Source: Dokdonia sp. (GTDB taxonomy: Bacteria; Bacteroidota; Bacteroidia; Flavobacteriales; Flavobacteriaceae). From it: DNA of 64,000 nt. The first letter of the stretch is position 1. Each line of letters starts with the position of its first letter. The position numbers and the translations under genes were made by a program. The stretch covers positions 1 through 64,000 of the forward strand of contig JAHDIF010000001.1 of assembly GCA_020630915.1 (NCBI GenBank), in the 5' to 3' direction. A model generated the notes under the pieces. It was not told the DNA's origin and made no database searches. It worked only from the letters and a program-made list of their open reading frames with translations. Positions 1 through 64,000 of the stretch are shown here, in pieces.

Positions 1-2
1 AA

Positions 3-27
3 AGACCTTAGTTTACTACTAAAGTCT
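3..27 (-). terminator. Likely original terminator of the tRNA-Met locus
   Basis: AGACCTTAGT (3-12) and ACTAAAGTCT (18-27) pair with one wobble on the minus strand around a 5-nt loop, and A residues at 1-3 give U's at the window edge. It sits 12 bp outside attL, where the tRNA's downstream sequence would lie before integration. Confidence 0.45.
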
Positions 28-37
28 CTTTCTATGA

Positions 38-55
38 AGTGGTCCCACTTGGGCT
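38..55. other. attL (18-bp direct repeat of the tRNA-Met 3' end)
   Basis: AGTGGTCCCACTTGGGCT at 38-55 is identical to 10142-10159. The match ends abruptly on both sides. It reproduces the last 16 nt of the tRNA (3' acceptor strand and part of the T arm) plus 2 nt downstream, the typical core for tyrosine integrases acting on tRNA genes. Confidence 0.85.
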
Positions 56-242
56 ACTTTTCTATTTTAACCAGATTTAGCTCTAGTGTATTCAGGTTAA
101 CACCAAAACTATTACTATATAAACTACTATTCATAGAGGTTTATATAAGTCGTAAATTAAGTTGACACCTAATCTGCCACCCAAACCATTTAGGTTAATT
201 CAGATTAATGATGTCGGATATAAAGTTAGTTAAAATAGATAA

Positions 243-1481
243 ATGAAAACAAAGTTTTTACCTCGAAAAGAAAAAGTAAATTCCAAAGGCTATATGCCTA
301 TTCAATTAATTGTAAACATCGGTGGAAAGCGGATTAGGCAAAATGTGCCAGAGACTAATGTTCTGTCAAATCATTGGAAAAATGACAGAATAAAACCGAA
401 TCTTAAAACTGAGAAATACAATTTCCATATAGAATATAACAAGAAGCTTGACGACCTTGAAAAACGCGTGAAAGACGTTTTTAGATATATTCTGCTTAAT
501 GATTTAAGACCAACGAAGGAGTTATTTTTAGCGGAGTTTAATAATGATACATTGGAAAATAAAATTTCCCCAAATTTTTTTAATTCTTTTCAAGAGTTCG
601 TTGATACATCTAAAACGACAAAAGCTCCAGGGACGATAAGGAAATATATAACTACAAAAAGGTTCATTGCCGACTTTACAGAGTTTTATTTGTACGACTT
701 AAGATTTGAAACAATTACTATTGACTTCTATGAGAAACTTAGAGATTATGCCTTTGAAGAAAGAAACACCTTGAACAATTATTTTGGCAGAACAATATCA
801 GTAATAAAAGCTTTTATGAATTGGTCATTAGATAGGGGTTATCATTCAAATACAGAATTTAAAAGGTTTAAACGAATGCAAGATAATATAGAAGTCATCT
901 ATCTAACAATGGAGGAGCTTATGACTTTATACAATCACAATTTTAGTTCTAAACGACTCAATTATGTGAAAGATTTTTATTGCTTTGGTTGCTTTACTGG
1001 ATTGCGATTCAGTGATATCAAAGCTCTGAGGTCATCAAATGTATATCAAGACCACCTAAAGCTAAATATTCAGAAAACTAAAACCATTGATCAAACCATC
1101 CCTCTCAATAATTATGCTAAAGAAATCCTAGCAAGATATAAGGACACATTATACGAACCTCTTCCCTCTATCTCTGGACAGAAATTTAACTTGTACATTA
1201 AAGAGTGTTGTGAAATAGCCCAAATCAATACTTTAGTTAATACTACTCGTTATATTGGACAGCGTAGAGTTGATAAAGTACAACCCAAATACCAACTAAT
1301 AACAAGTCACACAGCTCGAAAAACTTTTGTTACTAATTCACTTATATTAGGGATGAAAGAAATGGTTGTTAGAAATATAACTGGACATAAAGACGAAGCC
1401 AGTTTTAAGAGATATGTAGAAATTGCAGAAGATTTTAAAAGAAGTGAAATGGATAATACATGGAATAAAATCGTACTATAA
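243..1481 (+). CDS. Tyrosine recombinase / integrase of the element
   Basis: This 412-aa site-specific recombinase would catalyse integration at, and excision from, the tRNA-Met gene. An arm-binding N-terminus (about 1-100) is followed by a SAM-like core-binding domain (about 110-210) and the catalytic domain. The catalytic set is visible: R255 in GLRFSD, H356 and R359 in SHTARK, H382 in TGHK, and nucleophile Y391 in FKRYVEI. A lysine around 277-280 lies where the beta-hairpin lysine is expected. Full length for Bacteroidota conjugative-transposon integrases. It lies 188 bp inside attL and reads inward, the usual placement. The next gene starts 2 bp after its stop. Confidence 0.95.
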   Translation: MKTKFLPRKEKVNSKGYMPIQLIVNIGGKRIRQNVPETNVLSNHWKNDRIKPNLKTEKYNFHIEYNKKLDDLEKRVKDVFRYILLNDLRPTKELFLAEFNNDTLENKISPNFFNSFQEFVDTSKTTKAPGTIRKYITTKRFIADFTEFYLYDLRFETITIDFYEKLRDYAFEERNTLNNYFGRTISVIKAFMNWSLDRGYHSNTEFKRFKRMQDNIEVIYLTMEELMTLYNHNFSSKRLNYVKDFYCFGCFTGLRFSDIKALRSSNVYQDHLKLNIQKTKTIDQTIPLNNYAKEILARYKDTLYEPLPSISGQKFNLYIKECCEIAQINTLVNTTRYIGQRRVDKVQPKYQLITSHTARKTFVTNSLILGMKEMVVRNITGHKDEASFKRYVEIAEDFKRSEMDNTWNKIVL

Positions 1482-1483
1482 TT

Positions 1484-2623
1484 ATGACAAAAACAAAGCA
1501 AAACATTCATTCACTTTACTACGATTATTCAGAAAAATCAATTAAGTACAAGAACTACTTTTCTAACATAAATTCAGCAAAAAGCCCTTTTGAAAAAATC
1601 TGGTTGTTCTTGCATCATATTTCGGAAATTAATCTCGCAATTGATATACAAAAAGATATTACCTTTTTCCTATCATTAAACAATACGAAAGCTACTGAGG
1701 AAGAAAAAAGACATTTAATTTCTGCGATATATAGGGAACACTTAAAAATTCTATCGATTGATTACTCGAGTAATCTTGAAGTAATACTATACGAAAACCT
1801 ATTAGTGCATACAAAAATATTAATGCAACAAGGTTTGCCCATATTAAGAAATGAAAAACTAATCTCAATTGCCCCATTAATATTCTCACATACACATTGG
1901 AAACGAATAATCAAACACGACTTATCTCTGATTGAAAATGCCAGTCATAAAGAAATAATAATATCAGATTATCTTTCTAACATATCAAAACTAATGGGGG
2001 AATTTGATTTAAATAACTCAGCAATTCTTAATAAGTTCAATTCTTTAGCACTGGAGCAGATTAAACAATCATTTAAAGTAAAAAACGACATTTTTAAATT
2101 TTTCGATGTGAAAAATTTAGGAAAAAAGAAAGAATACCTAATTGAGCTATCGTCCGCTAATATTCCTTTAAAATCAAGTAATAAAAGAGCCCTCAATCAA
2201 GAACTGAAGATAGAACTAGCTAATCCGAAAAATATTAGAAAAATAAGAAAAGGGTTGAACTATTTAATTAAAAAACAAAATCCTAATCTTACATCTAAAG
2301 AATCCAAATCAATTGCACGAATAATCTCTTCAGACATTTTTCAGACAGAGAATCCAGAAGTATACAAACCCTTGTATAATCGATCTATTAATTTCAATAA
2401 CAAAGTTTTAATGGAATTTATATTCTTTCTATCTAAAAATCAATACATAAAAAAACAAGGTCACTCTTTCCCAAAGATCATAAGCAATAATTTATCAATC
2501 CATCAAAGAGGGTTTTCATATCAGAATTTATACATACTTGCAAAAAAAATAGAAAGCGATTCTGAGTTAACATTTAATGGACTGACCTCTTCTCTTGCAC
2601 TTGAAAATGAGATGAAATATTAG
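1484..2623 (+). CDS. Unrecognised helical protein coupled to the integrase
   Basis: A 379-aa protein whose ATG lies 2 bp after the integrase stop, so the two are very likely co-translated. I do not recognise the family. The sequence is rich in Lys, Ile, Leu and Asn, reads as mostly helical, and has no signal peptide, membrane segment, Walker motif or obvious HTH. A basic stretch near residues 245-270 (KNIRKIRKGLNYLIKKQNPN) could bind nucleic acid. Its position suggests a role in recombination directionality or element regulation, but that is inference. RteC, common in Bacteroides elements, was considered; I could not match it by eye. Confidence 0.75.
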   Translation: MTKTKQNIHSLYYDYSEKSIKYKNYFSNINSAKSPFEKIWLFLHHISEINLAIDIQKDITFFLSLNNTKATEEEKRHLISAIYREHLKILSIDYSSNLEVILYENLLVHTKILMQQGLPILRNEKLISIAPLIFSHTHWKRIIKHDLSLIENASHKEIIISDYLSNISKLMGEFDLNNSAILNKFNSLALEQIKQSFKVKNDIFKFFDVKNLGKKKEYLIELSSANIPLKSSNKRALNQELKIELANPKNIRKIRKGLNYLIKKQNPNLTSKESKSIARIISSDIFQTENPEVYKPLYNRSINFNNKVLMEFIFFLSKNQYIKKQGHSFPKIISNNLSIHQRGFSYQNLYILAKKIESDSELTFNGLTSSLALENEMKY

Positions 2624-2781
2624 AATTCAAAAATTTATTTTTAAAAAAAGAAACGTTCGTTAAGCCCTTATTTTAATACCTCTCCCCGACTCCCTATACA
2701 ATTAGAATAATTAAAAATATTTTTTTTAGAAACATTAGGATAAGACAATTTAGCTGTGTTTAATTCAAACATCGTTAACAT

Positions 2782-3081
2782 ATGTCAAATCCAATTCTAT
2801 ACGGTTTCACAAAGCAAGACCTAGAAAAAACAGTTGAGCTAGTGATCAATCGTATTCGCAAGACCGAGATTATTCAAAATTCTCCCAACAGTCAAGCAGA
2901 AGATCGCCTAACTCAAAAAGAAGCAGCAGAGCTTTTAGGAATAACAGTTCAGTGTCTTATACAATGGAAAAAGAAGAAACTAATTCCATTTTATCAGATA
3001 GGAAGATCTGTCTTTTATTCAAAAAAGGAACTACTTGCGCAGGCCAGAAAAAACCCATCATTAGTTAAATTCACAAAATAA
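2782..3081 (+). CDS. Excisionase-like helix-turn-helix protein
   Basis: A 99-aa DNA-binding protein. Residues about 43-90 (LTQKEAAELLGIT, then IGRSVFYSKKELL) form a MerR/excisionase-type HTH_17 domain: recognition helix, then a wing read as 'IGRSVFYSKKEL'. Such proteins in Bacteroidota elements act as excision factors or switch on replication and mobilization genes. The start lies after 158 bp of AT-rich sequence that probably holds the promoter, and the helicase gene begins 6 bp after the stop, so this is the first gene of the replication/mobilization operon. Confidence 0.85.
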   Translation: MSNPILYGFTKQDLEKTVELVINRIRKTEIIQNSPNSQAEDRLTQKEAAELLGITVQCLIQWKKKKLIPFYQIGRSVFYSKKELLAQARKNPSLVKFTK

Positions 3082-3087
3082 GTACTT

Positions 3088-4299
3088 ATGTCAAAAGAAG
3101 CGAAATACTTTAGAATTGGCACAGGATTTAAAAAAATCATTGAGAAACCCCTTATATCTGGAGACACGACAAGTGTAATGGTTTCCTGGAATAAAGAAAC
3201 TATTGTTGCCGATCACGGGAAACAATTTTTAAATGACATTCCCAAATTAGATGGATATTGTTGTATTCCAGAACATATTAATTATCAGGAGTTTGTCGGA
3301 AATTTCTACAACACTTACCACGAGCTACCTTACAAGCCTGCTGAAAAAGGAAAAATAAAATACTCATTGCAGTTCGTGAATCACATCTTTGGCAAACAGA
3401 AGGAACTCGGTCTTGATTATCTGAAAATTATATTACTCTATCCAACCCAAATACTACCTATTATATGCTTAGTAAGCAAAGAACGCGGTACTGGAAAATC
3501 TACTTTCATAAAATGGCTTAAAGCTATATATGGTCATAATATGACCTATATAAAAGGTGATAGTTTTTCATCTCAGTTTAATGCTGATTGGGCTTCCAAA
3601 CTAATCATTGCTATAGACGAGGTATTCTTTGATAAGCAAGAAATTACAGAGCGTTTAAAATATCTCTCAACAACTGACAAGGACAAAGTTGAAGCGAAAG
3701 GTAAAGACAGAGAGGAGATAGAATTTTTTGGAAAATTCATTTTATGTTCAAACAACGAAGAAACATTCATTCTTATTGATTCTAATGAAATTAGGTTCTG
3801 GGTGCGTAAAGTAACTCCTTTCATAAATGAAGATACTGAGTTCTTAAGCAAGTTAATTAAGGAGATTCCTGCATTTATGCAATTCTTAATAGATCGGAAA
3901 TTCTCAACTGCTAAGAAAACAAGAATGTGGTTTACTTCTGAACAGATCAAAACAAAAGCACTACAAAAATTAGTGTGGCTGAACAATAATGAAGTTGAAA
4001 GAGAAATGGTACAGCTTTTTTACGAAATATTTGATGCATCTGCAGCTGATGAAATAAAAATTACCCCTCGCGATGTAGTTGCTACCATAATTAAATCCCG
4101 AAGAAAATATTATGAAATCAATGAAGTGCGAAAAATACTCAAATCTAAGTGGGAATTAAAACCATCTGATAACTCCAATTCTTATAGAGGTTATGAGTTT
4201 ACGTCCTATGGAGAATTCATAGAAATAGACAGAAAAGGAAGGTATTACTCTATAAAAAGAATCTTTATAGAACGGATTTTTGATGAAATGATGACATAA
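3088..4299 (+). CDS. SF3-like helicase / DUF5906-type ATPase
   Basis: A 403-aa ATPase related to the phage/plasmid primase-helicase (DUF5906, VirE-like) group. Walker A is GTGKST (about residues 134-139, after LVSKER). Walker B is IIAIDEVFF (about 170-178). A sensor-like stretch ILCSNNEE follows near 214. In mobile elements such proteins unwind or replicate the excised circle or help convert the transferred strand. It lies 6 bp after the HTH gene and its 3' end runs into the TCATCAAA repeat array, with two repeat-like copies inside the last 20 codons. The exact family assignment is by motif only. Confidence 0.82.
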   Translation: MSKEAKYFRIGTGFKKIIEKPLISGDTTSVMVSWNKETIVADHGKQFLNDIPKLDGYCCIPEHINYQEFVGNFYNTYHELPYKPAEKGKIKYSLQFVNHIFGKQKELGLDYLKIILLYPTQILPIICLVSKERGTGKSTFIKWLKAIYGHNMTYIKGDSFSSQFNADWASKLIIAIDEVFFDKQEITERLKYLSTTDKDKVEAKGKDREEIEFFGKFILCSNNEETFILIDSNEIRFWVRKVTPFINEDTEFLSKLIKEIPAFMQFLIDRKFSTAKKTRMWFTSEQIKTKALQKLVWLNNNEVEREMVQLFYEIFDASAADEIKITPRDVVATIIKSRRKYYEINEVRKILKSKWELKPSDNSNSYRGYEFTSYGEFIEIDRKGRYYSIKRIFIERIFDEMMT

Positions 4300-4477
4300 C
4301 TATATAAGCTATTGAAAAACAAAAGATTAACCTATCATCAAAGTTGTCATCAAACTGTCATCAAAATATATAATGATGACCATAAAAAAATGGTTTTGAT
4401 GATTGATGAAAAAATGATGACAATGGAAATAGCAGTAAAATCAAGTGTTAACAAACGTTCGTCATCAAATCATCAAA
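4279..4477. repeat. Iteron-like array of TCATCAAA, candidate origin or operator
   Basis: Seven exact copies of TCATCAAA or its complement TTTGATGA lie at 4279(-), 4335, 4347, 4358, 4395(-), 4462 and 4470. Partial TTGATGA (4403-4409) and ATGATGAC copies (4288-4295, 4373-4380, 4414-4421) add to the array. The three at 4335-4365 are spaced 11-12 bp, about one helical turn. The array fills the gap between the helicase and primase genes. A 63-codon open frame here (TTG start at 4312) looks like a by-product of the repeats. Confidence 0.75.
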
Positions 4478-4499
4478 AATTTATAAAAACGAAGTCTTT

Positions 4500-5381
4500 A
4501 TGAAAGTCCCTAGTCTAAATTGCGAAAATGCCCGAAATATTCTAATTATCAACACTCTTAAAAGCTTAGGGCATTTACCCAAAAGGGAAACGGAAAAAGA
4601 AGCTTGGTTTCTGAGTCCTTTCAGGTCAGAAACTCAAGCCTCATTTAAAGTTTGTAAAAAAATTAATAGATGGTTCGATCACGGACAAGGTACAGGTGGC
4701 AATGTTATTGATTTAGTGATGACATTAAAGAATTACACAGTCTCAGAAGCGTTATACTTTTTTTCTGATATCAATATCTCTTTTTCTTTTCAAAAGCAAA
4801 CAAAAAATATAACAGAACCAAAAACAAATTATCAAATCAAAAGGGTAAAACAATTAGAAAATCGAGCCTTATTATCCTATTTAGATATTAGGGCTATTCA
4901 TCACATTTTAGCAAAAAAATACTGCCAAGAAATATACTATACAATTGATGAAAAAACATATTTCGGCATAGCATTTAAAAACAGGTCTGGAGGATATGAA
5001 TTACGGAATAAATACTTCAAAGGTTGCATAGGAAAAAAAGATTTTACGCATTATCAAAAAGGCAAAAACAATCTAACAATCTTCGAAGGTTTTTTTGATT
5101 TCTTAAGCTTTATAACTCTCAATAAAGAATTAGAAAATCAAACCGACTTTTTAATTCTCAACTCTCTTTCTTTGGTTCAAAAAATAGAAATAGTATTAAA
5201 AGAATATGACAAGATTTACACCTGGCTTGATAATGACAATGCTGGAAAGAGTGCAACTAAAATTATAAAAAACATCCACTCAAAAGTAGAAGATAAAAGT
5301 GTCTTCTTTGATGGATATAAAGACTTGAATGAACATTTGATCTCGATTATTAAACAAGATGTCAAAAGTCAAAAAGAGTGA
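4500..5381 (+). CDS. CHC2-like / TOPRIM primase-type protein
   Basis: A 293-aa protein of the Bacteroidota mobilization-primase type. Residues about 30-85 resemble the DnaG zinc-finger region (SPFRSETQASFKV, then WFDHGQGTGGNVIDL), although the full Cys/His set is not evident. The C-terminal half carries a TOPRIM fold: IFEGFFDFLSF (about 195-205) gives the Glu motif, and TWLDNDNAGKSA (about 240-251) gives the DxD motif. It probably primes complementary-strand synthesis of the element after transfer or during replication. The gene follows the repeat array directly and precedes oriT, consistent with entering the recipient early. Confidence 0.85.
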   Translation: MKVPSLNCENARNILIINTLKSLGHLPKRETEKEAWFLSPFRSETQASFKVCKKINRWFDHGQGTGGNVIDLVMTLKNYTVSEALYFFSDINISFSFQKQTKNITEPKTNYQIKRVKQLENRALLSYLDIRAIHHILAKKYCQEIYYTIDEKTYFGIAFKNRSGGYELRNKYFKGCIGKKDFTHYQKGKNNLTIFEGFFDFLSFITLNKELENQTDFLILNSLSLVQKIEIVLKEYDKIYTWLDNDNAGKSATKIIKNIHSKVEDKSVFFDGYKDLNEHLISIIKQDVKSQKE

Positions 5382-5400
5382 AAACTAGTATTAGCGAAAG

Positions 5401-5426
5401 ACAAAGTGTAACTCACTACACTTTGT
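5401..5426 (-). other. oriT: oriT of MobV type with predicted nick
   Basis: ACAAAGTGTA (5401-5410) and TACACTTTGT (5417-5426) form a perfect 10-bp inverted repeat with a 6-nt loop. Read on the minus strand, AAAGTGTAGTGAGTTACACTTT closely follows the pMV158 oriT as I recall it (nick TAGTGTG/TTA); the differences are mainly paired changes in the stem. The predicted nick is between 5412 and 5411 on the minus strand. It lies 61 bp upstream of the MobV relaxase gene. Confidence 0.8.
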
Positions 5427-5486
5427 ACCAAAGTTCGCTCGTTCAGGGGTTCCCCCTAAAAACCCCAAAAAACAATACGCATAAAT

Positions 5487-6134
5487 ATGAGCTACGCAGT
5501 AATGAGATTACAAAAAATTAAAAATTCTGGTGCATTGGGAAGGCATATAGACAGGAGTTCTGGTGGCTCGATTTCTGTTCCAGAAAACGCTTCAACTAAC
5601 ACTGTGCTAAATAATATTCATTGGGATAAAAAAGGTAATAGCTACACACAAAAAGAGTGGACAGAATTTAGCAAAACAAACCCACTATCGAAGAGAATCA
5701 ACAATGAAATTAAAGAACGCTATAGTCTTGACAAGAAGATCAGAAAAGACGCAGTTAAAGCAGTCGAATACATAATGACATCAGATCATTATAAGATGAA
5801 TGAAATTTTCAAAAAACCAGAAATATATAGTCAATGGGTAAAAGACAATAAGACCTTTTTAGCATCTATATATGGAGAAAAAAATATCATTTCAATGCAT
5901 TTACATTTGGATGAACAAACACCACATCTGCACGCTATTGTAGTGCCTATTACACAAGATGGAAGATTGAGTTGTAAATCATTTGTAGATGGAAAAAGAG
6001 ACCTAGCAGAACAACAAACTCAATATTCAAAACTGATGGAAAAATATGGTATGCATAGAGGTAAAGAAGGAAGTACTGCAAGACACCAAAAAGTAAATTC
6101 TAACTATAAAATAAACACACGTGATAGAGCTTAG
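5487..6134 (+). CDS. MobV-family relaxase (Mob/Pre), short form
   Basis: A 215-aa relaxase that nicks oriT and leads the strand into the recipient. The start MSYAVMRLQKIK closely resembles the MobM/Pre N-terminus. Key residues are H20 in LGRHIDR (MobV relaxases use a conserved histidine here), IRKDAV near 85-91, and the metal-binding HLDEQTPHLH at 140-149. It ends shortly after the catalytic domain, about half the length of MobM, so the usual C-terminal dimerization/membrane region is missing. The stop lies 14 bp inside the coupling-protein gene. The short form looks intact rather than frameshifted. Confidence 0.92.
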   Translation: MSYAVMRLQKIKNSGALGRHIDRSSGGSISVPENASTNTVLNNIHWDKKGNSYTQKEWTEFSKTNPLSKRINNEIKERYSLDKKIRKDAVKAVEYIMTSDHYKMNEIFKKPEIYSQWVKDNKTFLASIYGEKNIISMHLHLDEQTPHLHAIVVPITQDGRLSCKSFVDGKRDLAEQQTQYSKLMEKYGMHRGKEGSTARHQKVNSNYKINTRDRA

Positions 6135-7548
6135 CATTTTATTAATTGTCGTACTCTTTATCAGAAGGTCTAAAAAGAAGATTAAAACTAATTCATTCTA
6201 CGTCTCTGGTAATAGAAATTATACTATCGATAATCTTAACAGAGGATTAATTGCTATAGGTGGAGCTGGGTCAGGAAAAACGTACTCAATGATAAAACCC
6301 CTACTAGGGTATTGTATTAAAAACAAAGGATGCCTAACATTTGATCCAAAAGGAGAATTAAGCCCGCTAATTAATGACCTAGCAGAAAAGAACAATAAGA
6401 AAGTACTAAACTTCTCTTTAGACGACAATTATGACTCCTTAAACCCAATAAGTCTGTGCTATGAGAAAAGTGATATCATTGAATTTAGCAGTTATTTTCT
6501 AAGTGGCATTGTTGGCATTCCAAAAAATGATAATGCAAAATACTTTTTTAACGCGGCGAAAAGCGTCTTAACTGGAGTAATTATTTATTTCAAAAATACA
6601 GATTCCAAATATGCCACAATTCCACATATAATAGCTCTTTTCTTAACGGCCTCTGGAGAAGAGATTCTAAAATTATTATCGTCAGATGCAGAAGCAAGAC
6701 GAGCTTCAATGATTCTCTCTAGTGTCAAAAAAGACCCTAGGCTGATGGGAAATATCATAAGTACATTTACTGCTTTTTTTTCCTCTCTAGATACGCCCAC
6801 AATTTTTAGCAATTTAGTTTCAGAAGAAAAAATAACAATGCCTAATGATCCGCAGAACCCTAGTGTAATCAATTTAATATTCAACCTGCAGAAAAGAGAT
6901 TTATATACCCCTATCTACAGTAGTATAGTTGGTTTGATCCTAAAGAAAATGAACACTCCTAATCAATATGAAAGTGCTGTTATTATTGATGAGTTTACTG
7001 TATTAAGTATTCCAAACTTTGTAAATATCCCAGAGACTGCTCGAAGTAACAAAATAGCAACTTGTATCGCTATCCAAGATCTATCACAGTTAGTGTCAAA
7101 ATATGGACGAGAGGAAGCTTCTTCTATAGTTTCAAATATGGGAAGTCAATTTCTATTTAGAACTACAAATCCTGAAACACTAACGCATTTTGAAAGGATG
7201 TTAGGTACTAGAGAAGTGTCAAATGTCAGCTACACTAGATCAACAGGGATAAGCCTTAAAGCTTCTAAAAACACGGGCGTAAAGGATAAAAATATCCTAA
7301 GAAAAGAAGCAATTATTAACTATCGCCCAGGGCAAGTATTCGGTATTATTTCAGAAGGAAGCTCTAAGCTTATAGAAGGCAGTCGTATTAATGGAAATCA
7401 TTATTTAAAGGATTCTAAAAACAACGGTTCATTCAAGTACAAAATTTCAGATACAGATATAAACGCTGTATATCAACAAGTTTATAATGATATCGATTCG
7501 ATACTCAATACTTCGAATTACATATCGCCATCTAAGTTTAATATTTAA
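6121..7548 (+). CDS. VirD4/TraG-like coupling ATPase
   Basis: A 475-aa type IV coupling protein that would deliver the relaxase-DNA complex to a helper secretion channel. A short N-terminal hydrophobic segment (ELSILLIVVLFI) is followed by Walker A GGAGSGKT (about 47-54), FDPKGE just after it, and Walker B VIIDEF (about 287-292) with the downstream IAIQDLSQL. It starts at GTG 6121, overlapping the relaxase gene by 14 bp, which implies translational coupling. VirD4 proteins usually have two N-terminal TM helices; this one shows only one. No mating-pore genes accompany it. Confidence 0.9.
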   Translation: MIELSILLIVVLFIRRSKKKIKTNSFYVSGNRNYTIDNLNRGLIAIGGAGSGKTYSMIKPLLGYCIKNKGCLTFDPKGELSPLINDLAEKNNKKVLNFSLDDNYDSLNPISLCYEKSDIIEFSSYFLSGIVGIPKNDNAKYFFNAAKSVLTGVIIYFKNTDSKYATIPHIIALFLTASGEEILKLLSSDAEARRASMILSSVKKDPRLMGNIISTFTAFFSSLDTPTIFSNLVSEEKITMPNDPQNPSVINLIFNLQKRDLYTPIYSSIVGLILKKMNTPNQYESAVIIDEFTVLSIPNFVNIPETARSNKIATCIAIQDLSQLVSKYGREEASSIVSNMGSQFLFRTTNPETLTHFERMLGTREVSNVSYTRSTGISLKASKNTGVKDKNILRKEAIINYRPGQVFGIISEGSSKLIEGSRINGNHYLKDSKNNGSFKYKISDTDINAVYQQVYNDIDSILNTSNYISPSKFNI

Positions 7549-7560
7549 AATCAATTAATT

Positions 7561-7983
7561 ATGTTCATTCTATCACTTTTTATGAAAATCGGCAAGTACG
7601 TGGGATATGCACTTTGTCTAGTAATTCCAGTTCTAACAACAGTAAGCGGTCTGTTCTTTTTACTTTTTTCACATAAAGTAAAAAATAAACCAGAATTTGG
7701 CTATATCCTTTTTGAGTCAGATCTCTTAGCTTCATTTACTATTCACCCTACACTATGGTTAGTATATTTTTTATACGTGGTGAAATTAAACAAGTTAAAA
7801 GCACTTCTAATATCTGGAATTGTATTAATTGGGGAAGGGTTCTTCAATACTTTCATAAAAATTCTGGGAGCAGGAAAATTAAGCTTTCTTAGCGCTTACC
7901 ATTTATTTTTTTACATCAATTTAGTTCTTATTACCCTAATCATAATCCATTACAAAAAACAGCAAACATTAGAAGCAGTATAA
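7561..7983 (+). CDS. Small multi-pass membrane protein
   Basis: A 140-aa protein starting 12 bp after the coupling protein, so probably in the same operon. Hydrophobic stretches at about 10-35, 55-75, 80-100 and 110-130 suggest four membrane helices. No family is recognised. Candidate roles are a helper-channel adaptor or entry exclusion, judged only from position. Confidence 0.7.
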   Translation: MFILSLFMKIGKYVGYALCLVIPVLTTVSGLFFLLFSHKVKNKPEFGYILFESDLLASFTIHPTLWLVYFLYVVKLNKLKALLISGIVLIGEGFFNTFIKILGAGKLSFLSAYHLFFYINLVLITLIIIHYKKQQTLEAV

Positions 7984-8070
7984 AACCACCTTAAATAACA
8001 AATATTAAAGCTGGTATAATTCTGTCATAGCATTCACGAATAAAAGACAAACAATAATTCACAATATAAA

Positions 8071-8655
8071 ATGATACACAAAGAATTATACTTTTTCTAT
8101 AACTCCCTTAACAATATAGTTAAGATAGGACGTTCCGACAATACAGAAGCTAGTCTTAAAACCGTTCGATACATTTCTGGCATTAAGGAGATATCTGTTA
8201 TTTGCAAGTTTGAAAATGCTGGTAACCTTGAACCAATTTTTCATAGGTTGTTTAGCGAGTACAGAACAATTGGAGAATGGTTTTATTATGAAGGTGCAGT
8301 TAAATCATATATTGAACACATCAAAAATAAGAAAGCCTTAAAGCCTAGTGATACAGATCTATCGATACTCGCTATTGCAAAAGACACTTCTTATCCCTTT
8401 AGTGCAGATCTAAAAACTTCTTTCTGTAAATTAAAGAAGAACCTGCAAGAAAAGTTTAATACTATAAAAGAAATTTACATTTCAGAACACATCAAAATCA
8501 CAGGAAAAAAGCCGTCAAATTTTAATTTATTTCATCTAATAGAAAAAAAACAAACAACTATTTATCACAATAATAAACTTATTCCAATCTGGTTACACTA
8601 TGATGAAAAGAGATATAAAAGCAATTTAGAATATTACGGACAAGAAATCTTTTAA
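8071..8655 (+). CDS. T5orf172/Mug113 (GIY-YIG-like) domain protein
   Basis: A 194-aa protein. Residues about 3-90 follow the T5orf172/Mug113 pattern of the GIY-YIG superfamily: LYFFYNSLNNIVKIGRSDN at the start, a central Arg in TVRYISG, and LEPIFHRLFSEYRTIGEWFYY, where the E, H and GEWF residues are characteristic. Such domains are seen in phage and element proteins with suspected nuclease activity. The C-terminal 100 residues are not recognised. It stands 87 bp after the previous gene and is likely cargo or a regulatory nuclease of the element. Confidence 0.75.
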   Translation: MIHKELYFFYNSLNNIVKIGRSDNTEASLKTVRYISGIKEISVICKFENAGNLEPIFHRLFSEYRTIGEWFYYEGAVKSYIEHIKNKKALKPSDTDLSILAIAKDTSYPFSADLKTSFCKLKKNLQEKFNTIKEIYISEHIKITGKKPSNFNLFHLIEKKQTTIYHNNKLIPIWLHYDEKRYKSNLEYYGQEIF

Positions 8656-8779
8656 ATTCAACTATAAAAAACTCAATAGTGCAAAAACAAAACTTAGTAC
8701 GCTTTTAGCTACGAGGTTGTATTGTTACTTGTCTCATTTCTCTAAGTGCATTTTTATTACACTATACTTTCAATAAAAT

Positions 8780-8888
8780 CTTACGTAAGTTTTTCTCCAG
8801 GCGCTTTGTGGCCAGCTCAAATCTTTACGTAAGATTTTTTACGTAAAACTAAAAGCAGTTCCGGAACAGCTGAGCTGCTGCAGCAGCT
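8780..8888. repeat. Cluster of palindromes between convergent element genes
   Basis: Within 109 bp are three TTACGTAA palindromes (8781-8788, 8825-8832, 8839-8846), the last extended to TTTTACGTAAAA (8837-8848). GTTCCGGAAC (8858-8867), CAGCTG (8867-8872) and a 16-bp palindrome AGCTGCTGCAGCAGCT (8873-8888) follow. The cluster fills the gap between the plus-strand GIY-YIG gene and the minus-strand PLD gene. It may be a bidirectional terminator, a protein-binding region, or a junction where cargo was added. Confidence 0.65.
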
Positions 8889-8921
8889 TTCCTTTAAGTA
8901 AGAATTCCATCTCCATTTGAC

Positions 8922-9677
8922 CTAATTTATAGGCTCTCGATAAATACTTCTCCCCCATTGTTGAATATCAATTTGAGGAGAACTTGACTCATAAAGGCTT
9001 TCAAACTCAATCAAAAGATCATTTAAGGCGCTTTTATCGGTTGTTCTAATTCTTGTCTCATGATTACCCTTTGAACCATTATACGTGAAATTAAGAGAGC
9101 CTAGATAAGCTATTTCGTCATCTATGATGAATATCTTACTATGAATAAACTTTCCTTTACCATATCCTTTCTCTGGAGATAAAAAAACCTTGAACGGAAA
9201 ATACTGAGAATACCAATAATTATATATTCTAGTATTACGATAATAACTCCTCTGAACTAAGTATAAAATAAAGACCACAAACAAGATTGGAATGGCAATA
9301 AGGTATTTTTCTTGTGGAGCTTGATATGTAAGATATCCCATAATTGAAGAAGCTATAATCAGAAATAAAAGTAAAAATCGATATCGCTTTTTAAACTTTG
9401 TTCTTTTAATCACAGCTTCCTCTATAATCTCTCTATTTTGATTTATAAGATTGTAAACTAAACCTTTGTGATTTCTATTGATTTTTATCTCATCCATAGT
9501 AATCAGTTGCACATCTATACCTTCTTTTTTCTTTTCAATAAGCGATTTAGTAAACGAAGGAGATAAATATGGAGAGACTATCTTAATTGTCTTTCTGGCA
9601 TTTTCTATATCATTAAGTAGTTTTTTTCCAGCCCCTTGACCGATATATATGTCGCATTTGACGTTGTTTGAGAACAT
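8922..9677 (-). CDS. Membrane-embedded phospholipase-D-like protein
   Basis: A 251-aa protein of the PLD superfamily. The N-terminal part (about 1-75) has the PLD-like strand pattern TIKIVSPYLSPSFTKSLI and LITMDE but no complete HKD. Two membrane helices follow (about 97-116 and 122-143). The catalytic motif HSKIFIIDDEIAYLGSLNF (about 190-208) supplies His, Lys and Asp. With a single HKD the enzyme would have to dimerize, as Nuc-type PLD nucleases do. It lies at the right end of the IME, on the opposite strand to the mobilization genes, as cargo. A defence or DNA-entry role is possible but unproven. Confidence 0.8.
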   Translation of the reverse strand: MFSNNVKCDIYIGQGAGKKLLNDIENARKTIKIVSPYLSPSFTKSLIEKKKEGIDVQLITMDEIKINRNHKGLVYNLINQNREIIEEAVIKRTKFKKRYRFLLLFLIIASSIMGYLTYQAPQEKYLIAIPILFVVFILYLVQRSYYRNTRIYNYWYSQYFPFKVFLSPEKGYGKGKFIHSKIFIIDDEIAYLGSLNFTYNGSKGNHETRIRTTDKSALNDLLIEFESLYESSSPQIDIQQWGRSIYREPIN

Positions 9678-9731
9678 AGGTAACCTTTAATAAAAAATAT
9701 GGTGTAATGATAAAAGTAATATTTAATAATT

Positions 9732-10040
9732 TTACTCCTTATAATTATAATAAAACATTGTCCTAAACTGGTCATTTGGGTTATCTAACTTTGGAAATAA
9801 ATCATTTTCGTTCATAAAACAAATTAATTCAAAAAAGGATTCTTTTAATCTATCTCTATTTGACCAATTACAATCATCAATCCTGTTATCTAGTAAAGTT
9901 ACATTCTCTAATGTAGAAATATATCCTTTTGTATATCCAAAATCAAAATTAAAAACTGTTTCAAAATCAACCAATAATTTTGTGACATGTTCATTTAATT
10001 CATCTGAGAAACTATCATTTACTTTTTTACCGTTTATCAT
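9732..10040 (-). CDS. Unknown 102-aa acidic protein
   Basis: A short soluble protein rich in Asp, Asn and Phe, with no recognised domain, membrane segment or signal. It lies 54 bp upstream of the PLD-like gene on the same strand and could be its operon partner, for example an immunity or regulatory protein. The ATG at 10040 follows an AT-rich stretch. The only support is an open frame of ordinary composition and this context. Confidence 0.55.
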   Translation of the reverse strand: MINGKKVNDSFSDELNEHVTKLLVDFETVFNFDFGYTKGYISTLENVTLLDNRIDDCNWSNRDRLKESFFELICFMNENDLFPKLDNPNDQFRTMFYYNYKE

Positions 10041-10105
10041 AAATATTATATTCTAATTAAACATTATTCTATTTTTTGCCACCCATTTAACCACCCTAAA
10101 AACAA

Positions 10106-10130
10106 AAACCCCTTGCTTTGCAAGGGGTTT
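10106..10130 (-). terminator. Terminator supplied by the element behind tRNA-Met
   Basis: CCCCTTGC (10109-10116), loop TTT, GCAAGGGG (10120-10127) form a perfect 8-bp stem with A/T runs on both sides. On the minus strand the stem is followed by a U-rich run (10101-10108). It lies 14 bp past attR, inside the element, and so replaces the tRNA's own terminator, which integration moved 10 kb away. Confidence 0.8.
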
Positions 10131-10141
10131 CATCATATATT

Positions 10142-10159
10142 AGTGGTCCCACTTGGGCT
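10142..10159. other. attR (direct repeat inside tRNA-Met)
   Basis: The second copy of the 18-bp repeat at 38-55. It covers the 3' acceptor strand and part of the T arm of the tRNA-Met gene, so the gene stays intact after integration. Confidence 0.85.
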
Positions 10160-10217
10160 CGAACCAAGGACCCTCTGATTATGAGTCAGATGCTCTAACC
10201 AACTGAGCTATGGGACC
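10144..10217 (-). tRNA. tRNA-Met (CAT), integration target
   Basis: A 74-nt cloverleaf on the minus strand. Acceptor GGTCCCA pairs with TGGGACC, the D arm is GCTC...GAGC, the anticodon stem TCTGA/TCAGA encloses CTCATAA (anticodon CAT), the T arm is CTTGG/CCAAG with TTCGAGC, and the discriminator is A. CCA is not encoded. It could be elongator tRNA-Met or the CAT-anticodon tRNA-Ile that is lysidine-modified; sequence inspection does not settle this. Confidence 0.95.
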
Positions 10218-10280
10218 TGCATCTAAATGCGGGAGCAAATTTACTACAAATCTACCATTAGACAAACATTTTAAGCGCAA

Positions 10281-10682
10281 TTACTCAATTTCTTGACAAA
10301 GTTCTACAAGCACCCCATTAGCACTTTTAGGATGCACAAAAGCAATGAGCTTATTATCAGCACCTTTCTTAGGCACTTCATTGAGTAATTTAAACCCTTC
10401 ATTTTTAAGTCTGGTCATTTCTGAAACAATATCGTCCACCGCAAAGGCGATGTGGTGTATTCCCTCACCCTTCTTTTCAATAAACTTTGAGATGGGACTC
10501 TCATTATTCATGGCTTCTAGCAACTCAACTTTATTTTCTCCTAATTCAAAAAACGATGTACGAACCCCTTCAGACAGTACTTCCTCTATTTTATAATGGG
10601 TTTTACCCAATAATTTGGCATATAACTTGTTAGAATCATCAAGATTTTTAACTGCAATGCCTATATGTTCTATTCTGTTCAT
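10281..10682 (-). CDS. mce: Methylmalonyl-CoA epimerase
   Basis: A 133-aa cytosolic enzyme that interconverts (S)- and (R)-methylmalonyl-CoA in propionate metabolism. The vicinal-oxygen-chelate fold is clear: MNRIEHIGIAVKNL at the start with a metal-ligand His, GIHHIAFAVDDI in the second half, and LVELCQEIE at the end with a ligand Glu. Length is normal. It is the first chromosomal gene beyond the integrated element and reads toward the tRNA. Its start is 16 bp from a copy of the 14-bp palindrome. Confidence 0.95.
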   Translation of the reverse strand: MNRIEHIGIAVKNLDDSNKLYAKLLGKTHYKIEEVLSEGVRTSFFELGENKVELLEAMNNESPISKFIEKKGEGIHHIAFAVDDIVSEMTRLKNEGFKLLNEVPKKGADNKLIAFVHPKSANGVLVELCQEIE

Positions 10683-10700
10683 ATGTATTATTTATGTTAC

Positions 10701-10714
10701 GCTTTCGCGAAAGC
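10701..10714. repeat. Dispersed palindrome copy 1
   Basis: Exact GCTTTCGCGAAAGC, extended to a perfect 20-bp palindrome (10698-10717). It lies between the divergent mce and rbfA genes. Confidence 0.95.
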
Positions 10715-10766
10715 GTATGCACCCTCATAAAAAAGCTTATCAAAGATAAAACAATCTTAAAAAACG

Positions 10767-10774
10767 TACTTTTG
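10767..10774 (+). promoter_or_regulatory. -7 box of rbfA
   Basis: TACTTTTG fits the Bacteroidota -7 consensus TAnnTTTG and ends 4 bp before the rbfA ATG. Transcription would start at or within the start region, giving little or no leader. Confidence 0.5.
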
Positions 10775-10778
10775 CCCT

Positions 10779-11171
10779 ATGGAATCTAACAGACAGAAAA
10801 AAGTAGCAGGTGTATTGCAACAAGACCTAGCAGCGGTACTACAAAATGCACTAAGAAGTAGTGGGAATTCTGGCATGATCGTGTCTGTTTCCAAAGTAAA
10901 AGTACCTACAGATTTATCCATCGCTAAAGTCTATATAAGCGTATTTCCAAATGATCAGGCGCAGAAAATGCTTGAAGAGATCGAAACGGTAAAACATAGA
11001 ATAAGACATGAGATATCTCAACTTACTCGCCACCAACTGCGTCGTATGCCAGAATTACAATTTTATATAGATGACTCTCTGGAATACATAGATGGCATAA
11101 ATCGCTCTTTAAAGGGTGGAGACAATCCCATAGAAGATCCTACATTATTAGAAAAAAGAAAGAAAAAATAA
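10779..11171 (+). CDS. rbfA: Ribosome-binding factor A
   Basis: A 130-aa 30S maturation factor needed for 16S rRNA 5'-end processing. The KH-like fold is visible: RQKKVAGVLQQDLAAVLQ, VSVSKVKVPTDLSIAKVYISVF, and RHQLRRMPELQFYIDDSLEYIDGIN. A basic tail ends in KRKKK. The stop is directly followed by the ATG of the permease gene (0-bp gap), a common Flavobacteria pairing. Confidence 0.96.
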   Translation: MESNRQKKVAGVLQQDLAAVLQNALRSSGNSGMIVSVSKVKVPTDLSIAKVYISVFPNDQAQKMLEEIETVKHRIRHEISQLTRHQLRRMPELQFYIDDSLEYIDGINRSLKGGDNPIEDPTLLEKRKKK

Positions 11172-12371
11172 ATGGTATTCTCTTCATTTATTGCAAAACG
11201 CTACCTCTTTTCTAAAAGTGGCACCAATGCAGTGAATATCATAACACTTATCTCCGTAATAAGTATTATTGTAGGGACTATTGTATTTCTAGTAGTACTC
11301 TCTGCATTTTCTGGACTAAAACAATTTAATCTTTCTGTTATCTCTGCCATAGACCCAGATCTAAAAGTAATTCCTGCTCAAGGAAAAATAATAAGGCTAA
11401 ACAAAGAACAAGAAGAATCTATTAAAGAAATAGAGGGTATTGCACACTATTCTAAAATAATAGAAGAAAGAGCTTATCTTGAGTATGATGGAAAAACACA
11501 TTTAGGTTTTCTTAAAGGTGTAGATCAAAACTTTCTAAAAGTAAATAGACTGGACACCACTATTTTTGCAGGGTCTTGGATCACCCAAACCGAACCTGAA
11601 GTAGTAGTGGGCGCAGGGGTTTCCAGACGTCTATCACTGGCATTAGGCGATTATGGCACTTTACTTAAGATTATGGTCCCTAAACCAGGAAAAGGACAGA
11701 TTACAGACCCTTCTCAAGCTTTTAGAAAATCTAGTGCTATTGCGAGTGGTATATTTCAAGTAGGAGAGTCCATAGATAACGATCACGTTTTTACTCACAT
11801 AGATTATGCTGGCAAACTACTAGATTACGAATTAGACGAGATAAGCGCCATAGAAATTAAACTAGCCTCAATAGACAAGGAAGAAACAACAATACAGCAA
11901 TTGCAAGATCTCCTAGGCGATGCTGTGATTATTAAAAATAGAATGTCACTGAATGACACGCTCTACAAAATGCTCAATACAGAAAATCTTGCATTATATT
12001 TTATCTGCACTCTCGTGATAATTATTGTTCTCTTTTGTTTTGTAGGAAGTATTATTATGATTATTGTAGACAAGAGGCCACACATAAAGACACTCTCAGA
12101 TCTTGGCTCATCACTTAAAGAAATAAGAAAAATATTCTTTACTCAAGGAATATATATGCTATGCCTAGGGGTTGTTACTGGGCTAATTTTAGGGATACTT
12201 ATTGTACTAATGCAACAATATCTAGGACTGGTTAAAATCACAGAAACATTAGCATATCCGGTTCATCTAACAAGCAAGAATGTCATTATTGTTTTGCTTA
12301 CGATATTAGTACTAGGCACAGCAGCAGCAAAACTTGCTTCATCTCGCATTAATGGAAAGCTACTTTCCTAG
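11172..12371 (+). CDS. LolC/LolE-like ABC transporter permease
   Basis: A 399-aa inner-membrane protein of the FtsX/LolC-LolE group, which releases lipoproteins for transport to the outer membrane. There is one N-terminal membrane helix (about 20-45), a periplasmic domain (about 50-270), then three helices (about 275-300, 320-350 and 365-385). KRYLFSKSGTNAVNIITLIS at the start is typical. No ATPase partner is adjacent. The gene meets dus tail to tail, the two stops sharing CTAG (12368-12371). Confidence 0.88.
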   Translation: MVFSSFIAKRYLFSKSGTNAVNIITLISVISIIVGTIVFLVVLSAFSGLKQFNLSVISAIDPDLKVIPAQGKIIRLNKEQEESIKEIEGIAHYSKIIEERAYLEYDGKTHLGFLKGVDQNFLKVNRLDTTIFAGSWITQTEPEVVVGAGVSRRLSLALGDYGTLLKIMVPKPGKGQITDPSQAFRKSSAIASGIFQVGESIDNDHVFTHIDYAGKLLDYELDEISAIEIKLASIDKEETTIQQLQDLLGDAVIIKNRMSLNDTLYKMLNTENLALYFICTLVIIIVLFCFVGSIIMIIVDKRPHIKTLSDLGSSLKEIRKIFFTQGIYMLCLGVVTGLILGILIVLMQQYLGLVKITETLAYPVHLTSKNVIIVLLTILVLGTAAAKLASSRINGKLLS

Positions 12372-13360
12372 ACAAATTCGTGCCCAGAAAATTCCTTTTC
12401 TATTACATCTAAGGCCGCAAATACGTCTTCACTATGATCTGAGGTGACCAACTTCATCCTGTATTCTTTAAAATGAGGAATTCCCCTAAAATAGTTGGTA
12501 TAATGTCTTCTTGTTTCAAAAACACCTAGTTTCTCTCCTTTCCAGTCTATAGACATCTGGAGGTGACGTCTAGCCGCTTCAATGCGATCTTCTAGGGTGG
12601 GAGGTTTTTTGTGCTCACCAGTTTTCATAAAATGTTTTACCTCATTAAAAAACCAAGGATAGCCTATGCTTGCTCTACCTATCATAGCACCATCAAGTCC
12701 ATAAGAATCCCGCATCTCTACTGCTCTTTCTGGAGAGTTCACATCTCCGTTTCCAAAAACAGGAATGTGCATTCTAGGGTTATTTTTTACTGCCGCAATA
12801 GGCTTCCAATCTGCATCGCCTTTATACATTTGGGCTCGAGTGCGCCCGTGAATAGATATTGCCGCACAACCCACATCCTGTAAACGCTCTGCCACCTCAA
12901 CAATCTTAATACTATCGTGATCCCAACCTAATCTTGTCTTTACTGTTACAGGAAGCTTCGTATGTTTTACCATTGCCTCGGTGAGCTTTACCATTAAATC
13001 TATATCCTTCAATATACCAGCTCCAGCTCCTTTAGACACCACTTTTTTTACCGGACAACCAAAATTGATATCTATTATATCTGGACCACTAGCCTCAACA
13101 ATCTCAACACTTCTGAGCATTGAATCCATCACCGCTCCAAATATCTGGATTCCTACAGGTCGTTCTTTTTCGTAGATATCTAGTTTCATAGTGCTTTTTG
13201 CCGCATCTCGTATAAGCCCTTCACTGGAGATGAACTCGGTATACACAACATCTGCCCCGTTCTCTTTACAAAGTGCTCTAAAAGGAGGATCACTCACATC
13301 TTCCATGGGTGCAAGAAGTAGCGGAAAATCTCCAACGTCTATATCTCCTATTTTTGCCAT
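12368..13360 (-). CDS. dusB: tRNA-dihydrouridine synthase, DusB type
   Basis: A 330-aa FMN enzyme that reduces uridines in tRNA D loops. Motifs are LLAPMEDVSDPPFR (FMN site), DINFGCPVKKVVSKGAGAG with the catalytic Cys of the NFGCP motif, SIHGRTRAQMYKGDADW, and IPVFGNGDVNSPE followed by DGAMIGRASIGYPW. Length matches DusB. The start lies 12 bp from palindrome copy 2; the gene is downstream-convergent with the permease. Confidence 0.93.
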   Translation of the reverse strand: MAKIGDIDVGDFPLLLAPMEDVSDPPFRALCKENGADVVYTEFISSEGLIRDAAKSTMKLDIYEKERPVGIQIFGAVMDSMLRSVEIVEASGPDIIDINFGCPVKKVVSKGAGAGILKDIDLMVKLTEAMVKHTKLPVTVKTRLGWDHDSIKIVEVAERLQDVGCAAISIHGRTRAQMYKGDADWKPIAAVKNNPRMHIPVFGNGDVNSPERAVEMRDSYGLDGAMIGRASIGYPWFFNEVKHFMKTGEHKKPPTLEDRIEAARRHLQMSIDWKGEKLGVFETRRHYTNYFRGIPHFKEYRMKLVTSDHSEDVFAALDVIEKEFSGHEFV

Positions 13361-13372
13361 ATCTACTATTTT

Positions 13373-13386
13373 GCTTTCGCGAAAGC
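13373..13386. repeat. Dispersed palindrome copy 2
   Basis: Exact GCTTTCGCGAAAGC in the 32-bp gap between the M28 peptidase stop and the dusB start. Confidence 0.95.
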
Positions 13387-13392
13387 GTACAA

Positions 13393-14631
13393 CTAATCTT
13401 TTACAAATTCTATATCCTTAAGGACCTCTTCTCCATCTCTTTGAATAACAACCGTAGTTTTATCTCCTCCATCGAAAGTAGCTAGAACCCTCATGTAGCT
13501 CATCATATCTACCACAGTACTATCGCCCATTTTCACAACAACGTCTCCTTTTTGAAGTCCTGCATTTTGGGCGGCTTTACCTTCACTCACACCATCAATG
13601 CGCATTCCTTTTCCAGAAAATAAGTAATCTGGCACTACCCCTAAACCTACTTTAAATGCTGGTACGGCTTCACTCTCATTTTTGGTTTTGGTAAACTTAA
13701 GTTTACCATTATCATCTACTTCCTTAATAATTCTTTTAATATAGGAGGCAATAGACTCCATACCTTCATAATTCAATTTTTCCGTATCATCTCCAGGCTT
13801 GTGATAGTCACTATGCTGTCCTGTAAAAAAATGAAGTACTGGGATATCATTCAGATAGAAAGAAGTGTGATCGGACGGTCCTACTCCACTCTCGTGTTCG
13901 CTTAATTTAAAATCTTCATTAGCTGCAAAAATAGTTTGCGGCCAGATAGGCGAAGTACCCACACCGTGTACAGCGATAGCTCTTTCTTCGTTAAGGCGAC
14001 CTACCATATCCATATTGATCATACAATTTGCCCTAGCGAGATCAATTGTTGAGTTTTTTGTAAAATAGTTAGACCCTAACAACCCCATTTCTTCACCAGA
14101 AAAAGCTATAAAGAGATAATTATTACCGTTATACTCTTTTGCCTGCAGTTCACTTGCGAGTTTGAGCATTACCGCTACACCACTTGCATTATCATCTGCT
14201 CCATTATGTATTGCTTCTCCCTCACTATATAAGCTTCCTTCTCCTCCCATACCCAGATGATCATAGTGTGCTCCTATAATTACTGTATTAGTCGCCTCGT
14301 GATCTAAAAAACCTATTACATTCGTTCCAGTAATTGTTTCAGAAGTGTCTTTATTGTTTTTATTATATTCTACTTCGCTATGAGGATCTGTTCTAGGTGT
14401 AAATGTAAATGTCTGGTAGTAGGTACCTGCCTCACCTTTAGGTGCAAGACCAATATTTTTAAAACGTTTCCTTAAATAATCGGCGGCTAGTAGTTCTCCT
14501 TTAGTTCCTGTCTCTCTTCCTTCGAGAGCATCAGAGGCTAGAAAAGTGACATCTTCTTTTAAAGAAACGGGTGATTCTTCCTTACAACATACAAAAACGA
14601 GAAGCATTGAAAGAAGTAACAGTTTTTTCAT
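13393..14631 (-). CDS. M28 zinc aminopeptidase-like lipoprotein with PDZ domain
   Basis: A zinc metallopeptidase, 412 aa from the chosen start MKKLLLLSMLLVFVCCKEE, a lipoprotein signal (the frame extends 30 codons further but without a signal). Zinc and catalytic residues appear in order: IGAHYDHLG, GADDNASG, AFSGEEMG, INMDMVGR and GPSDHTSF. A PDZ domain occupies the last ~90 residues (DGVSEGKAAQNAGLQKGDVVVKM). It probably degrades peptides in the periplasm or at the outer membrane. It diverges from the TolB-like gene across only 40 bp. Confidence 0.9.
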   Translation of the reverse strand: MKKLLLLSMLLVFVCCKEESPVSLKEDVTFLASDALEGRETGTKGELLAADYLRKRFKNIGLAPKGEAGTYYQTFTFTPRTDPHSEVEYNKNNKDTSETITGTNVIGFLDHEATNTVIIGAHYDHLGMGGEGSLYSEGEAIHNGADDNASGVAVMLKLASELQAKEYNGNNYLFIAFSGEEMGLLGSNYFTKNSTIDLARANCMINMDMVGRLNEERAIAVHGVGTSPIWPQTIFAANEDFKLSEHESGVGPSDHTSFYLNDIPVLHFFTGQHSDYHKPGDDTEKLNYEGMESIASYIKRIIKEVDDNGKLKFTKTKNESEAVPAFKVGLGVVPDYLFSGKGMRIDGVSEGKAAQNAGLQKGDVVVKMGDSTVVDMMSYMRVLATFDGGDKTTVVIQRDGEEVLKDIEFVKD

Positions 14632-14642
14632 AATAGATGTCT

Positions 14643-14650
14643 TATTTTTG
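14643..14650 (+). promoter_or_regulatory. -7 box of the TolB-like gene
   Basis: TATTTTTG fits TAnnTTTG and lies 21 bp before the ATG at 14672, in the 40-bp divergent gap. Confidence 0.45.
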
Positions 14651-14671
14651 TGCAAAATTAGGTAATTATCT

Positions 14672-15769
14672 ATGAAACATATTCTTCTATTCTCTCTGGG
14701 AGTGATTTTATTTTCTTGCAAACAAGAAAATAAGCAAGAAACTAGTAAACCAGAATCTGTTACAGCATCTAAGGATGGACTTATATATCCAGAAGAAACC
14801 CACTTTAAATCTATACAGCAGGTTACTTTTGGAGGTGATAATGCAGAAGCATATTGGAGTTTTGATGATAAACAATTGGTATTTCAGTCTAACTTTAAAG
14901 ATTGGGGTGTAGGATGTGATCAAATGTTTTTGATGAATGTCGGAGAAAGCTTTCGCGAAAGCAAACCCCCTATGATTTCTACCGGGATGGGAAGAACCAC
15001 TTGTGCTTATTTCTTGCCAGATAATAAATCATTTGTGTACGGATCTACCCACGCTGGAGATAAGTTTTGCCCACCAGTCCCTCTGCGCAAAAATGGAAAT
15101 TACGTATGGCCCGTATATGACACGTTTGATATATATGTATCTGACCTTGAAGGAAATATAACTGGGCAACTTACAGATCAACCGGGATATGATGCAGAGG
15201 CTACAGTATCTCCACAAGGAGATAAAATTGTTTTTACCTCAACTAGAAGTGGCGACCTAGAACTCTATACAATGAATATAGATGGGTCTGACGTACAACA
15301 GATTACTGATGAATTAGGTTATGATGGAGGAGCTTTTTTCTCCCCAGACGGTACAAAATTGATCTTTCGCGCGAGCAGACCGAAAACGGAGGCAGCAATT
15401 AAAAAATACAAAGACTTACTTGCAGAAGGACTTGTAGAACCCACAGAAATGGAACTTTTTATTTGTAATGCAGATGGTTCTGATCTACGCCAATTGACAC
15501 GCTTGGGTAATGCAAACTGGAGTCCTTTCTTTCACCCTAGTGGAGAAAAAATCTTATTCTCTAGTAATTTTGAGGCAGAAAGAGGATTTCCCTTTAACCT
15601 CTATATGATTGATCTTGATGGTAAGAATCTTGAGCGTATAACTCACGGTGAAACTTTTGATGCTTTTCCAGTATTTTCTAACGATGGAAAAAAACTAGCT
15701 TTTTCTTCTAATAGAAATAACGGAGGCGGGAGAGATACAAACTTATTTATTGCAGAGTGGGTTGATTAA
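14672..15769 (+). CDS. TolB-like beta-propeller lipoprotein
   Basis: A 365-aa lipoprotein: signal MKHILLFSLGVILFSCKQE with the lipobox Cys at 16. The rest is a run of PD40/WD40-like TolB repeats, e.g. GYDAEATVSPQGDKIVFTST, GYDGGAFFSPDGTKLIFRAS, NWSPFFHPSGEKILFSSN and TFDAFPVFSNDGKKLAFSSN. It is probably a periplasmic or surface binding scaffold; the ligand is unknown. Palindrome copy 3 lies in frame and encodes SFRES near residues 93-97. The stop shares TTAA with the convergent receptor gene. Confidence 0.88.
   Translation: MKHILLFSLGVILFSCKQENKQETSKPESVTASKDGLIYPEETHFKSIQQVTFGGDNAEAYWSFDDKQLVFQSNFKDWGVGCDQMFLMNVGESFRESKPPMISTGMGRTTCAYFLPDNKSFVYGSTHAGDKFCPPVPLRKNGNYVWPVYDTFDIYVSDLEGNITGQLTDQPGYDAEATVSPQGDKIVFTSTRSGDLELYTMNIDGSDVQQITDELGYDGGAFFSPDGTKLIFRASRPKTEAAIKKYKDLLAEGLVEPTEMELFICNADGSDLRQLTRLGNANWSPFFHPSGEKILFSSNFEAERGFPFNLYMIDLDGKNLERITHGETFDAFPVFSNDGKKLAFSSNRNNGGGRDTNLFIAEWVD
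14949..14962. repeat. Dispersed palindrome copy 3 (in gene)
   Basis: Exact GCTTTCGCGAAAGC inside the TolB-like gene, read as FRES in its third frame. Confidence 0.95.
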
Positions 15770-18186
15770 TTAGTGATTTCTAATCGCTCCAATTCTTTCT
15801 TGTCAATTGAGCGTTTATTATCTTCTAATTTAAAATTACCAAAATTGTATTTAAAACCTATTTGTAGATTTTGAGTTTCTGGTATTGCTAAATAAGCATT
15901 GTCCTGATTTAAATATTGGGACCTTGCGAGAGCATTAGCCTCACCTAGTAAATCATTACCCTTTATAGTAAGTTGCGCTCTATCATTCCAGAATGATTTT
16001 GAGATTCCTAATGATACATTCGTTGTACCATCTACGACATAACTGGCAGATAAGAATTTCGACAAATATTCAATACTTGCCTCTGCCTTCCATCCTTTTT
16101 CTTTATCTAGAGTAAAAAAGTTATACCCTGACACAAACACACCTTCTACCGCATTAGTAACAATCTCGTCATTACTCTCTCTTGCTACAAAAGTTTCTTC
16201 TTCATGAAACGCACTCAAATAAGTATAAAAATACCACCACTTTGCGATAGACTTGGCATGGGTAAAATCAATACCCCAAGACTTACTTGCTACAGCATTC
16301 TGTCGTTCAGTACGTAACACTTGGTTTACGTTATCTTGCAAAGGAAGTATTAATATATTCTCACCATTATCCCTATAATACACATCAAAAAAGTATTTTT
16401 CTTGTATGGCATAGTTTAAATTAAAATTGTGGCTAAATGAGGGTAATAATCCAGAATTTCCAGTAATTACATTATTCTCATTAATAAAGTATGAAAAGGG
16501 ATTCAAATCCTGATATCTAGGCCTTTCTAATTTACGCCCATAGTCTATACTAAACACGTGATTTGTACTTGCTTTGAACTGGATATATGCAGATGGAAAC
16601 CACTCAAGATACGAGAGATCTACTGTCTCATTCAGAATAAGAGAATTTCCTTTAGAGTCTGTTTGCTCTGCTCTTAATCCAGTCTTAATACTCCATTTCT
16701 TCCATTCTCGAGCAAAGGAAAGATATCCTGCAAAAACATTTTCATCGTAAAGAAAATCATCGTTTTCTGCAAGAGACAAGCCATTATTACCCTCATTTTG
16801 AACGTTCGAAAAATCAATTTTTGAACGAGAGTCAATAGTTGCATACTTCACACCTGTTTCAAAAGAGACCTTACCTAACATACTACTAAAATCTAATTGG
16901 GCCGTATATATTTCTATATCCTGTAAAGCCTGAGAATTAAATCTTACCGTCCTGAACAAACTCTGATCATCATCGCGATAAGCAGAAGTAAGTCTTTGAT
17001 TTACATCTCTGTTGTAATTTGTATAATGCACGTTAGTCGAAAAATTAGCATTCTCTAAAGCGTAGTCATAATTAATATCTAATGCAATATTAGATTTTTC
17101 ACTATCTACACCAGAGATAGTTCTTATGCTAAAGGGATCTATATCTTGATCAATATCAGTAAGAGATCTTCCTAGAGCTGTTTCGTTAGGCGATAGCAGT
17201 CCAATTGCGGTTATACCAAGAGTCTGTCTTTCTGAAATTGCATAGTCTAAAATTAAATTGGCACTATGAGCCTGAGTCCATTGTTTAAGCTCGAAGTCTT
17301 GATTCCAAGAAGCGGTTCCACTAGGGAGAAAATAGTTAATGAAATTATCGTTTTGTTTTGTTTTTTTTAATGGATTATAACCATAATTAAAAAACAGATT
17401 CACCTTTTTAGTCTTCCAAAAATGACTCATCCCAAAATAGTGTTTCGGAAAAATACCATACGTACCACGAGCATTTACAGATCCTTTATATCCTTCAAAC
17501 TTGGCTTTTGAAGAGACTATATTTAAAATAGGCCCTCCTTCAGACTCGTATCTGGCAGGTGGATTCATAATTACCTCTACAGCTTTTACAGCTTCTCCTC
17601 CCATTCCTTCTAGCAAACTTTGAAGCTCGGCTGCATCAAGCTGCACTCTTTGATCATTTAGATAAACGGCTACTCGCTGGTTACGCACAGTAAGTTCATC
17701 CTGTCGCACAATAACACCAGGTGTCGTATTTATAATATCCCAAGTACTTCCAGAAGACAGAATAGAATTCTCCACATTAAAAACAAGTCTGTCACTTTCT
17801 CTAGTGATTACAGGTCTTTTTGCAGTAAGCGTTACTTCATCTAATGATTCGGTATTTTCTAACAACTGTATCGTAGGGAGTTGTAGCTTTCGCGAAAGCG
17901 TAATTACATTACTTTCATAATCTTGATAACCTATAAAACTAACGTTCAATTTGTAGGATCCGTCCTCTAAAGAATCAAATATAAAAGCCCCACTATCTTC
18001 TGTGATAGTGCCAGAAATTATTTTACTAGCCGTGTCTTTTAAAACAACATTTGCAAAGGGTATAGGAATATTATTTTCGTCTGTCACCACTCCGATGATC
18101 GAAGAATCTTGCCCCCACAAAATAGATGTCTGTAAACAACACGCTACAAAAAAAATGAAAATTTGTTGTAAACGCATAAAGATCAA
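15766..18186 (-). CDS. TonB-dependent receptor-type outer-membrane protein
   Basis: An 806-aa outer-membrane beta-barrel of the OMP_b-brl_3 class. A signal peptide (about 1-25, ending near WGQ; ATG 18177 at residue 4 is an equally good start) is followed by a carboxypeptidase-regulatory-like domain (about 27-112, GVVTDENNIPIPFANVVLKD), a plug-like domain (about 113-225, SLDEVTLTAKRP to ILNIVSS), and a barrel to the end. The substrate cannot be told. No SusD-like partner is adjacent. Palindrome copy 4 lies in frame (LSRK, about 96-100). The last coding base pairs overlap the TolB-like gene stop. Confidence 0.88.
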   Translation of the reverse strand: MIFMRLQQIFIFFVACCLQTSILWGQDSSIIGVVTDENNIPIPFANVVLKDTASKIISGTITEDSGAFIFDSLEDGSYKLNVSFIGYQDYESNVITLSRKLQLPTIQLLENTESLDEVTLTAKRPVITRESDRLVFNVENSILSSGSTWDIINTTPGVIVRQDELTVRNQRVAVYLNDQRVQLDAAELQSLLEGMGGEAVKAVEVIMNPPARYESEGGPILNIVSSKAKFEGYKGSVNARGTYGIFPKHYFGMSHFWKTKKVNLFFNYGYNPLKKTKQNDNFINYFLPSGTASWNQDFELKQWTQAHSANLILDYAISERQTLGITAIGLLSPNETALGRSLTDIDQDIDPFSIRTISGVDSEKSNIALDINYDYALENANFSTNVHYTNYNRDVNQRLTSAYRDDDQSLFRTVRFNSQALQDIEIYTAQLDFSSMLGKVSFETGVKYATIDSRSKIDFSNVQNEGNNGLSLAENDDFLYDENVFAGYLSFAREWKKWSIKTGLRAEQTDSKGNSLILNETVDLSYLEWFPSAYIQFKASTNHVFSIDYGRKLERPRYQDLNPFSYFINENNVITGNSGLLPSFSHNFNLNYAIQEKYFFDVYYRDNGENILILPLQDNVNQVLRTERQNAVASKSWGIDFTHAKSIAKWWYFYTYLSAFHEEETFVARESNDEIVTNAVEGVFVSGYNFFTLDKEKGWKAEASIEYLSKFLSASYVVDGTTNVSLGISKSFWNDRAQLTIKGNDLLGEANALARSQYLNQDNAYLAIPETQNLQIGFKYNFGNFKLEDNKRSIDKKELERLEITN
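17886..17899. repeat. Dispersed palindrome copy 4 (in gene)
   Basis: Exact GCTTTCGCGAAAGC in the receptor gene at the end of its carboxypeptidase-regulatory-like domain, read as LSRK. Confidence 0.95.
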
Positions 18187-18285
18187 AAATAAAAGCTAAA
18201 TCCATTTCCTCCCATTTTATTCTACAATTTTCGACGAAATACACAAATAATAATTTGCCATTTACATAATCGCCCCGATTAGAAG

Positions 18286-18293
18286 TATATTTG
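18286..18293 (+). promoter_or_regulatory. -7 box of lepA
   Basis: TATATTTG, a good match to TAnnTTTG, 22 bp before the lepA ATG. Confidence 0.55.
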
Positions 18294-18315
18294 CATTCGA
18301 ATTACTTCGACTGCT

Positions 18316-20112
18316 ATGAAGAACATCAGGAATTTTTGCATAATCGCACACATTGATCACGGTAAAAGTACACTTGCAGATCGTCTCCTAGACGAAACTG
18401 CAACGGTTACAAAAAGAGAAGCTCAAGCCCAATTGCTAGACAGCATGGACTTAGAGCGCGAGAGAGGTATCACTATCAAATCGCATGCCATCCAGATGGA
18501 ATATACATATAAGGGGGAAGAGTACATACTCAACCTTATAGACACACCTGGTCACGTAGATTTCTCCTACGAAGTTTCTAGAAGTATTGCTGCTTGTGAA
18601 GGCGCACTACTTGTTGTAGATGCAGCTCAAAGTATACAGGCACAAACCATATCAAACCTCTATCTTGCCTTAGAAAATGATTTAGAGATTATACCCGTGC
18701 TTAACAAAGTAGACCTTCCTAGTGCAAACCCAGAAGAAGTGACAGACGATATTGTAGATCTTTTAGGGTGTGATGCAGAAGAAGTGATTCCCGCTTCCGC
18801 GAAAACTGGAATAGGCATCACCGAAATTCTTGAAGCAATTATAGAAAGAGTTCCTGCTCCAAAAGGAAATCCTAACGAACCACTACAAGCACTTATTTTT
18901 GACTCAGTTTATAACCCATTTAGAGGAGTAGAAACTTATTTTAGGGTAATTAATGGAAGCATAAGAAAGAATCAGCAAATAAAATTTGTTGCTACGGGAA
19001 ATACCTATGGTGCAGATGAGGTAGGAACATTGAAGCTTAACCAAGTTCCGAAACAAGAAATTAAAGCAGGTGATGTAGGATATCTTATTACAGGAATTAA
19101 AGACGCACGTGAAGTAAAAGTAGGTGACACACTTACAGATGCTAAGAATCCCACTCAAAATGCCATTGAAGGTTTTGAAGATGTAAAACCTATGGTATTT
19201 GCAGGAATTTACCCCGTAGATACAGAAGATTATGAGGAGCTTAGAAACTCCATGGAAAAGCTTCAGCTTAATGACGCTTCGTTGGTTTTTGAACCGGAAA
19301 GCAGTGCAGCTTTAGGTTTTGGATTTAGATGTGGATTCTTAGGAATGTTACACCTAGAAATTATTCAAGAACGTTTAGAACGTGAGTTTGATATGACTGT
19401 GATTACTACAGTACCTAACGTATCGTATCACGCCTTCACAAACAAAGCTCCAGATGATATCATTCTTGTAAATAACCCATCAGATCTTCCAGATCCATCT
19501 GGAATGAATCGTGTAGAAGAACCTTACATCAAAGCAACAATCATTACAAAAGCAGATTTTGTAGGTCCCGTGATGTCTCTATGTATAGAAAAACGTGGCC
19601 AGATTACAAACCAGACCTATCTAACAACAGAGAGGGTAGAGCTTACGTTTGATATGCCCCTGGCAGAAATTGTTTTTGACTTTTACGATCGTTTAAAGAC
19701 GGTGTCAAAAGGATATGCTTCTTTTGACTATTCTCCTATTGGTATGAAAGCGTCAAAACTAGTCAAGGTAGACGTTCTTCTCAATGCACAGCCCGTAGAT
19801 GCACTTTCTGCATTACTACACCAAGATAATGCCTATGACATAGGCAAAAAGATGTGTGAAAAACTAAGGCAATTAATCCCAAGACAACAGTTTGATATTC
19901 CTATACAAGCAGCGATAGGGGCAAAGATTATTGCTAGAGAAACGGTAAAAGCACTTCGTAAAGACGTAACTGCTAAGTGTTACGGTGGTGATATTTCGCG
20001 TAAGCGTAAACTACTTGAAAAACAGAAAAAAGGAAAGAAACGTATGCGTGCTGTGGGTAATGTAGAGATACCACAAGAAGCCTTTATGGCAGTACTTAAA
20101 TTAAACGATTAA
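18316..20112 (+). CDS. lepA: Elongation factor 4 (LepA)
   Basis: A 598-aa ribosomal GTPase that back-translocates or remodels stalled ribosomes. G motifs: AHIDHGKST (G1), RGITIK (G2), DTPGHVDF (G3) and NKVDLP (G4). The LepA-specific C-terminal domain is present ([32 protein letters not shown]). Full length. Its stop overlaps the convergent cutC stop by 4 bp. Confidence 0.98.
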
Positions 20113-20831
20113 GAATGCATCGCCACAAGTAATGCTTTTATCTTTTCCGGATCAGAGTAGGTCTGTAAATCTTGATGCACAGCTTGTAAATTGTGCATTG
20201 GGATCTTGCCCTCTAGACTGGAAATAGTGTTACTCGCACTAGCGTGCACTTCTGAAAAACCAGCTTCCATAAAATGATGGACATTTTCAGGACGTATCCC
20301 ACCGCCTGGTAGAATAACGGTTTTATCTTTTGATTTTTCTTGAAGCATTTTTAATTCAAAAAGACCATCTAGCGCAGTATTAGAATGACCAGAAGTTAGT
20401 ATCCTATCGACTCCTATGTCTTCTAATTTTGAAAGCGCTTTTAGCGCATTAGGCGTCCAATCGAATGCTCTATGAAATGTAAAGTTCATCCCTCCAGAGG
20501 CATCTACTAGGAGTTGTGTTCTCTCTGTATCTATAGTAAGATCTGGATGCAAAACTCCAGAAACAATCCCGGCCACCTTTACATCAAGACAAAATTTGAT
20601 ATCCCGAAGCATTACATCAAACTCATCATCGTAATAGGTAAAGTCTCCACTACGAGGTCTTACAAGCACATACACAGGTATTTCTAATGCCTGAACAACT
20701 TTTTCTATGAGCCCGTGACTCGGTGTCACTCCTCCCAGAGCTAGCTCGCTACATAATTCTATGCGTTGTGCTCCTGCCTTTTGAGCAGCAATGGCCGATT
20801 GAAAAGAGTTTGCACATACTTCTAATATCAT
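20109..20831 (-). CDS. cutC: CutC family protein
   Basis: A 240-aa TIM-barrel protein of the CutC family. The family name comes from copper homeostasis, but the activity is uncertain. Motifs: [35 protein letters not shown] at the start, [35 protein letters not shown], and [12 protein letters not shown]. Normal length. It starts 83 bp from the divergent asparaginase-like gene. Confidence 0.95.
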
Positions 20832-20914
20832 ATATCGAAATTACTGAAATTACTCGAAGAATTATAGCTTGATATTTTAGTATCTTGAGAAACCAATCAA
20901 CTCATTTTTGAATA

Positions 20915-21898
20915 ATGAAAAGAAGAAAATTTATCCAAAATGCTACTCTTACTGGAGCTGGCGTCGCCGTGGGAGCACACGTAATATCCTGTACTACAGA
21001 AAAGAAAGAGAAAACAAAAATTGCGGTCGTTCCCGAATTTCCAAAAGTAATTGCTACTTGGAATGTACCTAACGCTACAGAAACCGCCTGGAAAGTATTA
21101 GAAAAAGGTGGCTCTTCTCTTGATGCTATAGAACAAGGTTGCAGGATTGAAGAAGCAGATGAGCGCAATCAATCTGTAGGTAAAGGGGGTAGACCCGACA
21201 GGGATGGTAATGTAACACTAGATGCTTGTATTATGGATAAAAACGGAAACTATGGAGCTGTGGTTTGTATGCAACATATTAAACACCCTATCTCTGTTGC
21301 GAGAAAAGTTATGGAAGATACACCACATGTTTTATTGGCAGGTAAAGGTGCAGAGAAATTTGCCATAGAAAGTGGCTTTCAACCAGAAGATCTACTCACT
21401 GAAGCTTCCAGAAAAGAATGGGAAAAATGGCGCGAAACATCAAACTACGCACCTGTTATAAATATAGAAAATCACGATACCATAGGCATGTTAGCCATTG
21501 ACAAAAATGGAGATATTGCTGGCGGATGCACCACTAGTGGACTTGCGTATAAAATGGCAGGAAGAGTTGGCGACTCTCCTATTGTAGGATCTGGACTCTT
21601 TATTGACAATGAAATAGGAGGCGCTACAGCCACAGGGATGGGTGAAGAAGTTTTGAAAACTGTAGGTAGTTTTCTTATTGTAGAGTTAATGCGTCAAGGA
21701 AGGTCACCGCAAGAAGCTTGTGAAGAGGGTATAAAAAGAATAGTTTCTAAAGGAAATTTTGACAATTTCCAAGTGGCCTATGTCGCCATGAATAAATCTG
21801 GTGAAACGGGTTCCTATAGTATTCATTCTGGGTTTAGTGCTACTATTAATCACAATGGGATAAACAACAATAAAGAATCGATGTCATTTAATAAGTAA
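20915..21898 (+). CDS. N4-glycosylasparaginase-like Ntn hydrolase
   Basis: A 327-aa N-terminal-nucleophile hydrolase of the aspartylglucosaminidase / isoaspartyl-peptidase family, which cleaves the N-glycan-Asn bond or related amides. MKRRKFIQNATLTGAGVAVGAHVISC resembles a Tat signal with a lipobox Cys at 26. The autocleavage site is NHDTIG with nucleophile T189, followed by GGCTTSGLAYKMAGRVGDSPIVG, the family's substrate-binding stretch, and GSGLFIDNEIGGATATGMGEE. Export suggests use in breaking down external glycopeptides. Confidence 0.9.
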   Translation: MKRRKFIQNATLTGAGVAVGAHVISCTTEKKEKTKIAVVPEFPKVIATWNVPNATETAWKVLEKGGSSLDAIEQGCRIEEADERNQSVGKGGRPDRDGNVTLDACIMDKNGNYGAVVCMQHIKHPISVARKVMEDTPHVLLAGKGAEKFAIESGFQPEDLLTEASRKEWEKWRETSNYAPVINIENHDTIGMLAIDKNGDIAGGCTTSGLAYKMAGRVGDSPIVGSGLFIDNEIGGATATGMGEEVLKTVGSFLIVELMRQGRSPQEACEEGIKRIVSKGNFDNFQVAYVAMNKSGETGSYSIHSGFSATINHNGINNNKESMSFNK

Positions 21899-22084
21899 AA
21901 CCTTAACACTCATCGATAAAACGCAATTTTTAACGGACAATTTACACAATAAAGAAGGTTAGCAAATACAGATGTAAGTAAATATAACACATTAACAGCT
22001 CATAATGTGACACTTAGCTCAAAAAACGGTAGGAAATGAGGCATTAATGACAATAAATGAATAAAAGAAATGTTATATATTTGC

Positions 22085-22190
22085 TTACGCTTATTAAGCA
22101 AAAGATATTTAAGACTGTTGTAATTGACTTTAAATAATCAATTATGATTTGGGGTGAAAGCCGAGCAATCTTGCTCGGCTTTCTTTATAC
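22085..22190 (+). ncRNA. Candidate short transcript ending in a strong hairpin
   Basis: TATATTTG (22076-22083) fits the -7 box, and about 75 bp later AAAGCCGAGC (22157-22166) pairs perfectly with GCTCGGCTTT (22173-22182) around AATCTT, followed by CTTTAT. No open frame lies between. A small RNA is plausible; no -33 TTG element is evident, so confidence is low. Confidence 0.3.
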
Positions 22191-22451
22191 CCAAAATAGG
22201 GGGTCGCGAGGAGTAAATACTTACAATAATTCACCTACGTAATATCCGAGCGGTTTACTCTTTACTATTACAATCTTGCTCGGCTTTCTTTATGCCCCAA
22301 ATTAAAGATCGCGAGGAGTACATACTTATAATAATACACCTAAGTAATACCCCGAGCGTTTTACTCTTTACTATTACAATCTTGCTAGGCTTTCTCAACG
22401 CTCCTCCTCGTCCATTACTCTCGCAATGTTCCCCCAAATTGAGGGTCACGA
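22166..22451. repeat. Tandem repeat of ~105 bp, 2 full copies plus a decayed third
   Basis: Unit starts at CAATCTTGCT recur at 22166, 22271 and 22377 (periods 105 and 106). Units 1 and 2 share TCGGCTTTCTTTAT, the tract GCGAGGAGTA.ATACTTA and the tail GTTTTACTC/GGTTTACTC then TTTACTATTA. Unit 3 keeps only its two ends. The whole 773-bp gap 21899-22671 lacks a convincing gene; short frames here are made by the repeats. Confidence 0.85.
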
Positions 22452-22636
22452 TAAAAAAAGTCTTAAATCTTTACTTAATCTTTCACTATCAAGGGAACTC
22501 AAAAATTAGCACAAGAAAGATTTAAGAATGATGATTTTCTAATGCAAGTGCCTTTTGGCGTCATTCTTTATCGTTTGTTATTAACAGAAGTCTATTTTCT
22601 AAATGCATCTTCTTATTTTTGAAAACTTGCGTGAAC

Positions 22637-22650
22637 GCTTTCGCGAAAGC
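22637..22650. repeat. Dispersed palindrome copy 5
   Basis: Exact GCTTTCGCGAAAGC, 21 bp upstream of the polA start. Confidence 0.95.
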
Positions 22651-22671
22651 GTACTCTAAAAAAACAACACC

Positions 22672-25527
22672 GTGACCAACACTGAAGAAAACACTCAAAA
22701 GCGTCTATTCCTTCTTGATGCCTATGCACTAATATTTAGAGGATATTATGCCCTGATCAAAAATCCTAGAATCACTAGTGCTGGGATGGATGTAAGTGCG
22801 ATTATGGGTTTTACAAATTCTCTTTTTGATGTGATTAAAAGAGAACGCCCAGACCACCTCGCGGTAGCTTTTGATAAAGGAGGTAGTAGTGATCGAGTAG
22901 AAATGTACGAAGCATATAAGGCTAATCGCGACGAAACTCCAGAAGCTATACGCATTGCCGTACCGCACATTCAAGAAATCTTAAAAGCCATGCATATCCC
23001 TATTATTGAGCGACAAGGTGTCGAGGCAGATGACTTAATAGGAACCCTATCTAAACAGGCAGAAAAAGAAGGCTTTAAAGTATATATGGTCACGCCAGAC
23101 AAAGATTATGCACAACTGGTTTCTGAAAATATCTTTATGTATAAACCTGCCCGTATGGGTAATGGGATTGAGATATGGGGAATTCCAGAAGTACAAAAAC
23201 GTTTTGAAGTAGAGCGTCCTGAGCAAGTAATAGACTACCTCGGGATGATGGGTGATGCCAGTGATAACATACCAGGATTGCCTGGCGTGGGAGACAAAAC
23301 AGCTAAGAAGTTTATAGCAGCATACGGCTCTATGGAAGGCCTGCTAGCAAATACAGATAAGCTTAAAGGTAAGATGAAGGAAAAGGTGGAGGCAAATGCA
23401 GAACTAGGTATTCTTTCTAAAAAACTCGCCACCATCATGCTGGATTGTGATGTAAAATTTGATGCTAAGGATTACGAACTTTCAGAACCTGATGCCACTG
23501 CGGTTACCAAAAAATTTGACGAGCTAGAGTTCCGACGTATGAAAGATCAGTTTGTAAAGATTTTTTCTGGAGACGCCGCTACCGAAACACAAACAGCAAC
23601 TCCTACAAAGTCAACTAAATCAAAAAAAACAGCGCCAGCAGCAGGGGCTGGACAATTTTCATTGTTTGGGGGTGATGAGGGTGCAACACAAGAGGCCGTA
23701 ATAGCAGCATCAGAAAGAGCTTCCATTGGCACCACACCTCATTTTTATCAGTTTGTAGAGACTACGCTTTCGCGAAAGCTATTACTCAAAAAATTACTGC
23801 TACAATCTTCTGTATGTTTTGATACCGAAACTACAGGCCTAGACCCACTCACGGCAGAACTTGTGGGAATTGCTTTCTCTTGGGAAAAAGGAAAAGGATT
23901 TTACGTACCCTTCCCAGAAGACCAAAAAGAAGCACAAGAACTTATAGAAGAGCTACGCCCTTTTTTTGAAGCCGAAGGTATTGAAAAAGTAGGCCAAAAC
24001 TTAAAATACGACATCAAGGTACTCGCAAAGTATAATCTGAAAGTACGTGGAAAATTATTTGACACCATGCTGGCGCACTACCTCATCAACCCAGATATGC
24101 GGCATAATATGGATGTGCTGGCGGAGACCTACCTTAACTACACGCCAGTATCTATTACAGATCTTATCGGGAAAAAAGGAAAGAACCAATTGTCTATGCG
24201 CGATGTACCACTAGACAAGCAAACAGAATATGCGGTAGAAGATGCAGATATTACCTGGCAACTCAAAGAACATTTTGAAAAAGAACTAAATGAGGCTGGC
24301 ACTCGCAAGTTATTTGATGACATTGAAATTCCTTTGCTTCGAGTCCTTTCGGCTATGGAAGTAGAAGGCATAAATCTAGACGTCCCGTTCTTACAAAGCC
24401 TTTCTGGCGACCTTAACAATGACATAGAGCGCCTCACTTCTGAAATTTATGAAGCCGCTGGAGAAGAGTTTAATATTGCCTCTCCTAAGCAGTTGGGAGA
24501 AATCCTTTTTGACAAAATGAAACTGGTTGATAAGCCTAAAAAAACCAAAACTGGTCAATACTCAACTGCAGAGGATGTATTGTCATATCTAGCGAAGGAT
24601 CATCCTATTATTCAGAAAGTACTAGATTACAGGGGTCTTTCTAAATTAAAGTCTACCTATGTAGATGCACTACCATATCAAGTAGCTGCAGATGGCCGTG
24701 TGCACACAGATTATATGCAAACCGTCGCTGCTACGGGAAGATTGAGTTCTAACAACCCTAACTTACAGAATATTCCCATACGTACAGAACGAGGCAGACA
24801 AGTACGCAAAGCGTTTATCCCTAGAAATGAAAACCACACCCTACTCGCTGCAGATTATTCTCAAATAGAACTACGTATCATCGCGGCTTTAAGTGAGGAA
24901 GAGAATATGATCAAAGCCTTTACCAATGGTGAAGATATTCATGCTTCTACGGCGGCCAAAGTCTTTAACGTGCCGCTAGAAGAAGTAACTAGAGAGCAAC
25001 GAAGTAATGCAAAGACGGTAAACTTTGGGATTATATATGGGGTCTCTGCCTTTGGACTTTCTAACCAGACAGACTTATCGAGAAGTGAGGCAAAAGAGCT
25101 CATAGACAACTATTATAAGTCGTACCCTAAACTACGTAACTATATGAGCGATCTGGTAGATTATGCTCGTGAAAATGGGTATGTAAAAACAGTGCTAGAT
25201 AGACGTCGCTACCTTAATGGTATTAATTCTGGAAATGCTGTCGTAAGAGGTGCCGCAGAGCGTAATGCCGTAAATGCCCCTATCCAAGGAAGCGCTGCCG
25301 ATATCATTAAAATTGCGATGATCAATATTTATGATAAACTAGAAAACAGCGATTACAAAACAAAAATGCTCCTGCAAGTTCACGACGAATTGGTTTTTGA
25401 TGTCCCTAACGAAGAACTGGACACGATGAAAATACTCATCCAAACCGAAATGGAGAACGCTTTTAAAATGACTGTGCCGCTCGATGTAGAGGTAGGATTG
25501 GGGCAAAACTGGCTAGAGGCGCATTAG
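22672..25527 (+). CDS. polA: DNA polymerase I
   Basis: A 951-aa repair and Okazaki-processing polymerase. The start is GTG (MTNTEENTQKRLFLLDAYALIFRGYYAL). A 5'-nuclease domain (about 10-300), a linker rich in Ala/Thr/Lys, a 3'-5' exonuclease domain with intact CFDTETTGLD (about 383-392), and the polymerase domain follow. Polymerase motifs are A DYSQIELRI, B RSNAKTVNFGIIYG and C QVHDELVFD. All three activities look intact. Palindrome copy 6 lies in frame (LSRK, about 365-369) at the junction between linker and exonuclease domain. Confidence 0.98.
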   Translation: MTNTEENTQKRLFLLDAYALIFRGYYALIKNPRITSAGMDVSAIMGFTNSLFDVIKRERPDHLAVAFDKGGSSDRVEMYEAYKANRDETPEAIRIAVPHIQEILKAMHIPIIERQGVEADDLIGTLSKQAEKEGFKVYMVTPDKDYAQLVSENIFMYKPARMGNGIEIWGIPEVQKRFEVERPEQVIDYLGMMGDASDNIPGLPGVGDKTAKKFIAAYGSMEGLLANTDKLKGKMKEKVEANAELGILSKKLATIMLDCDVKFDAKDYELSEPDATAVTKKFDELEFRRMKDQFVKIFSGDAATETQTATPTKSTKSKKTAPAAGAGQFSLFGGDEGATQEAVIAASERASIGTTPHFYQFVETTLSRKLLLKKLLLQSSVCFDTETTGLDPLTAELVGIAFSWEKGKGFYVPFPEDQKEAQELIEELRPFFEAEGIEKVGQNLKYDIKVLAKYNLKVRGKLFDTMLAHYLINPDMRHNMDVLAETYLNYTPVSITDLIGKKGKNQLSMRDVPLDKQTEYAVEDADITWQLKEHFEKELNEAGTRKLFDDIEIPLLRVLSAMEVEGINLDVPFLQSLSGDLNNDIERLTSEIYEAAGEEFNIASPKQLGEILFDKMKLVDKPKKTKTGQYSTAEDVLSYLAKDHPIIQKVLDYRGLSKLKSTYVDALPYQVAADGRVHTDYMQTVAATGRLSSNNPNLQNIPIRTERGRQVRKAFIPRNENHTLLAADYSQIELRIIAALSEEENMIKAFTNGEDIHASTAAKVFNVPLEEVTREQRSNAKTVNFGIIYGVSAFGLSNQTDLSRSEAKELIDNYYKSYPKLRNYMSDLVDYARENGYVKTVLDRRRYLNGINSGNAVVRGAAERNAVNAPIQGSAADIIKIAMINIYDKLENSDYKTKMLLQVHDELVFDVPNEELDTMKILIQTEMENAFKMTVPLDVEVGLGQNWLEAH
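23766..23779. repeat. Dispersed palindrome copy 6 (in polA)
   Basis: Exact GCTTTCGCGAAAGC, read as LSRK at the PolA linker/exonuclease boundary. Confidence 0.95.
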
Positions 25528-25536
25528 TATTTTTCT

Positions 25537-25575
25537 GCTTTGGCGAAACCTGTGCTGAGCGCAGCCCAAGTAGCG
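25537..25575 (+). repeat. 39-bp repeat, right-end partner at 28268-28306 inverted
   Basis: Starts GCTTTGGCGAAACCTGTGCT and ends AAGTAGCG. The reverse complement of 28268-28306 matches it at 37 of 39 positions. The 5' part is a degenerate form of the 14-bp palindrome. It lies 9 bp past the polA stop. Confidence 0.85.
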
Positions 25576-25642
25576 CACAAATAAAAAACCCCAAACACCG
25601 TAATTGAGCTTAGGACTTTTTTAGTTGGGTATTTCTATAATA

Positions 25643-28360
25643 TTATAGCACAAATCTATAGGTCCACTTCACAAGAAAGGTATTGCGTATTTGTTGATCT
25701 AGCACTTGACTATTAAATGCATCTGTAAGACTCTCTCTTGAGGAAGCACCTCCTTCTATACCCTGAGACCAGACTAAAAATAATTCAGAACCTGGAATGT
25801 ACTCCCATCTAGCTACCAGATTAGATCGGAACTGCACAAAATTAAAGTCGGGATTTCCAAAGGAGTAATCTACCGTTCCGTCTTCATCTTCGTCGATAGT
25901 GTAACCGCCATCTACTGCTGTAATTTGGCTTGGTGAGTAGAGCGCTACTCTTTTAGTAAGATCTTCATTTGCGGCATCTACTACATAATTAAAGTCTGTA
26001 TATGTACCCTTTGCTATAAAGGGTTGCGCATAGTATTGTATCGTAAAGTTTGGATTGATATTATAATTTATACGCAAAGTAGTACTCAAGGTTTCTTGAT
26101 CTATTGCCCCTGTTATATAACGAGTCCCAAACTCCGCAGGATCGTATGATTGTTGTGTTACATACTGTGTTTTATTGGGGTTTTGTTCATACTCTGTATT
26201 AAGACTAAGGCTTAGAGCATCTAAGGGTTGCCAGTTCATATTAAACTCAATACGCTTAAGTTCAAAATTATTCTGACGCATTCTAGAATATATATATCCT
26301 GCAACCACAGAGAATTTCTTACGCTGATCTGTCCCTACAAAAGCAAAAGCAAAGTTCTCATCTGCAAATGCCCATCGAGGCCCACCTCTTAAAAAAGTAT
26401 TGATACGTATTCTGGGCTTGTGTCCAAAACCTGCTTCTGTTCCCCAATTGTTTTTCCAGTTAATACCCGCACGACCGTCATATTGAATACGATTATAATT
26501 TCCTTGAAAATCATATTGTGTAGATTGCCCAAAACTTACATTGGCCTGTCTGTACCAAGAAGTAGAGTTATTCCAAAACCTTTGAACATTTGCGTACTGC
26601 CTAATTTGATCTGCTCTTCGCAAGAAGCCTATATCATTTAATTCTAACTCTGGAGACCTCCAAGTAGTACCTATATTATAACGCCATTTACCACTCTGTC
26701 TTCCTGCTTCTATAGAACCCCCTGTTCCCGTAAGACTGTTTCTAGACGTATCTACATCCACGTGATCTGCATCAACTCGTTGAAAAAGGTGTGTAAGCGA
26801 TGTTTGAGTTCCTGTAATAGCGCCAGCACTTCCATTTACGCGACTTAGGATCCCTCTGCCTTCTACATAATACTTACGATCTTTCCAATTATGTCTAAAA
26901 TCTACTCCTCCAGAATAGGCTTGCTTGTGTAAGAAATCCAGATGTGGTTCTAGTTTACGATTGGTAGCTGTAAATATCCCCCCCACAAAACTATTACGGT
27001 CATTAAAATCTTTTTGAACTCTACCTACAAAATAGTTAGTAAGAGGTTCTACCAACTCTTTACGCTCTGCGCCCAACTCTCCCAATTCGCTTAAAGGTTG
27101 TGTAATTTCGTCTCGTTCATCCAATTCTACTTGAGCAAACTCTTTTGCTGTCACACTTTCTAATACGCCAAAGGTCCAACCGTCTTTAGTCTTGCCACTA
27201 AACTTTGCTGCCCCCAGGATAGTTGTACTCAAAGGAAAATCTTCATATTCACCTCGCGAGCTATCTGTGGTAGTGCCACCTTGAGGAGTTCTACCTATTC
27301 TTCTAGGGAAAAACACGTTATCGGCCCCACCTCCAACTCTAAAATCAAAGACACTTTTATTTTCCACAAAAAATGGCCTGCGTTCTTGAAAAAAGATTTC
27401 AAAACCATCTAATGCAATCGCACCAGGGTCTGCATCTACCTGTCCAAAATCTGGATTCACTGTTAGATCCAAAGTCAGATCATTGGTAATACCAATCTTG
27501 GCGTCTAGCCCTACGTTACCTCCAAAGTCGTCTCCATCTCTAAAAGGATTGCCTGCTTGTTCTTCAAAAGTGTTATACTGTCCCAGCACAAAAGGCTGTA
27601 TTTCTAGTTGTTTTTGGGGTTTTATACCTTTTATTCCTCGCAATTCTCCAAATTCACTCACCCAACCTGGAGGATTTGCCGGGAGCGGTTGCCAGGTAGA
27701 GCGCTCTTCATTTGCAAAGTAACGACGGGTAGACTGTATGCCCCATACCTGCTCTTCTTCTGCACTAAAACGTAGCTGGCTCAATGGTATTCTAATTTCT
27801 GCCGTCCAGCCCAGATCATCCTCATCTACAGCAAGATACCAGATAGGATTCCAGCTGTCATCAAAATTGCCATTATCTGAGATAAACTCATCTCCTTTTA
27901 CGCCAGAAGCAGAAGCCGTAAAAGAAAACCCAGTTCGATCATCATTATAACTATCTATATTGATCTCGACCCAATCTCCAGGAAAATCATCTCTACGACC
28001 TAGTCTTTTCTCAAGCTTGGTCTTATCGCTTTCTAAACAATGAAATGCCACATATAAATTCTTACTATCATAGGTGATTTTCATTTTGGTTTGTTGCGTA
28101 GGAGATGTACCTACGTCTGGTTCAAACTCAAGATAATCTGTAGACCATTGTACTGCTTCCCAGGCAGGGTCTGATAGATTGCCGTCTATCTTGGGCGCAT
28201 CGCTTGTGATTCTTTGCGTAGTATATACCCTTCTTTCGTATGTTTTTGTAGAGTCTTGTTGTGAATACGCTACTTCGGCTGCGCTCAGCACAGGTTTCGC
28301 GAAAGCGCAAACACAAATAGAATACAATAAAATAACTCGAAGTGGATTGATTGATCGCAT
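25643..28360 (-). CDS. DUF5916 outer-membrane protein with CBM9-like domain
   Basis: A 905-aa Bacteroidota surface protein. The signal peptide (about 1-27) is followed by a carbohydrate-binding-family-9-like domain (about 47-245, APKIDGNLSDPAWEAVQWS, MKITYDSKNLYVAFHC) and a long DUF5916 beta-barrel-like region ending in FLVKWTYRFVL with terminal aromatic/hydrophobic residues. It probably binds or imports a substrate at the outer membrane; the ligand is unknown. Oddly, the 39-bp dispersed repeat encodes part of the signal region (CAFAKPVLSAAEVAYSQ), so the leader seems to have been remodelled by a repeat. Confidence 0.88.
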   Translation of the reverse strand: MRSINPLRVILLYSICVCAFAKPVLSAAEVAYSQQDSTKTYERRVYTTQRITSDAPKIDGNLSDPAWEAVQWSTDYLEFEPDVGTSPTQQTKMKITYDSKNLYVAFHCLESDKTKLEKRLGRRDDFPGDWVEINIDSYNDDRTGFSFTASASGVKGDEFISDNGNFDDSWNPIWYLAVDEDDLGWTAEIRIPLSQLRFSAEEEQVWGIQSTRRYFANEERSTWQPLPANPPGWVSEFGELRGIKGIKPQKQLEIQPFVLGQYNTFEEQAGNPFRDGDDFGGNVGLDAKIGITNDLTLDLTVNPDFGQVDADPGAIALDGFEIFFQERRPFFVENKSVFDFRVGGGADNVFFPRRIGRTPQGGTTTDSSRGEYEDFPLSTTILGAAKFSGKTKDGWTFGVLESVTAKEFAQVELDERDEITQPLSELGELGAERKELVEPLTNYFVGRVQKDFNDRNSFVGGIFTATNRKLEPHLDFLHKQAYSGGVDFRHNWKDRKYYVEGRGILSRVNGSAGAITGTQTSLTHLFQRVDADHVDVDTSRNSLTGTGGSIEAGRQSGKWRYNIGTTWRSPELELNDIGFLRRADQIRQYANVQRFWNNSTSWYRQANVSFGQSTQYDFQGNYNRIQYDGRAGINWKNNWGTEAGFGHKPRIRINTFLRGGPRWAFADENFAFAFVGTDQRKKFSVVAGYIYSRMRQNNFELKRIEFNMNWQPLDALSLSLNTEYEQNPNKTQYVTQQSYDPAEFGTRYITGAIDQETLSTTLRINYNINPNFTIQYYAQPFIAKGTYTDFNYVVDAANEDLTKRVALYSPSQITAVDGGYTIDEDEDGTVDYSFGNPDFNFVQFRSNLVARWEYIPGSELFLVWSQGIEGGASSRESLTDAFNSQVLDQQIRNTFLVKWTYRFVL
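28268..28306 (-). repeat. 39-bp repeat inside the DUF5916 signal-peptide region
   Basis: Inverted copy of 25537-25575 with two mismatches. It contains GGTTTCGCGAAAGC (28293-28306), one base off the 14-bp palindrome, joined to the CCTGTGCTGAGCGCAGC segment. Confidence 0.85.
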
Positions 28361-28571
28361 GTTGGTTAGATTGATGTCTTAATAGACCACACAAAAAAAC
28401 AAGTGTGACAGAATAGATGTTAATTAAGATATTCTTAACGTTTTAAACACCTTACTTAATCCAAAGATCTCAAAATATGGAAATTACACAAATACTTTAC
28501 CCAAAAAATGACTTCTACAAACTGCCTCAAAATATTCAATTACACAGCATTGTCAATGCAAATAAATTATT

Positions 28572-28579
28572 TATCTTTG
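28572..28579 (+). promoter_or_regulatory. -7 box and leader of the rplM-rpsI operon
   Basis: TATCTTTG fits TAnnTTTG. The 56-bp leader that follows holds CTCTCTTGAGGAGAG (about 28584-28598), a small hairpin ahead of the rplM start. Ribosomal-protein leaders often bind their own product; that is only a suggestion here. Confidence 0.5.
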
Positions 28580-28635
28580 CCCGCTCTCTTGAGGAGAGGA
28601 TTATCAATGAGTATGAACTAATTTGACAAAGACTA

Positions 28636-29082
28636 ATGGATACATTAAGTTACAAAACAGTATCTGCTAACAAAAATACCGTTTCTAAGGAATGGGTATT
28701 AGTAGATGCGGACGGCTTGGCATTGGGTCGTCTTGCCAGTGAAGTTGCAATATTACTTCGTGGAAAGCACAAACCAAATTTTACCCCACACGTAGATTGT
28801 GGAGATAATGTTGTTGTGATCAATGCAGAGAAGATTAATCTAACAGGAAACAAGTGGACAGATAAGTCATACATCCGTCACACTGGATACCCTGGAGGAC
28901 AACGCAGTCTTACTGCAAATGAGCTTTTTGACAAAGACCCTACGCGTCTTGTAGAAAAAGCCGTGAAAGGAATGCTTCCTAAAAATAAATTAGGTAGCGC
29001 GATCTTTCGTAATCTAAAAGTATATGGAGGTACAGAGCACGATCAAGAAGCTCAAAAACCTAAAGTAATCAACCTTAAATAA
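28636..29082 (+). CDS. rplM: 50S ribosomal protein L13
   Basis: A 148-aa early-assembly protein of the large subunit. Clear family motifs: [56 protein letters not shown], and [12 protein letters not shown] with LKVYGG after it. The next gene, rpsI, starts 8 bp downstream, the standard L13-S9 operon. Confidence 0.98.
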
Positions 29083-29090
29083 ATCAAGAA

Positions 29091-29477
29091 ATGGAGACAA
29101 TTCACAAAATTGGTCGTCGTAAGACAGCAGTAGCACGTGTGTACCTTTCTGATGGAAAAGGAAACATTACAATAAACAAAAAAGATCTTAACACCTACTT
29201 CCCTACTGCATCTTTACAGTACAAAGTAAACCAAGCGCTTGCCCTTACAGGTAACGAAGGAAACTTTGACATTAAAGTAAATGTATACGGAGGAGGAATT
29301 ACTGGTCAAGCAGAAGCTATCAGACTTGCTCTTTCTAGAGCAATGTGTGAGATAGATGAAGAGAATCGTGCGATTCTTAAGCCAGAAGGCTTATTGACTA
29401 GAGATCCAAGAATGGTAGAGCGTAAGAAATTCGGACAGAAGAAAGCTCGTAAGAAATTCCAGTTCTCTAAACGTTAA
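29091..29477 (+). CDS. rpsI: 30S ribosomal protein S9
   Basis: A 128-aa small-subunit protein. IGRRKTAVARVYLSDGKGNITINKKDL opens it, GQAEAIRLALSRAM is central, and the basic C-terminal tail KFGQKKARKKFQFSKR reaches toward the P-site tRNA in known ribosomes. It is the second gene of the rplM operon. Confidence 0.98.
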   Translation: METIHKIGRRKTAVARVYLSDGKGNITINKKDLNTYFPTASLQYKVNQALALTGNEGNFDIKVNVYGGGITGQAEAIRLALSRAMCEIDEENRAILKPEGLLTRDPRMVERKKFGQKKARKKFQFSKR

Positions 29478-29589
29478 TCACTTGCTTGCAAGTGTACTCA
29501 GCTCGACTGAGTATCTATTTAAATATTAAAATGAGTATTAATTAGACACCCGATTACTCGGGCGTTAAAAAGTTGTCGTTGTTGAGAAA

Positions 29590-29603
29590 GCTTTCGCGAA
29601 AGC
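29590..29603. repeat. Dispersed palindrome copy 7
   Basis: Exact GCTTTCGCGAAAGC in the rpsI-rpsB gap. The gap (29478-29692) also holds hairpins CACTTGC/GCAAGTG (29480-29495) and ACTCAG/CTGAGT near 29499-29515, possibly the rpsI terminator or an rpsB leader. Confidence 0.95.
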
Positions 29604-29692
29604 GGATTCACTCAAAATTAGTTTAGCATCTAAACCCCGACGAGATCGGAGTTGCTAATTAAAAGTCCAACGGAACGTAAACTATTACGAAA

Positions 29693-30529
29693 ATGGCAAA
29701 CAAAATTGAAGTAAAAGAATTGCTTGATGCAGGTGTACACTTTGGACACCTCACAAGAAGATGGGATCCTAACATGGCACCGTATATCTATATGGAGCGT
29801 AACGGGATACACATCATTAACCTTTACAAAACAGCTGCAAAAATGGAAGAGTCTGGAGAGGCTCTTAAAAAGATTGCAGCATCTGGTAGAAAAATACTTT
29901 TTGTAGCTACCAAAAAACAAGCAAAAGAAATCGTAGCAGACAAAGCTGCAAAAGCAAACATGCCGTACATCACAGAAAGATGGCCTGGTGGAATGCTTAC
30001 AAATTTTGTTACGATTCGTAAAGCGATCAAGAAAATGCAAACAATCGACCGCATGAAACAAGATGGTCGTTTTGATACACTTTCTAAGAAAGAGAAGCTA
30101 CAAATGAACCGTCTTCGTGAGAAGCTTGAGAAAAACTTAGGGTCTATTGCAGATATGACACGTCTTCCAGGCGCGCTATTCGTAGTAGATATTAAGCGTG
30201 AGCACATCGCTATTAAAGAAGCTCAGAAGTTGAACATTCCTATTTTTGCAATGGTAGATACTAACTCTGACCCACGTCAAGTAGATTATCTAATCCCTTC
30301 TAATGATGATGCATCTAAGTCTATAGACAAGATTATGTCTTACGTAAGTGACGCAGTAATCGAAGGTCTTGCAGAACGCAAAGCTGGAAAAGATGCTGAT
30401 GCTAAGAAAGCAGATGCTCCTAAGAAAGAAGCTCCAAAAGCTGAGAAAAACGCTGAACCAGCTCCTGCTCCAGTAGCAAAGGAAGAGCCAGCAAAAGTTG
30501 AAGCTACCGCAAGCGAAGAAGAAGAATAA
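29693..30529 (+). CDS. rpsB: 30S ribosomal protein S2
   Basis: A 278-aa protein. Motifs: LLDAGVHFGHLTRRWDPNMAPYIY, FVATKKQAKEIV, RWPGGMLTNF, PGALFVVDIKREHIAIKEA and IPIFAMVDTNSDPRQVDYLIPSNDDASKSI. About 45 extra C-terminal residues are rich in Ala, Lys, Pro and Glu, a low-complexity tail common in Bacteroidota S2. A terminator separates it from tsf. Confidence 0.98.
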   Translation: MANKIEVKELLDAGVHFGHLTRRWDPNMAPYIYMERNGIHIINLYKTAAKMEESGEALKKIAASGRKILFVATKKQAKEIVADKAAKANMPYITERWPGGMLTNFVTIRKAIKKMQTIDRMKQDGRFDTLSKKEKLQMNRLREKLEKNLGSIADMTRLPGALFVVDIKREHIAIKEAQKLNIPIFAMVDTNSDPRQVDYLIPSNDDASKSIDKIMSYVSDAVIEGLAERKAGKDADAKKADAPKKEAPKAEKNAEPAPAPVAKEEPAKVEATASEEEE

Positions 30530-30547
30530 ATTAACTATTTATAGTAT

Positions 30548-30602
30548 AAAAAAGTCGTTTAGTCTCTTTCTATAAAGAAAATATGCTGAGCGACTTTTTT
30601 TT
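30548..30602 (+). terminator. Terminator after rpsB
   Basis: GTCGTTTAG (30554-30562) pairs with CTGAGCGAC (30586-30594), with G-U wobbles, flanked by an A run and an eight-T run. Confidence 0.7.
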
Positions 30603-30617
30603 AATTTTAATACTAAT

Positions 30618-30677
30618 AAGATTTCCGCCTACGCCGGCGAAAATTGAGAAGTTTAACCACAAGATTTCCACCTACGC
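30618..30677 (+). repeat. Direct repeat AAGATTTCCnCCTACGC upstream of tsf
   Basis: Copies at 30618-30634 and 30661-30677 differ at one base. Each is followed by an inverted match (GGCGAAAATT, GGAAATT) giving a hairpin-like unit. They occupy the rpsB-tsf gap. Confidence 0.65.
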
Positions 30678-30698
30678 GGAAATTAAAAGAATAAAATT

Positions 30699-31664
30699 AT
30701 GGCAAAGATTACAGCCGCAGAAGTAAATAAATTAAGAAAGGCCACTGGTGCCGGAATGATGGATTGTAAAAAAGCCCTTGTAGAAGCAGAGGGAGATTTT
30801 GACAAAGCAATCGAAGTACTTCGTAAAAAAGGACAAAAAGTAGCAGAAAAAAGAGCAGATCGTGACTCTAGTGAAGGTGCTGTTGTTTCAAAAATAAACG
30901 CAGATAACACGAGAGGAATTGTTGTATCTCTTAACTGTGAAACAGACTTTGTCGCAAAAAATGAATCTTATGTTGCTATGGCAAATAAGATTGGAGATAT
31001 CGCTTTAAGCGTAAATTCTAAAGATGAGTTACTTGCTGCAGATTTTGACGGAATGACCGTAGCAGAAAAACTTGTTGAGCAAACAGGTGTTATAGGTGAG
31101 AAGTTAGAAATAGGAGGTTTTGAAGTACTCGAAGCGCCATTTGTTGGTTCTTACGTGCACGGAAATAAAATTGGTGCTTTAGTAGGCTTATCTGCTGCTG
31201 GTGATACTGCTGCAGAAGTTGCAAAAAGTGTTTCTATGCAAGTAGCTTCTATGGGAGCTACGACACTCTCTTACAAAGATTTTGATACTGATTATGTAGC
31301 TTCAGAAACGGAGGCTCGTATCGCTGTGATAGAAAAAGATAACATTGAGTTAGGTCGTTTAGGAAAAACTCTTAAAAATGTACCTCAATATATCTCTATG
31401 GCACAACTTACTCCAGAAGTTCTTGCACAAGCAGAAGCTGATATCAAGGAGCAATTAAAATCTGAAGGGAAACCAGAGCAAATCTGGGATAAAATTGTAC
31501 CTGGAAAGCTAGAGCGTTTTATTGCAGACAATACAACGTTAGATCTTGAAAAATGTCTTTTAGACCAACGTTTTATTATGGATGAAGGAATGAATGTTGC
31601 AGAGTATGTTGCTAGCAAAGGAGACGCAACGGTCACATCTTTTAAAAGAGTTTCTCTTGTATAA
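30699..31664 (+). CDS. tsf: Elongation factor Ts
   Basis: A 321-aa guanine-nucleotide exchange factor for EF-Tu. UBA-like N-terminus AAEVNKLRKATGAGMMDCKKALVEAEGDFDKAIEVLRKKG, then the exchange motif CETDFVAKN near 80. The end LLDQRFIMDEGMNVAEYVASKG is typical. Longer than the E. coli form (about 283 aa), as is usual in Bacteroidota. Confidence 0.98.
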   Translation: MAKITAAEVNKLRKATGAGMMDCKKALVEAEGDFDKAIEVLRKKGQKVAEKRADRDSSEGAVVSKINADNTRGIVVSLNCETDFVAKNESYVAMANKIGDIALSVNSKDELLAADFDGMTVAEKLVEQTGVIGEKLEIGGFEVLEAPFVGSYVHGNKIGALVGLSAAGDTAAEVAKSVSMQVASMGATTLSYKDFDTDYVASETEARIAVIEKDNIELGRLGKTLKNVPQYISMAQLTPEVLAQAEADIKEQLKSEGKPEQIWDKIVPGKLERFIADNTTLDLEKCLLDQRFIMDEGMNVAEYVASKGDATVTSFKRVSLV

Positions 31665-31688
31665 TTGTAGATAATATCTTTTATGTAT

Positions 31689-31719
31689 AAAAAAACCGCT
31701 CAATGGGCGGTTTTTTTTA
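31689..31719. terminator. Bidirectional terminator between tsf and the spondin gene
   Basis: CCGCTC (31696-31701), loop AAT, GGGCGG (31705-31710), flanked by A7 and T8, works for both convergent genes. Confidence 0.85.
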
Positions 31720-31736
31720 CATAAAAGATTACTAAA

Positions 31737-32435
31737 TTAACCGTCATTGCGTTCAATTAGTAGAGATGCAATACTACTCGCAAATGGTCCATCCGCAAAA
31801 GGCAAACCTTGATACGTCGAAATATTAGCACTTTCTTGTTCGGCTGGAGCCTCATAGGTATTTCCAGAAGCTGTACCCGAATCTAATGGTGATAAATTTA
31901 CCATCTCACTATCTACCAGCTCATTTCCATTTACGACGTCAAAAGAACTTACACCTACAAACCAATCTGGGCTCGGGTCCAATCTAGCTAAAAAAGTAAT
32001 TCTTGTTCTTGCTTCGGTTACGGTAATATCTATAGTAGTAGCGGCTTCCGCTCCGATAGCAGAGGTGGTTGACAAAACAAACAGTCCTTCATTTTCTTCG
32101 CCTATATCAGCACTTATAAAAGCCGATAGCGCTCCAACATCACCATCCTCTGCATAAGCCTTTAAGCCATCTGAGGCCAACTCACCTATTTCGAAAATTG
32201 AAATTTCTGGAGAATGAGTTATCACTAGAATAGGTCCAAAAGTTGGATTATCTGGGTAGTCAGTTGGAAATGAGTCTTCACTGAAATTTGTTTCAAAAGT
32301 CAAAGAATAACTTGCCGTTCCACTTAATCCATCACCATCAAATACGCCCCCACTAGACGGAGAACCGTCATCATCTCCCTCACAACTAACTATTAGTAAG
32401 ACACTAAACAAAATCGTTTTAAAAATATTTTTCAT
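31737..32435 (-). CDS. Spondin-domain lipoprotein
   Basis: A 232-aa exported protein. Signal MKNIFKTILFSVLLIVSCEGDDDG with lipobox Cys at 18 and an acidic Asp/Gly/Ser linker. Residues about 40-230 are a Spondin_N domain: YSLTFETNFSEDSFPTDYPDNPTFGPILVITHSPEISIF, LASDGLKAYAEDGD, and PSPDWFVGVSSFDV. In animals this fold binds matrix; in marine Bacteroidota its role is unknown. It stands alone with its own signal and shares a terminator with tsf. Confidence 0.88.
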   Translation of the reverse strand: MKNIFKTILFSVLLIVSCEGDDDGSPSSGGVFDGDGLSGTASYSLTFETNFSEDSFPTDYPDNPTFGPILVITHSPEISIFEIGELASDGLKAYAEDGDVGALSAFISADIGEENEGLFVLSTTSAIGAEAATTIDITVTEARTRITFLARLDPSPDWFVGVSSFDVVNGNELVDSEMVNLSPLDSGTASGNTYEAPAEQESANISTYQGLPFADGPFASSIASLLIERNDG

Positions 32436-32603
32436 AAACTATAATTAATAAATTCATTTTAATGACTAAAGATACTAAACTCTAATTGCTCACAAGGTAA
32501 CTCTTTGTAAGAGTTTACCTTTTGTAAAAAACTACTCAAAACAAACCCTTTACAAATATCCAATACTTTCTTAAGTGTATTTAAGAAACGAACTTTAATC
32601 AAT

Positions 32604-32611
32604 TATATTTG
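32604..32611 (+). promoter_or_regulatory. -7 box of pyrH
   Basis: TATATTTG overlaps an upstream in-frame TTG, which supports the ATG at 32630 as the true pyrH start. Confidence 0.6.
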
Positions 32612-32629
32612 CACAATCTTATCCTTATT

Positions 32630-33337
32630 ATGAAATATAAAAGAATATTACTCAAATTATCTGGTGAAGCTTTAATGGGAACACGCCAATACGGTATTGA
32701 CCCAGATCGTCTGGCTGAATATGCTGAAGACATTAAAACAGTCACAGAGCTAGGGGTCCAAGTGGCAATCGTGATAGGCGGTGGTAACATTTTTAGAGGA
32801 GTTGCTGGTGCAAGTAAAGGTATGGATCGTGTACAAAGTGATCATATGGGGATGCTCGCCACAGTTATTAATGGCCTTGCTTTGCAAGATGCTCTAGAAC
32901 AATCTGGAACTAAAACTAGATTACAAACTGCCATAAAAATTAACGAAGTTGCTGAGCCATTTATACGACGCAAGGCTATGGCCCACCTCAATAAAGGACG
33001 CGTTGTTATTTTTGGGGGAGGAACTGGTAATCCATATTTTACAACTGACTCTGCTGCGGTATTAAGGGCAATTGAGATTGAAGCAGATGTAATCCTAAAA
33101 GGTACTCGTGTAGATGGAATATACACAGCAGATCCTGAAAAAGATAGTAAGGCTGTAAAATATGATGCTATTAGCTTTGATGATGTGCTTAGAAAAGGGC
33201 TAAAAGTAATGGACACGACAGCCTTTACCTTAAGCCAAGAAAATGAGCTACCTATCATCGTTTTTGACATGAACAAAAGAGGCAACCTATTGAAGGTAGT
33301 ATCTGGAGAGAAAATAGGCACTACCGTAAATTTATAA
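32630..33337 (+). CDS. pyrH: Uridylate kinase
   Basis: A 235-aa UMP kinase (UMP + ATP to UDP) of the amino-acid-kinase fold. [17 protein letters not shown] holds the phosphate-binding [56 protein letters not shown] and [17 protein letters not shown] follow the family pattern. The start is placed at 32630 because an earlier in-frame TTG lies inside the promoter box. frr follows 46 bp later, the common pyrH-frr pair. Confidence 0.97.
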
Positions 33338-33383
33338 TTTGGCTTAGTTTTTGTAAACTTGCGTTCAAATAAATGTTACCACA

Positions 33384-33938
33384 ATGGAAGATATTCAATT
33401 TATACTTGACACGACCAAAGAAGCTATGGGCAATGCATTGTCTCATTTGCAAAAGCGTCTTTTAACTATAAGAGCAGGAAAAGCAAGTCCAACAATGCTA
33501 CAAGGAGTTATGGTAGATTACTATGGCAGTCCCACGCCTCTAAGTCAGGTGGCAAATGTAAATACTCCTGATGGACGCACCATCTCTATTCAGCCTTGGG
33601 AAAAAGCCCTTATTCAAGAAATTGAAAGAGCAATTATGAACTCTAACCTAGGTTTTAACCCAATGAATAATGGTGAAAGTGTGATCATAAACGTACCACC
33701 ATTAACCGAGGAACGAAGAAAAGACCTTGTAAAACAAGCCAGATCAGAAGCAGAAGATGCTCGAATAGGGGTGAGAAATGATAGGAAAGGAGCAAATAAC
33801 GATCTAAAAAAGCTGGAAGACGCCTCAGAGGATCTTATTAAAAACGCAGAGATCGATGTGCAAAAACTTACAGATGAGCATATTGCTAAAATAGATAACA
33901 TGCTCACTGTAAAAGAAAAAGAAATTATGACGGTGTAA
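33384..33938 (+). CDS. frr: Ribosome recycling factor
   Basis: A 184-aa protein that splits post-termination ribosomes with EF-G. Motifs: LQKRLLTIRAGKASPTML, VDYYGSPTPLSQVANVNTPDGRTISIQPWEKALI, NVPPLTEERRKDLVKQAR, and a helical C-terminus. Full length. Confidence 0.98.
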   Translation: MEDIQFILDTTKEAMGNALSHLQKRLLTIRAGKASPTMLQGVMVDYYGSPTPLSQVANVNTPDGRTISIQPWEKALIQEIERAIMNSNLGFNPMNNGESVIINVPPLTEERRKDLVKQARSEAEDARIGVRNDRKGANNDLKKLEDASEDLIKNAEIDVQKLTDEHIAKIDNMLTVKEKEIMTV

Positions 33939-33961
33939 TACGTACCACGTTAAACAAATAC

Positions 33962-33990
33962 AAAAAGCGATCCCACGAGGTCGCTTTTTT
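33962..33990 (+). terminator. Terminator after frr
   Basis: AAAAAGCGA and TCGCTTTTTT form the stem with the T-run after it; it closes the pyrH-frr operon. Confidence 0.85.
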
Positions 33991-34018
33991 AATACATTTG
34001 ATCATACGCAATAAATAT

Positions 34019-36139
34019 ATGCACCGTCTTCTAAAAGCATTTATTTTTCTATTACCTTTTCTCAACTATGGACAAAGGGAATACCCCAGCACGAATACGC
34101 TGGAAATTATAGAACAAGCAATCGTAAATAGGAAGACCAATGATCCCAAAAAAGCACTATTAGATTATGACTATACGTCTTATGAAAAGACGGTTATTAC
34201 AGATAGTCTTGTCACAGGAAATCACTCCTATTTATCTGAAAAGGTTAGTAAAACGTACTACTCACAACGGCAAGATTTTGTAGAAAACGTAGTGGGTTTT
34301 CGACTAGCAGGTTTTACAGAAGTACAATATCAAGTGCTTGCTGTAAATCTGCAATCTAGATCATTTTACGACGCAGACTTTGTGATTTTTAACACGCGCT
34401 ATGCTGGGATTCTTTCTAGACGAGGGATTAAAAACTATAATTATCAAACCATATCAGACAATGATTCTTTGATACGTATTGCCTTTAGCCCAAAAAGACC
34501 TCAAGCAATTCCAGGTCTAGAAGGTTATATGGACTTAGATAAAAAATCACTAGCTATTACTTATGTAGAAGTAGCACTTAAGGACAGGATTGATCTTAGA
34601 CTCACTCAAACCTATACATATTCAAAAGAGGTGCGCTTATTCTTTCCAGAAAATCGAAGTCTCATCTTAGACAAAGGCTCTAGCAGTCGTGATTTCTCTT
34701 TCTTCGGCGGCAGACTTTCTATAGGAAATCTCCAGTCTGATGACATGGACCAACTTACAAATAAAAAGTATTTAATTTCAATAACTCGCAACAGCAATTT
34801 TTCGCTTAAAGCGAAAGAAAAGGCAACATCTCCATTTGCCATCAAAATAGCTCCAGATGCCATTGAACGCTCGAAAGAATTCTGGAAGCAATATCGCTCA
34901 GAAGAACCCTCCTTAAAAGATGAAAGAAGCTTTAATGCCATTGAAAAAATTGTCAAAGCTGAAAATATAGAGCGTAGGCTAGGCACAATAAATAACTTTA
35001 GCGTGGGATATTACAGTGTTAATTTTTTTGATTTTGACCTTACGTACCCTGTAAAATTTAACAATTTTGAAGGATTGCGACTAGGGCTAGGTGGTGTTAC
35101 CAATGCTGGATTTTCAGAGCGCTTCAGATTAGAAGGGTATGGAGCTTATGGTTTTAAGGACAAGGATATTAAATATGGAATTGGAGGAGGCTACTTGGTA
35201 AATCCTGATAGAAATTTCTGGATAAGTTTAACTTATAACAGTGATCTTGAAGAGGTAGGAAACTTTGCTTATCTCACTGACAGGCGTGTGTATTCATTAT
35301 TCGAACCACGCCTTGTAAACATTAATCTTTTTTACAAACATCGCACTACCAGAACTAATTTTGAATATCGCATCGCTCCAAAACTCCTTTCTGAATTACA
35401 AATTGCTCATAGAAGGATAGATCAAACCACCCCCTATCGCTTTATAATTAACGGCAATGAGGTGAGAAACTATAATATCACAGAGGCATCTTTAGGTATG
35501 CGATGGAGTCCTGGCAGCAAGTTTATGAGAACTCCAGAAGACGTTGCTGAAATCTATGATGGATACCCTAAAATTTCTGGTCAAATTTCTCAGGCTTTTG
35601 ATGGCTTGGGAGGGGATTTTAATTTCACAAAAGTGGGGGCAAAAGTCTTTTACAAGCTTGATAGACTAAACAAAACGGCCACAGAAATTTTAGTAGAAGG
35701 AAATGTAGGCTTTGGCGATTTACCTATAACACATTTGTTTCACGCGTATCCTAACGCCCCTACTAAAGAAACTATCTTACAGCGCTTCTCAGTAGCGGGA
35801 GTAAATAGTTTTGAGACAATGTTTTTTAGCGAGTTCTTTTCTGATCGATTGTTTACAGCCCAGCTCAAACATAGACTTGCCCCTTTTGATTTAGGTAAAA
35901 GATTTAAACCTGAATTGGTTTTTATTACTCGTTTTGCTATTGGTGATATTCGTAATCCAGAAGATCATCTCGATATTAACTTTGGCTCCCTCAACAAAGG
36001 TTTTACAGAGTCGGGTTTTGAAATTAACAAACTATTTTGGGGTTTCGGAACAAGTCTCACCTATAGATACGGAGGGTATCACCTACCTAATTTTGAAGAT
36101 AATATTGCCTTTAAATTTACCTTTAATTTAAAGCTATAG
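34019..36139 (+). CDS. DUF5686-family outer-membrane protein, short form
   Basis: A 706-aa surface protein from the start MHRLLKAFIFLLPFLNYGQ (signal, about 1-19); the open frame extends 7 codons upstream without adding signal character. It has the DUF5686 pattern: a soluble N-terminal part (ALLDYDYTSYEKTVIT, FENRYAGI-like FNTRYAGILSRRGIKNYNYQTIS), then a large beta-rich region ending LPNFEDNIAFKFTFNLKL. Family members usually begin with a carboxypeptidase-regulatory-like domain, which is absent here. Function unknown; outer-membrane barrel expected. Confidence 0.82.
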   Translation: MHRLLKAFIFLLPFLNYGQREYPSTNTLEIIEQAIVNRKTNDPKKALLDYDYTSYEKTVITDSLVTGNHSYLSEKVSKTYYSQRQDFVENVVGFRLAGFTEVQYQVLAVNLQSRSFYDADFVIFNTRYAGILSRRGIKNYNYQTISDNDSLIRIAFSPKRPQAIPGLEGYMDLDKKSLAITYVEVALKDRIDLRLTQTYTYSKEVRLFFPENRSLILDKGSSSRDFSFFGGRLSIGNLQSDDMDQLTNKKYLISITRNSNFSLKAKEKATSPFAIKIAPDAIERSKEFWKQYRSEEPSLKDERSFNAIEKIVKAENIERRLGTINNFSVGYYSVNFFDFDLTYPVKFNNFEGLRLGLGGVTNAGFSERFRLEGYGAYGFKDKDIKYGIGGGYLVNPDRNFWISLTYNSDLEEVGNFAYLTDRRVYSLFEPRLVNINLFYKHRTTRTNFEYRIAPKLLSELQIAHRRIDQTTPYRFIINGNEVRNYNITEASLGMRWSPGSKFMRTPEDVAEIYDGYPKISGQISQAFDGLGGDFNFTKVGAKVFYKLDRLNKTATEILVEGNVGFGDLPITHLFHAYPNAPTKETILQRFSVAGVNSFETMFFSEFFSDRLFTAQLKHRLAPFDLGKRFKPELVFITRFAIGDIRNPEDHLDINFGSLNKGFTESGFEINKLFWGFGTSLTYRYGGYHLPNFEDNIAFKFTFNLKL

Positions 36140-36180
36140 AATATCCCACAAAACGCTGTGGTATTTGCCACATAAAAGAA

Positions 36181-36188
36181 TACCTTTG
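36181..36188 (+). promoter_or_regulatory. -7 box of the RND/MMPL gene
   Basis: TACCTTTG fits TAnnTTTG and lies 18 bp before the ATG at 36207. Confidence 0.45.
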
Positions 36189-36206
36189 CGCAGGTAATAT
36201 CACGCA

Positions 36207-38603
36207 ATGGCTAAGTTTTTAAGTTCTGGTTTTTGGGTAAGTGTAGCAAGCATCATCTTGCGCTACAAATTGCTCATACTTATGCTCATAGCTGGCTTTA
36301 CCGTATTCTTAGGATACCAGTGGCAACATATGCGATTCACCTATACGGAGGCAAATCTTCTTCCAGATGATCACGAAATAAACCTGGAGTACAATGCATT
36401 TCTCGATAAATTCGGTGAAGAAGGCAACCTAATCGTTATCGGAATAAAGAATGATAGTCTATTTACACCTGAGATTCTAAACAAGTGGAACACGCTCGCC
36501 TCTCAAATAAACACGTATGAAGAGGTTACCTTATCCATATCACTCCAAGATCTCAAAATTCTAGATAAAAAGGAAAACCCCGCAAGGTTTGATTTAAAGC
36601 CTTTTATAGTAGATAGTGTTACTAGCTCCAAACAGGCAAGTAATTACAGGAAACAACTATTTAACGACCTTCCTTTTTATGAGAATTTAATCTACAATAA
36701 GGAAACGGGTACTGTGCGCTCTGCCATTTACTTGGATAAAAATATTGTAAATACTCCCGTGCGCAGAGACTTTATAGTAAACGACCTTATCCCTCTAATA
36801 GACAGGTTTGAAAAAGAAACTGGATTGCAAGTACGTACCAGTGGCATGCCTTATATAAGAACTCTTAACTCTCAAAACATTATTGATGAAATAGGTCTTT
36901 TTGTGGGTGCAGCACTACTGGTCACGTCCTTTATTTTCTTTTTCTTTTTTAGATCGTACCGAGCTACTATAATTTCTATGATAACCGTTATTATAGGTGT
37001 GATGTGGGCCTTTGGGTTTTTAGGATTGTTAGGATATGAAATAACGGTCCTAACGGCACTTATTCCACCTCTTATTATTGTTATAGGGATACCCAATTGT
37101 ATATTCTTAATTAATAAATATCAACAAGAGTATAAAAACCACGGAAACAAAGCCAAAGCACTACAACGGGTAATTTCTAAGATTGGTAATGCCACGTTAA
37201 TGACCAACATCACCACAGCATCTGGATTTGCCACTTTTATACTTACCGAAAGTTCATTGTTAAAAGAATTTGGAGTTGTGGCAAGTATTAATATCCTTGG
37301 GATATTTTTACTTTCCCTACTCATCATTCCTATCATTTACAGTTACATGCCTCCGCCTCAAGAAAAGCATCTAAAGCACTTAGGTAAAAAATGGATAGAA
37401 GGTTTTGTAGACTGGATGGAGCGTATGGTGCGTAATCGTAGGATTGAGATTTATGTGGTTAGCATTGTTTTACTTGCGGCAAGTATTATTGGTATTTACC
37501 AAATCAGAATATCTGGAAGCCTCATAGAAGATATGCCTAAAGAAACGGAGTTTTATAAGGATATTAAGTTTTTTGAAGAAGAATTTGACGGTATTATGCC
37601 ACTAGAAATACTTATTGATACCAAACGTAAAAAAGGAGTTATGAAACTGGCTACCTTAAAGCGTATGGATGAATTGAGTGATGTTATAGAAGAACAACCC
37701 GAACTTTCAAAGCCTATATCCATTGTAAACTTGGTGAAATATGCAAAACAGGCATACTATAATGGTTCGCCAAAATATTACCAACTCCCTAGCAGTAATG
37801 AGCGTAACTTCATTTTACCTTATGCTAGTAGCTTTTCTGAGAGTACGAATCTTATGGGCGCCTATGTAGATAGCACAGGTCAATACGCACGCATTACCAC
37901 ATTTATGAAAGACATAGGCACAGACAAAATGGAACGTGCCGAAGATAATTTACGAACCAAAATCGCTACACTCTTCCCTAAAGACAGATACGAAGTTACC
38001 CTCACAGGTAAAGCGCTCGTTTTCCAAAAAGGAACGAATTACCTTGTCCTAAACCTCGTTATAAGTCTCTCGCTGGCTGTATTGCTCATTGCGCTATTTA
38101 TGGCTTGGATGTTTAGATCGTTTCGAATGATATTGGTTTCGCTTATCCCTAATCTACTGCCGCTTCTTGTTACGGCTGGGATGATGGGCTTTTTAGGAGT
38201 CCCAATTAAACCATCTACAATTTTGGTCTTTAGTATTGCCTTTGGAATCTCTGTTGATGATACCATACACTTTCTCGCCAAATATAGACAAGAGCTCAAA
38301 GCAAATAAATGGAAGATTAAAAAATCTGTTTATGCATCCTTAAGAGAAACTGGGGTGAGCATGTTCTACACCTCTATTGTGCTATTTTTCGGCTTCTCTG
38401 TGTTTATGATTAGTAGTTTTGGAGGCACTGTTGCTCTAGGTGGTCTTGTAAGTGCTACCCTTCTATTTGCAATGCTAGCAAACTTACTATTACTTCCTTC
38501 CCTACTCCTTTCACTAGAAAGAAGTATAGCAAACAAGAAGGTTCTTAAAGAGCCTGCTCTAGAAATCCTTACTTCAGAAGAGGATCAAGATGTAAAAAGC
38601 TAG
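36207..38603 (+). CDS. RND/MMPL-family membrane exporter
   Basis: A 798-aa inner-membrane protein with the RND layout: a first membrane helix (about 20-40), a periplasmic loop, five helices (about 228-385), a sixth near 415-435, a second loop, and five more (about 615-780). Proton-relay-like acidic residues occur in FGISVDDTIHFLAKYRQE (about 675-690). At about 800 residues it is shorter than drug-efflux RND pumps and closer to the MMPL/hopanoid-exporter type. It stands without MFP or TolC partners. The substrate is unknown, lipid-like being a fair guess. Confidence 0.87.
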   Translation: MAKFLSSGFWVSVASIILRYKLLILMLIAGFTVFLGYQWQHMRFTYTEANLLPDDHEINLEYNAFLDKFGEEGNLIVIGIKNDSLFTPEILNKWNTLASQINTYEEVTLSISLQDLKILDKKENPARFDLKPFIVDSVTSSKQASNYRKQLFNDLPFYENLIYNKETGTVRSAIYLDKNIVNTPVRRDFIVNDLIPLIDRFEKETGLQVRTSGMPYIRTLNSQNIIDEIGLFVGAALLVTSFIFFFFFRSYRATIISMITVIIGVMWAFGFLGLLGYEITVLTALIPPLIIVIGIPNCIFLINKYQQEYKNHGNKAKALQRVISKIGNATLMTNITTASGFATFILTESSLLKEFGVVASINILGIFLLSLLIIPIIYSYMPPPQEKHLKHLGKKWIEGFVDWMERMVRNRRIEIYVVSIVLLAASIIGIYQIRISGSLIEDMPKETEFYKDIKFFEEEFDGIMPLEILIDTKRKKGVMKLATLKRMDELSDVIEEQPELSKPISIVNLVKYAKQAYYNGSPKYYQLPSSNERNFILPYASSFSESTNLMGAYVDSTGQYARITTFMKDIGTDKMERAEDNLRTKIATLFPKDRYEVTLTGKALVFQKGTNYLVLNLVISLSLAVLLIALFMAWMFRSFRMILVSLIPNLLPLLVTAGMMGFLGVPIKPSTILVFSIAFGISVDDTIHFLAKYRQELKANKWKIKKSVYASLRETGVSMFYTSIVLFFGFSVFMISSFGGTVALGGLVSATLLFAMLANLLLLPSLLLSLERSIANKKVLKEPALEILTSEEDQDVKS

Positions 38604-38621
38604 TTTAGAATTATTGTTTAT

Positions 38622-38635
38622 GCTTTCGCGAAAGC
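38622..38635. repeat. Dispersed palindrome copy 8
   Basis: Exact GCTTTCGCGAAAGC, extended to ATGC...GCAT, 19 bp after the RND stop. Confidence 0.95.
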
Positions 38636-38710
38636 ATACCTCTAAAAATAACCAACGGTAATCTTACAAAACTCGACCTCATTTCTAAGGCCTATTTTCA
38701 AAACATAAAT

Positions 38711-38718
38711 TATATTTG
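38711..38718 (+). promoter_or_regulatory. -7 box of asnS
   Basis: TATATTTG matches TAnnTTTG, 23 bp before the asnS ATG. Confidence 0.55.
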
Positions 38719-38741
38719 CTCCTCTAGTAAAACTATGCGAT

Positions 38742-40184
38742 ATGACATATATTTCTATTGTAGATATATTACAAAGTGATGCAATACATCAAGAATTTAC
38801 GGTAAAAGGATGGGTACGATCTTTTAGAGCAAATCAATTTGTAGCTCTTAATGATGGGTCTACCATTAAAAATTTACAATGTGTTGTAGACTTTGAAAAT
38901 ACGGATGATACTCTCTTAAAACGCATTACTACTGGGTCTGCCATAATTATTACAGGGTCACTAGAAGAGAGCCAAGGTGCTGGACAGCGTGTAGAGATCA
39001 AAGTAAAGAATATAGAAATTGCAGGTGATGCAGATCCAGAGGAAGTAAAACTCACCATACTTTCACCTAAAAGACATACACTAGAAAAGCTTAGAGAGCA
39101 GGCACATTTAAGAGTGCGCACGAACACCTTTGGTGCGATTATGAGAATGCGCTCTAAACTTTCGTTCGCCATACACCAATACTTTAACGAGCGGGGTTTT
39201 TATCAGGCTCACACGCCTATCATTACTGGGAGTGATGCAGAAGGTGCTGGCGAAATGTTTCAAGTAACAGGATTGAACCTTAAGAATACCCCTAAAACTG
39301 AAAATGGAGCCGTAGATTACTCTCAAGACTTCTTTGGAAAAGAAACAAACCTCACAGTTTCGGGTCAATTAGAAGCAGAAACGTATGCCCTAGGATTAGG
39401 GAAGGTGTATACTTTTGGGCCTACCTTTAGAGCAGAGAATAGTAACACATCAAGACACCTTGCGGAGTTCTGGATGATAGAGCCTGAAGTCGCTTTTTGT
39501 GACCTAGATGGCAATATGGATCTCGCAGAAGATTTTATAAAATACGTGATACAATACGTATTAGAAAACTGTCAAGATGACCTTGAATTTCTAGAGAACA
39601 GATTGATTCAAGAAGATAAGAGCAAGCCACAAGCAGAGCGAGCTACGATGACCCTTAGAGACAAACTTAAGTTTGTGGTAGACAATAACTTTAAGCGCGT
39701 AAGCTATACAGAAGCTATTGACATTTTACGCAATAGTAAGCCTAACAAAAAGAAGAAATTTAAATACCTTATAAACGAATGGGGGGCAGATTTACAAAGT
39801 GAACATGAGCGTTACTTGGTAGAGAAGCATTTTGAATGCCCTGTAATTTTGTTTGACTACCCAGCAAATATTAAGGCATTTTATATGCGTCTTAATGAAG
39901 ATGGAAAAACTGTGCGTGCTATGGATATTCTCTTTCCTGGTATTGGAGAAATCGTAGGTGGCTCTCAACGTGAGGAGCGACTAGATGTTCTCAAAGAGAA
40001 AATGGCTGCTTTAGATATCCCTGAGGAAGAGCTATGGTGGTATCTAGATACGCGTAAGTTTGGTACTTGTGTACATAGTGGCTTTGGGCTTGGTTTTGAG
40101 CGATTAGTACTATTTGCTACGGGTATGGGTAACATTAGAGATGTAATTCCTTATCCTCGTTTTCCTGGTCATGCGGAGTTTTAA
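38742..40184 (+). CDS. asnS: Asparaginyl-tRNA synthetase
   Basis: A 480-aa class IIb synthetase charging tRNA-Asn. The N-terminal OB-fold (FTVKGWVRSFRANQFVALNDGST) is followed by the catalytic domain: AHTPIITGSDAEGAGEMFQVT, motif 2 TFGPTFRAENSNTSRHLAEFWMIEPE, and motif 3 GFGLGFERLVLFATGMGNIRDVIPYPR. The ending PRFPGHAEF is typical of AsnRS. Full length. Confidence 0.97.
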   Translation: MTYISIVDILQSDAIHQEFTVKGWVRSFRANQFVALNDGSTIKNLQCVVDFENTDDTLLKRITTGSAIIITGSLEESQGAGQRVEIKVKNIEIAGDADPEEVKLTILSPKRHTLEKLREQAHLRVRTNTFGAIMRMRSKLSFAIHQYFNERGFYQAHTPIITGSDAEGAGEMFQVTGLNLKNTPKTENGAVDYSQDFFGKETNLTVSGQLEAETYALGLGKVYTFGPTFRAENSNTSRHLAEFWMIEPEVAFCDLDGNMDLAEDFIKYVIQYVLENCQDDLEFLENRLIQEDKSKPQAERATMTLRDKLKFVVDNNFKRVSYTEAIDILRNSKPNKKKKFKYLINEWGADLQSEHERYLVEKHFECPVILFDYPANIKAFYMRLNEDGKTVRAMDILFPGIGEIVGGSQREERLDVLKEKMAALDIPEEELWWYLDTRKFGTCVHSGFGLGFERLVLFATGMGNIRDVIPYPRFPGHAEF

Positions 40185-40613
40185 GAGTTATTAGTTATTT
40201 TAAGTAGCGAGTAGACAGTAGAAAATTAGGAAACTAAAGATATAGAAATAAGACAATCGTCGTTTATAACTCTTCGTGGTTTTACCTGGGCGCCCGCAAT
40301 GCGCCTGTATTTTTACTTCGTTATGCAGTGTTTTTAAGTCAACATTGGTTAATCGTTAATCTCCGATCCATTTGGTATTCTCGACATATTGCTTCCTACG
40401 GTCGCAATACTCGATCACCTATAATTTACCTTTTAACTCTTGGTTATTAGTTTTAAGTCACTCATAATTCGTATTTCTCGTTTTCTCTTTATTATTCTCA
40501 GTTCTAAAATGAGCAATTAAAATAAGGGCTTTTGCCCCTTTTATCCTTCCTTATAAAGCTGTAAAATTGAAAAACCCTATTTTTAGGAAATCAATTAACT
40601 AAAATTTCTATTT
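40185..40613. other. 429-bp gap, no gene seen
   Basis: No credible frame. GTTATTAGTT.TTTAAGT occurs at 40187-40205 and, slightly altered, at 40443-40458. AAGGGC/GCCCCTT near 40524-40540 looks like a weak terminator hairpin. The rest looks like decayed sequence. Confidence 0.5.
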
Positions 40614-41249
40614 ATGAAAACACTCAAAATGATGGCGCTATGCTATATAGGCGTCTTATTTTTTGCGTCCTGTGAGCAGATGCCCACGGCTGCAGAAGAA
40701 CCAGCTCCTATTGTAGCACCAGATATTATTATTCCGGTACAAGAAGCAGAAAACATGTACCATAGATACGGAGAAGATCGTGCAAATCTCATTGAAGCAA
40801 ATATTAATATAGATGACCAAGGAAATCCCATAGCATCAGATGATCCAGCTTATGTACAAGCTACGAGATCTTTAACTGTAGACTACAAACAACTAAAACA
40901 GTATTTGGCATTTATTGAGCAAGAAGCTGCGAGTACTAAAACAGATATTACTGGGTTACGCATCTATTTGGCTCAGTATGGACCCTCTAAAAATAATGGA
41001 AGATCCACAGTCTTTTTAAATCCAGTTAAACAATATGGAGATGGCGGAATCTCGGATGATGTAGCATTTGCTATTGATAAATCTGGTAAAGAACCTAAAG
41101 CTGTCTATGTAGATCAATGCTTTAAAGTTCCTAGTCAAAGAAGCAATCAGGCTAACTTAACTATGCCAGTTCAAGGAAATATCCAGAGTTTAGCGGGTAA
41201 TGATTTTCCATTTAGACCACCACCAACTAACGATCCTGACTATCAATAA
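40614..41249 (+). CDS. Unknown lipoprotein
   Basis: A 211-aa protein with a clear lipoprotein signal (MKTLKMMALCYIGVLFFASCEQ, Cys near 20) and an Ala/Pro-rich linker. The mature part has no domain I recognise; ITGLRIYLAQYG and FLNPVKQYGDGGISDD look like a compact globular region. It is followed 21 bp later by the first of several related membrane proteins, so it may belong to that cluster. Confidence 0.75.
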   Translation: MKTLKMMALCYIGVLFFASCEQMPTAAEEPAPIVAPDIIIPVQEAENMYHRYGEDRANLIEANINIDDQGNPIASDDPAYVQATRSLTVDYKQLKQYLAFIEQEAASTKTDITGLRIYLAQYGPSKNNGRSTVFLNPVKQYGDGGISDDVAFAIDKSGKEPKAVYVDQCFKVPSQRSNQANLTMPVQGNIQSLAGNDFPFRPPPTNDPDYQ

Positions 41250-41270
41250 AAATTAAAACCGCTGCTGATT

Positions 41271-41936
41271 ATGGACTACTACTACTATGCCGGTTACATT
41301 GCTGAATTTTTAGCGGCCATATCTGCAGCGGTTTTTCTATATAAGTATAAAAAATCTCAATTAATTTGGTTACTTCCTCTTCTGTGGTACATACCAATTA
41401 ATGAACTTATTTGTCAGTATATATTTTCAGGACAACCTGTGGGATTTATGTTAAAAAACATATATCGTGTAGTTGTACCTCTTTCTATAATATTACTGGT
41501 TCTTTCACAAGTACAAAAGAGAAAGCCTAGGACAATAATTAAATTTATAGCAATAATTAATACAGCATTGGTAATTCTAGAATTATTAACTATAAATCCA
41601 TTCGAAACTAAAACTAGTTTTTCTTTTACTATAGCCTCTATACTAATAGTCATATGCTTATTGATTTATTTTATAGAAGAGTTAAAAGGAAATCATTTAT
41701 TTATGGCCAATAGAAATCTTTTTGTGCTGATTTGTTTTGGTTTTTTGATTTTTCACGTACCCTTTCCTGTATTAATTTATGCTCAAAAAAACATATCAAC
41801 GTATAGTAATGATATTGTAAGAGCACTTTATAAAATACATTTTATCATTGCTATTCTTTCGTACCTAATGATTGCCTTTGGCTTTTATTGGGGAAATAAG
41901 ATTACACCCCCTTCACCTTCCGTAAAAAATCGCTAA
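41271..41936 (+). CDS. Multi-pass membrane protein, paralogue A
   Basis: A 221-aa integral membrane protein with about seven hydrophobic stretches. The N-terminus (AEFLAAISAAVFLYKYKKSQLIWLLPLLWYIPINE) aligns with the two proteins downstream: helix, YKYK-type basic turn, then LP.LW helix. The end IAFGFYWGNK resembles their IGFIW/IGFLWSK ends. No family name recognised. It is probably co-transcribed with the preceding lipoprotein. Confidence 0.78.
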   Translation: MDYYYYAGYIAEFLAAISAAVFLYKYKKSQLIWLLPLLWYIPINELICQYIFSGQPVGFMLKNIYRVVVPLSIILLVLSQVQKRKPRTIIKFIAIINTALVILELLTINPFETKTSFSFTIASILIVICLLIYFIEELKGNHLFMANRNLFVLICFGFLIFHVPFPVLIYAQKNISTYSNDIVRALYKIHFIIAILSYLMIAFGFYWGNKITPPSPSVKNR

Positions 41937-42051
41937 GGTATCTTTTAGCTTCTCAAACTAGCCTTTATCCTATTATTTTAATAGTACTACAACCACTTCT
42001 TCATCTCACCCTAAATGACTAGTTTTACGTCAATTAGTAAAATTTTACCTA

Positions 42052-42702
42052 TTGACTGATTTCACTTTCATATTTGAGTGCTTTGCGGCCATTATCGCAA
42101 CTGTATTTTTTTATAAATACAAGCATCTTCCCATAAAGCTCATTTTACCCATATTGTGGCTTACTGTAATTGCAGAAACCTGTGCGAGAATACCATCCTT
42201 ACGTATAGAAGGAACTAATCACTTCATTTATAACTGCTATCTCATAACAGCTTACCCTTTACTCTACTTTAGTATCTATAAGCATATTCAGAATCCTATT
42301 CGTAAGAAATCCGTGGGTATTATCGCTTTGATCATTTTTAGTGTTATGATTTACAGAGCTTTTATTTCGGCATTTATAACAAAATTTATGGTTTATATGT
42401 TCAGCCTTTCTGTGATAGGTCTCGTTATCTTATTGCTGTATTATGCTGTGGATTTGCTAAAAAACAACAAACATATTATTCTTAAAAACAAGTTAGAACT
42501 ATTTATTTTTATAGGTTATCTGTTCTTTGGAATATCCTATATCCCACTATCATTCGTTCTAACAAGTGAAGACTTCCTGCGACTTTCTAGAGAAGCTTTG
42601 AACACACTATCCAACATTCAAAACTCGACAGTTATCTTTATGAATGTTATTTTTATTATTGGATTTATCTGGACCAATCCAAGAAATAATGATTCTAATT
42701 AG
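42052..42702 (+). CDS. Multi-pass membrane protein, paralogue B (TTG start)
   Basis: A 216-aa protein with about seven membrane helices. TTG at 42052 is chosen because it gives an N-terminus (FECFAAIIATVFFYKYKHLPIKLILPILWLTVIAE) that aligns from its first helix with paralogues A and C, and no in-frame ATG lies upstream. The C-terminus ends FIIGFIWTNPRNN. Function unknown. It is followed by a GGGGCAAATGCCCC inverted repeat (42702-42715) without a T-run. Confidence 0.72.
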   Translation: MTDFTFIFECFAAIIATVFFYKYKHLPIKLILPILWLTVIAETCARIPSLRIEGTNHFIYNCYLITAYPLLYFSIYKHIQNPIRKKSVGIIALIIFSVMIYRAFISAFITKFMVYMFSLSVIGLVILLLYYAVDLLKNNKHIILKNKLELFIFIGYLFFGISYIPLSFVLTSEDFLRLSREALNTLSNIQNSTVIFMNVIFIIGFIWTNPRNNDSN

Positions 42703-42783
42703 GGGCAAATGCCCCGCAAATTGGAGCCCTAAAATAAGTAACTTTCCAGCTTATTATACAGATACGTCAACGGTTCTCCATTT

Positions 42784-42915
42784 ATGAACAGTGAAGAGAT
42801 TTTAATTTTATGGCTCATAATAGCAGTTATTCTAGTGCTATTACTTTTTGTTGCTACACTTTTTTGTGGGATTGCGTTGTATTATAGATTTGATAATAAA
42901 AACCCTAACCCTTAA
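42784..42915 (+). CDS. 43-aa single-span membrane peptide
   Basis: ATG at 42784 opens 43 codons: MNSEEILILWLIIAVILVLL..., one long hydrophobic helix (about 7-35) and a short polar tail DNKNPNP. It lies 5 bp before paralogue C, suggesting translation together. No known family. Confidence 0.5.
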   Translation: MNSEEILILWLIIAVILVLLLFVATLFCGIALYYRFDNKNPNP

Positions 42916-42920
42916 ATATC

Positions 42921-43577
42921 ATGTCGTATTATCATATCATATACGCTATATTCCTATCTTTTCTTGGGCTTACATGCATCGTGGTCACCTCACAACTCTC
43001 TAAGTACAAACACACTCCACTTATACTAGCTCCTGTTATTTTATGGCTAGGATTACTTGCTGAAGGAGTTGGTTTTTTATATGGCACGTATGTTACTTTT
43101 GACAATGGCTGGATTTATAATAGTGCAAACATTCTCTTCTTCACACTATTTTACATAATGATGTATCGCTACATTCAAAAAAACAAATTAAAAAAGCTTG
43201 TAGGCATACTTTCTTTTATAGGAGTAGGATGCTACATTTTTCAATTTTTTACTGCAGAAAGTGTTAATGTACGCTTAAGTATTTCGCACTGTGTGGCAGT
43301 ACTTATTCTTTTAATTATGTCCGTGATATATATATCGCAAGTCCTACGCAGTAATGACTCCTTTTATTTTAGAGAACATCCAGAGTTTATATTTATAGGA
43401 GGGAATCTCATTCTTAATTTAGTATATGCTCCTATTTATGTTTCTAGTGATCTAAACTTGCATATCTTTAGTGAGACTTTTTATACGTACGTATCTTCTA
43501 TACATGGGTATGTGTGTATGGCTATAAACCTCCTCTTTATTATTGGATTCTTATGGTCAAAAAAAGCAACATTGTGA
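42921..43577 (+). CDS. Multi-pass membrane protein, paralogue C
   Basis: A 218-aa protein with about seven membrane helices. MSYYHIIYAIFLSFLGLTC, the basic turn SKYKHTPLILAPVILWLGLLAE, and the end MAINLLFIIGFLWSKKATL match the layout of A and B and, almost residue for residue at both ends, the short frame downstream. Function unknown. Confidence 0.78.
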   Translation: MSYYHIIYAIFLSFLGLTCIVVTSQLSKYKHTPLILAPVILWLGLLAEGVGFLYGTYVTFDNGWIYNSANILFFTLFYIMMYRYIQKNKLKKLVGILSFIGVGCYIFQFFTAESVNVRLSISHCVAVLILLIMSVIYISQVLRSNDSFYFREHPEFIFIGGNLILNLVYAPIYVSSDLNLHIFSETFYTYVSSIHGYVCMAINLLFIIGFLWSKKATL

Positions 43578-43619
43578 TTACCCGATGCCTGTAATTAAAG
43601 AAGATTTTAAAATAACCAT

Positions 43620-43820
43620 ATGTCTTACTACGAGACTTTACTTTTCGTGTATTTAAGTATTTCAGGCATATGCTGTATTTTAGTTACTTGGCATCTTCCC
43701 GCGTATAAACGCACGACTTTTATTCTTACTGCCATTATACCGTGGCTTAGTTTTGTTTTTATTGCTATGAACCTCTTATTTATGTACATTTTTACATGGA
43801 CGAAAAAAGCACACTTATAA
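43620..43820 (+). pseudogene. Internally deleted fourth copy of the membrane-protein family
   Basis: A 66-codon frame. Its first ~45 residues (MSYYETLLFVYLSISGICC, PAYKRTTFILTAIIPWLSF) match the start of paralogue C, and its last ~19 (AMNLLFMYIFTWTKKAHL) match the end of C. About 152 residues between are missing, still in frame. It overlaps the kinase gene by 25 bp. It may be a remnant, or a retained short peptide coupled to kinase translation. Confidence 0.7.
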
Positions 43821-44563
43821 TCGTATTAGTATCAGTCACTATCTTACTACTCCTGGTAGTAATTGTAGCTGTGCTATTCTCTGTGTTTATAAAACGAAAA
43901 AACAGCCTTCTTACTGAACAACAAGAAGCTCAAAAAAGATTTGAAAAAGAAATTGCAGAAACACAAATAGAGATTAGGGAAGAAACACTCAGAAACATAA
44001 GCTGGGAGCTTCACGATAATATAGGTCAGCTCCTAACGCTAGCAAAAATTCAAACACAAAACGCTGGCAGCGATCAGAGTCAACTAGACGAAGCCGCTGC
44101 AACAATAGGAAAAGGTCTTACCGAAATACGTGCCTTATCTAAACTCATTAATCCAGAAGCTCTTAACACATTGTCACTTACAGACGCTCTTGAACTAGAA
44201 CTAGAACGTTTTAATAGAATGGCCTATTTAGAACCTACTTTAAAAGTAAAAGGCACCCCGATAGAAATAGACAAGAAAATAGAGATCATTATCTTTAGAG
44301 TATTGCAAGAGTTTTTTACAAACACTATCAAACATTCTAAAGCCACAAAACTAGATGTTCAAGTATCCTACTCAGAAAATACTTTAGAAGTAATAGCAAA
44401 GGATAACGGTATTGGATTTAATTATCAAAAAGCGAGGGCAAAAAATGGCATAGGCCTTACTAATATAGAATCGAGAGGGCGCCTTATAGGAGCGCAAATG
44501 TCTATATCATCCCAGAAAGGAGAAGGTGCCAGATTAAAACTTAATTATAAAACTACAACATAA
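43796..44563 (+). CDS. Sensor histidine kinase, NarL type, no sensor domain
   Basis: A 255-aa kinase with one N-terminal membrane helix (about 7-32), a coiled coil (about 38-66), a HisKA_3 dimerization domain with H73 in ISWELHDNIGQLL, and an HATPase domain: N box FFTNTIKHS with N176, G1 DNGIGF (203-208) and G2 NGIGLTNI (217-224). With almost no periplasmic part it cannot sense alone; the adjacent multi-pass proteins are candidate sensors. The TAA overlaps the next ATG by 1 bp. Confidence 0.92.
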   Translation: MDEKSTLIIVLVSVTILLLLVVIVAVLFSVFIKRKNSLLTEQQEAQKRFEKEIAETQIEIREETLRNISWELHDNIGQLLTLAKIQTQNAGSDQSQLDEAAATIGKGLTEIRALSKLINPEALNTLSLTDALELELERFNRMAYLEPTLKVKGTPIEIDKKIEIIIFRVLQEFFTNTIKHSKATKLDVQVSYSENTLEVIAKDNGIGFNYQKARAKNGIGLTNIESRGRLIGAQMSISSQKGEGARLKLNYKTTT

Positions 44564-45192
44564 TGAAAAACATAGTAGTAGTAGATGATCATACGTTACT
44601 TTCTCAAGCAATAAGCGGATTAGTAAATTCTTTTGATGACTTTCAAGTACTTTATACCTGTAAACATGGACAAGATTTTATAGATCAATTGGCTTTTGAA
44701 AACAAACGACCAGATATCGTACTGATGGATGTAAATATGCCCATTATGGATGGGATTGAAACCACAGCATATCTTAAAAAACACTTTCCTGACATTAAAG
44801 TACTTGCCCTCTCTGTAGAAGAAGAAGAGCATACTATCTTAAAAATGTTACGAGCTGGTGCTAGAGGGTATTTACTTAAAGACACAGAAAAATCTATCTT
44901 ACATAGTGCTTTAAAAGAACTTGTAAGCCAAGGCGTTTACCATACGAATACTGTTTCAAAAATTCTTGTAAGATCATTAGAAGAAGACAATGCACTAGCC
45001 TTAAAAGAACGTGAGATAGAATTTATCAAGCATGCCTGCACAGAAATGACCTATAATGAAATAGCAGAAAAAATGTTCCTAAGCCCCAAAACAGTACAAG
45101 GGTATCGAGATAGTGTATTTTCTAAACTCAACCTTAAAAACAGAACTGGCTTAGTTATTTATGCTATAAGAAATGGTCATTTTAAACCCTAG
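44563..45192 (+). CDS. LuxR/NarL-type response regulator
   Basis: A 209-aa regulator. Receiver domain: acidic pair D8 D9 in VVVDDH, phospho-acceptor D56 in VLMDVNMP, S83, and K105 in YLLKD. The GerE/LuxR helix-turn-helix (about 142-202, LKEREIEFIKHACTEMTYNEIAEKMFLSPKTVQGYRDSVFSKLNLKNRTGLVIYAI) binds DNA. Translationally coupled to the kinase and surely its partner. Targets unknown. Confidence 0.95.
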   Translation: MKNIVVVDDHTLLSQAISGLVNSFDDFQVLYTCKHGQDFIDQLAFENKRPDIVLMDVNMPIMDGIETTAYLKKHFPDIKVLALSVEEEEHTILKMLRAGARGYLLKDTEKSILHSALKELVSQGVYHTNTVSKILVRSLEEDNALALKEREIEFIKHACTEMTYNEIAEKMFLSPKTVQGYRDSVFSKLNLKNRTGLVIYAIRNGHFKP

Positions 45193-45210
45193 TTATATTG
45201 CTCTAGACAC

Positions 45211-45224
45211 GCTTTCGCGAAAGC
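45211..45224. repeat. Dispersed palindrome copy 9
   Basis: Exact GCTTTCGCGAAAGC between the response regulator and rpoN. Confidence 0.95.
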
Positions 45225-45322
45225 ATAATTCTAACAAAAACGCATTGTTTATCTAATAATTGTAAAGAACCACATCCCAAAAACTTCCCGGTACTCGTCT
45301 TGTTTTTTTGTAACTTCGTGCT

Positions 45323-46777
45323 ATGTTAAAACAACAACTTAATTTTAAACTTTCGCAAAAGCTATCTCCTCAACAAATACAGTTGATGAAGTTAATACAA
45401 TTGCCTACTCAGGCTTTTGAACAAAAAATAAAGCAGGAATTAGAAGAAAATCCTGCACTAGATAGCGGTAAAGAAGAATTAAAAGATGAGTATGACGAAT
45501 TTAACAATACTGAAGACACTTATGAAGATAGCGAGACTATCGAAACAGATGTAAATATAGATGAATATCTTAGTGATGATGAAATACCTGATTATCGCTT
45601 AAGTGCCAATAATTATAGTGCAGATGATGAGGACAAACAAGTCCCCTATGCTTCTGGCACTTCATTTAACCAATACCTCAAGACACAGCTCAATACCTTT
45701 AGACTACGTGATGAAGAAAGAGAGATTGCAGAGTTTATAGTAGGAAGCTTAGATGAAAGTGGATATCTAAGAAGATCCATCACAGATTTAATGGATGATC
45801 TAGCCTTCACCCAAAACATATATACTACAGAAGAAAAGATAGAAGAAGTCTTATTTACTGTACAACAACTAGATCCAGGAGGCGTAGGCGCTCGCAGTCT
45901 AGAGGAATGTTTGATCTTGCAGCTAGAACGGAAATCGCCTACAAAATCTATTGAACAGGCAATTGCCATTTTAGATAAATCTTTTGATCACTTTAGCAAA
46001 AAGCATTATAAAAAATTAATGTCCAAGTTTCACATCTCAGAAGGTGAGCTTAAAGAAGCCATTTCAGAGATTGAACAACTCAATCCTAAGCCAGGAGGAT
46101 CGTACGCGAGTAATACCAAAATAGTAGAACATGTCGTGCCAGACTTTACTATACGCATTGTAGAGGGTGAATTAGAACTTACCCTCAATGGCCGAAATGC
46201 GCCGGAATTAAAGGTATCTAGAGATTATAGTAATATGCTTAAAGGCTATAAAGCATCTAAAGAAAAGACAAAAGCTCAGAAAGATGCAGTCCTATTTATA
46301 AAACAGAAGCTAGACGCGGCAAAGTGGTTTATAGAAGCCGTAATGCAAAGACAGCAAACTCTTTTTGTTACAATGAGTTCTATTATGAACTACCAACGAG
46401 ATTACTTTTTATCAGGAGATGAGCGCTCCTTACGACCTATGATTTTAAAGGACATTGCAGAGGAGATTGGGATGGATGTTTCTACAGTATCACGAGTGGC
46501 TAATAGCAAATATGTCGATACTCCCTATGGAACAAAACTTATTAAAGAGTTCTTTAGCGAGAGTATGACTAATGACCAAGGGGAAGAGGTCTCTACCAGA
46601 GAAATAAAAAAGATACTAGAAACAGTAATAAAAGAGGAAGACAAGAAAAAACCTCTCACAGACGAAAAACTAGCCAGAATACTTAAAGAAAAAGGATATC
46701 CTATTGCCAGAAGAACTGTGGCCAAGTATAGAGAGCAACTAGATATGCCTGTTGCCAGACTACGTAAGAAGATTTAA
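45323..46777 (+). CDS. rpoN: RNA polymerase sigma-54 factor
   Basis: A 484-aa sigma factor. Region I QLNFKLSQKLSPQQIQLMKLIQLP; an acidic linker (about 50-110); core-binding part; HTH TMSSIMNYQRDYFLSG...LKDIAEEIGMDVSTVSRVANSKYV; and the RpoN box ARRTVAKYRE near the C-terminus, which reads the -24 element. No enhancer-binding activator lies in the window. The stop overlaps the next ATG (TAATG). Confidence 0.97.
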   Translation: MLKQQLNFKLSQKLSPQQIQLMKLIQLPTQAFEQKIKQELEENPALDSGKEELKDEYDEFNNTEDTYEDSETIETDVNIDEYLSDDEIPDYRLSANNYSADDEDKQVPYASGTSFNQYLKTQLNTFRLRDEEREIAEFIVGSLDESGYLRRSITDLMDDLAFTQNIYTTEEKIEEVLFTVQQLDPGGVGARSLEECLILQLERKSPTKSIEQAIAILDKSFDHFSKKHYKKLMSKFHISEGELKEAISEIEQLNPKPGGSYASNTKIVEHVVPDFTIRIVEGELELTLNGRNAPELKVSRDYSNMLKGYKASKEKTKAQKDAVLFIKQKLDAAKWFIEAVMQRQQTLFVTMSSIMNYQRDYFLSGDERSLRPMILKDIAEEIGMDVSTVSRVANSKYVDTPYGTKLIKEFFSESMTNDQGEEVSTREIKKILETVIKEEDKKKPLTDEKLARILKEKGYPIARRTVAKYREQLDMPVARLRKKI

Positions 46778-47382
46778 TGAAATATTTACTTAGAAGCTTT
46801 TCTTATATTTTTCACCCTCTTTTTATGCCTATTGCTGGTGTAGTGCTCTATTTTATAATCAGCCCTCGCTTTTTTAATAGTCAATTTTTATATTCCAAGA
46901 TATTCGCTACTAGCATCATGACTATTATAATTCCAATATTGAGCTTTTATATGCTCAAAAACCTTGGGCAAGTAACAGAAATTCATCTCAAAGCAGTTAA
47001 TGAGCGCAAATATCCTTTATTAATGCAAGCAGCTTTTACGTTCTTGCTGCTACAAATCGTCTTTGATGGATATGAAATTCCAGAACTATACTTTTATTTT
47101 GTAGGGATATTAGGTTCTAGTATAGCAGCTCTAATACTCGTTTTTTTCAAGTTTAAGACCAGTTTACATATGATTGGGGTAAGTGGCTTAGCAACTTTTA
47201 TTTTAGGGTTGAGCCTTCATTTTGGTAAAAACTTACTGCCTTTGTTATGCATTCTTATTATAGCTATAGGAGCCACAGCTAGCTCTAGACTAGAAGCAAA
47301 AGCCCACACGTATCGCGAGCTTATTGTAGGCTGTATTGTGGGGTTTATGCCGCAACTCCTAGTATTTAATTATTGGTTATAA
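46777..47382 (+). CDS. Polytopic membrane protein, PAP2-like outline
   Basis: A 201-aa protein with about six hydrophobic segments, translated directly after rpoN (1-bp overlap). SYIFHPLFMPIAGVVLYF, LKAVNERKYPLLMQ and HMIGVSGLATFILGLSLHF...RLEAKAHTYRELIVGCIVG recall the layout of PAP2-type phosphatases without the full catalytic signatures. Such genes commonly follow rpoN in Flavobacteria, as far as I recall. Function unassigned. Confidence 0.75.
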   Translation: MKYLLRSFSYIFHPLFMPIAGVVLYFIISPRFFNSQFLYSKIFATSIMTIIIPILSFYMLKNLGQVTEIHLKAVNERKYPLLMQAAFTFLLLQIVFDGYEIPELYFYFVGILGSSIAALILVFFKFKTSLHMIGVSGLATFILGLSLHFGKNLLPLLCILIIAIGATASSRLEAKAHTYRELIVGCIVGFMPQLLVFNYWL

Positions 47383-47388
47383 CAGGTC

Positions 47389-48090
47389 TTAAAGGAAGAA
47401 AAATTGTATCCCCAGACGTAAGACTTGTAAATTTAAGGATTCTCCCTCAACAAGGGCATCTTCATTAAATAAAGTATTAAGCCCATAATACCCCTGAAAG
47501 TTGAAAGCTCCATATCCAAAACTAAGTGTTAAACCATATTGGAGTTTATTCAATTCGGGAATATCTGTCTGCACCACGATATTGTCTGTTTGTTCGAAAG
47601 TACTCTTAAATCTATAAATATATCCCAATCGTACACCTCCGTGGATTCTCCAAAATGAATATTTTGTAGGAGTAGAGGTGCGCCACCTGTACTCTATGGG
47701 CATTTCTAAAGTATAATATGTAAACCTATTTTTATCTTCATTAATACTCGAAGGTATTACTTCATAAATGGTTGTTACATTATCTAACTCCTCACCAATA
47801 AATAAGTTATGATTAAAAGTATCGACAGCTAGACCTAAACCGATCCCAATTGCCTTTGTTCTCTTATTATTAATAGGCATATCTCGTATAAAACCTCCTT
47901 GTAAGCTCCCACTAAAACCGTTTTGATTAACGCCATCTGGCTTATTCCCTAAGAGATTAAAAGTGAGTCCTACATAAAGTTGATCCTCTCTATAAAGCGA
48001 GTCTATAACTTGCACATCTTGCAAATTTTCTTGTGCGTATGTTATGCCACTACCTAAAATGGCTAAGAATAAAAAGAAATATCTCAACAA
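47389..48090 (-). CDS. Outer-membrane beta-barrel protein (PorT-like)
   Basis: A 233-aa exported protein. Signal MLRYFFLFLAILGSGITYAQ, then alternating strands (LYVGLTFNLLGNK, GSLQGGFIRDMPIN, FTYYTLEMPIEYRWRTS, IHGGVRLGYIYRF), ending LRLGIQFFFL with a terminal aromatic-rich strand. It resembles small PorT/porin-family barrels. Role unknown. It is convergent with the PAP2-like gene, 6 bp apart. Confidence 0.8.
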   Translation of the reverse strand: MLRYFFLFLAILGSGITYAQENLQDVQVIDSLYREDQLYVGLTFNLLGNKPDGVNQNGFSGSLQGGFIRDMPINNKRTKAIGIGLGLAVDTFNHNLFIGEELDNVTTIYEVIPSSINEDKNRFTYYTLEMPIEYRWRTSTPTKYSFWRIHGGVRLGYIYRFKSTFEQTDNIVVQTDIPELNKLQYGLTLSFGYGAFNFQGYYGLNTLFNEDALVEGESLNLQVLRLGIQFFFL

Positions 48091-48143
48091 AACATAAGAT
48101 TTATATCAAAGATAACGTAATAAATTACAGTTTGTTTACATAA

Positions 48144-48179
48144 CAAAAAAACGCCGTACATAACATATACGGCGTTTTT
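48144..48179 (-). terminator. Terminator of the exbB-exbD operon
   Basis: AAAAAACGCCGTA (from 48145) and ATACGGCGTTTTT (to 48179) form a strong stem; the minus-strand transcript ends in a U-run. Confidence 0.85.
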
Positions 48180-48197
48180 CCCTAATTTAAAATTATA

Positions 48198-48668
48198 CTA
48201 CTCTACAGCATCTTCTGATTGAGTAGTTACATAGATTACTTTGAGAAGATTTGCTTCTCTAAGCTCTTGTTTAACGTCATAAATAAGACCGGAGTTTGTC
48301 TCTTTGTCTACTTTAAAGGCTACCATCACTCTATCCTTTAGCTCATCACGCAATTTCTCACGCTCCTCAAGAATAGCTGGTTGTACCTCATCAATATTAA
48401 CAAACTTATCACCTATCTGTATCTTACCTTCAGTACCTAACTCTTTATATCCAAGACCTGGTTTTCCGGCATAGATATATACACTTCTGTCCTTTTTTAG
48501 CTTTTCTGTTTGGTCTGATGTAGGTAAACCTTGGGCCACTTTTACATCATTTTTACGAAGTACCGTAGCAACCATAAAGAAAAAAAGTAACATAAATACA
48601 ATATCTGGTAGAGACGCCGTATTTACTGCAGGTAAATCTCCCCCTTTTTTTTGTTTAAACTTTGACAT
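48198..48668 (-). CDS. exbD: ExbD/TolR-family protein 2
   Basis: A 156-aa energy-transducing protein. A single membrane helix (LPDIVFMLLFFFMVATVLR, about 20-38) carries the conserved Asp of the proton path. The periplasmic part follows (SVYIYAGKPGLGYKELGTEGKIQIGD, GLIYDVKQELREANLLKVIYVT). It probably works with the upstream ExbD and ExbB to power TonB-dependent uptake. Last gene before the operon terminator, 24 bp after the first exbD. Confidence 0.92.
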   Translation of the reverse strand: MSKFKQKKGGDLPAVNTASLPDIVFMLLFFFMVATVLRKNDVKVAQGLPTSDQTEKLKKDRSVYIYAGKPGLGYKELGTEGKIQIGDKFVNIDEVQPAILEEREKLRDELKDRVMVAFKVDKETNSGLIYDVKQELREANLLKVIYVTTQSEDAVE

Positions 48669-48692
48669 ATTCTAGATATTTATGCTATATAA

Positions 48693-49307
48693 TTAACTAT
48701 TAGGATCAATCTCAGAAAGCTTAAGTGGATACATCTTCTTGATGATACTTAACTTCTCTTTTGCTTTATCCTCATCACCTGTATACAGACCTTCGTCTAT
48801 AGCGGCTTTTACCTCGGTATACTTCCATCCATACAATCTAACACTTTCTCTATTTCTTAAGAAATTGTAAGCAGCTACTAGCTCATTTTGAACCAAAATA
48901 TAGTTCTCAAAAGAAGACTCTCTGTGGTTTTTGACCGTCACAATGGCTTTATCAGGATAATCAGAAGAACTGGCATCACGTGCACCTTGACAGTAATCAC
49001 AATGTCCTTCTTGACCTGCAGGAACTCCACCATTATCTAAAAAGGCAATAGCAGCTTCTTTTAAGTCTTTAATATCCATCAATTCATCTTCAACAAAGAG
49101 ATCTCCATCTTTACCTACGATTACTACAAAAAGGTTTTTCTCCTTAATGATAGGTGGCTCAACATCTGTTGGTTGATCTGGCGGTAATGAACGTATCAAT
49201 CCTCTATCCTTCTCTATAGTAGTTGTTACTAGAAAGAATATGAGTAGCAAGAAAGCAATATCTGCCATAGATCCTGCATTAATTTCTGGTGCTGATCTTC
49301 TTGCCAT
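48693..49307 (-). CDS. exbD: ExbD/TolR-family protein 1, enlarged
   Basis: A 204-aa ExbD homologue. The N-terminal motif APEINAGSMADIAFLLLIFFLVTTT carries the conserved membrane Asp. The periplasmic domain is longer than usual and holds an insert with a CDYC pair (about 100-103), which could form a disulphide or bind metal, then DKAIVTVKNHRESSFENYILVQNEL. It partners the 156-aa ExbD just downstream, as in other Bacteroidota operons with two ExbDs. Confidence 0.9.
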   Translation of the reverse strand: MARRSAPEINAGSMADIAFLLLIFFLVTTTIEKDRGLIRSLPPDQPTDVEPPIIKEKNLFVVIVGKDGDLFVEDELMDIKDLKEAAIAFLDNGGVPAGQEGHCDYCQGARDASSSDYPDKAIVTVKNHRESSFENYILVQNELVAAYNFLRNRESVRLYGWKYTEVKAAIDEGLYTGDEDKAKEKLSIIKKMYPLKLSEIDPNS

Positions 49308-49310
49308 AAT

Positions 49311-49751
49311 TTAGTTTTTTGCTATTTTCTTAACACCAGACAAAACCATTAAAATAATAGCTACTGCCGCTAGTATAAAAAAGGCATTTAATCCAGCACT
49401 TACCCACCTAGAACCATTAGCAGAAAGCATTTCCCCATCTTTAAGAGGTGTTTCTACTCCTGAAGCTAACATATATGATATTGCTATCACTATTAGAAAA
49501 GCTCCTAATCCTATTAAGGTATTCTTTGCGTTACCACTTGCCAGTCCTTTGAGAACAAAGATTAAGACGAGTACAACGGCAATTGCCATCGTTATATACG
49601 CTATGTATATAAAAGGAGTTACCAGACTATTCTGGAGATCTCCATCATTTTCTATAGCGGTATCTCCTGTAATTACAATTCTTACGAGCCATATAGCAGC
49701 AAGAACTGAAAGGATAAGACCTACTATTTTTAAAATTTTATGTAATCCCAT
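49311..49751 (-). CDS. Small membrane protein of the exb operon
   Basis: A 146-aa protein with four membrane helices (about 10-27, 47-68, 77-95 and 120-142). It lies between exbB and exbD, 3 bp from exbD, so it is co-transcribed. No family name recognised; its constant place between exbB and exbD in related genomes would suggest an accessory subunit. Confidence 0.78.
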   Translation of the reverse strand: MGLHKILKIVGLILSVLAAIWLVRIVITGDTAIENDGDLQNSLVTPFIYIAYITMAIAVVLVLIFVLKGLASGNAKNTLIGLGAFLIVIAISYMLASGVETPLKDGEMLSANGSRWVSAGLNAFFILAAVAIILMVLSGVKKIAKN

Positions 49752-49778
49752 TTTTTAACTGTGTTTAAAGATTACTAC

Positions 49779-50573
49779 TTATTTTTTGTGTCTTACAAGA
49801 AGATCCATTAATGTAATAGAAGCATCTTCCATATCATTCACGATACTATCTATTTTAGCAATGATATAATTGTAAAAAATCTGAAGTATAATAGCCACAA
49901 TAAGACCAAATACAGTTGTAAGAAGTGCTACTTTAATACCTCCTGCAACGAGTGCTGGATTCATATCTCCTGCAGCTTCAATCTTGTTAAACGATTGAAT
50001 CATACCAATTACCGTTCCCATGAAACCAAGCATAGGTGCTAGTGCTATAAATAAAGACACCCAAGAAACGTTTTTCTCTAACTGTCCCATTTGCACTCCT
50101 CCGTAGGCTACAACCGCTTTCTCTGCAGCCTCAACTCCTTCATCCATACGATCAAGTCCTTGATAATATATAGAGGCAACAGGTCCTTTAGTATTACGAC
50201 AAACTTCTTTAGCTGCTTCTACTCCTCCACTGTTTAAAGCGTCCTCAACATTTTGAGCTAACTTCTTAGTATTTGTTGTAGCAAGATTTAAGAAAATAAT
50301 ACGTTCTATTACAATCGCTAGACCTAAAATCAAACAAACCAAAACGATTCCCATAAATCCAGGACCTCCATCTATAAAGTTCTTTTTAAGTACTTGTGTA
50401 AATGGTACGTCATCTGCCGCAACATCATCTTGAAAAGTTGCTCCTGGCTCTACATTAGCTATTATTTGCTGGATTTGAACTGGAACGGTTGTCTGCGCAT
50501 TATTTGCCTTTGCGGTAACTGTACCTAAAGCCATAACAGCGGCAATTGCCATAATAGAAAATAATTTTTTCAT
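49779..50573 (-). CDS. exbB: ExbB/MotA/TolQ proton-channel protein
   Basis: A 264-aa inner-membrane protein. A hydrophobic signal-like N-terminus (MKKLFSIMAIAAVMALGTVTAKA) precedes the first ExbB helix (GGPGFMGIVLVCLILGLAIVIERI). The family signature appears in WVSLFIALAPMLGFMGTVIGMIQSF and GGIKVALLTTVFGLIVAIILQIFYNYI. It forms the motor complex with the downstream ExbDs. First gene of the operon; the 368-bp region upstream (50574-50941) holds only AT-rich sequence and presumably its promoter. Confidence 0.94.
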   Translation of the reverse strand: MKKLFSIMAIAAVMALGTVTAKANNAQTTVPVQIQQIIANVEPGATFQDDVAADDVPFTQVLKKNFIDGGPGFMGIVLVCLILGLAIVIERIIFLNLATTNTKKLAQNVEDALNSGGVEAAKEVCRNTKGPVASIYYQGLDRMDEGVEAAEKAVVAYGGVQMGQLEKNVSWVSLFIALAPMLGFMGTVIGMIQSFNKIEAAGDMNPALVAGGIKVALLTTVFGLIVAIILQIFYNYIIAKIDSIVNDMEDASITLMDLLVRHKK

Positions 50574-50941
50574 TGCTCTTGATCTTAAATTTAAATTAGT
50601 AAAGGGTTAAATATAGTAATTAATTAGAATAATTCTTAAAAATTGATTCAGAGAATACCGAGTTCTGACACATATTATTGAATATCAACTCATCTCTGTT
50701 TTTTATTAAATATATCGCAGTTGCTTTTTTAACATAAAACCGCTGTAAATGCTCATAATTTATATTCAGAAAATAATTTTTGGAGCAACCCAATCTCTAT
50801 ATTCTTAATGCACCAACAATTCACGCTTCTCAGTGTATTTTATATTTTTTAAGTATTCAATACACTTTGCAGATTCATTTCTTCTTGCCCAGGACTTTCT
50901 TAGCGAAATCAATTACTGTATGCGCTAGTTATAAACTTTAG

Positions 50942-51026
50942 CAGAGAGGAAGGGATTCGAACCCTCGAAACGTTGCCGTTTACACACTTTCCAGGCGTGC
51001 GCCTTCGACCACTCGGCCACCTCTCT
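50942..51026 (-). tRNA. tRNA-Ser (GGA)
   Basis: An 85-nt class II tRNA. Acceptor AGAGAGG pairs with CCTCTCT, discriminator G, anticodon loop around TGGAAAG (anticodon GGA), and a long variable arm between the anticodon and T arms (GTGTAAACGGCAACGTTTC). The T loop is TTCGAAT. CCA is not encoded. Palindrome copy 10 lies 13 bp upstream. Confidence 0.93.
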
Positions 51027-51038
51027 ATTAATCTTTTT

Positions 51039-51052
51039 GCTTTCGCGAAAGC
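51039..51052. repeat. Dispersed palindrome copy 10
   Basis: Exact GCTTTCGCGAAAGC extended by TTTTT/AAAAA, giving a terminator-like hairpin just upstream of tRNA-Ser and downstream of ansA. Confidence 0.95.
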
Positions 51053-51126
51053 AAAAAAAATACCCCCTCAAAAGGAGCGCCAAATAACAAAAAATAAATG
51101 AACTACTAAAACGTTGTGTCTTAAAA

Positions 51127-52164
51127 TTATGACAGCTCTCCGCGCAGAGAAGTCTCAAATACAGATTTAAATACTTTAGGACCCAATTGCTGGCCTAACA
51201 AGTACATCATTTTTGCTAGTGCAGCCTCAGTGGTCATATCTCTACCTCCTATAACGCCAGCTTTTTTTAAAGCCACGCTCGTTTCATAATTACCCATTTG
51301 CACACTACCTGAAATACACTGGGTTATATTAATGACAGGTATTCCTTTTTTAATAGTCTTTTTTATACTCTCTATAAACCAAGGTTTCGTTGTGGTATTT
51401 CCAGATCCGTAGGTTTCTAAAAGCACTCCTCTTACATTGGGTATCTCGAGCATTGCGCAAACCATGCGCTCTGGTATACCAGGATGCATTTTTAGGACAA
51501 GTATGTCTCTAATTAAATTCTTATGGACTTTAAAAGGTCTTCTGCCAGGACGCAATAAAGCCTCTTCATTAATAGCAAGGTGCACTCCAGAAGTGACAAG
51601 TGGCGGGTAATTAGGAGAATCAAACGCTTCAAAATGCTCTGCACTTACTTTAGTGGTCCTATTTGCCCTATATAATTTGTACTCAAAATATAAACACACT
51701 TCCTGTATCAATGGTTTACCTCTTTTACTCAACGCTGCAAGTTGTACTGCTGTAATAAGATTTTCTTTTGCATCCGTACGTAAATCACCAATAGGCAATT
51801 GAGAACCGGTAAAGATCACAGGTTTCCCAAGATTTTCAAGCATGAAACTTAGCGCAGATCCAGTGTAACTCATGGTATCGCTTCCGTGCAGTACCACAAA
51901 CCCCTGAAAATCGTTATACCCTTTTTCAATAATTTCGCACAATTGAGTCCAATAATCCGGATTCATATTAGACGAATCTATAGGCGTATCAAAAGAGGCC
52001 GTTGTAATATCGCAGTCTAGCAAACGTAATTCTGGAATATTTTTAAGAAGCTTATCAAAATTAAATGCTTTAAGCGCTCCCGTATTGTAGTCTTTAACCA
52101 TCCCAATTGTCCCGCCTGTATAGATGAGTAATATTCTTGGATTATCTATCATTTTGCTCATCAT
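51127..52164 (-). CDS. ansA: Type I L-asparaginase (cytoplasmic)
   Basis: A 345-aa enzyme hydrolysing asparagine to aspartate and ammonia. The catalytic Thr lies in IYTGGTIGM near the start, and the second motif is VLHGSDTMSYTGSALSFMLENL with its Thr-Asp pair. No signal peptide, so cytosolic. Several starts are possible (residues 1, 2 or 5); the first overlaps the acyltransferase stop by 23 bp, suggesting coupled translation. Confidence 0.94.
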   Translation of the reverse strand: MMSKMIDNPRILLIYTGGTIGMVKDYNTGALKAFNFDKLLKNIPELRLLDCDITTASFDTPIDSSNMNPDYWTQLCEIIEKGYNDFQGFVVLHGSDTMSYTGSALSFMLENLGKPVIFTGSQLPIGDLRTDAKENLITAVQLAALSKRGKPLIQEVCLYFEYKLYRANRTTKVSAEHFEAFDSPNYPPLVTSGVHLAINEEALLRPGRRPFKVHKNLIRDILVLKMHPGIPERMVCAMLEIPNVRGVLLETYGSGNTTTKPWFIESIKKTIKKGIPVINITQCISGSVQMGNYETSVALKKAGVIGGRDMTTEAALAKMMYLLGQQLGPKVFKSVFETSLRGELS

Positions 52165-53269
52165 TTATAACTGGGGTTGCATACATTTTTAAGAAACTCA
52201 CATGAGCCATTTCATCGTTCACATCTATGCGTCGTTCTAACCTGCGGTCAAACTGGCGAAGTTCTAACGCATCATAATGCTCTTGGTACTTTGTCACATT
52301 ATGCAATTTATCATAGGCGATATAATTAGAAGGCCACAATTTATAATGAGAATGTATTTTTTGATCTATCGCTTTCGCGAAAGCTTGTAAACGCTCATTT
52401 TCACTTCCTTTCTCATCTAGTATATCATATGCTTCTTCCTCAAACGGTGCAATGGCAATATGTATTCTTTTTTTAAACCCTAGTGCTCCTTTAAGGATAC
52501 TGTTAAAATCTTCATTTGGCGTTTTTACATAAGGTATATGACGCTGTTTTGCGATGAGTTCTGGAACCTTGAGAATATCTGTAGGATCATACTCATAAGA
52601 AATACTTACAGGAACAATGCGCAGTGATTTCAAATAATCTTTGAGAGAGCTATCTCCCTTTGCCATTGCAAGCATTTTTAACACCCCTTGTTGGGTTTGA
52701 TCATTCCCATCTTTAGTGCGCCCCTCTCGTTGTGCAATCCATACAGATCTGCCGCTTGTATGTAGGTCACGCATATACTGAGAAAGTACTTTAGAACTTT
52801 GTAACATATCACGAGGCGCCAACCCGCGCTGAACCAAAAAGTTACGATTAAGTTTAGAAAGTTCCATAAGAAAATCTTTCTGCACTAAATTGTCTCCTAT
52901 AGCACTTGCTGTCATTACCTTATTATGATCGTAGAGCGCTACATTTAATAGCGAGGTGTCAAGTACAATATCTCTGTGATTAGATATAAAAAGATACGAA
53001 CTTTTATTATCCAACTTATCAAAACCAGAATAACTAAAACCATCACTACTCTTGAGCAATAGGTTACGTACAGATTTATAAATAACCAGTGTTTGAAAAT
53101 CGTAGATGGAGGTACATCTATCTAGTACTTCCTCTATCGCTTCTTCTGTTTTACTTGGGAATGTAAATTGCAGTAACACCTTAAAATAAGGATGCTTAGA
53201 AGCGTGTTTAAGCGCTTGGTGAACTTCCTCATCATGATAAGGACGTATATGATCTACCTGTGAAGCCAA
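52142..53269 (-). CDS. Glycerol-phosphate acyltransferase-like protein
   Basis: A 375-aa protein of the PlsB/PlsC acyltransferase superfamily. The acyl-transfer motif reads SNHRDIVLDTSLL (about 93-105); the His-Asp spacing is five residues rather than the usual four, or the Asp next to His-Arg takes part. VWIAQREGRTKDGNDQTQQGVLKML (about 175-200) matches motif III (the EGRT box). It likely adds acyl chains to a glycerolipid precursor. Palindrome copy 11 is in frame (AFAKA, about 296-300). Confidence 0.82.
   Translation of the reverse strand: MASQVDHIRPYHDEEVHQALKHASKHPYFKVLLQFTFPSKTEEAIEEVLDRCTSIYDFQTLVIYKSVRNLLLKSSDGFSYSGFDKLDNKSSYLFISNHRDIVLDTSLLNVALYDHNKVMTASAIGDNLVQKDFLMELSKLNRNFLVQRGLAPRDMLQSSKVLSQYMRDLHTSGRSVWIAQREGRTKDGNDQTQQGVLKMLAMAKGDSSLKDYLKSLRIVPVSISYEYDPTDILKVPELIAKQRHIPYVKTPNEDFNSILKGALGFKKRIHIAIAPFEEEAYDILDEKGSENERLQAFAKAIDQKIHSHYKLWPSNYIAYDKLHNVTKYQEHYDALELRQFDRRLERRIDVNDEMAHVSFLKMYATPVINDEQNDR
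52371..52384. repeat. Dispersed palindrome copy 11 (in gene)
   Basis: Exact GCTTTCGCGAAAGC within the acyltransferase gene, read as AFAKA. Confidence 0.95.
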
Positions 53270-53316
53270 GACTATTTTTTAATAACCAAAGCAAATGTGC
53301 AAAAATTCTAGGAGTT

Positions 53317-54084
53317 TTACTCAAAAACAGCAAGCGCATTTGCAGAAGTAATTTGGGCTATTTCTGCCAAACTCCTATTATAAATAGTGGCCAACTTTTC
53401 TGCAACTAAAACTAGATAGCTACTTTCATTGCGTTTTCCCCGGTACGGCACTGGACTAAGATAGGGCGCATCTGTTTCCAACACTATATGTTCTAAAGAT
53501 ATTTCTGCAAGAAATTGATCAATCTTACCATTCTTAAATGTGGCTACTCCCCCTATTCCTAATTTCATATTATAAGAAATGGCTTTAAAAGCCTCCTCCT
53601 TTGTTCCCGTAAAACAATGAAAAATCCCAAAAAGCTCTTCTCCTTTTTCAGATTCTAACACTTCAAAAACCTCATCAAAAGCATCACGGCAATGTATTAC
53701 TATTGGGAGCTTGTATTTTTTAGCCAGCTGTATTTGAGTTCTAAAGGCCTGCTGCTGGAGTGCAAGCGTACTTTTATCCCAGTATAAATCAATCCCTATC
53801 TCTCCTATTGCCACAAAAGATCGTTGTTCAAGTTGTGCTATCACGTGAGCCATCTCTTCCTTGTAACTTTCGGACTTCACATGAGTAGGGTGTAACCCCA
53901 TCATAAGACGCATACGATCTGGATACATTTTTTCTAGAGAAAACATGCGTTCTGTATACTCAGAGTCTATCGCAGGAATATAAAAAGTTTGTACTCCAGC
54001 ATCTATAGCTCGTTGTATAATTACATCTTGATCTTCATCAAATGCTTCACTGTATAAATGGGTATGGGTGTCTATCAATTGCAT
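53317..54084 (-). CDS. tatD: TatD-family metal-dependent DNase
   Basis: A 255-aa hydrolase from the start MQLIDTHTHLYSEAFD; the frame extends 17 codons further without family similarity. Metal ligands: THTH, GEIGIDLYWD (Glu), IHCRDAFDE (His), FHCFTG (His) and LETDAPYLSP (Asp). Such enzymes are 3'-5' exonucleases or deacylases on D-aminoacyl-tRNA. The chosen start lies 71 bp from the divergent protease gene. Confidence 0.94.
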   Translation of the reverse strand: MQLIDTHTHLYSEAFDEDQDVIIQRAIDAGVQTFYIPAIDSEYTERMFSLEKMYPDRMRLMMGLHPTHVKSESYKEEMAHVIAQLEQRSFVAIGEIGIDLYWDKSTLALQQQAFRTQIQLAKKYKLPIVIHCRDAFDEVFEVLESEKGEELFGIFHCFTGTKEEAFKAISYNMKLGIGGVATFKNGKIDQFLAEISLEHIVLETDAPYLSPVPYRGKRNESSYLVLVAEKLATIYNRSLAEIAQITSANALAVFE

Positions 54085-54155
54085 TATGCAAAAATATGAG
54101 GTATTACGCTTCCGCAAAAACAAAACCCACCTCACTTTCTTACTTTTGCGGTACT

Positions 54156-54617
54156 ATGGGAAGTCTTCGAGAATTTTTACTGGAAAAAGGGTATACAAGA
54201 ATTAAGCTAAAGGCAACGCCCACAAATCACCTAGAGCTTAAGGCTAGTATTAATGGTATCAAAGGTTTATTTATTCTTGATACAGGTGCTTCTAGTTCTT
54301 GCATAGGATTAGAATATGTAGACCACTTCAAACTCCTTAGTGAAGACAGTGAAGTGCTGGCTGCTGGAGCCGGCGCAACAGATATGATAACTCGGTTATC
54401 TAAACACAATACCGTAAAAATTAGTACTTGGAAAAGAGAAGGAATTGATATTGTTCTTTTTGACCTTACTCACGTAAACACCGCCCTAGAAAATCACAAA
54501 GCACAACCCATTCACGGCATATTGGGAGCAGATATTTTAAATCTAGGTAAAGGTGTGATAGACTACCAGTATAACTGTTTGTATCTCAAGAATAAAAAAC
54601 AAAAGCGCCCAACCTAA
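54156..54617 (+). CDS. Retropepsin-like aspartic protease
   Basis: A 153-aa protein from ATG 54156; the frame extends 38 codons upstream over the tatD start, but family similarity begins here. GLFILDTGASSSCIG gives the DTG active-site motif; the second half holds LGADILNLGKGVIDY, the flap-to-C-terminal pattern of clan AA proteases. One DTG means it must dimerize. No signal peptide. A cytosolic protease or peptide-binding protein; substrate unknown. Confidence 0.87.
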   Translation: MGSLREFLLEKGYTRIKLKATPTNHLELKASINGIKGLFILDTGASSSCIGLEYVDHFKLLSEDSEVLAAGAGATDMITRLSKHNTVKISTWKREGIDIVLFDLTHVNTALENHKAQPIHGILGADILNLGKGVIDYQYNCLYLKNKKQKRPT

Positions 54618-54632
54618 TTGATTGGGCGCTTT
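54602..54632. terminator. Bidirectional terminator between the protease gene and sucB
   Basis: AAAGCGCCCAA (54602-54612) and TTGGGCGCTTT (54622-54632) pair perfectly; the stem overlaps the protease stop codon. Confidence 0.85.
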
Positions 54633-54652
54633 ATATGATTTGTAACGCTGGA

Positions 54653-55864
54653 TTACATTTCTAAAGCTTTCTTAGGATCGCCATTCATTAATAAATTTAT
54701 AGGATCTTCTAATGCTTCTTTTACAGCTACTAAGAATCCTACAGATTCTTTACCATCAATAATACGGTGATCGTATGATAACGCCACAAACATTATAGGT
54801 GCAATGACCACTTGTCCGTCTATGGCTACAGGACGCTGGACGATATTGTGCATTCCTAAAATACCTGATTGTGGTGGATTAATAATAGGGGTAGATAACA
54901 TAGATCCAAATACTCCTCCATTAGAAATGGTAAATGTTCCTCCTGTCATCTCGTCTACCGTAATCTTTCCATCACGAGCTCGTATCGCAAGGCGCTTTAC
55001 TTCGCTCTCCACTCCTCTAAAAGAAAGGTTCTCTGCATTACGAATTACAGGCACCATCAATCCTTTAGGGCCTGAAACGGCAATAGAAATATCTTTATAA
55101 TCAAAGGTAAGCATCTCCTTACCATCTATCATACTGTTTACAGCAGGATACATTTCTAGTGCTCTCACAACAGCTAGCGTAAAGAAGGACATAAATCCTA
55201 AGCTCACACCGTGCTTTGCTTTAAAATCTTCTTTGTATTGTTTACGCAAGTCAAAGATAGGCTGCATATTCACCTCGTTAAAGGTGGTAAGCATAGCCGT
55301 AGTATTCTTAGCCTCGACCAAACGCTCTGCCACTTTACGACGCAACATAGATAGTTTTGTACGACTTTCTCCTCTTGTTCCAGGGCCTGGTGTTCCCATA
55401 GAAGGTTGTGCTTGTACTGCATCTTCCTTAGTCACACGACCATCTCTCCCAGTACCCGTAACTTGACTTGCAGTCATTCCTTTTTCATCAAGGATTTTCT
55501 TTGCAGCAGGACTTGGTGTTCCAGAAGCATAGGTTTTTGCAGCTGGCGCTTCTACTTTAGGAGCAGGTGCCGCTTTTTCTTCAGTCTTAGGAGCTTTGTC
55601 CTTTTTTCTATTTCCTTCAGGGGCCTTTGCAGATGTATCTATAAGACATACCACCGCACCTACTTCTACAGCATCGCCTTCTTCTGCTTTGAGGGTAATC
55701 ACTCCACTCATTTCTGCAGGAAGCTCAAGAGTAGCTTTATCGCTATCTACTTCGGCAATTGCCTGATCTTTTTCTACATAATCGCCGTCTTGTACAAGCC
55801 ATTCTGCAATTTCTACTTCGGTGATGGATTCTCCCGGTGAAGGGACTTTCATTTCTAAAACCAT
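54653..55864 (-). CDS. sucB: 2-oxoglutarate dehydrogenase E2 (succinyltransferase)
   Basis: A 403-aa subunit of the TCA-cycle complex. Lipoyl domain (about 1-77) with the lipoylated Lys 43 in [12 protein letters not shown], an Ala/Pro/Lys-rich linker, the E1/E3-binding domain ([37 protein letters not shown]), and the catalytic domain ending [16 protein letters not shown] with the His-Asp pair. Next to sucA in the usual order A then B on the minus strand. Confidence 0.97.
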
Positions 55865-55879
55865 AGTTGTTCTAATTAC

Positions 55880-55893
55880 GCTTTCGCGAAAGC
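55880..55893. repeat. Dispersed palindrome copy 12
   Basis: Exact GCTTTCGCGAAAGC in the 65-bp gap between sucA stop and sucB start; it could form a hairpin within the operon transcript. Confidence 0.95.
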
Positions 55894-55929
55894 GGACTCA
55901 TTAACATCCGCATCAAATTGATTATTTAT

Positions 55930-58677
55930 TTAGTTCTTTGGCGTTTCAAAAACGCTATCAATTACTTTTTTATGTCTTGCTTTAGAGCGCGTGCTACTTC
56001 CTGCAGCAGGCGAACTATATACGTGACGTGAGGCTATACGTAGCTTCACTTGATCAAAATTCATAAGCATGTATCCCCAAGCTCCCATATTGCGAGGCTC
56101 TTCTTGCGCCCATACAAAATCTGTTACATTAGGATAGCTTGCAATAATATCTGCCAGCTGTTTTTGAGGTAATGGAAACAATTGCTCGATACGCACCAAA
56201 GCTACATCTTCTCTTCCATTCTCTCCTCTTCGCTCTAGTAAATCATAATAGAACTTACCTGTACAGAAGACTAAGGAAGTTACCTTTTTCTTATCTACAC
56301 TTGTATCGTCAAATACTTCTTGAAAACTTCCCGTAGCCAGTTCTTCCTTAGTGCTTACCACAAGTGGATGCCTTAACAATGATTTAGGTGTAAATACAAC
56401 AAGTGGCTTTCTAAAGTTCCACTTCATCTGGCGACGCAATAGGTGGAAAAAGTTGGCTGGAGTCGTTACGTCTGCCATCACCATATTATCTGTAGAACAT
56501 AATTGTAGGTAGCGTTCCATTCGAGCACTAGAGTGCTCAGAACCTTGACCTTCGTACCCATGTGGTAATAACATCACGAGACCGTTTTGTGTTTTCCACT
56601 TAGACTCTGCCGCAGAGATATACTGATCTAACATAATCTGGGCACCGTTAGAAAAATCTCCAAATTGTGCTTCCCATATCGTCAATGTTTTAGGCGATGC
56701 CATTGCATATCCATAGTCAAAGCCTACAACTCCATACTCTGAGAGCAGTGAGTTATAAATATCCATCCTTCCAGAAACGTCCAGACGATTGTGGAGATTA
56801 ATCTCTTCTACATCATCCTCTGTCTTAATAATAGCATGACGGTGTGAGAACGTACCTCGCTCTACATCCTGCCCAGAAATACGAACATTAAAGCCTTCTT
56901 CCATTAAACTAGCATAAGCGAGTAATTCTCCCATACCCCAGTCTAACGAATTTTTCTCTGTATACTGTTTATGCCTATCTGCCACGATACGCTGGATCTT
57001 ACGTATAAACTGCTTGTCTTCTGGCAATTTTGTAATTCCATCTGCTAATGCATCGAGCTTTGTGAGATCATATGTAGTATCTATAGGCGTAAGAATATCT
57101 TCTTTACTTCCTAATTCGTATCCTTCCCAATCATCTGCAAGAATTTCTGTAATGACTGTTTTATCTCTTTTACGAGATGCTTCTAGATCTTCTTCTAGAT
57201 CTCCTTTATATTCTTTTTCTAAGTCTTTAACAAAACCAGACTCTATAACACCTTCTTGCAATAAACGCTCTGCATAAATATCTCTAGGATTTTTATGTTT
57301 CTTGATCGCTTTGTACAATTTAGGTTGTGTAAACATAGGCTCATCACCTTCATTATGTCCATACTTACGATATCCTAGAATATCTATAAAGACATCTCTG
57401 CCAAACTCCATTCTAAAGTCTAAAGCAAAATGAAATGCGTGGCACACGGCCTCTACATCATCTGCATTTACATGAAGTACTGGAGATAGTGTTACCTTAC
57501 CTACATCTGTACTGTAGGTAGATGACCTTGCATCCAGATAATTGGTCGTAAACCCAACTTGATTATTTGCTACAATGTGTATGGTTCCTCCTGTACGATA
57601 GCCATCCAGTTGCGCCATTTGCACAATTTCGTAAGCGATTCCTTGTCCTGCGATAGCGGCATCTCCGTGTATGGCAATAGGAAGAATTTTTTTCTCGTCA
57701 CCTCCTAATTGATTATCAATTTTAGCACGTGACATTCCTTCTATAACAGCCCCTACAGTTTCTAAGTGTGATGGGTTGGGTGCTAGATCCATACGGATTT
57801 TATGACCTTTATCGCTTTCGCGAAAGCTCGTCCATCCCATATGATATTTTACATCTCCGTCAAAAAGTTCGTCCTCATCGTACTCTTTTCCATCAAATTC
57901 TGAGAAAATAGCTTCTGGAGACTTTCCAAAAATATTAGCTAGTACATTAAGACGACCTCTATGGGCCATCCCTAATATGAATTGCTCAATCCCTTTTTCT
58001 GAACCACGCTCTATAAGTGCATCTAGTCCAGGTATCATAGCATCTAGCCCTTCTACAGAGAAACGTTTTTGCCCTACATATTTAGAGTGCAAAAAGGTTT
58101 CGAAAGAAACGGCTTGATTTAATTTTTTAAGAATATGCTTTTTCTCCTCAGGCTCAAAGCTTGGGTGATTATCATTCTTGTTCAACCAATCTTGAATCCA
58201 TTGTCTGCGTTCAGGATTACGAATGTACATATACTCTATACCTATGGCATCACAATAGATGGCTTCTAGGTGACGGCGTATTTCGCGTAAGCTCGTTTTG
58301 CCTAATCCTAAAATAGAGCCTGCTTCAAATTGTTTGTCCAGATCTGCTTCTTCCAACCCAAAGTTTGCAATCTCTAAAGTAGGCACATATTTGCGACGTG
58401 CACGTACGGGATTTGTTTTTGTAAACAGGTGACCACGGGTACGATATCCGTCAATGAGTTTTACTACTTGAAATTCTTTTTGAACAGCTTCAGGAATTAC
58501 TGGCACACCCCCCATTTCACTAGAAACGGCCTCGCTACTTTCCATCCCAAAGTCAAAACCTTGAAAAAAAGCGCGCCAGCTAGGTTCTACACTATCTGGA
58601 TTTAGTAAATATTGATCGTAAAGTTCAGCAAAATATGCTGTATGTGCTGCATTTAAAAATGAAAATCTATCCATCAT
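55930..58677 (-). CDS. sucA: 2-oxoglutarate dehydrogenase E1
   Basis: A 915-aa thiamine-diphosphate enzyme decarboxylating 2-oxoglutarate. N-terminus FLNAAHTAYFAELYDQYLLNPDSVEPSWRAFFQGF (E1 assembly arm), FILGMAHRGRLNVLANIFGK, GDAAIAGQGIAYE with TPP-binding VANNQVGFTTN after it, and a C-terminal transketolase-like half (HSSARMERYLQL, WAQEEPRNMGAWGYM). Full length. Palindrome copy 13 is in frame (SFRES, about 281-285). Confidence 0.97.
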   Translation of the reverse strand: MMDRFSFLNAAHTAYFAELYDQYLLNPDSVEPSWRAFFQGFDFGMESSEAVSSEMGGVPVIPEAVQKEFQVVKLIDGYRTRGHLFTKTNPVRARRKYVPTLEIANFGLEEADLDKQFEAGSILGLGKTSLREIRRHLEAIYCDAIGIEYMYIRNPERRQWIQDWLNKNDNHPSFEPEEKKHILKKLNQAVSFETFLHSKYVGQKRFSVEGLDAMIPGLDALIERGSEKGIEQFILGMAHRGRLNVLANIFGKSPEAIFSEFDGKEYDEDELFDGDVKYHMGWTSFRESDKGHKIRMDLAPNPSHLETVGAVIEGMSRAKIDNQLGGDEKKILPIAIHGDAAIAGQGIAYEIVQMAQLDGYRTGGTIHIVANNQVGFTTNYLDARSSTYSTDVGKVTLSPVLHVNADDVEAVCHAFHFALDFRMEFGRDVFIDILGYRKYGHNEGDEPMFTQPKLYKAIKKHKNPRDIYAERLLQEGVIESGFVKDLEKEYKGDLEEDLEASRKRDKTVITEILADDWEGYELGSKEDILTPIDTTYDLTKLDALADGITKLPEDKQFIRKIQRIVADRHKQYTEKNSLDWGMGELLAYASLMEEGFNVRISGQDVERGTFSHRHAIIKTEDDVEEINLHNRLDVSGRMDIYNSLLSEYGVVGFDYGYAMASPKTLTIWEAQFGDFSNGAQIMLDQYISAAESKWKTQNGLVMLLPHGYEGQGSEHSSARMERYLQLCSTDNMVMADVTTPANFFHLLRRQMKWNFRKPLVVFTPKSLLRHPLVVSTKEELATGSFQEVFDDTSVDKKKVTSLVFCTGKFYYDLLERRGENGREDVALVRIEQLFPLPQKQLADIIASYPNVTDFVWAQEEPRNMGAWGYMLMNFDQVKLRIASRHVYSSPAAGSSTRSKARHKKVIDSVFETPKN
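57824..57837. repeat. Dispersed palindrome copy 13 (in sucA)
   Basis: Exact GCTTTCGCGAAAGC in sucA, read as FRES between WTSF-type and DKGHK residues. Confidence 0.95.
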
Positions 58678-58784
58678 AGGTAAAAATAGTCGGTCAAGTG
58701 ACCTTGCTACTACAAAAATACGACTTTTAAGATTTTAGGATATAGTTTTCCTATATTTATAACAGATAATTAGTATTCTATCTT

Positions 58785-59327
58785 ATGAAAATGATCACTC
58801 GTACCTATCCGTTTTTAATTTTAATTGCAATTTTGTTTTTTTCGCCAACAGCTATGGCTCAAGAAGAACCGATAAAACCCAAAAGTGACTTCTGGAAAAA
58901 AGTACGTTTTGGTGGTGGACTAGGGCTTAATTTTGGGAACAATGTTACTAATATTAGTGTTGCTCCTAGTGCACTGTACCAACCTAACCAATATGTAGCT
59001 TTTGGTCCAGGTTTAAATTATACCTATCAAAGGTTTGCAGATACTCGCACAACGCTTATCGGAGGAAGTGCCATAATACTAGCTAATCCATTAGATTTTC
59101 TACAATTGTCTGGAGAATTTGAGCAATTACGAGTGAGTCAGTCTTTTGATGGAGGTTCTGACCCAGAACCGTTTTGGAACACTGCACTGTTTTTAGGTGG
59201 AGGTTATCGCCTCAATATAGGCGGCAATAGTCTAGGCGCCGTGGGAGTGCGCTACAATGTACTTTTTAAAGAGGCAGACGGTATTTACAATACGGCCTGG
59301 CAGCCTTTTGTAAGGGTGTATTTTTAA
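58785..59327 (+). CDS. Small outer-membrane barrel-like protein
   Basis: A 180-aa exported protein. Signal MKMITRTYPFLILIAILFFSPTAMAQEE; then strands such as VRFGGGLGLNFGNNVTNISVAPSALYQ, YVAFGPGLNYTYQRF, TALFLGGGYRLNIGG and GVRYNVLF, ending WQPFVRVYF with a terminal Phe. It looks like a small beta-barrel. No known role. Its stop overlaps the convergent synthetase gene by 4 bp. Confidence 0.8.
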   Translation: MKMITRTYPFLILIAILFFSPTAMAQEEPIKPKSDFWKKVRFGGGLGLNFGNNVTNISVAPSALYQPNQYVAFGPGLNYTYQRFADTRTTLIGGSAIILANPLDFLQLSGEFEQLRVSQSFDGGSDPEPFWNTALFLGGGYRLNIGGNSLGAVGVRYNVLFKEADGIYNTAWQPFVRVYF

Positions 59328-60298
59328 ACCGTACGCTTCATAAGGCCTAACCCGAACTGGCGTAGCATCTCTTTTTTATCTTCTGAAATAGCAATACGCT
59401 CCAACGACTGAAATGCCTGCTGCGTATATTTTTCCATTTCTTCTTGCGTAGCCTTAGCGGCTCCACTATGGATAAACTGCTGTTTTACCGTTTCTATTTT
59501 TTCTAATGGATCCTTTGGCGCAATAGAAAAAAGATGCTCTAATTGTTGCGCCTCATCCTGAGCAGATTTTTGTAAGGCAGTTAAGTATAAAAATGTCTTT
59601 TTATTCTCAATAATATCACCTCCCACTTGTTTCCCAAAGGTTTCTGGATCCCCAAAGGCATCTAAATAATCATCCTGCAACTGGAATGCAATTCCTAAAT
59701 CACGACCATAACTATACAGTCCTTCTTGACATTCTTTAGTAGCTCCAGCAACAATTCCTCCCATTTTCAAGGCAGCGCCCACTAAGACAGCAGTTTTATA
59801 CTCAATCATCTTTAAATACTCTGGGATTGTCACATCGTCACGAGTTTCAAAATCCACATCGTATTGCTGTCCTTCACAGACCTCTATGGCTGTTTTAGAA
59901 AAAAGCTTCGCAAGCTCGCGAAAAGTCTCACCCTCATAATTCTCAAAGAGTTGGTATGCTTGTATAAGCATCGCATCTCCAGAGAGAATTCCCGTATTTA
60001 TATCCCATTTTTCGTGTACGGTTTGTTGCCCACGACGCAACGGAGCATCGTCCATAATATCATCGTGCACTAAAGAAAAATTATGAAAAATCTCTATGGC
60101 TAGTGCGGCATCCAAGGCTTTTTCATACGACACATCAAAGAGCTCTGTAGCTAGTAATGTAAGTACAGGACGTAATCGCTTCCCTCCTAATTTTAATATG
60201 TAATCTATAGGCTCATAAAGATTATAAGGCTCCTTAGCTATAGAATTCTTTTCGAGATAATCTATAAATAGAGATGAATATTCGGGCACAGATCGCAT
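59324..60298 (-). CDS. Polyprenyl (isoprenyl) diphosphate synthase
   Basis: A 324-aa trans-prenyltransferase that chains isopentenyl diphosphate units. First Asp-rich motif LVHDDIMDDAPLRRG (about 78-92), GKRLRPVL near 44, and second Asp-rich motif QLQDDYLDAFGD (about 207-218). Product chain length (geranylgeranyl or quinone side chain) cannot be fixed by eye. Full length. Confidence 0.93.
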   Translation of the reverse strand: MRSVPEYSSLFIDYLEKNSIAKEPYNLYEPIDYILKLGGKRLRPVLTLLATELFDVSYEKALDAALAIEIFHNFSLVHDDIMDDAPLRRGQQTVHEKWDINTGILSGDAMLIQAYQLFENYEGETFRELAKLFSKTAIEVCEGQQYDVDFETRDDVTIPEYLKMIEYKTAVLVGAALKMGGIVAGATKECQEGLYSYGRDLGIAFQLQDDYLDAFGDPETFGKQVGGDIIENKKTFLYLTALQKSAQDEAQQLEHLFSIAPKDPLEKIETVKQQFIHSGAAKATQEEMEKYTQQAFQSLERIAISEDKKEMLRQFGLGLMKRTV

Positions 60299-60397
60299 AG
60301 CATACTTTTAGAAATGCAAAAATAAGACTTCCCGTGGTATTGAGAAGTGGTGCGCTTTTGCAAAAGCATAATAACTTGTTAAAAAAATGTAAAAACT

Positions 60398-60429
60398 TAG
60401 GAAACTTTTAGAGTTTCTAAAGTTTCCTA
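60398..60429. promoter_or_regulatory. Likely TetR operator upstream of the efflux operon
   Basis: TAGGAAACTTT (60398-60408) and AAAGTTTCCTA (60419-60429) are perfect 11-bp inverted arms with a 10-bp spacer, ending 2 bp before the -7 box TACTTTTG (60432-60439). A TetR dimer bound here would block transcription of its own operon. Confidence 0.75.
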
Positions 60430-60431
60430 TG

Positions 60432-60439
60432 TACTTTTG
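60432..60439 (+). promoter_or_regulatory. -7 box of the TetR-TolC operon
   Basis: TACTTTTG fits TAnnTTTG. It overlaps an upstream in-frame ATG at 60429, so the true start of the TetR gene is ATG 60450. Confidence 0.55.
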
Positions 60440-60449
60440 TTCAACTTTT

Positions 60450-61055
60450 ATGAAAGACACCATTACTCATACCGCCACAGAATTATTTTTAAATCAAGGA
60501 TTTAAAAGTGTGACGATGGATGACATTGCAAATGAACTTGCTATGTCTAAGAAGACTCTATACCAGCATTATAGCAACAAAGAGACTATTGTTGCAGTAG
60601 TGGTCGATAAACTTTTTGAGAATATTTGCAACGTAATTGATGGTGTTTGCGCCCGTAAACAAAACCCCATAGAAGAGGTGTACGAGATCAAAAAACAAGT
60701 AATGCACCATCTTAAGGATGAGGCATCTGCTCCGATGCATCAACTTCAAAAGTATTACCCTAAAATATACGCATCACTCAAAGCACGTCAGTTTCACTAT
60801 ATGCAAGAATGTGTTGTAGATAATATAAAACGTGGCCTAGAAGAAGGATTATTTAGAGACAATATAGACGTAGATTTTGTAAGCCGCATCTACTTTAATG
60901 GGGTAACGGGGATTAAGGATTCTCAGTTATTTCCTAGTACAATGTTTTCACCCAAAGATCTTTTTGAATCCTTTCTAGAGTACCACTTGCGTGGTATTGT
61001 AACTCCCAAAGGACGTAAAATATTAAACAACCTAATTCATTCAACTCAAGATTAA
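60450..61055 (+). CDS. TetR-family regulator of the efflux operon
   Basis: A 201-aa regulator from MKDTITHTATELFLNQGFKSVTMDDIANELAMSKKTLYQHYSNKETIVAVVVDKL, a full TetR helix-turn-helix (about 1-55). The C-terminal ligand domain is not specific. It is the first gene of a TetR-TolC-MFP operon and very likely its repressor, acting at the inverted repeat just upstream. The stop overlaps the tolC-like ATG by 1 bp. Confidence 0.94.
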   Translation: MKDTITHTATELFLNQGFKSVTMDDIANELAMSKKTLYQHYSNKETIVAVVVDKLFENICNVIDGVCARKQNPIEEVYEIKKQVMHHLKDEASAPMHQLQKYYPKIYASLKARQFHYMQECVVDNIKRGLEEGLFRDNIDVDFVSRIYFNGVTGIKDSQLFPSTMFSPKDLFESFLEYHLRGIVTPKGRKILNNLIHSTQD

Positions 61056-62404
61056 TGAAATATATACGAACCACCCTCTTACTTGTGTTACTCTCCAGTT
61101 ATGGTTATGGGCAACAACAGCGAAGCTATCAATTCACCTTAGAAGAAGCAGTTACATTTGCCCTAGATAGCAACCGTACGGCTATAAATGCACGAAGAGA
61201 TATTGCAAAAGCTATCAAACAAAAATGGGAAACCACCGCAACTGGTTTACCTCAGATTAATGGTGCTGTAGATTATCAAAATCAAATTATCCAGCCCACG
61301 TCTTTTATCCCAGCAGAATTTTTTGGCGGTGAGCCTGGAACATTTCAGCCCGTAGTTTTTGGGGTGAAACAAAATGCTACAATAGGCGCAACCCTCAATC
61401 AACTAATTTTTGATGGCTCCTACCTAGTAGGGCTCCAAGCTGCAAAAACATTTCTTGCATTCTCAGAAAATGCCAATGAAAAAACACAACTAGAAGTACG
61501 CAAGGGTGTGATCAATGCTTATGGAGGTGTGCTTATTGCTAGAGAAAGTGTAGCTATCATAGATCGCAATCTAGCGACACTCAAAAAAAATCTAGAAGAG
61601 ACAAAAATCATTGTAGAAAACGGCCTCACCGAAGCAGAAGATGCAGAGCAACTAGAACTCACCTACCAACAGCTACAAAACCAGCGAGACAATGCACAAC
61701 GTATGGAAGACATTGCATTGCAAATGTTTAACAACGCTCTCGGGCTGGATATAGATACAAAAACCACTCTTACCCAATCTTTAGAAGATCTCGCCACTCC
61801 TGCCTTAGACCTAATGGCAGGCAACTTTTCTGTAGACAACAATGTAGATTGGAAAATAGCTACAAATCTTACAGAACAGCGAGAGTTAGAGTTAAAACTG
61901 GAAAAAAGTCGTGCTCTTCCTTCCCTAGCTGGTTTTGTAAGTTTAGGAACACAAACTGGAGCAAATGACTTTGTATTTCTTGATAGTAATACCCGATGGT
62001 TTGCTCAGAGTATTGCCGGAGTGAGCTTAAATGTTCCCATCTTTAGCTCTGGAATGCGCAATGCTAAAACCGCAAAAGCCAAGATAGCACTAGAGCAAGC
62101 TACTTCAGATCTTGAAAATACCATACAACAGATAGAACTCGCTTTCGCGAAAGCAAAAAACGACCACGAATTTGCCATAAATACTTTTCAAAACAAAAAG
62201 GACAACCTAGCTCTTGCCGAACGCATCGAAAACAAAAATCGAATCAAATTTCAAGAAGGTGTAGGCTCTAGTTTTGATTTAAGGCAAGCCCAAACACAAC
62301 TATACGGAATACAACAAGAAGTATTACAATCTATGCTCAACATTGTAACCACAAAAGCCGAATTAGAAACGGTCCTCAATACACCTAATTATAGTAGTAA
62401 GTAG
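61055..62404 (+). CDS. TolC-family outer-membrane efflux protein
   Basis: A 449-aa protein. Signal MKYIRTTLLLVLLSSYGYGQ, then two TolC repeats of long helices (YQFTLEEAVTFALDSNRTAINARRDIAKA; LEETKIIVENGLTEAEDAEQLELTYQQLQNQRDNAQ; and the second set ending FDLRQAQTQLYGIQQEVLQSMLNIVTTKAELETVLN). It forms the outer channel for the MFP/RND system that continues past the window. Palindrome copy 14 is in frame (AFAKA, about 363-367) in a helix. Confidence 0.94.
   Translation: MKYIRTTLLLVLLSSYGYGQQQRSYQFTLEEAVTFALDSNRTAINARRDIAKAIKQKWETTATGLPQINGAVDYQNQIIQPTSFIPAEFFGGEPGTFQPVVFGVKQNATIGATLNQLIFDGSYLVGLQAAKTFLAFSENANEKTQLEVRKGVINAYGGVLIARESVAIIDRNLATLKKNLEETKIIVENGLTEAEDAEQLELTYQQLQNQRDNAQRMEDIALQMFNNALGLDIDTKTTLTQSLEDLATPALDLMAGNFSVDNNVDWKIATNLTEQRELELKLEKSRALPSLAGFVSLGTQTGANDFVFLDSNTRWFAQSIAGVSLNVPIFSSGMRNAKTAKAKIALEQATSDLENTIQQIELAFAKAKNDHEFAINTFQNKKDNLALAERIENKNRIKFQEGVGSSFDLRQAQTQLYGIQQEVLQSMLNIVTTKAELETVLNTPNYSSK
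62141..62154. repeat. Dispersed palindrome copy 14 (in gene)
   Basis: Exact GCTTTCGCGAAAGC in the TolC-like gene, read as AFAKA within a predicted helix. Confidence 0.95.
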
Positions 62405-62410
62405 GATGGG

Positions 62411-62462
62411 GAGTTGAGGAGTTGAGGAGTTGAGGAGTTGAGGAGTTTAGGAGTTTAGGAGT
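62411..62462 (+). repeat. Octanucleotide tandem repeat, GAGTTGAG x6.5
   Basis: Four exact GAGTTGAG units, two GAGTTTAG units, then GAGT. It lies 6 bp after the TolC-like stop and before the four-helix-bundle gene. Confidence 0.95.
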
Positions 62463-62487
62463 AAAAATTAAAACATTAGATGAAAGA

Positions 62488-62850
62488 ATGAAAATATTTG
62501 GGTTTGAAAAATTGAGCGTCTGGCAAAAAGCGCGCGTGCTTTCTAAAGTAATTTATGAAGAAACACAGTCCTTCCCTGCAGATGAAAGATTTGGTCTTGT
62601 AAGCCAGATGCGTCGTTGTGCCATCTCCATATCATCTAACATAGCTGAAGGCTCTGGAAGACATACATCAAAAGATAAAGCCAGATTTACAGAAATATCT
62701 TACGGCTCTGCACTAGAGTTATTAAATCAAGTCATTTTATGTAATGACCTCAATTTTATTTCTCCAGAAAAATATCATCATATAAGACAATCTATTTCAG
62801 AGATCACCGCAATGCTTGATGGATTGCATAAATCCCAACTTAAACAGTAA
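62488..62850 (+). CDS. Four-helix-bundle protein (S23/Avd-like)
   Basis: A 120-aa protein of the 23S-rRNA-intervening-sequence / four-helix-bundle family. FEKLSVWQKARVLSKVIYEETQSFP, RFGLVSQMRRCAISISSNIAEGSGR and AMLDGLHKSQL match the family pattern. Related proteins include Avd of diversity-generating retroelements, but no reverse transcriptase is near. It sits between tolC and the MFP gene, where efflux operons normally have nothing, flanked by 8-bp tandem repeats, so it looks inserted. Confidence 0.92.
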   Translation: MKIFGFEKLSVWQKARVLSKVIYEETQSFPADERFGLVSQMRRCAISISSNIAEGSGRHTSKDKARFTEISYGSALELLNQVILCNDLNFISPEKYHHIRQSISEITAMLDGLHKSQLKQ

Positions 62851-62877
62851 CATATGAAAATTAACGCTCAACATATC

Positions 62878-62897
62878 GACTCATCGACTCATCGACA
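62878..62897 (+). repeat. Octanucleotide repeat CGACTCAT x2.5
   Basis: CGACTCAT twice then CGAC, between the four-helix-bundle gene and the MFP gene. The sequence differs from the left array, but the 8-bp period is the same. Confidence 0.85.
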
Positions 62898-62925
62898 AAA
62901 TTTCTTCCAACAAAAATCAACCAAT

Positions 62926-64000
62926 ATGAAATTTGCCATTTTATTAACCCTTTCAGCTGCTCTACTTGGCTCTTGCAGCGGCGACCACACCCAATCCACA
63001 GAAGCAATTATAGCATCAGAAAATGTAGAAGCTCTTCAAAATAAAAAAGCCGAACTCAATGCATCTGCAGCGACTATTAAGGAAGAACTTGCACAAATAG
63101 AAAAAGCACTCGAGACCCTAAATCCTGCAGAGAAAAAAGAGGTTCTTGTGACTACAGCTATGGTTAAAGATACACTGTTCAATCATTTTGTAGAGATACA
63201 AGGTAGCGTTGATACCAAACAAAATGTACTAGTATATCCAGAATATCAAGGTACTTTACTCAGAGTAAATGTAAAAAAAGGACAGCGCGTTTCTAAAGGG
63301 CAAACACTTGCTAGTATAGACGACGGGGGACTAGGAAGCCAAGTAGCACAACTAGAAACCCAAGAGGCGTTGGCAAAAACCACCTTTGAAAGACAGCAAC
63401 GTCTATGGAACCAGAAGATAGGATCTGAGATTCAATTCTTACAAGCAAAGACACAGTACGAGTCTGCACAAAATATGGTCAAGCAAATGAAAAGCCAGCT
63501 AGGCAGAACGGTGGTAAAAGCTCCTTTCTCTGGTGTAATAGATGATGTGATTACAGAACAAGGTACCGTCGTAGCCCCAGGAATGCCTCTTTTTAGAATT
63601 GTCAATCTGAGCAATATGTATGTAAGCGCAGAAGTACCAGAAACCTACCTCAAGACCATTCAAAAAGGAAAAGACGTGAGCGTTTATTTTCCAGTATTGG
63701 ATGAAACCGTGGAGACCACTATAAGACAAGCAGGAGATTACATCAACCCTGCTAACAGAAGTTTCCCAATAGAAATAGATGTGCCAAACAAAAAAGGAAA
63801 CATCAAACCTAACCTTACCGCGAGACTCTCCATCAATGATTATACATCAGATAACGCCATTTTAATCCCTCTCAATGTGATTAATGAAAATGCCGAAGGT
63901 GAGCAGTATGTGTATACAGCTTTCGCGAAAGCGGAAGACAACACCACCGTAGCAAAACAGCAAATCATAACTACAGGACTTTCGCAAGGAGATAAGATAG
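62926..64000 (+). CDS. RND efflux periplasmic adaptor (MFP/HlyD), partial
   Basis: The first 358 codons of a membrane-fusion protein; the 3' end is beyond the window. ATG 62926 gives the lipoprotein signal MKFAILLTLSAALLGSCSG with lipobox Cys near 17. An in-frame ATG at 62854 exists but its extension has no signal character and spans the CGACTCAT repeat. A coiled coil (about 33-65), lipoyl-like half-motifs (VYPEYQGTLLRVNVKKGQRVSKGQTL and TVVKAPFSGVIDDVITEQGTVVAPGMPLFRI) and a beta-barrel region follow. It bridges TolC and an RND pump expected just downstream. Palindrome copy 15 is in frame (AFAKA, about 332-336). Confidence 0.92.
   Translation, partial: MKFAILLTLSAALLGSCSGDHTQSTEAIIASENVEALQNKKAELNASAATIKEELAQIEKALETLNPAEKKEVLVTTAMVKDTLFNHFVEIQGSVDTKQNVLVYPEYQGTLLRVNVKKGQRVSKGQTLASIDDGGLGSQVAQLETQEALAKTTFERQQRLWNQKIGSEIQFLQAKTQYESAQNMVKQMKSQLGRTVVKAPFSGVIDDVITEQGTVVAPGMPLFRIVNLSNMYVSAEVPETYLKTIQKGKDVSVYFPVLDETVETTIRQAGDYINPANRSFPIEIDVPNKKGNIKPNLTARLSINDYTSDNAILIPLNVINENAEGEQYVYTAFAKAEDNTTVAKQQIITTGLSQGDKI
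63919..63932. repeat. Dispersed palindrome copy 15 (in gene)
   Basis: Exact GCTTTCGCGAAAGC in the MFP gene, read as AFAKA. Confidence 0.95.

Follow-up and report, generated by a model that had tools for sequence, protein, structure and literature searches.

A predicted MobV-type origin of transfer, inverted relative to its relaxase gene, in an integrated mobilizable element of Dokdonia sp.

The window, that is, the whole stretch of 64,000 nucleotides of Dokdonia sp. DNA that was analysed, contains an element of about 10.1 kb (38..10159) lying in a tRNA-Met gene. The coordinates of its features are given in Table 1. The element features an integrase gene, direct att repeats and a relaxase gene with a predicted oriT, with no complete pore, and by this organisation it is assigned to the integrative and mobilizable elements (IMEs). 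The MobV relaxase scores 163.9 bits against NF041497 (curated equivalog cut-off 100), matches the structure 4lvi in the PDB with an E-value of 3.3e-17 and possesses the three-histidine metal motif HLHLDEQTPHLH; its His20 and Arg23 align with the His/Arg pair of Bacillota members. Its length is close to that of the solved MobM domain (4lvi, 198 aa), and none of the other intact relaxases that were translated is shorter than those of the window and of the two related loci L002 and L003 (215–216 aa). The genome has a single PF02534 match, the coupling protein. The DUF5906 protein is, from its setting, presumably helicase-like.

Table 1. Features of the element and of its predicted oriT, in window coordinates.
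Feature	Position	Strand	Remarks
att, integrase end	38..55	no strand	AGTGGTCCCACTTGGGCT, 18 bp
Tyrosine integrase	243..1481	+	PF00589, PF13102
379-aa ORF	1484..2623	+	No family; ORF in equivalent place in L002 and L003
HTH_17 protein, excisionase-like	2782..3081	+	PF12728; TIGR01764 at 25.7 bits, under the cut-off of 28.8
DUF5906 protein	3088..4299	+	PF19263
DnaG-like primase	4500..5381	+	Zinc ribbon and Toprim; profile matches
IR2 of oriT	5401..5426	minus	10-bp arms around predicted nick, 6-nt loop
Nick core	5411..5418	minus	TAGTGAG/T; predicted cleavage G5412/T5411, inferred from sequence
IR1 of oriT	5420..5434	minus	ACTTTG-gta-CAAAGT; pairs 5420-5425 / 5429-5434
GAACGAGCGAAC stretch 5' of IR1	5433..5444	minus	By-eye reading
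mobV relaxase	5487..6134	+	215 aa, catalytic domain only; NF041497, PF01076
VirD4-like coupling protein	6121..7548	+	475 aa; PF02534, PF10412, PF12696; ORF overlaps the end of mobV
Small hydrophobic protein	7561..7983	+	140 aa; conserved in L002, no family match
att, tRNA end	10142..10159	no strand	Exact 18-bp repeat AGTGGTCCCACTTGGGCT; covers the 3' end of tRNA-Met 10143-10217 (minus)

A cargo gene at 8071-8655 encodes a MUG113/T5orf172 domain, which we take to be GIY-YIG-like, and a similar ORF adjoins the Aquimarina element (L003, 13022-13612). A PLD-family protein with hydrophobic stretches is encoded at 8922-9677; its matches to the defence-associated PLD proteins DpdK and DrmC are weak and lie under the cut-offs.

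The att 18-mer AGTGGTCCCACTTGGGCT is also present ahead of the integrase gene in L002. Contig C2 of the host genome (L077) starts with the same 18-mer, and its positions 1-55 are the reverse complement of window positions 1-55. Of 18 genomes of the genus, 13 contain the tRNA end, taken as a 24-mer, and DNA homologous to C2 (67–71%) starts about 0.5 kb past the tRNA in all nine genus relatives compared; hence, the element is located between the tRNA and C2. A contig stopping precisely where the att core starts would be expected if reads of the empty site coexist with those of the element, and it may hint at spontaneous excision. The sequence TGCCACCCA occurs near both ends of the element, at about 174-182 and 10077-10085, and these copies are possibly arm sites of the integrase.

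No pore protein was found in 10 of the 11 non-overlapping element ORFs of at least 80 aa (the 102-aa ORF at 9732-10040 was left out). The pore ATPase TraG of the Bacteroidota type (TIGR03783) had no match in the host genome, vs. matches in 22 of the 100 genomes of the family that were searched, so the element should need the pore of a helper, to be used with its own coupling protein.

An inverted repeat is situated between the primase and mobV genes. Its arms (5401-5410 and 5417-5426) are complementary at 10 of 10 positions around a loop of 6 nt, it reads ACAAAGTGTAGTGAGTTACACTTTGT on the minus strand and it is separated from the mobV start codon (5487) by 60 nt. Judged by its surroundings, the repeat represents the nick-spanning half (IR2) of a putative pMV158-type MobV oriT. 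A second repeat, IR1, overlaps IR2, and the middle arm is common to both; on the minus strand, exactly 8 nt separate the 3' end of IR1 from the predicted G/T nick. The block as a whole has the minus-strand sequence GAACGAGCGAACTTTGGTACAAAGTGTAGTGAG/TTACACTTTGTC, with a slash added at the predicted nick. The GAACGAGCGAAC stretch (GAACGA or GCGAAC) is, by eye, partly common to the proteobacterial MobV oriTs L012, L015, L089 and L090. The sequence-only reading had described the locus as a MobV-type oriT in a Bacteroidota IME, an assignment that the present data support; the perfect 10-bp repeat that it had reported is exact and correctly placed, and the dinucleotide predicted for nicking, G5412/T5411, agrees with the position suggested by the core and the spacing of IR1. 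Of the two repeats, however, it had recognised IR2 alone; IR1 and its spacing of 8 nt went unnoticed, as did the GAACGA/GCGAAC stretch and the att sites that bound the element.

The comparison with pMV158 is based on published descriptions of its oriT and not on its sequence record. In one description, IR1 lies 8 nt upstream of the nick G3595/T3596, the arms of IR2 encompass the nick, a direct repeat is shared by the left arm of IR1 and the right arm of IR2, and IR3 is an extension of IR1 that pairs with nick-adjacent bases (PMC5863519). The nick cores are given as TAGTGTG/TTA for MobM and 5'-TAGTGCG/TTA-3' for MobSag, the latter on the coding strand, in PMC5090054. The spacing of IR1, the position of IR2 around the G/T nick, the direct repeat in IR1-left and IR2-right, the TAGTGNG/T core and the Mob_Pre HUH relaxase are common to the window and to pMV158/MobM (MOBV1). 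A counterpart of IR3 was not seen by eye in the window, and there is no CTCAC directly 5' of IR1. Further differences are the core (TAGTGAG), the 215-aa relaxase, the integrated state with an own coupling protein and the orientation of the oriT, which is inverted relative to the relaxase gene; the strand nicked in pMV158 is the coding strand of the relaxase, while here it would be the opposite one.

An outer repeat, AGCGAA/TTCGCT (5393-5398 / 5434-5439) was regarded as a chance occurrence because it is not conserved in L002 or L003. The interval between the oriT and mobV (5446-5466) contains GGGG-tt-CCCCC followed by AACCCC, similar in L002, and is possibly a mobV leader or an oriT flank. Several distant mobV genes, too, are preceded by GC-rich GGGG/CCCC repeats.

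When the 105-bp intergenic stretch was dinucleotide-shuffled 5000 times, a hairpin like IR2 arose twice. Perfect hairpins of 10 or more base pairs amounted to 12 rows at 8 places in the 64 kb, compared with 0–3 rows per shuffle in 8 shuffles. The hairpin alone is weaker evidence than the combination of core, IR1 and IR2, which was scored by an oriT detector (core TA[AG]T[AG]NG[CT] combined with IR1 and IR2). The predicted oriT has a score of 16. Dinucleotide shuffling of the 450-bp region ahead of mobV gave a score of at least 16 once in 5000 and of at least 10 in 11 of 5000, and mononucleotide-shuffled upstream regions of the loci gave a score of at least 10 in 3 of 3000 strand-regions. The folding of single-stranded DNA was calculated for a 30-nt minus-strand stretch with IR2 (−8.0 kcal/mol, z −3.99) and for a 28-nt stretch with IR1 (−3.4 kcal/mol, z −2.56).

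The strand of the nick deserves separate consideration. Most oriTs seen in Bacillota and Pseudomonadota loci are co-directional, and the arms of the palindromic IR2 do not by themselves determine the strand; a nick on the plus strand, which codes for mobV, as in pMV158, with mobV entering the recipient first, is an alternative within the MobV type. It is very improbable, since the plus-strand loop reads CTCACTA rather than TAGTGNG, IR1 at its distance of 8 nt and the GAACGA stretch 5' of the core exist on the minus strand only, and, apart from the minus-strand site, nothing in the 64 kb scores 11 or more in either direction.

The closest relaxases among the 24 loci of the scan belong to L002, a Dokdonia contig (91%), and to L003 from Aquimarina algicola (62%). 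Both loci have the gene order integrase, unknown ORF, HTH, DUF5906, primase, oriT, mobV and coupling protein, with one additional ORF ahead of the oriT in L003, and in both the oriT block is opposite to the mobV strand, as in the window. Compared with the window, L003 carries a T to C replacement in the shared arm, accompanied by A to G in IR1-left and A to G in IR2-right; owing to this three-way change, both alternative hairpins remain perfect. In L002, IR1 is down to 5 pairs. The stem of the window (GTGTA/TACAC) corresponds to GTATA/TATAC in L028 and GCGTA/TACGC in L003; the paired stem changes proposed earlier are therefore present with respect to these two sequences, while the same proposal for pMV158 rests on the published descriptions of its oriT.

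Similarity beyond the hairpin, which the sequence-only reading had named as its own test, was searched for using a 66-bp blastn query against 72,556 plasmid records with an E limit of 10. Seven records matched, the best with an E-value of 0.01; the E-values of 0.01 to 5 are weak singly, and 33–53% of the query was covered. Six of the seven were inspected: three (Priestia, Virgibacillus and S. mutans) have an annotated mobV 36–39 bp downstream in the same direction, and the Geobacillus record contains an unannotated mobV downstream of the oriT block, also in the same direction (tblastn); these four are Bacillota plasmids. In the Acinetobacter and S. suis records, mobV was neither annotated nor found by tblastn.

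The same structures could belong to a dead IME, in which the hairpin would be a relaxase-bound operator or a decayed oriT. The oriT region of pMV158 contains or adjoins the mobM promoters, which are repressed by MobM binding (PMC5863519), and the Bacteroidota-type pore ATPase was not found in the host genome. Against this, the ORFs of the integrase, primase, relaxase and coupling protein are all open, the att repeats are exact, the assembly stops at the att core, as would be expected with empty sites among the sequenced DNA, and L003 retains the structure through a compensating change, all of which makes an inactive element a poor explanation with little probability. Least probable of all is a terminator of primase-gene transcription or an ordinary regulatory hairpin: the repeat begins about 20 bp past the primase stop codon in a window over-rich in perfect hairpins, yet it is followed by no T-run on either strand, and its core and spacing match those of mobV-adjacent oriTs in other phyla. 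A scan of 5250-5600 found no terminator-like and no sigma-70-like site.

The reading of positions 5397-5444 as the oriT of an IME, with the minus strand nicked and transferred, the orientation inverted with respect to mobV and the transfer dependent on a helper, is considered highly probable as a whole. In this scheme, the integrase and the HTH protein would excise the element, and the MobV relaxase would recognise, on the minus strand of the supercoiled circle, IR1 and the 8-nt GTAGTGAG. The relaxase would nick between G5412 and T5411, probably via His20, in line with the catalysis by a histidine described in PMC5863519. It would then remain on the 5' end, and the coupling protein of the element would pass the complex on to a pore supplied by a conjugative helper. 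The minus strand would enter with its 5' end first, followed by the primase, DUF5906 and HTH genes, the integrase gene, the att junction and the cargo, and the genes for the coupling protein and mobV would enter last. IR2 may serve in repression, as proposed for pMV158, or in rejoining.

IMESag-rpsI of Streptococcus agalactiae is likewise an integrated mobilizable element with a MobV relaxase and a pMV158-type oriT; MobV oriTs in IMEs are thus already known. Unlike in the window, it is nicked on the strand that codes for mob, and a coupling protein was not observed (PMC5090054). The Bacteroidetes IMEs with MobV or MobP (Tn5520 and Tn4555) resemble the window element in phylum, in being mobilizable and in their tyrosine integrase. 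A paper of Smith and Parker from 1998 on the Tn4555 oriT reportedly relates, by its title, an element of Bacteroides to a family of Gram-positive plasmids. A review of 2017 counted few Bacteroidetes IMEs found by then, none encoding a coupling protein (PMC5704250), in contrast to the IME in the window. Plasmid oriTs of Cardinium (L062 and L086), Tunicatimonas (L085) and Hymenobacter (L088) have the same architecture and are also reversed beside mobV, although these cases are plasmids with longer relaxases. Among the titles and abstract openings of the literature matches listed, which mostly do not include subscription papers, none dealt with how the oriT is oriented in MobV elements of Bacteroidota. 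Within the scope of these listings, two points are new: the reversal of the orientation across the lineage, and the presence of a coupling protein in a MobV IME of Bacteroidota.

No other feature of the locus is as unusual as the reversed orientation of the oriT. A census of orientation covered 76 loci, in each of which the 450 bp ahead of the MobV start were scanned with both strands treated alike. Window copies L001 and L026 were left out, and the 76 include several overlapping stretches that surround a single gene. A strict oriT site was found in 21 loci; the 55 without a site include many remote or partial relatives. In all 21, IR1 comprises 5 bp or more and ends 7–10 nt ahead of the nick, IR1 being one of two routes to qualification. 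Eight sites are reversed, namely those of the window, L002, L003, L062, L086, L085 (where the other strand holds a weaker core, 12 vs. 10), L088 and L109 from E. faecalis. The 13 co-directional sites belong to Bacillota (L056, L058, L059 and L060), Pseudomonadota (L011, L012, L014, L089, L090 and L091), a Kapaibacterium-labelled MAG with a relaxase that groups with betaproteobacterial ones (L015) and Flavobacteriaceae MAG contigs of one genome (G022) whose relaxases group with Bacillota ones (L028 and L033). The grouping of L028, L033 and L015 may reflect either misbinning or recent transfer. Within the Bacteroidota relaxase clade, all six strict sites are reversed, as is L088, which has a Bacteroidota host and a relaxase outside this clade; 13 of the 14 remaining loci are co-directional. 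Three "Bacteroidota" rows are co-directional by host label and none by relaxase clade.

A looser scan added the reversed sites L035 (weak, score 5), L082, L083, L084 (8 vs. 7 on the other strand) and L004 (a Methylobacter MAG), and the co-directional site L094. The motif TAA[TC][AGT][ATG]GCTA was found in the 600 bp upstream in 17 of 63 loci, always opposite to the mobV strand. By analogy, 12 Bacteroidales-type rows (L005, L007, L008, L009, L036, L037, L039, L040, L041, L042, L046 and L087) were labelled as reversed in the tree through a TAATRAG/CTA-like core; among these, the best site is on the mobV strand in L040 and L042 (10 and 11, vs. 9), close rival sites exist on that strand in L046 and L007 (10 vs. 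11), and L037 scores 3 on either strand.

The maximum-likelihood tree was built from 38 relaxase domains, without L058 (broken frame) and the loci lacking a recognised oriT. Twenty-two reversed rows, including the window and L009 from a MAG labelled Clostridium, form one supported clade (95/88). The orientation label requires 3 changes on the tree, compared with a mean of 11 after shuffling. In an earlier tree without L109, the supported branches were compatible with one origin of all reversed loci. A single clade for all 25 reversed rows, and with it one origin, was rejected by the AU test (p = 9.7e-5); L109, L004 and L088 lie outside the clade. The tree thus points to oriT reversal as a mark of the Bacteroidota MobV lineage that occurs elsewhere too, and a single reversed clade is proposed for the 22 rows only.

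The polarity of transfer had been described beforehand as the expected one. This agrees with the usual assumption for conjugative plasmids; a large leading-region survey, which includes V among its MOB classes, took relaxosome genes as typically lagging and distinguished leading from lagging regions on this basis (PMC11541004). The predicted polarity is, however, opposite to that of pMV158, where the transferred strand is the coding strand (PMC5863519, Figure 2 legend), of IMESag-rpsI (PMC5090054), and of the 13 co-directional sites. Within MobV, the reversed Bacteroidota loci conform to the lagging-relaxosome rule and those of the pMV158 type do not, so leading and lagging regions would be swapped for one of the groups. 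The order in which genes enter the recipient bears on their expression before second-strand synthesis. It is conceivable, though doubtful, that the MobV oriT of Bacteroidota was inverted early and kept, with the relaxase and coupling genes always last and the polarity a selected, lineage-specific trait. If so, the genes from the integrase to the coupling protein could be transcribed from incoming single strands, since the minus strand, presumed to be transferred, is the template strand of all of them; the orientation in pMV158 forbids this for mobM. Such early expression from single strands is speculation. For direct nicking tests, the locus provides a substrate of 44 nt and a relaxase of 215 aa.

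Related sequences were also sought in viral contigs and in further records. The exact IR2 pattern had no match in the viral contigs scanned, and the relaxase query against viral contigs returned one distant locus. When six further oriT-matching records were searched by tblastn, mobV was found within the stretch only in that of E. faecalis (L109), where it points away from the oriT. By coordinates, mobV is close to the oriT and on its strand in a Bacillus badius record, and about 4.4 kb from the oriT, on the same strand, in two Clostridia records (Pusillibacter and Subdoligranulum). Within 4 kb stretches, no mobV was detected by tblastn in L110, L111 and L112. These three contain MobV oriT cores at about 2001-2031, and aadE-type cassettes adjoin those of L111 and L112.
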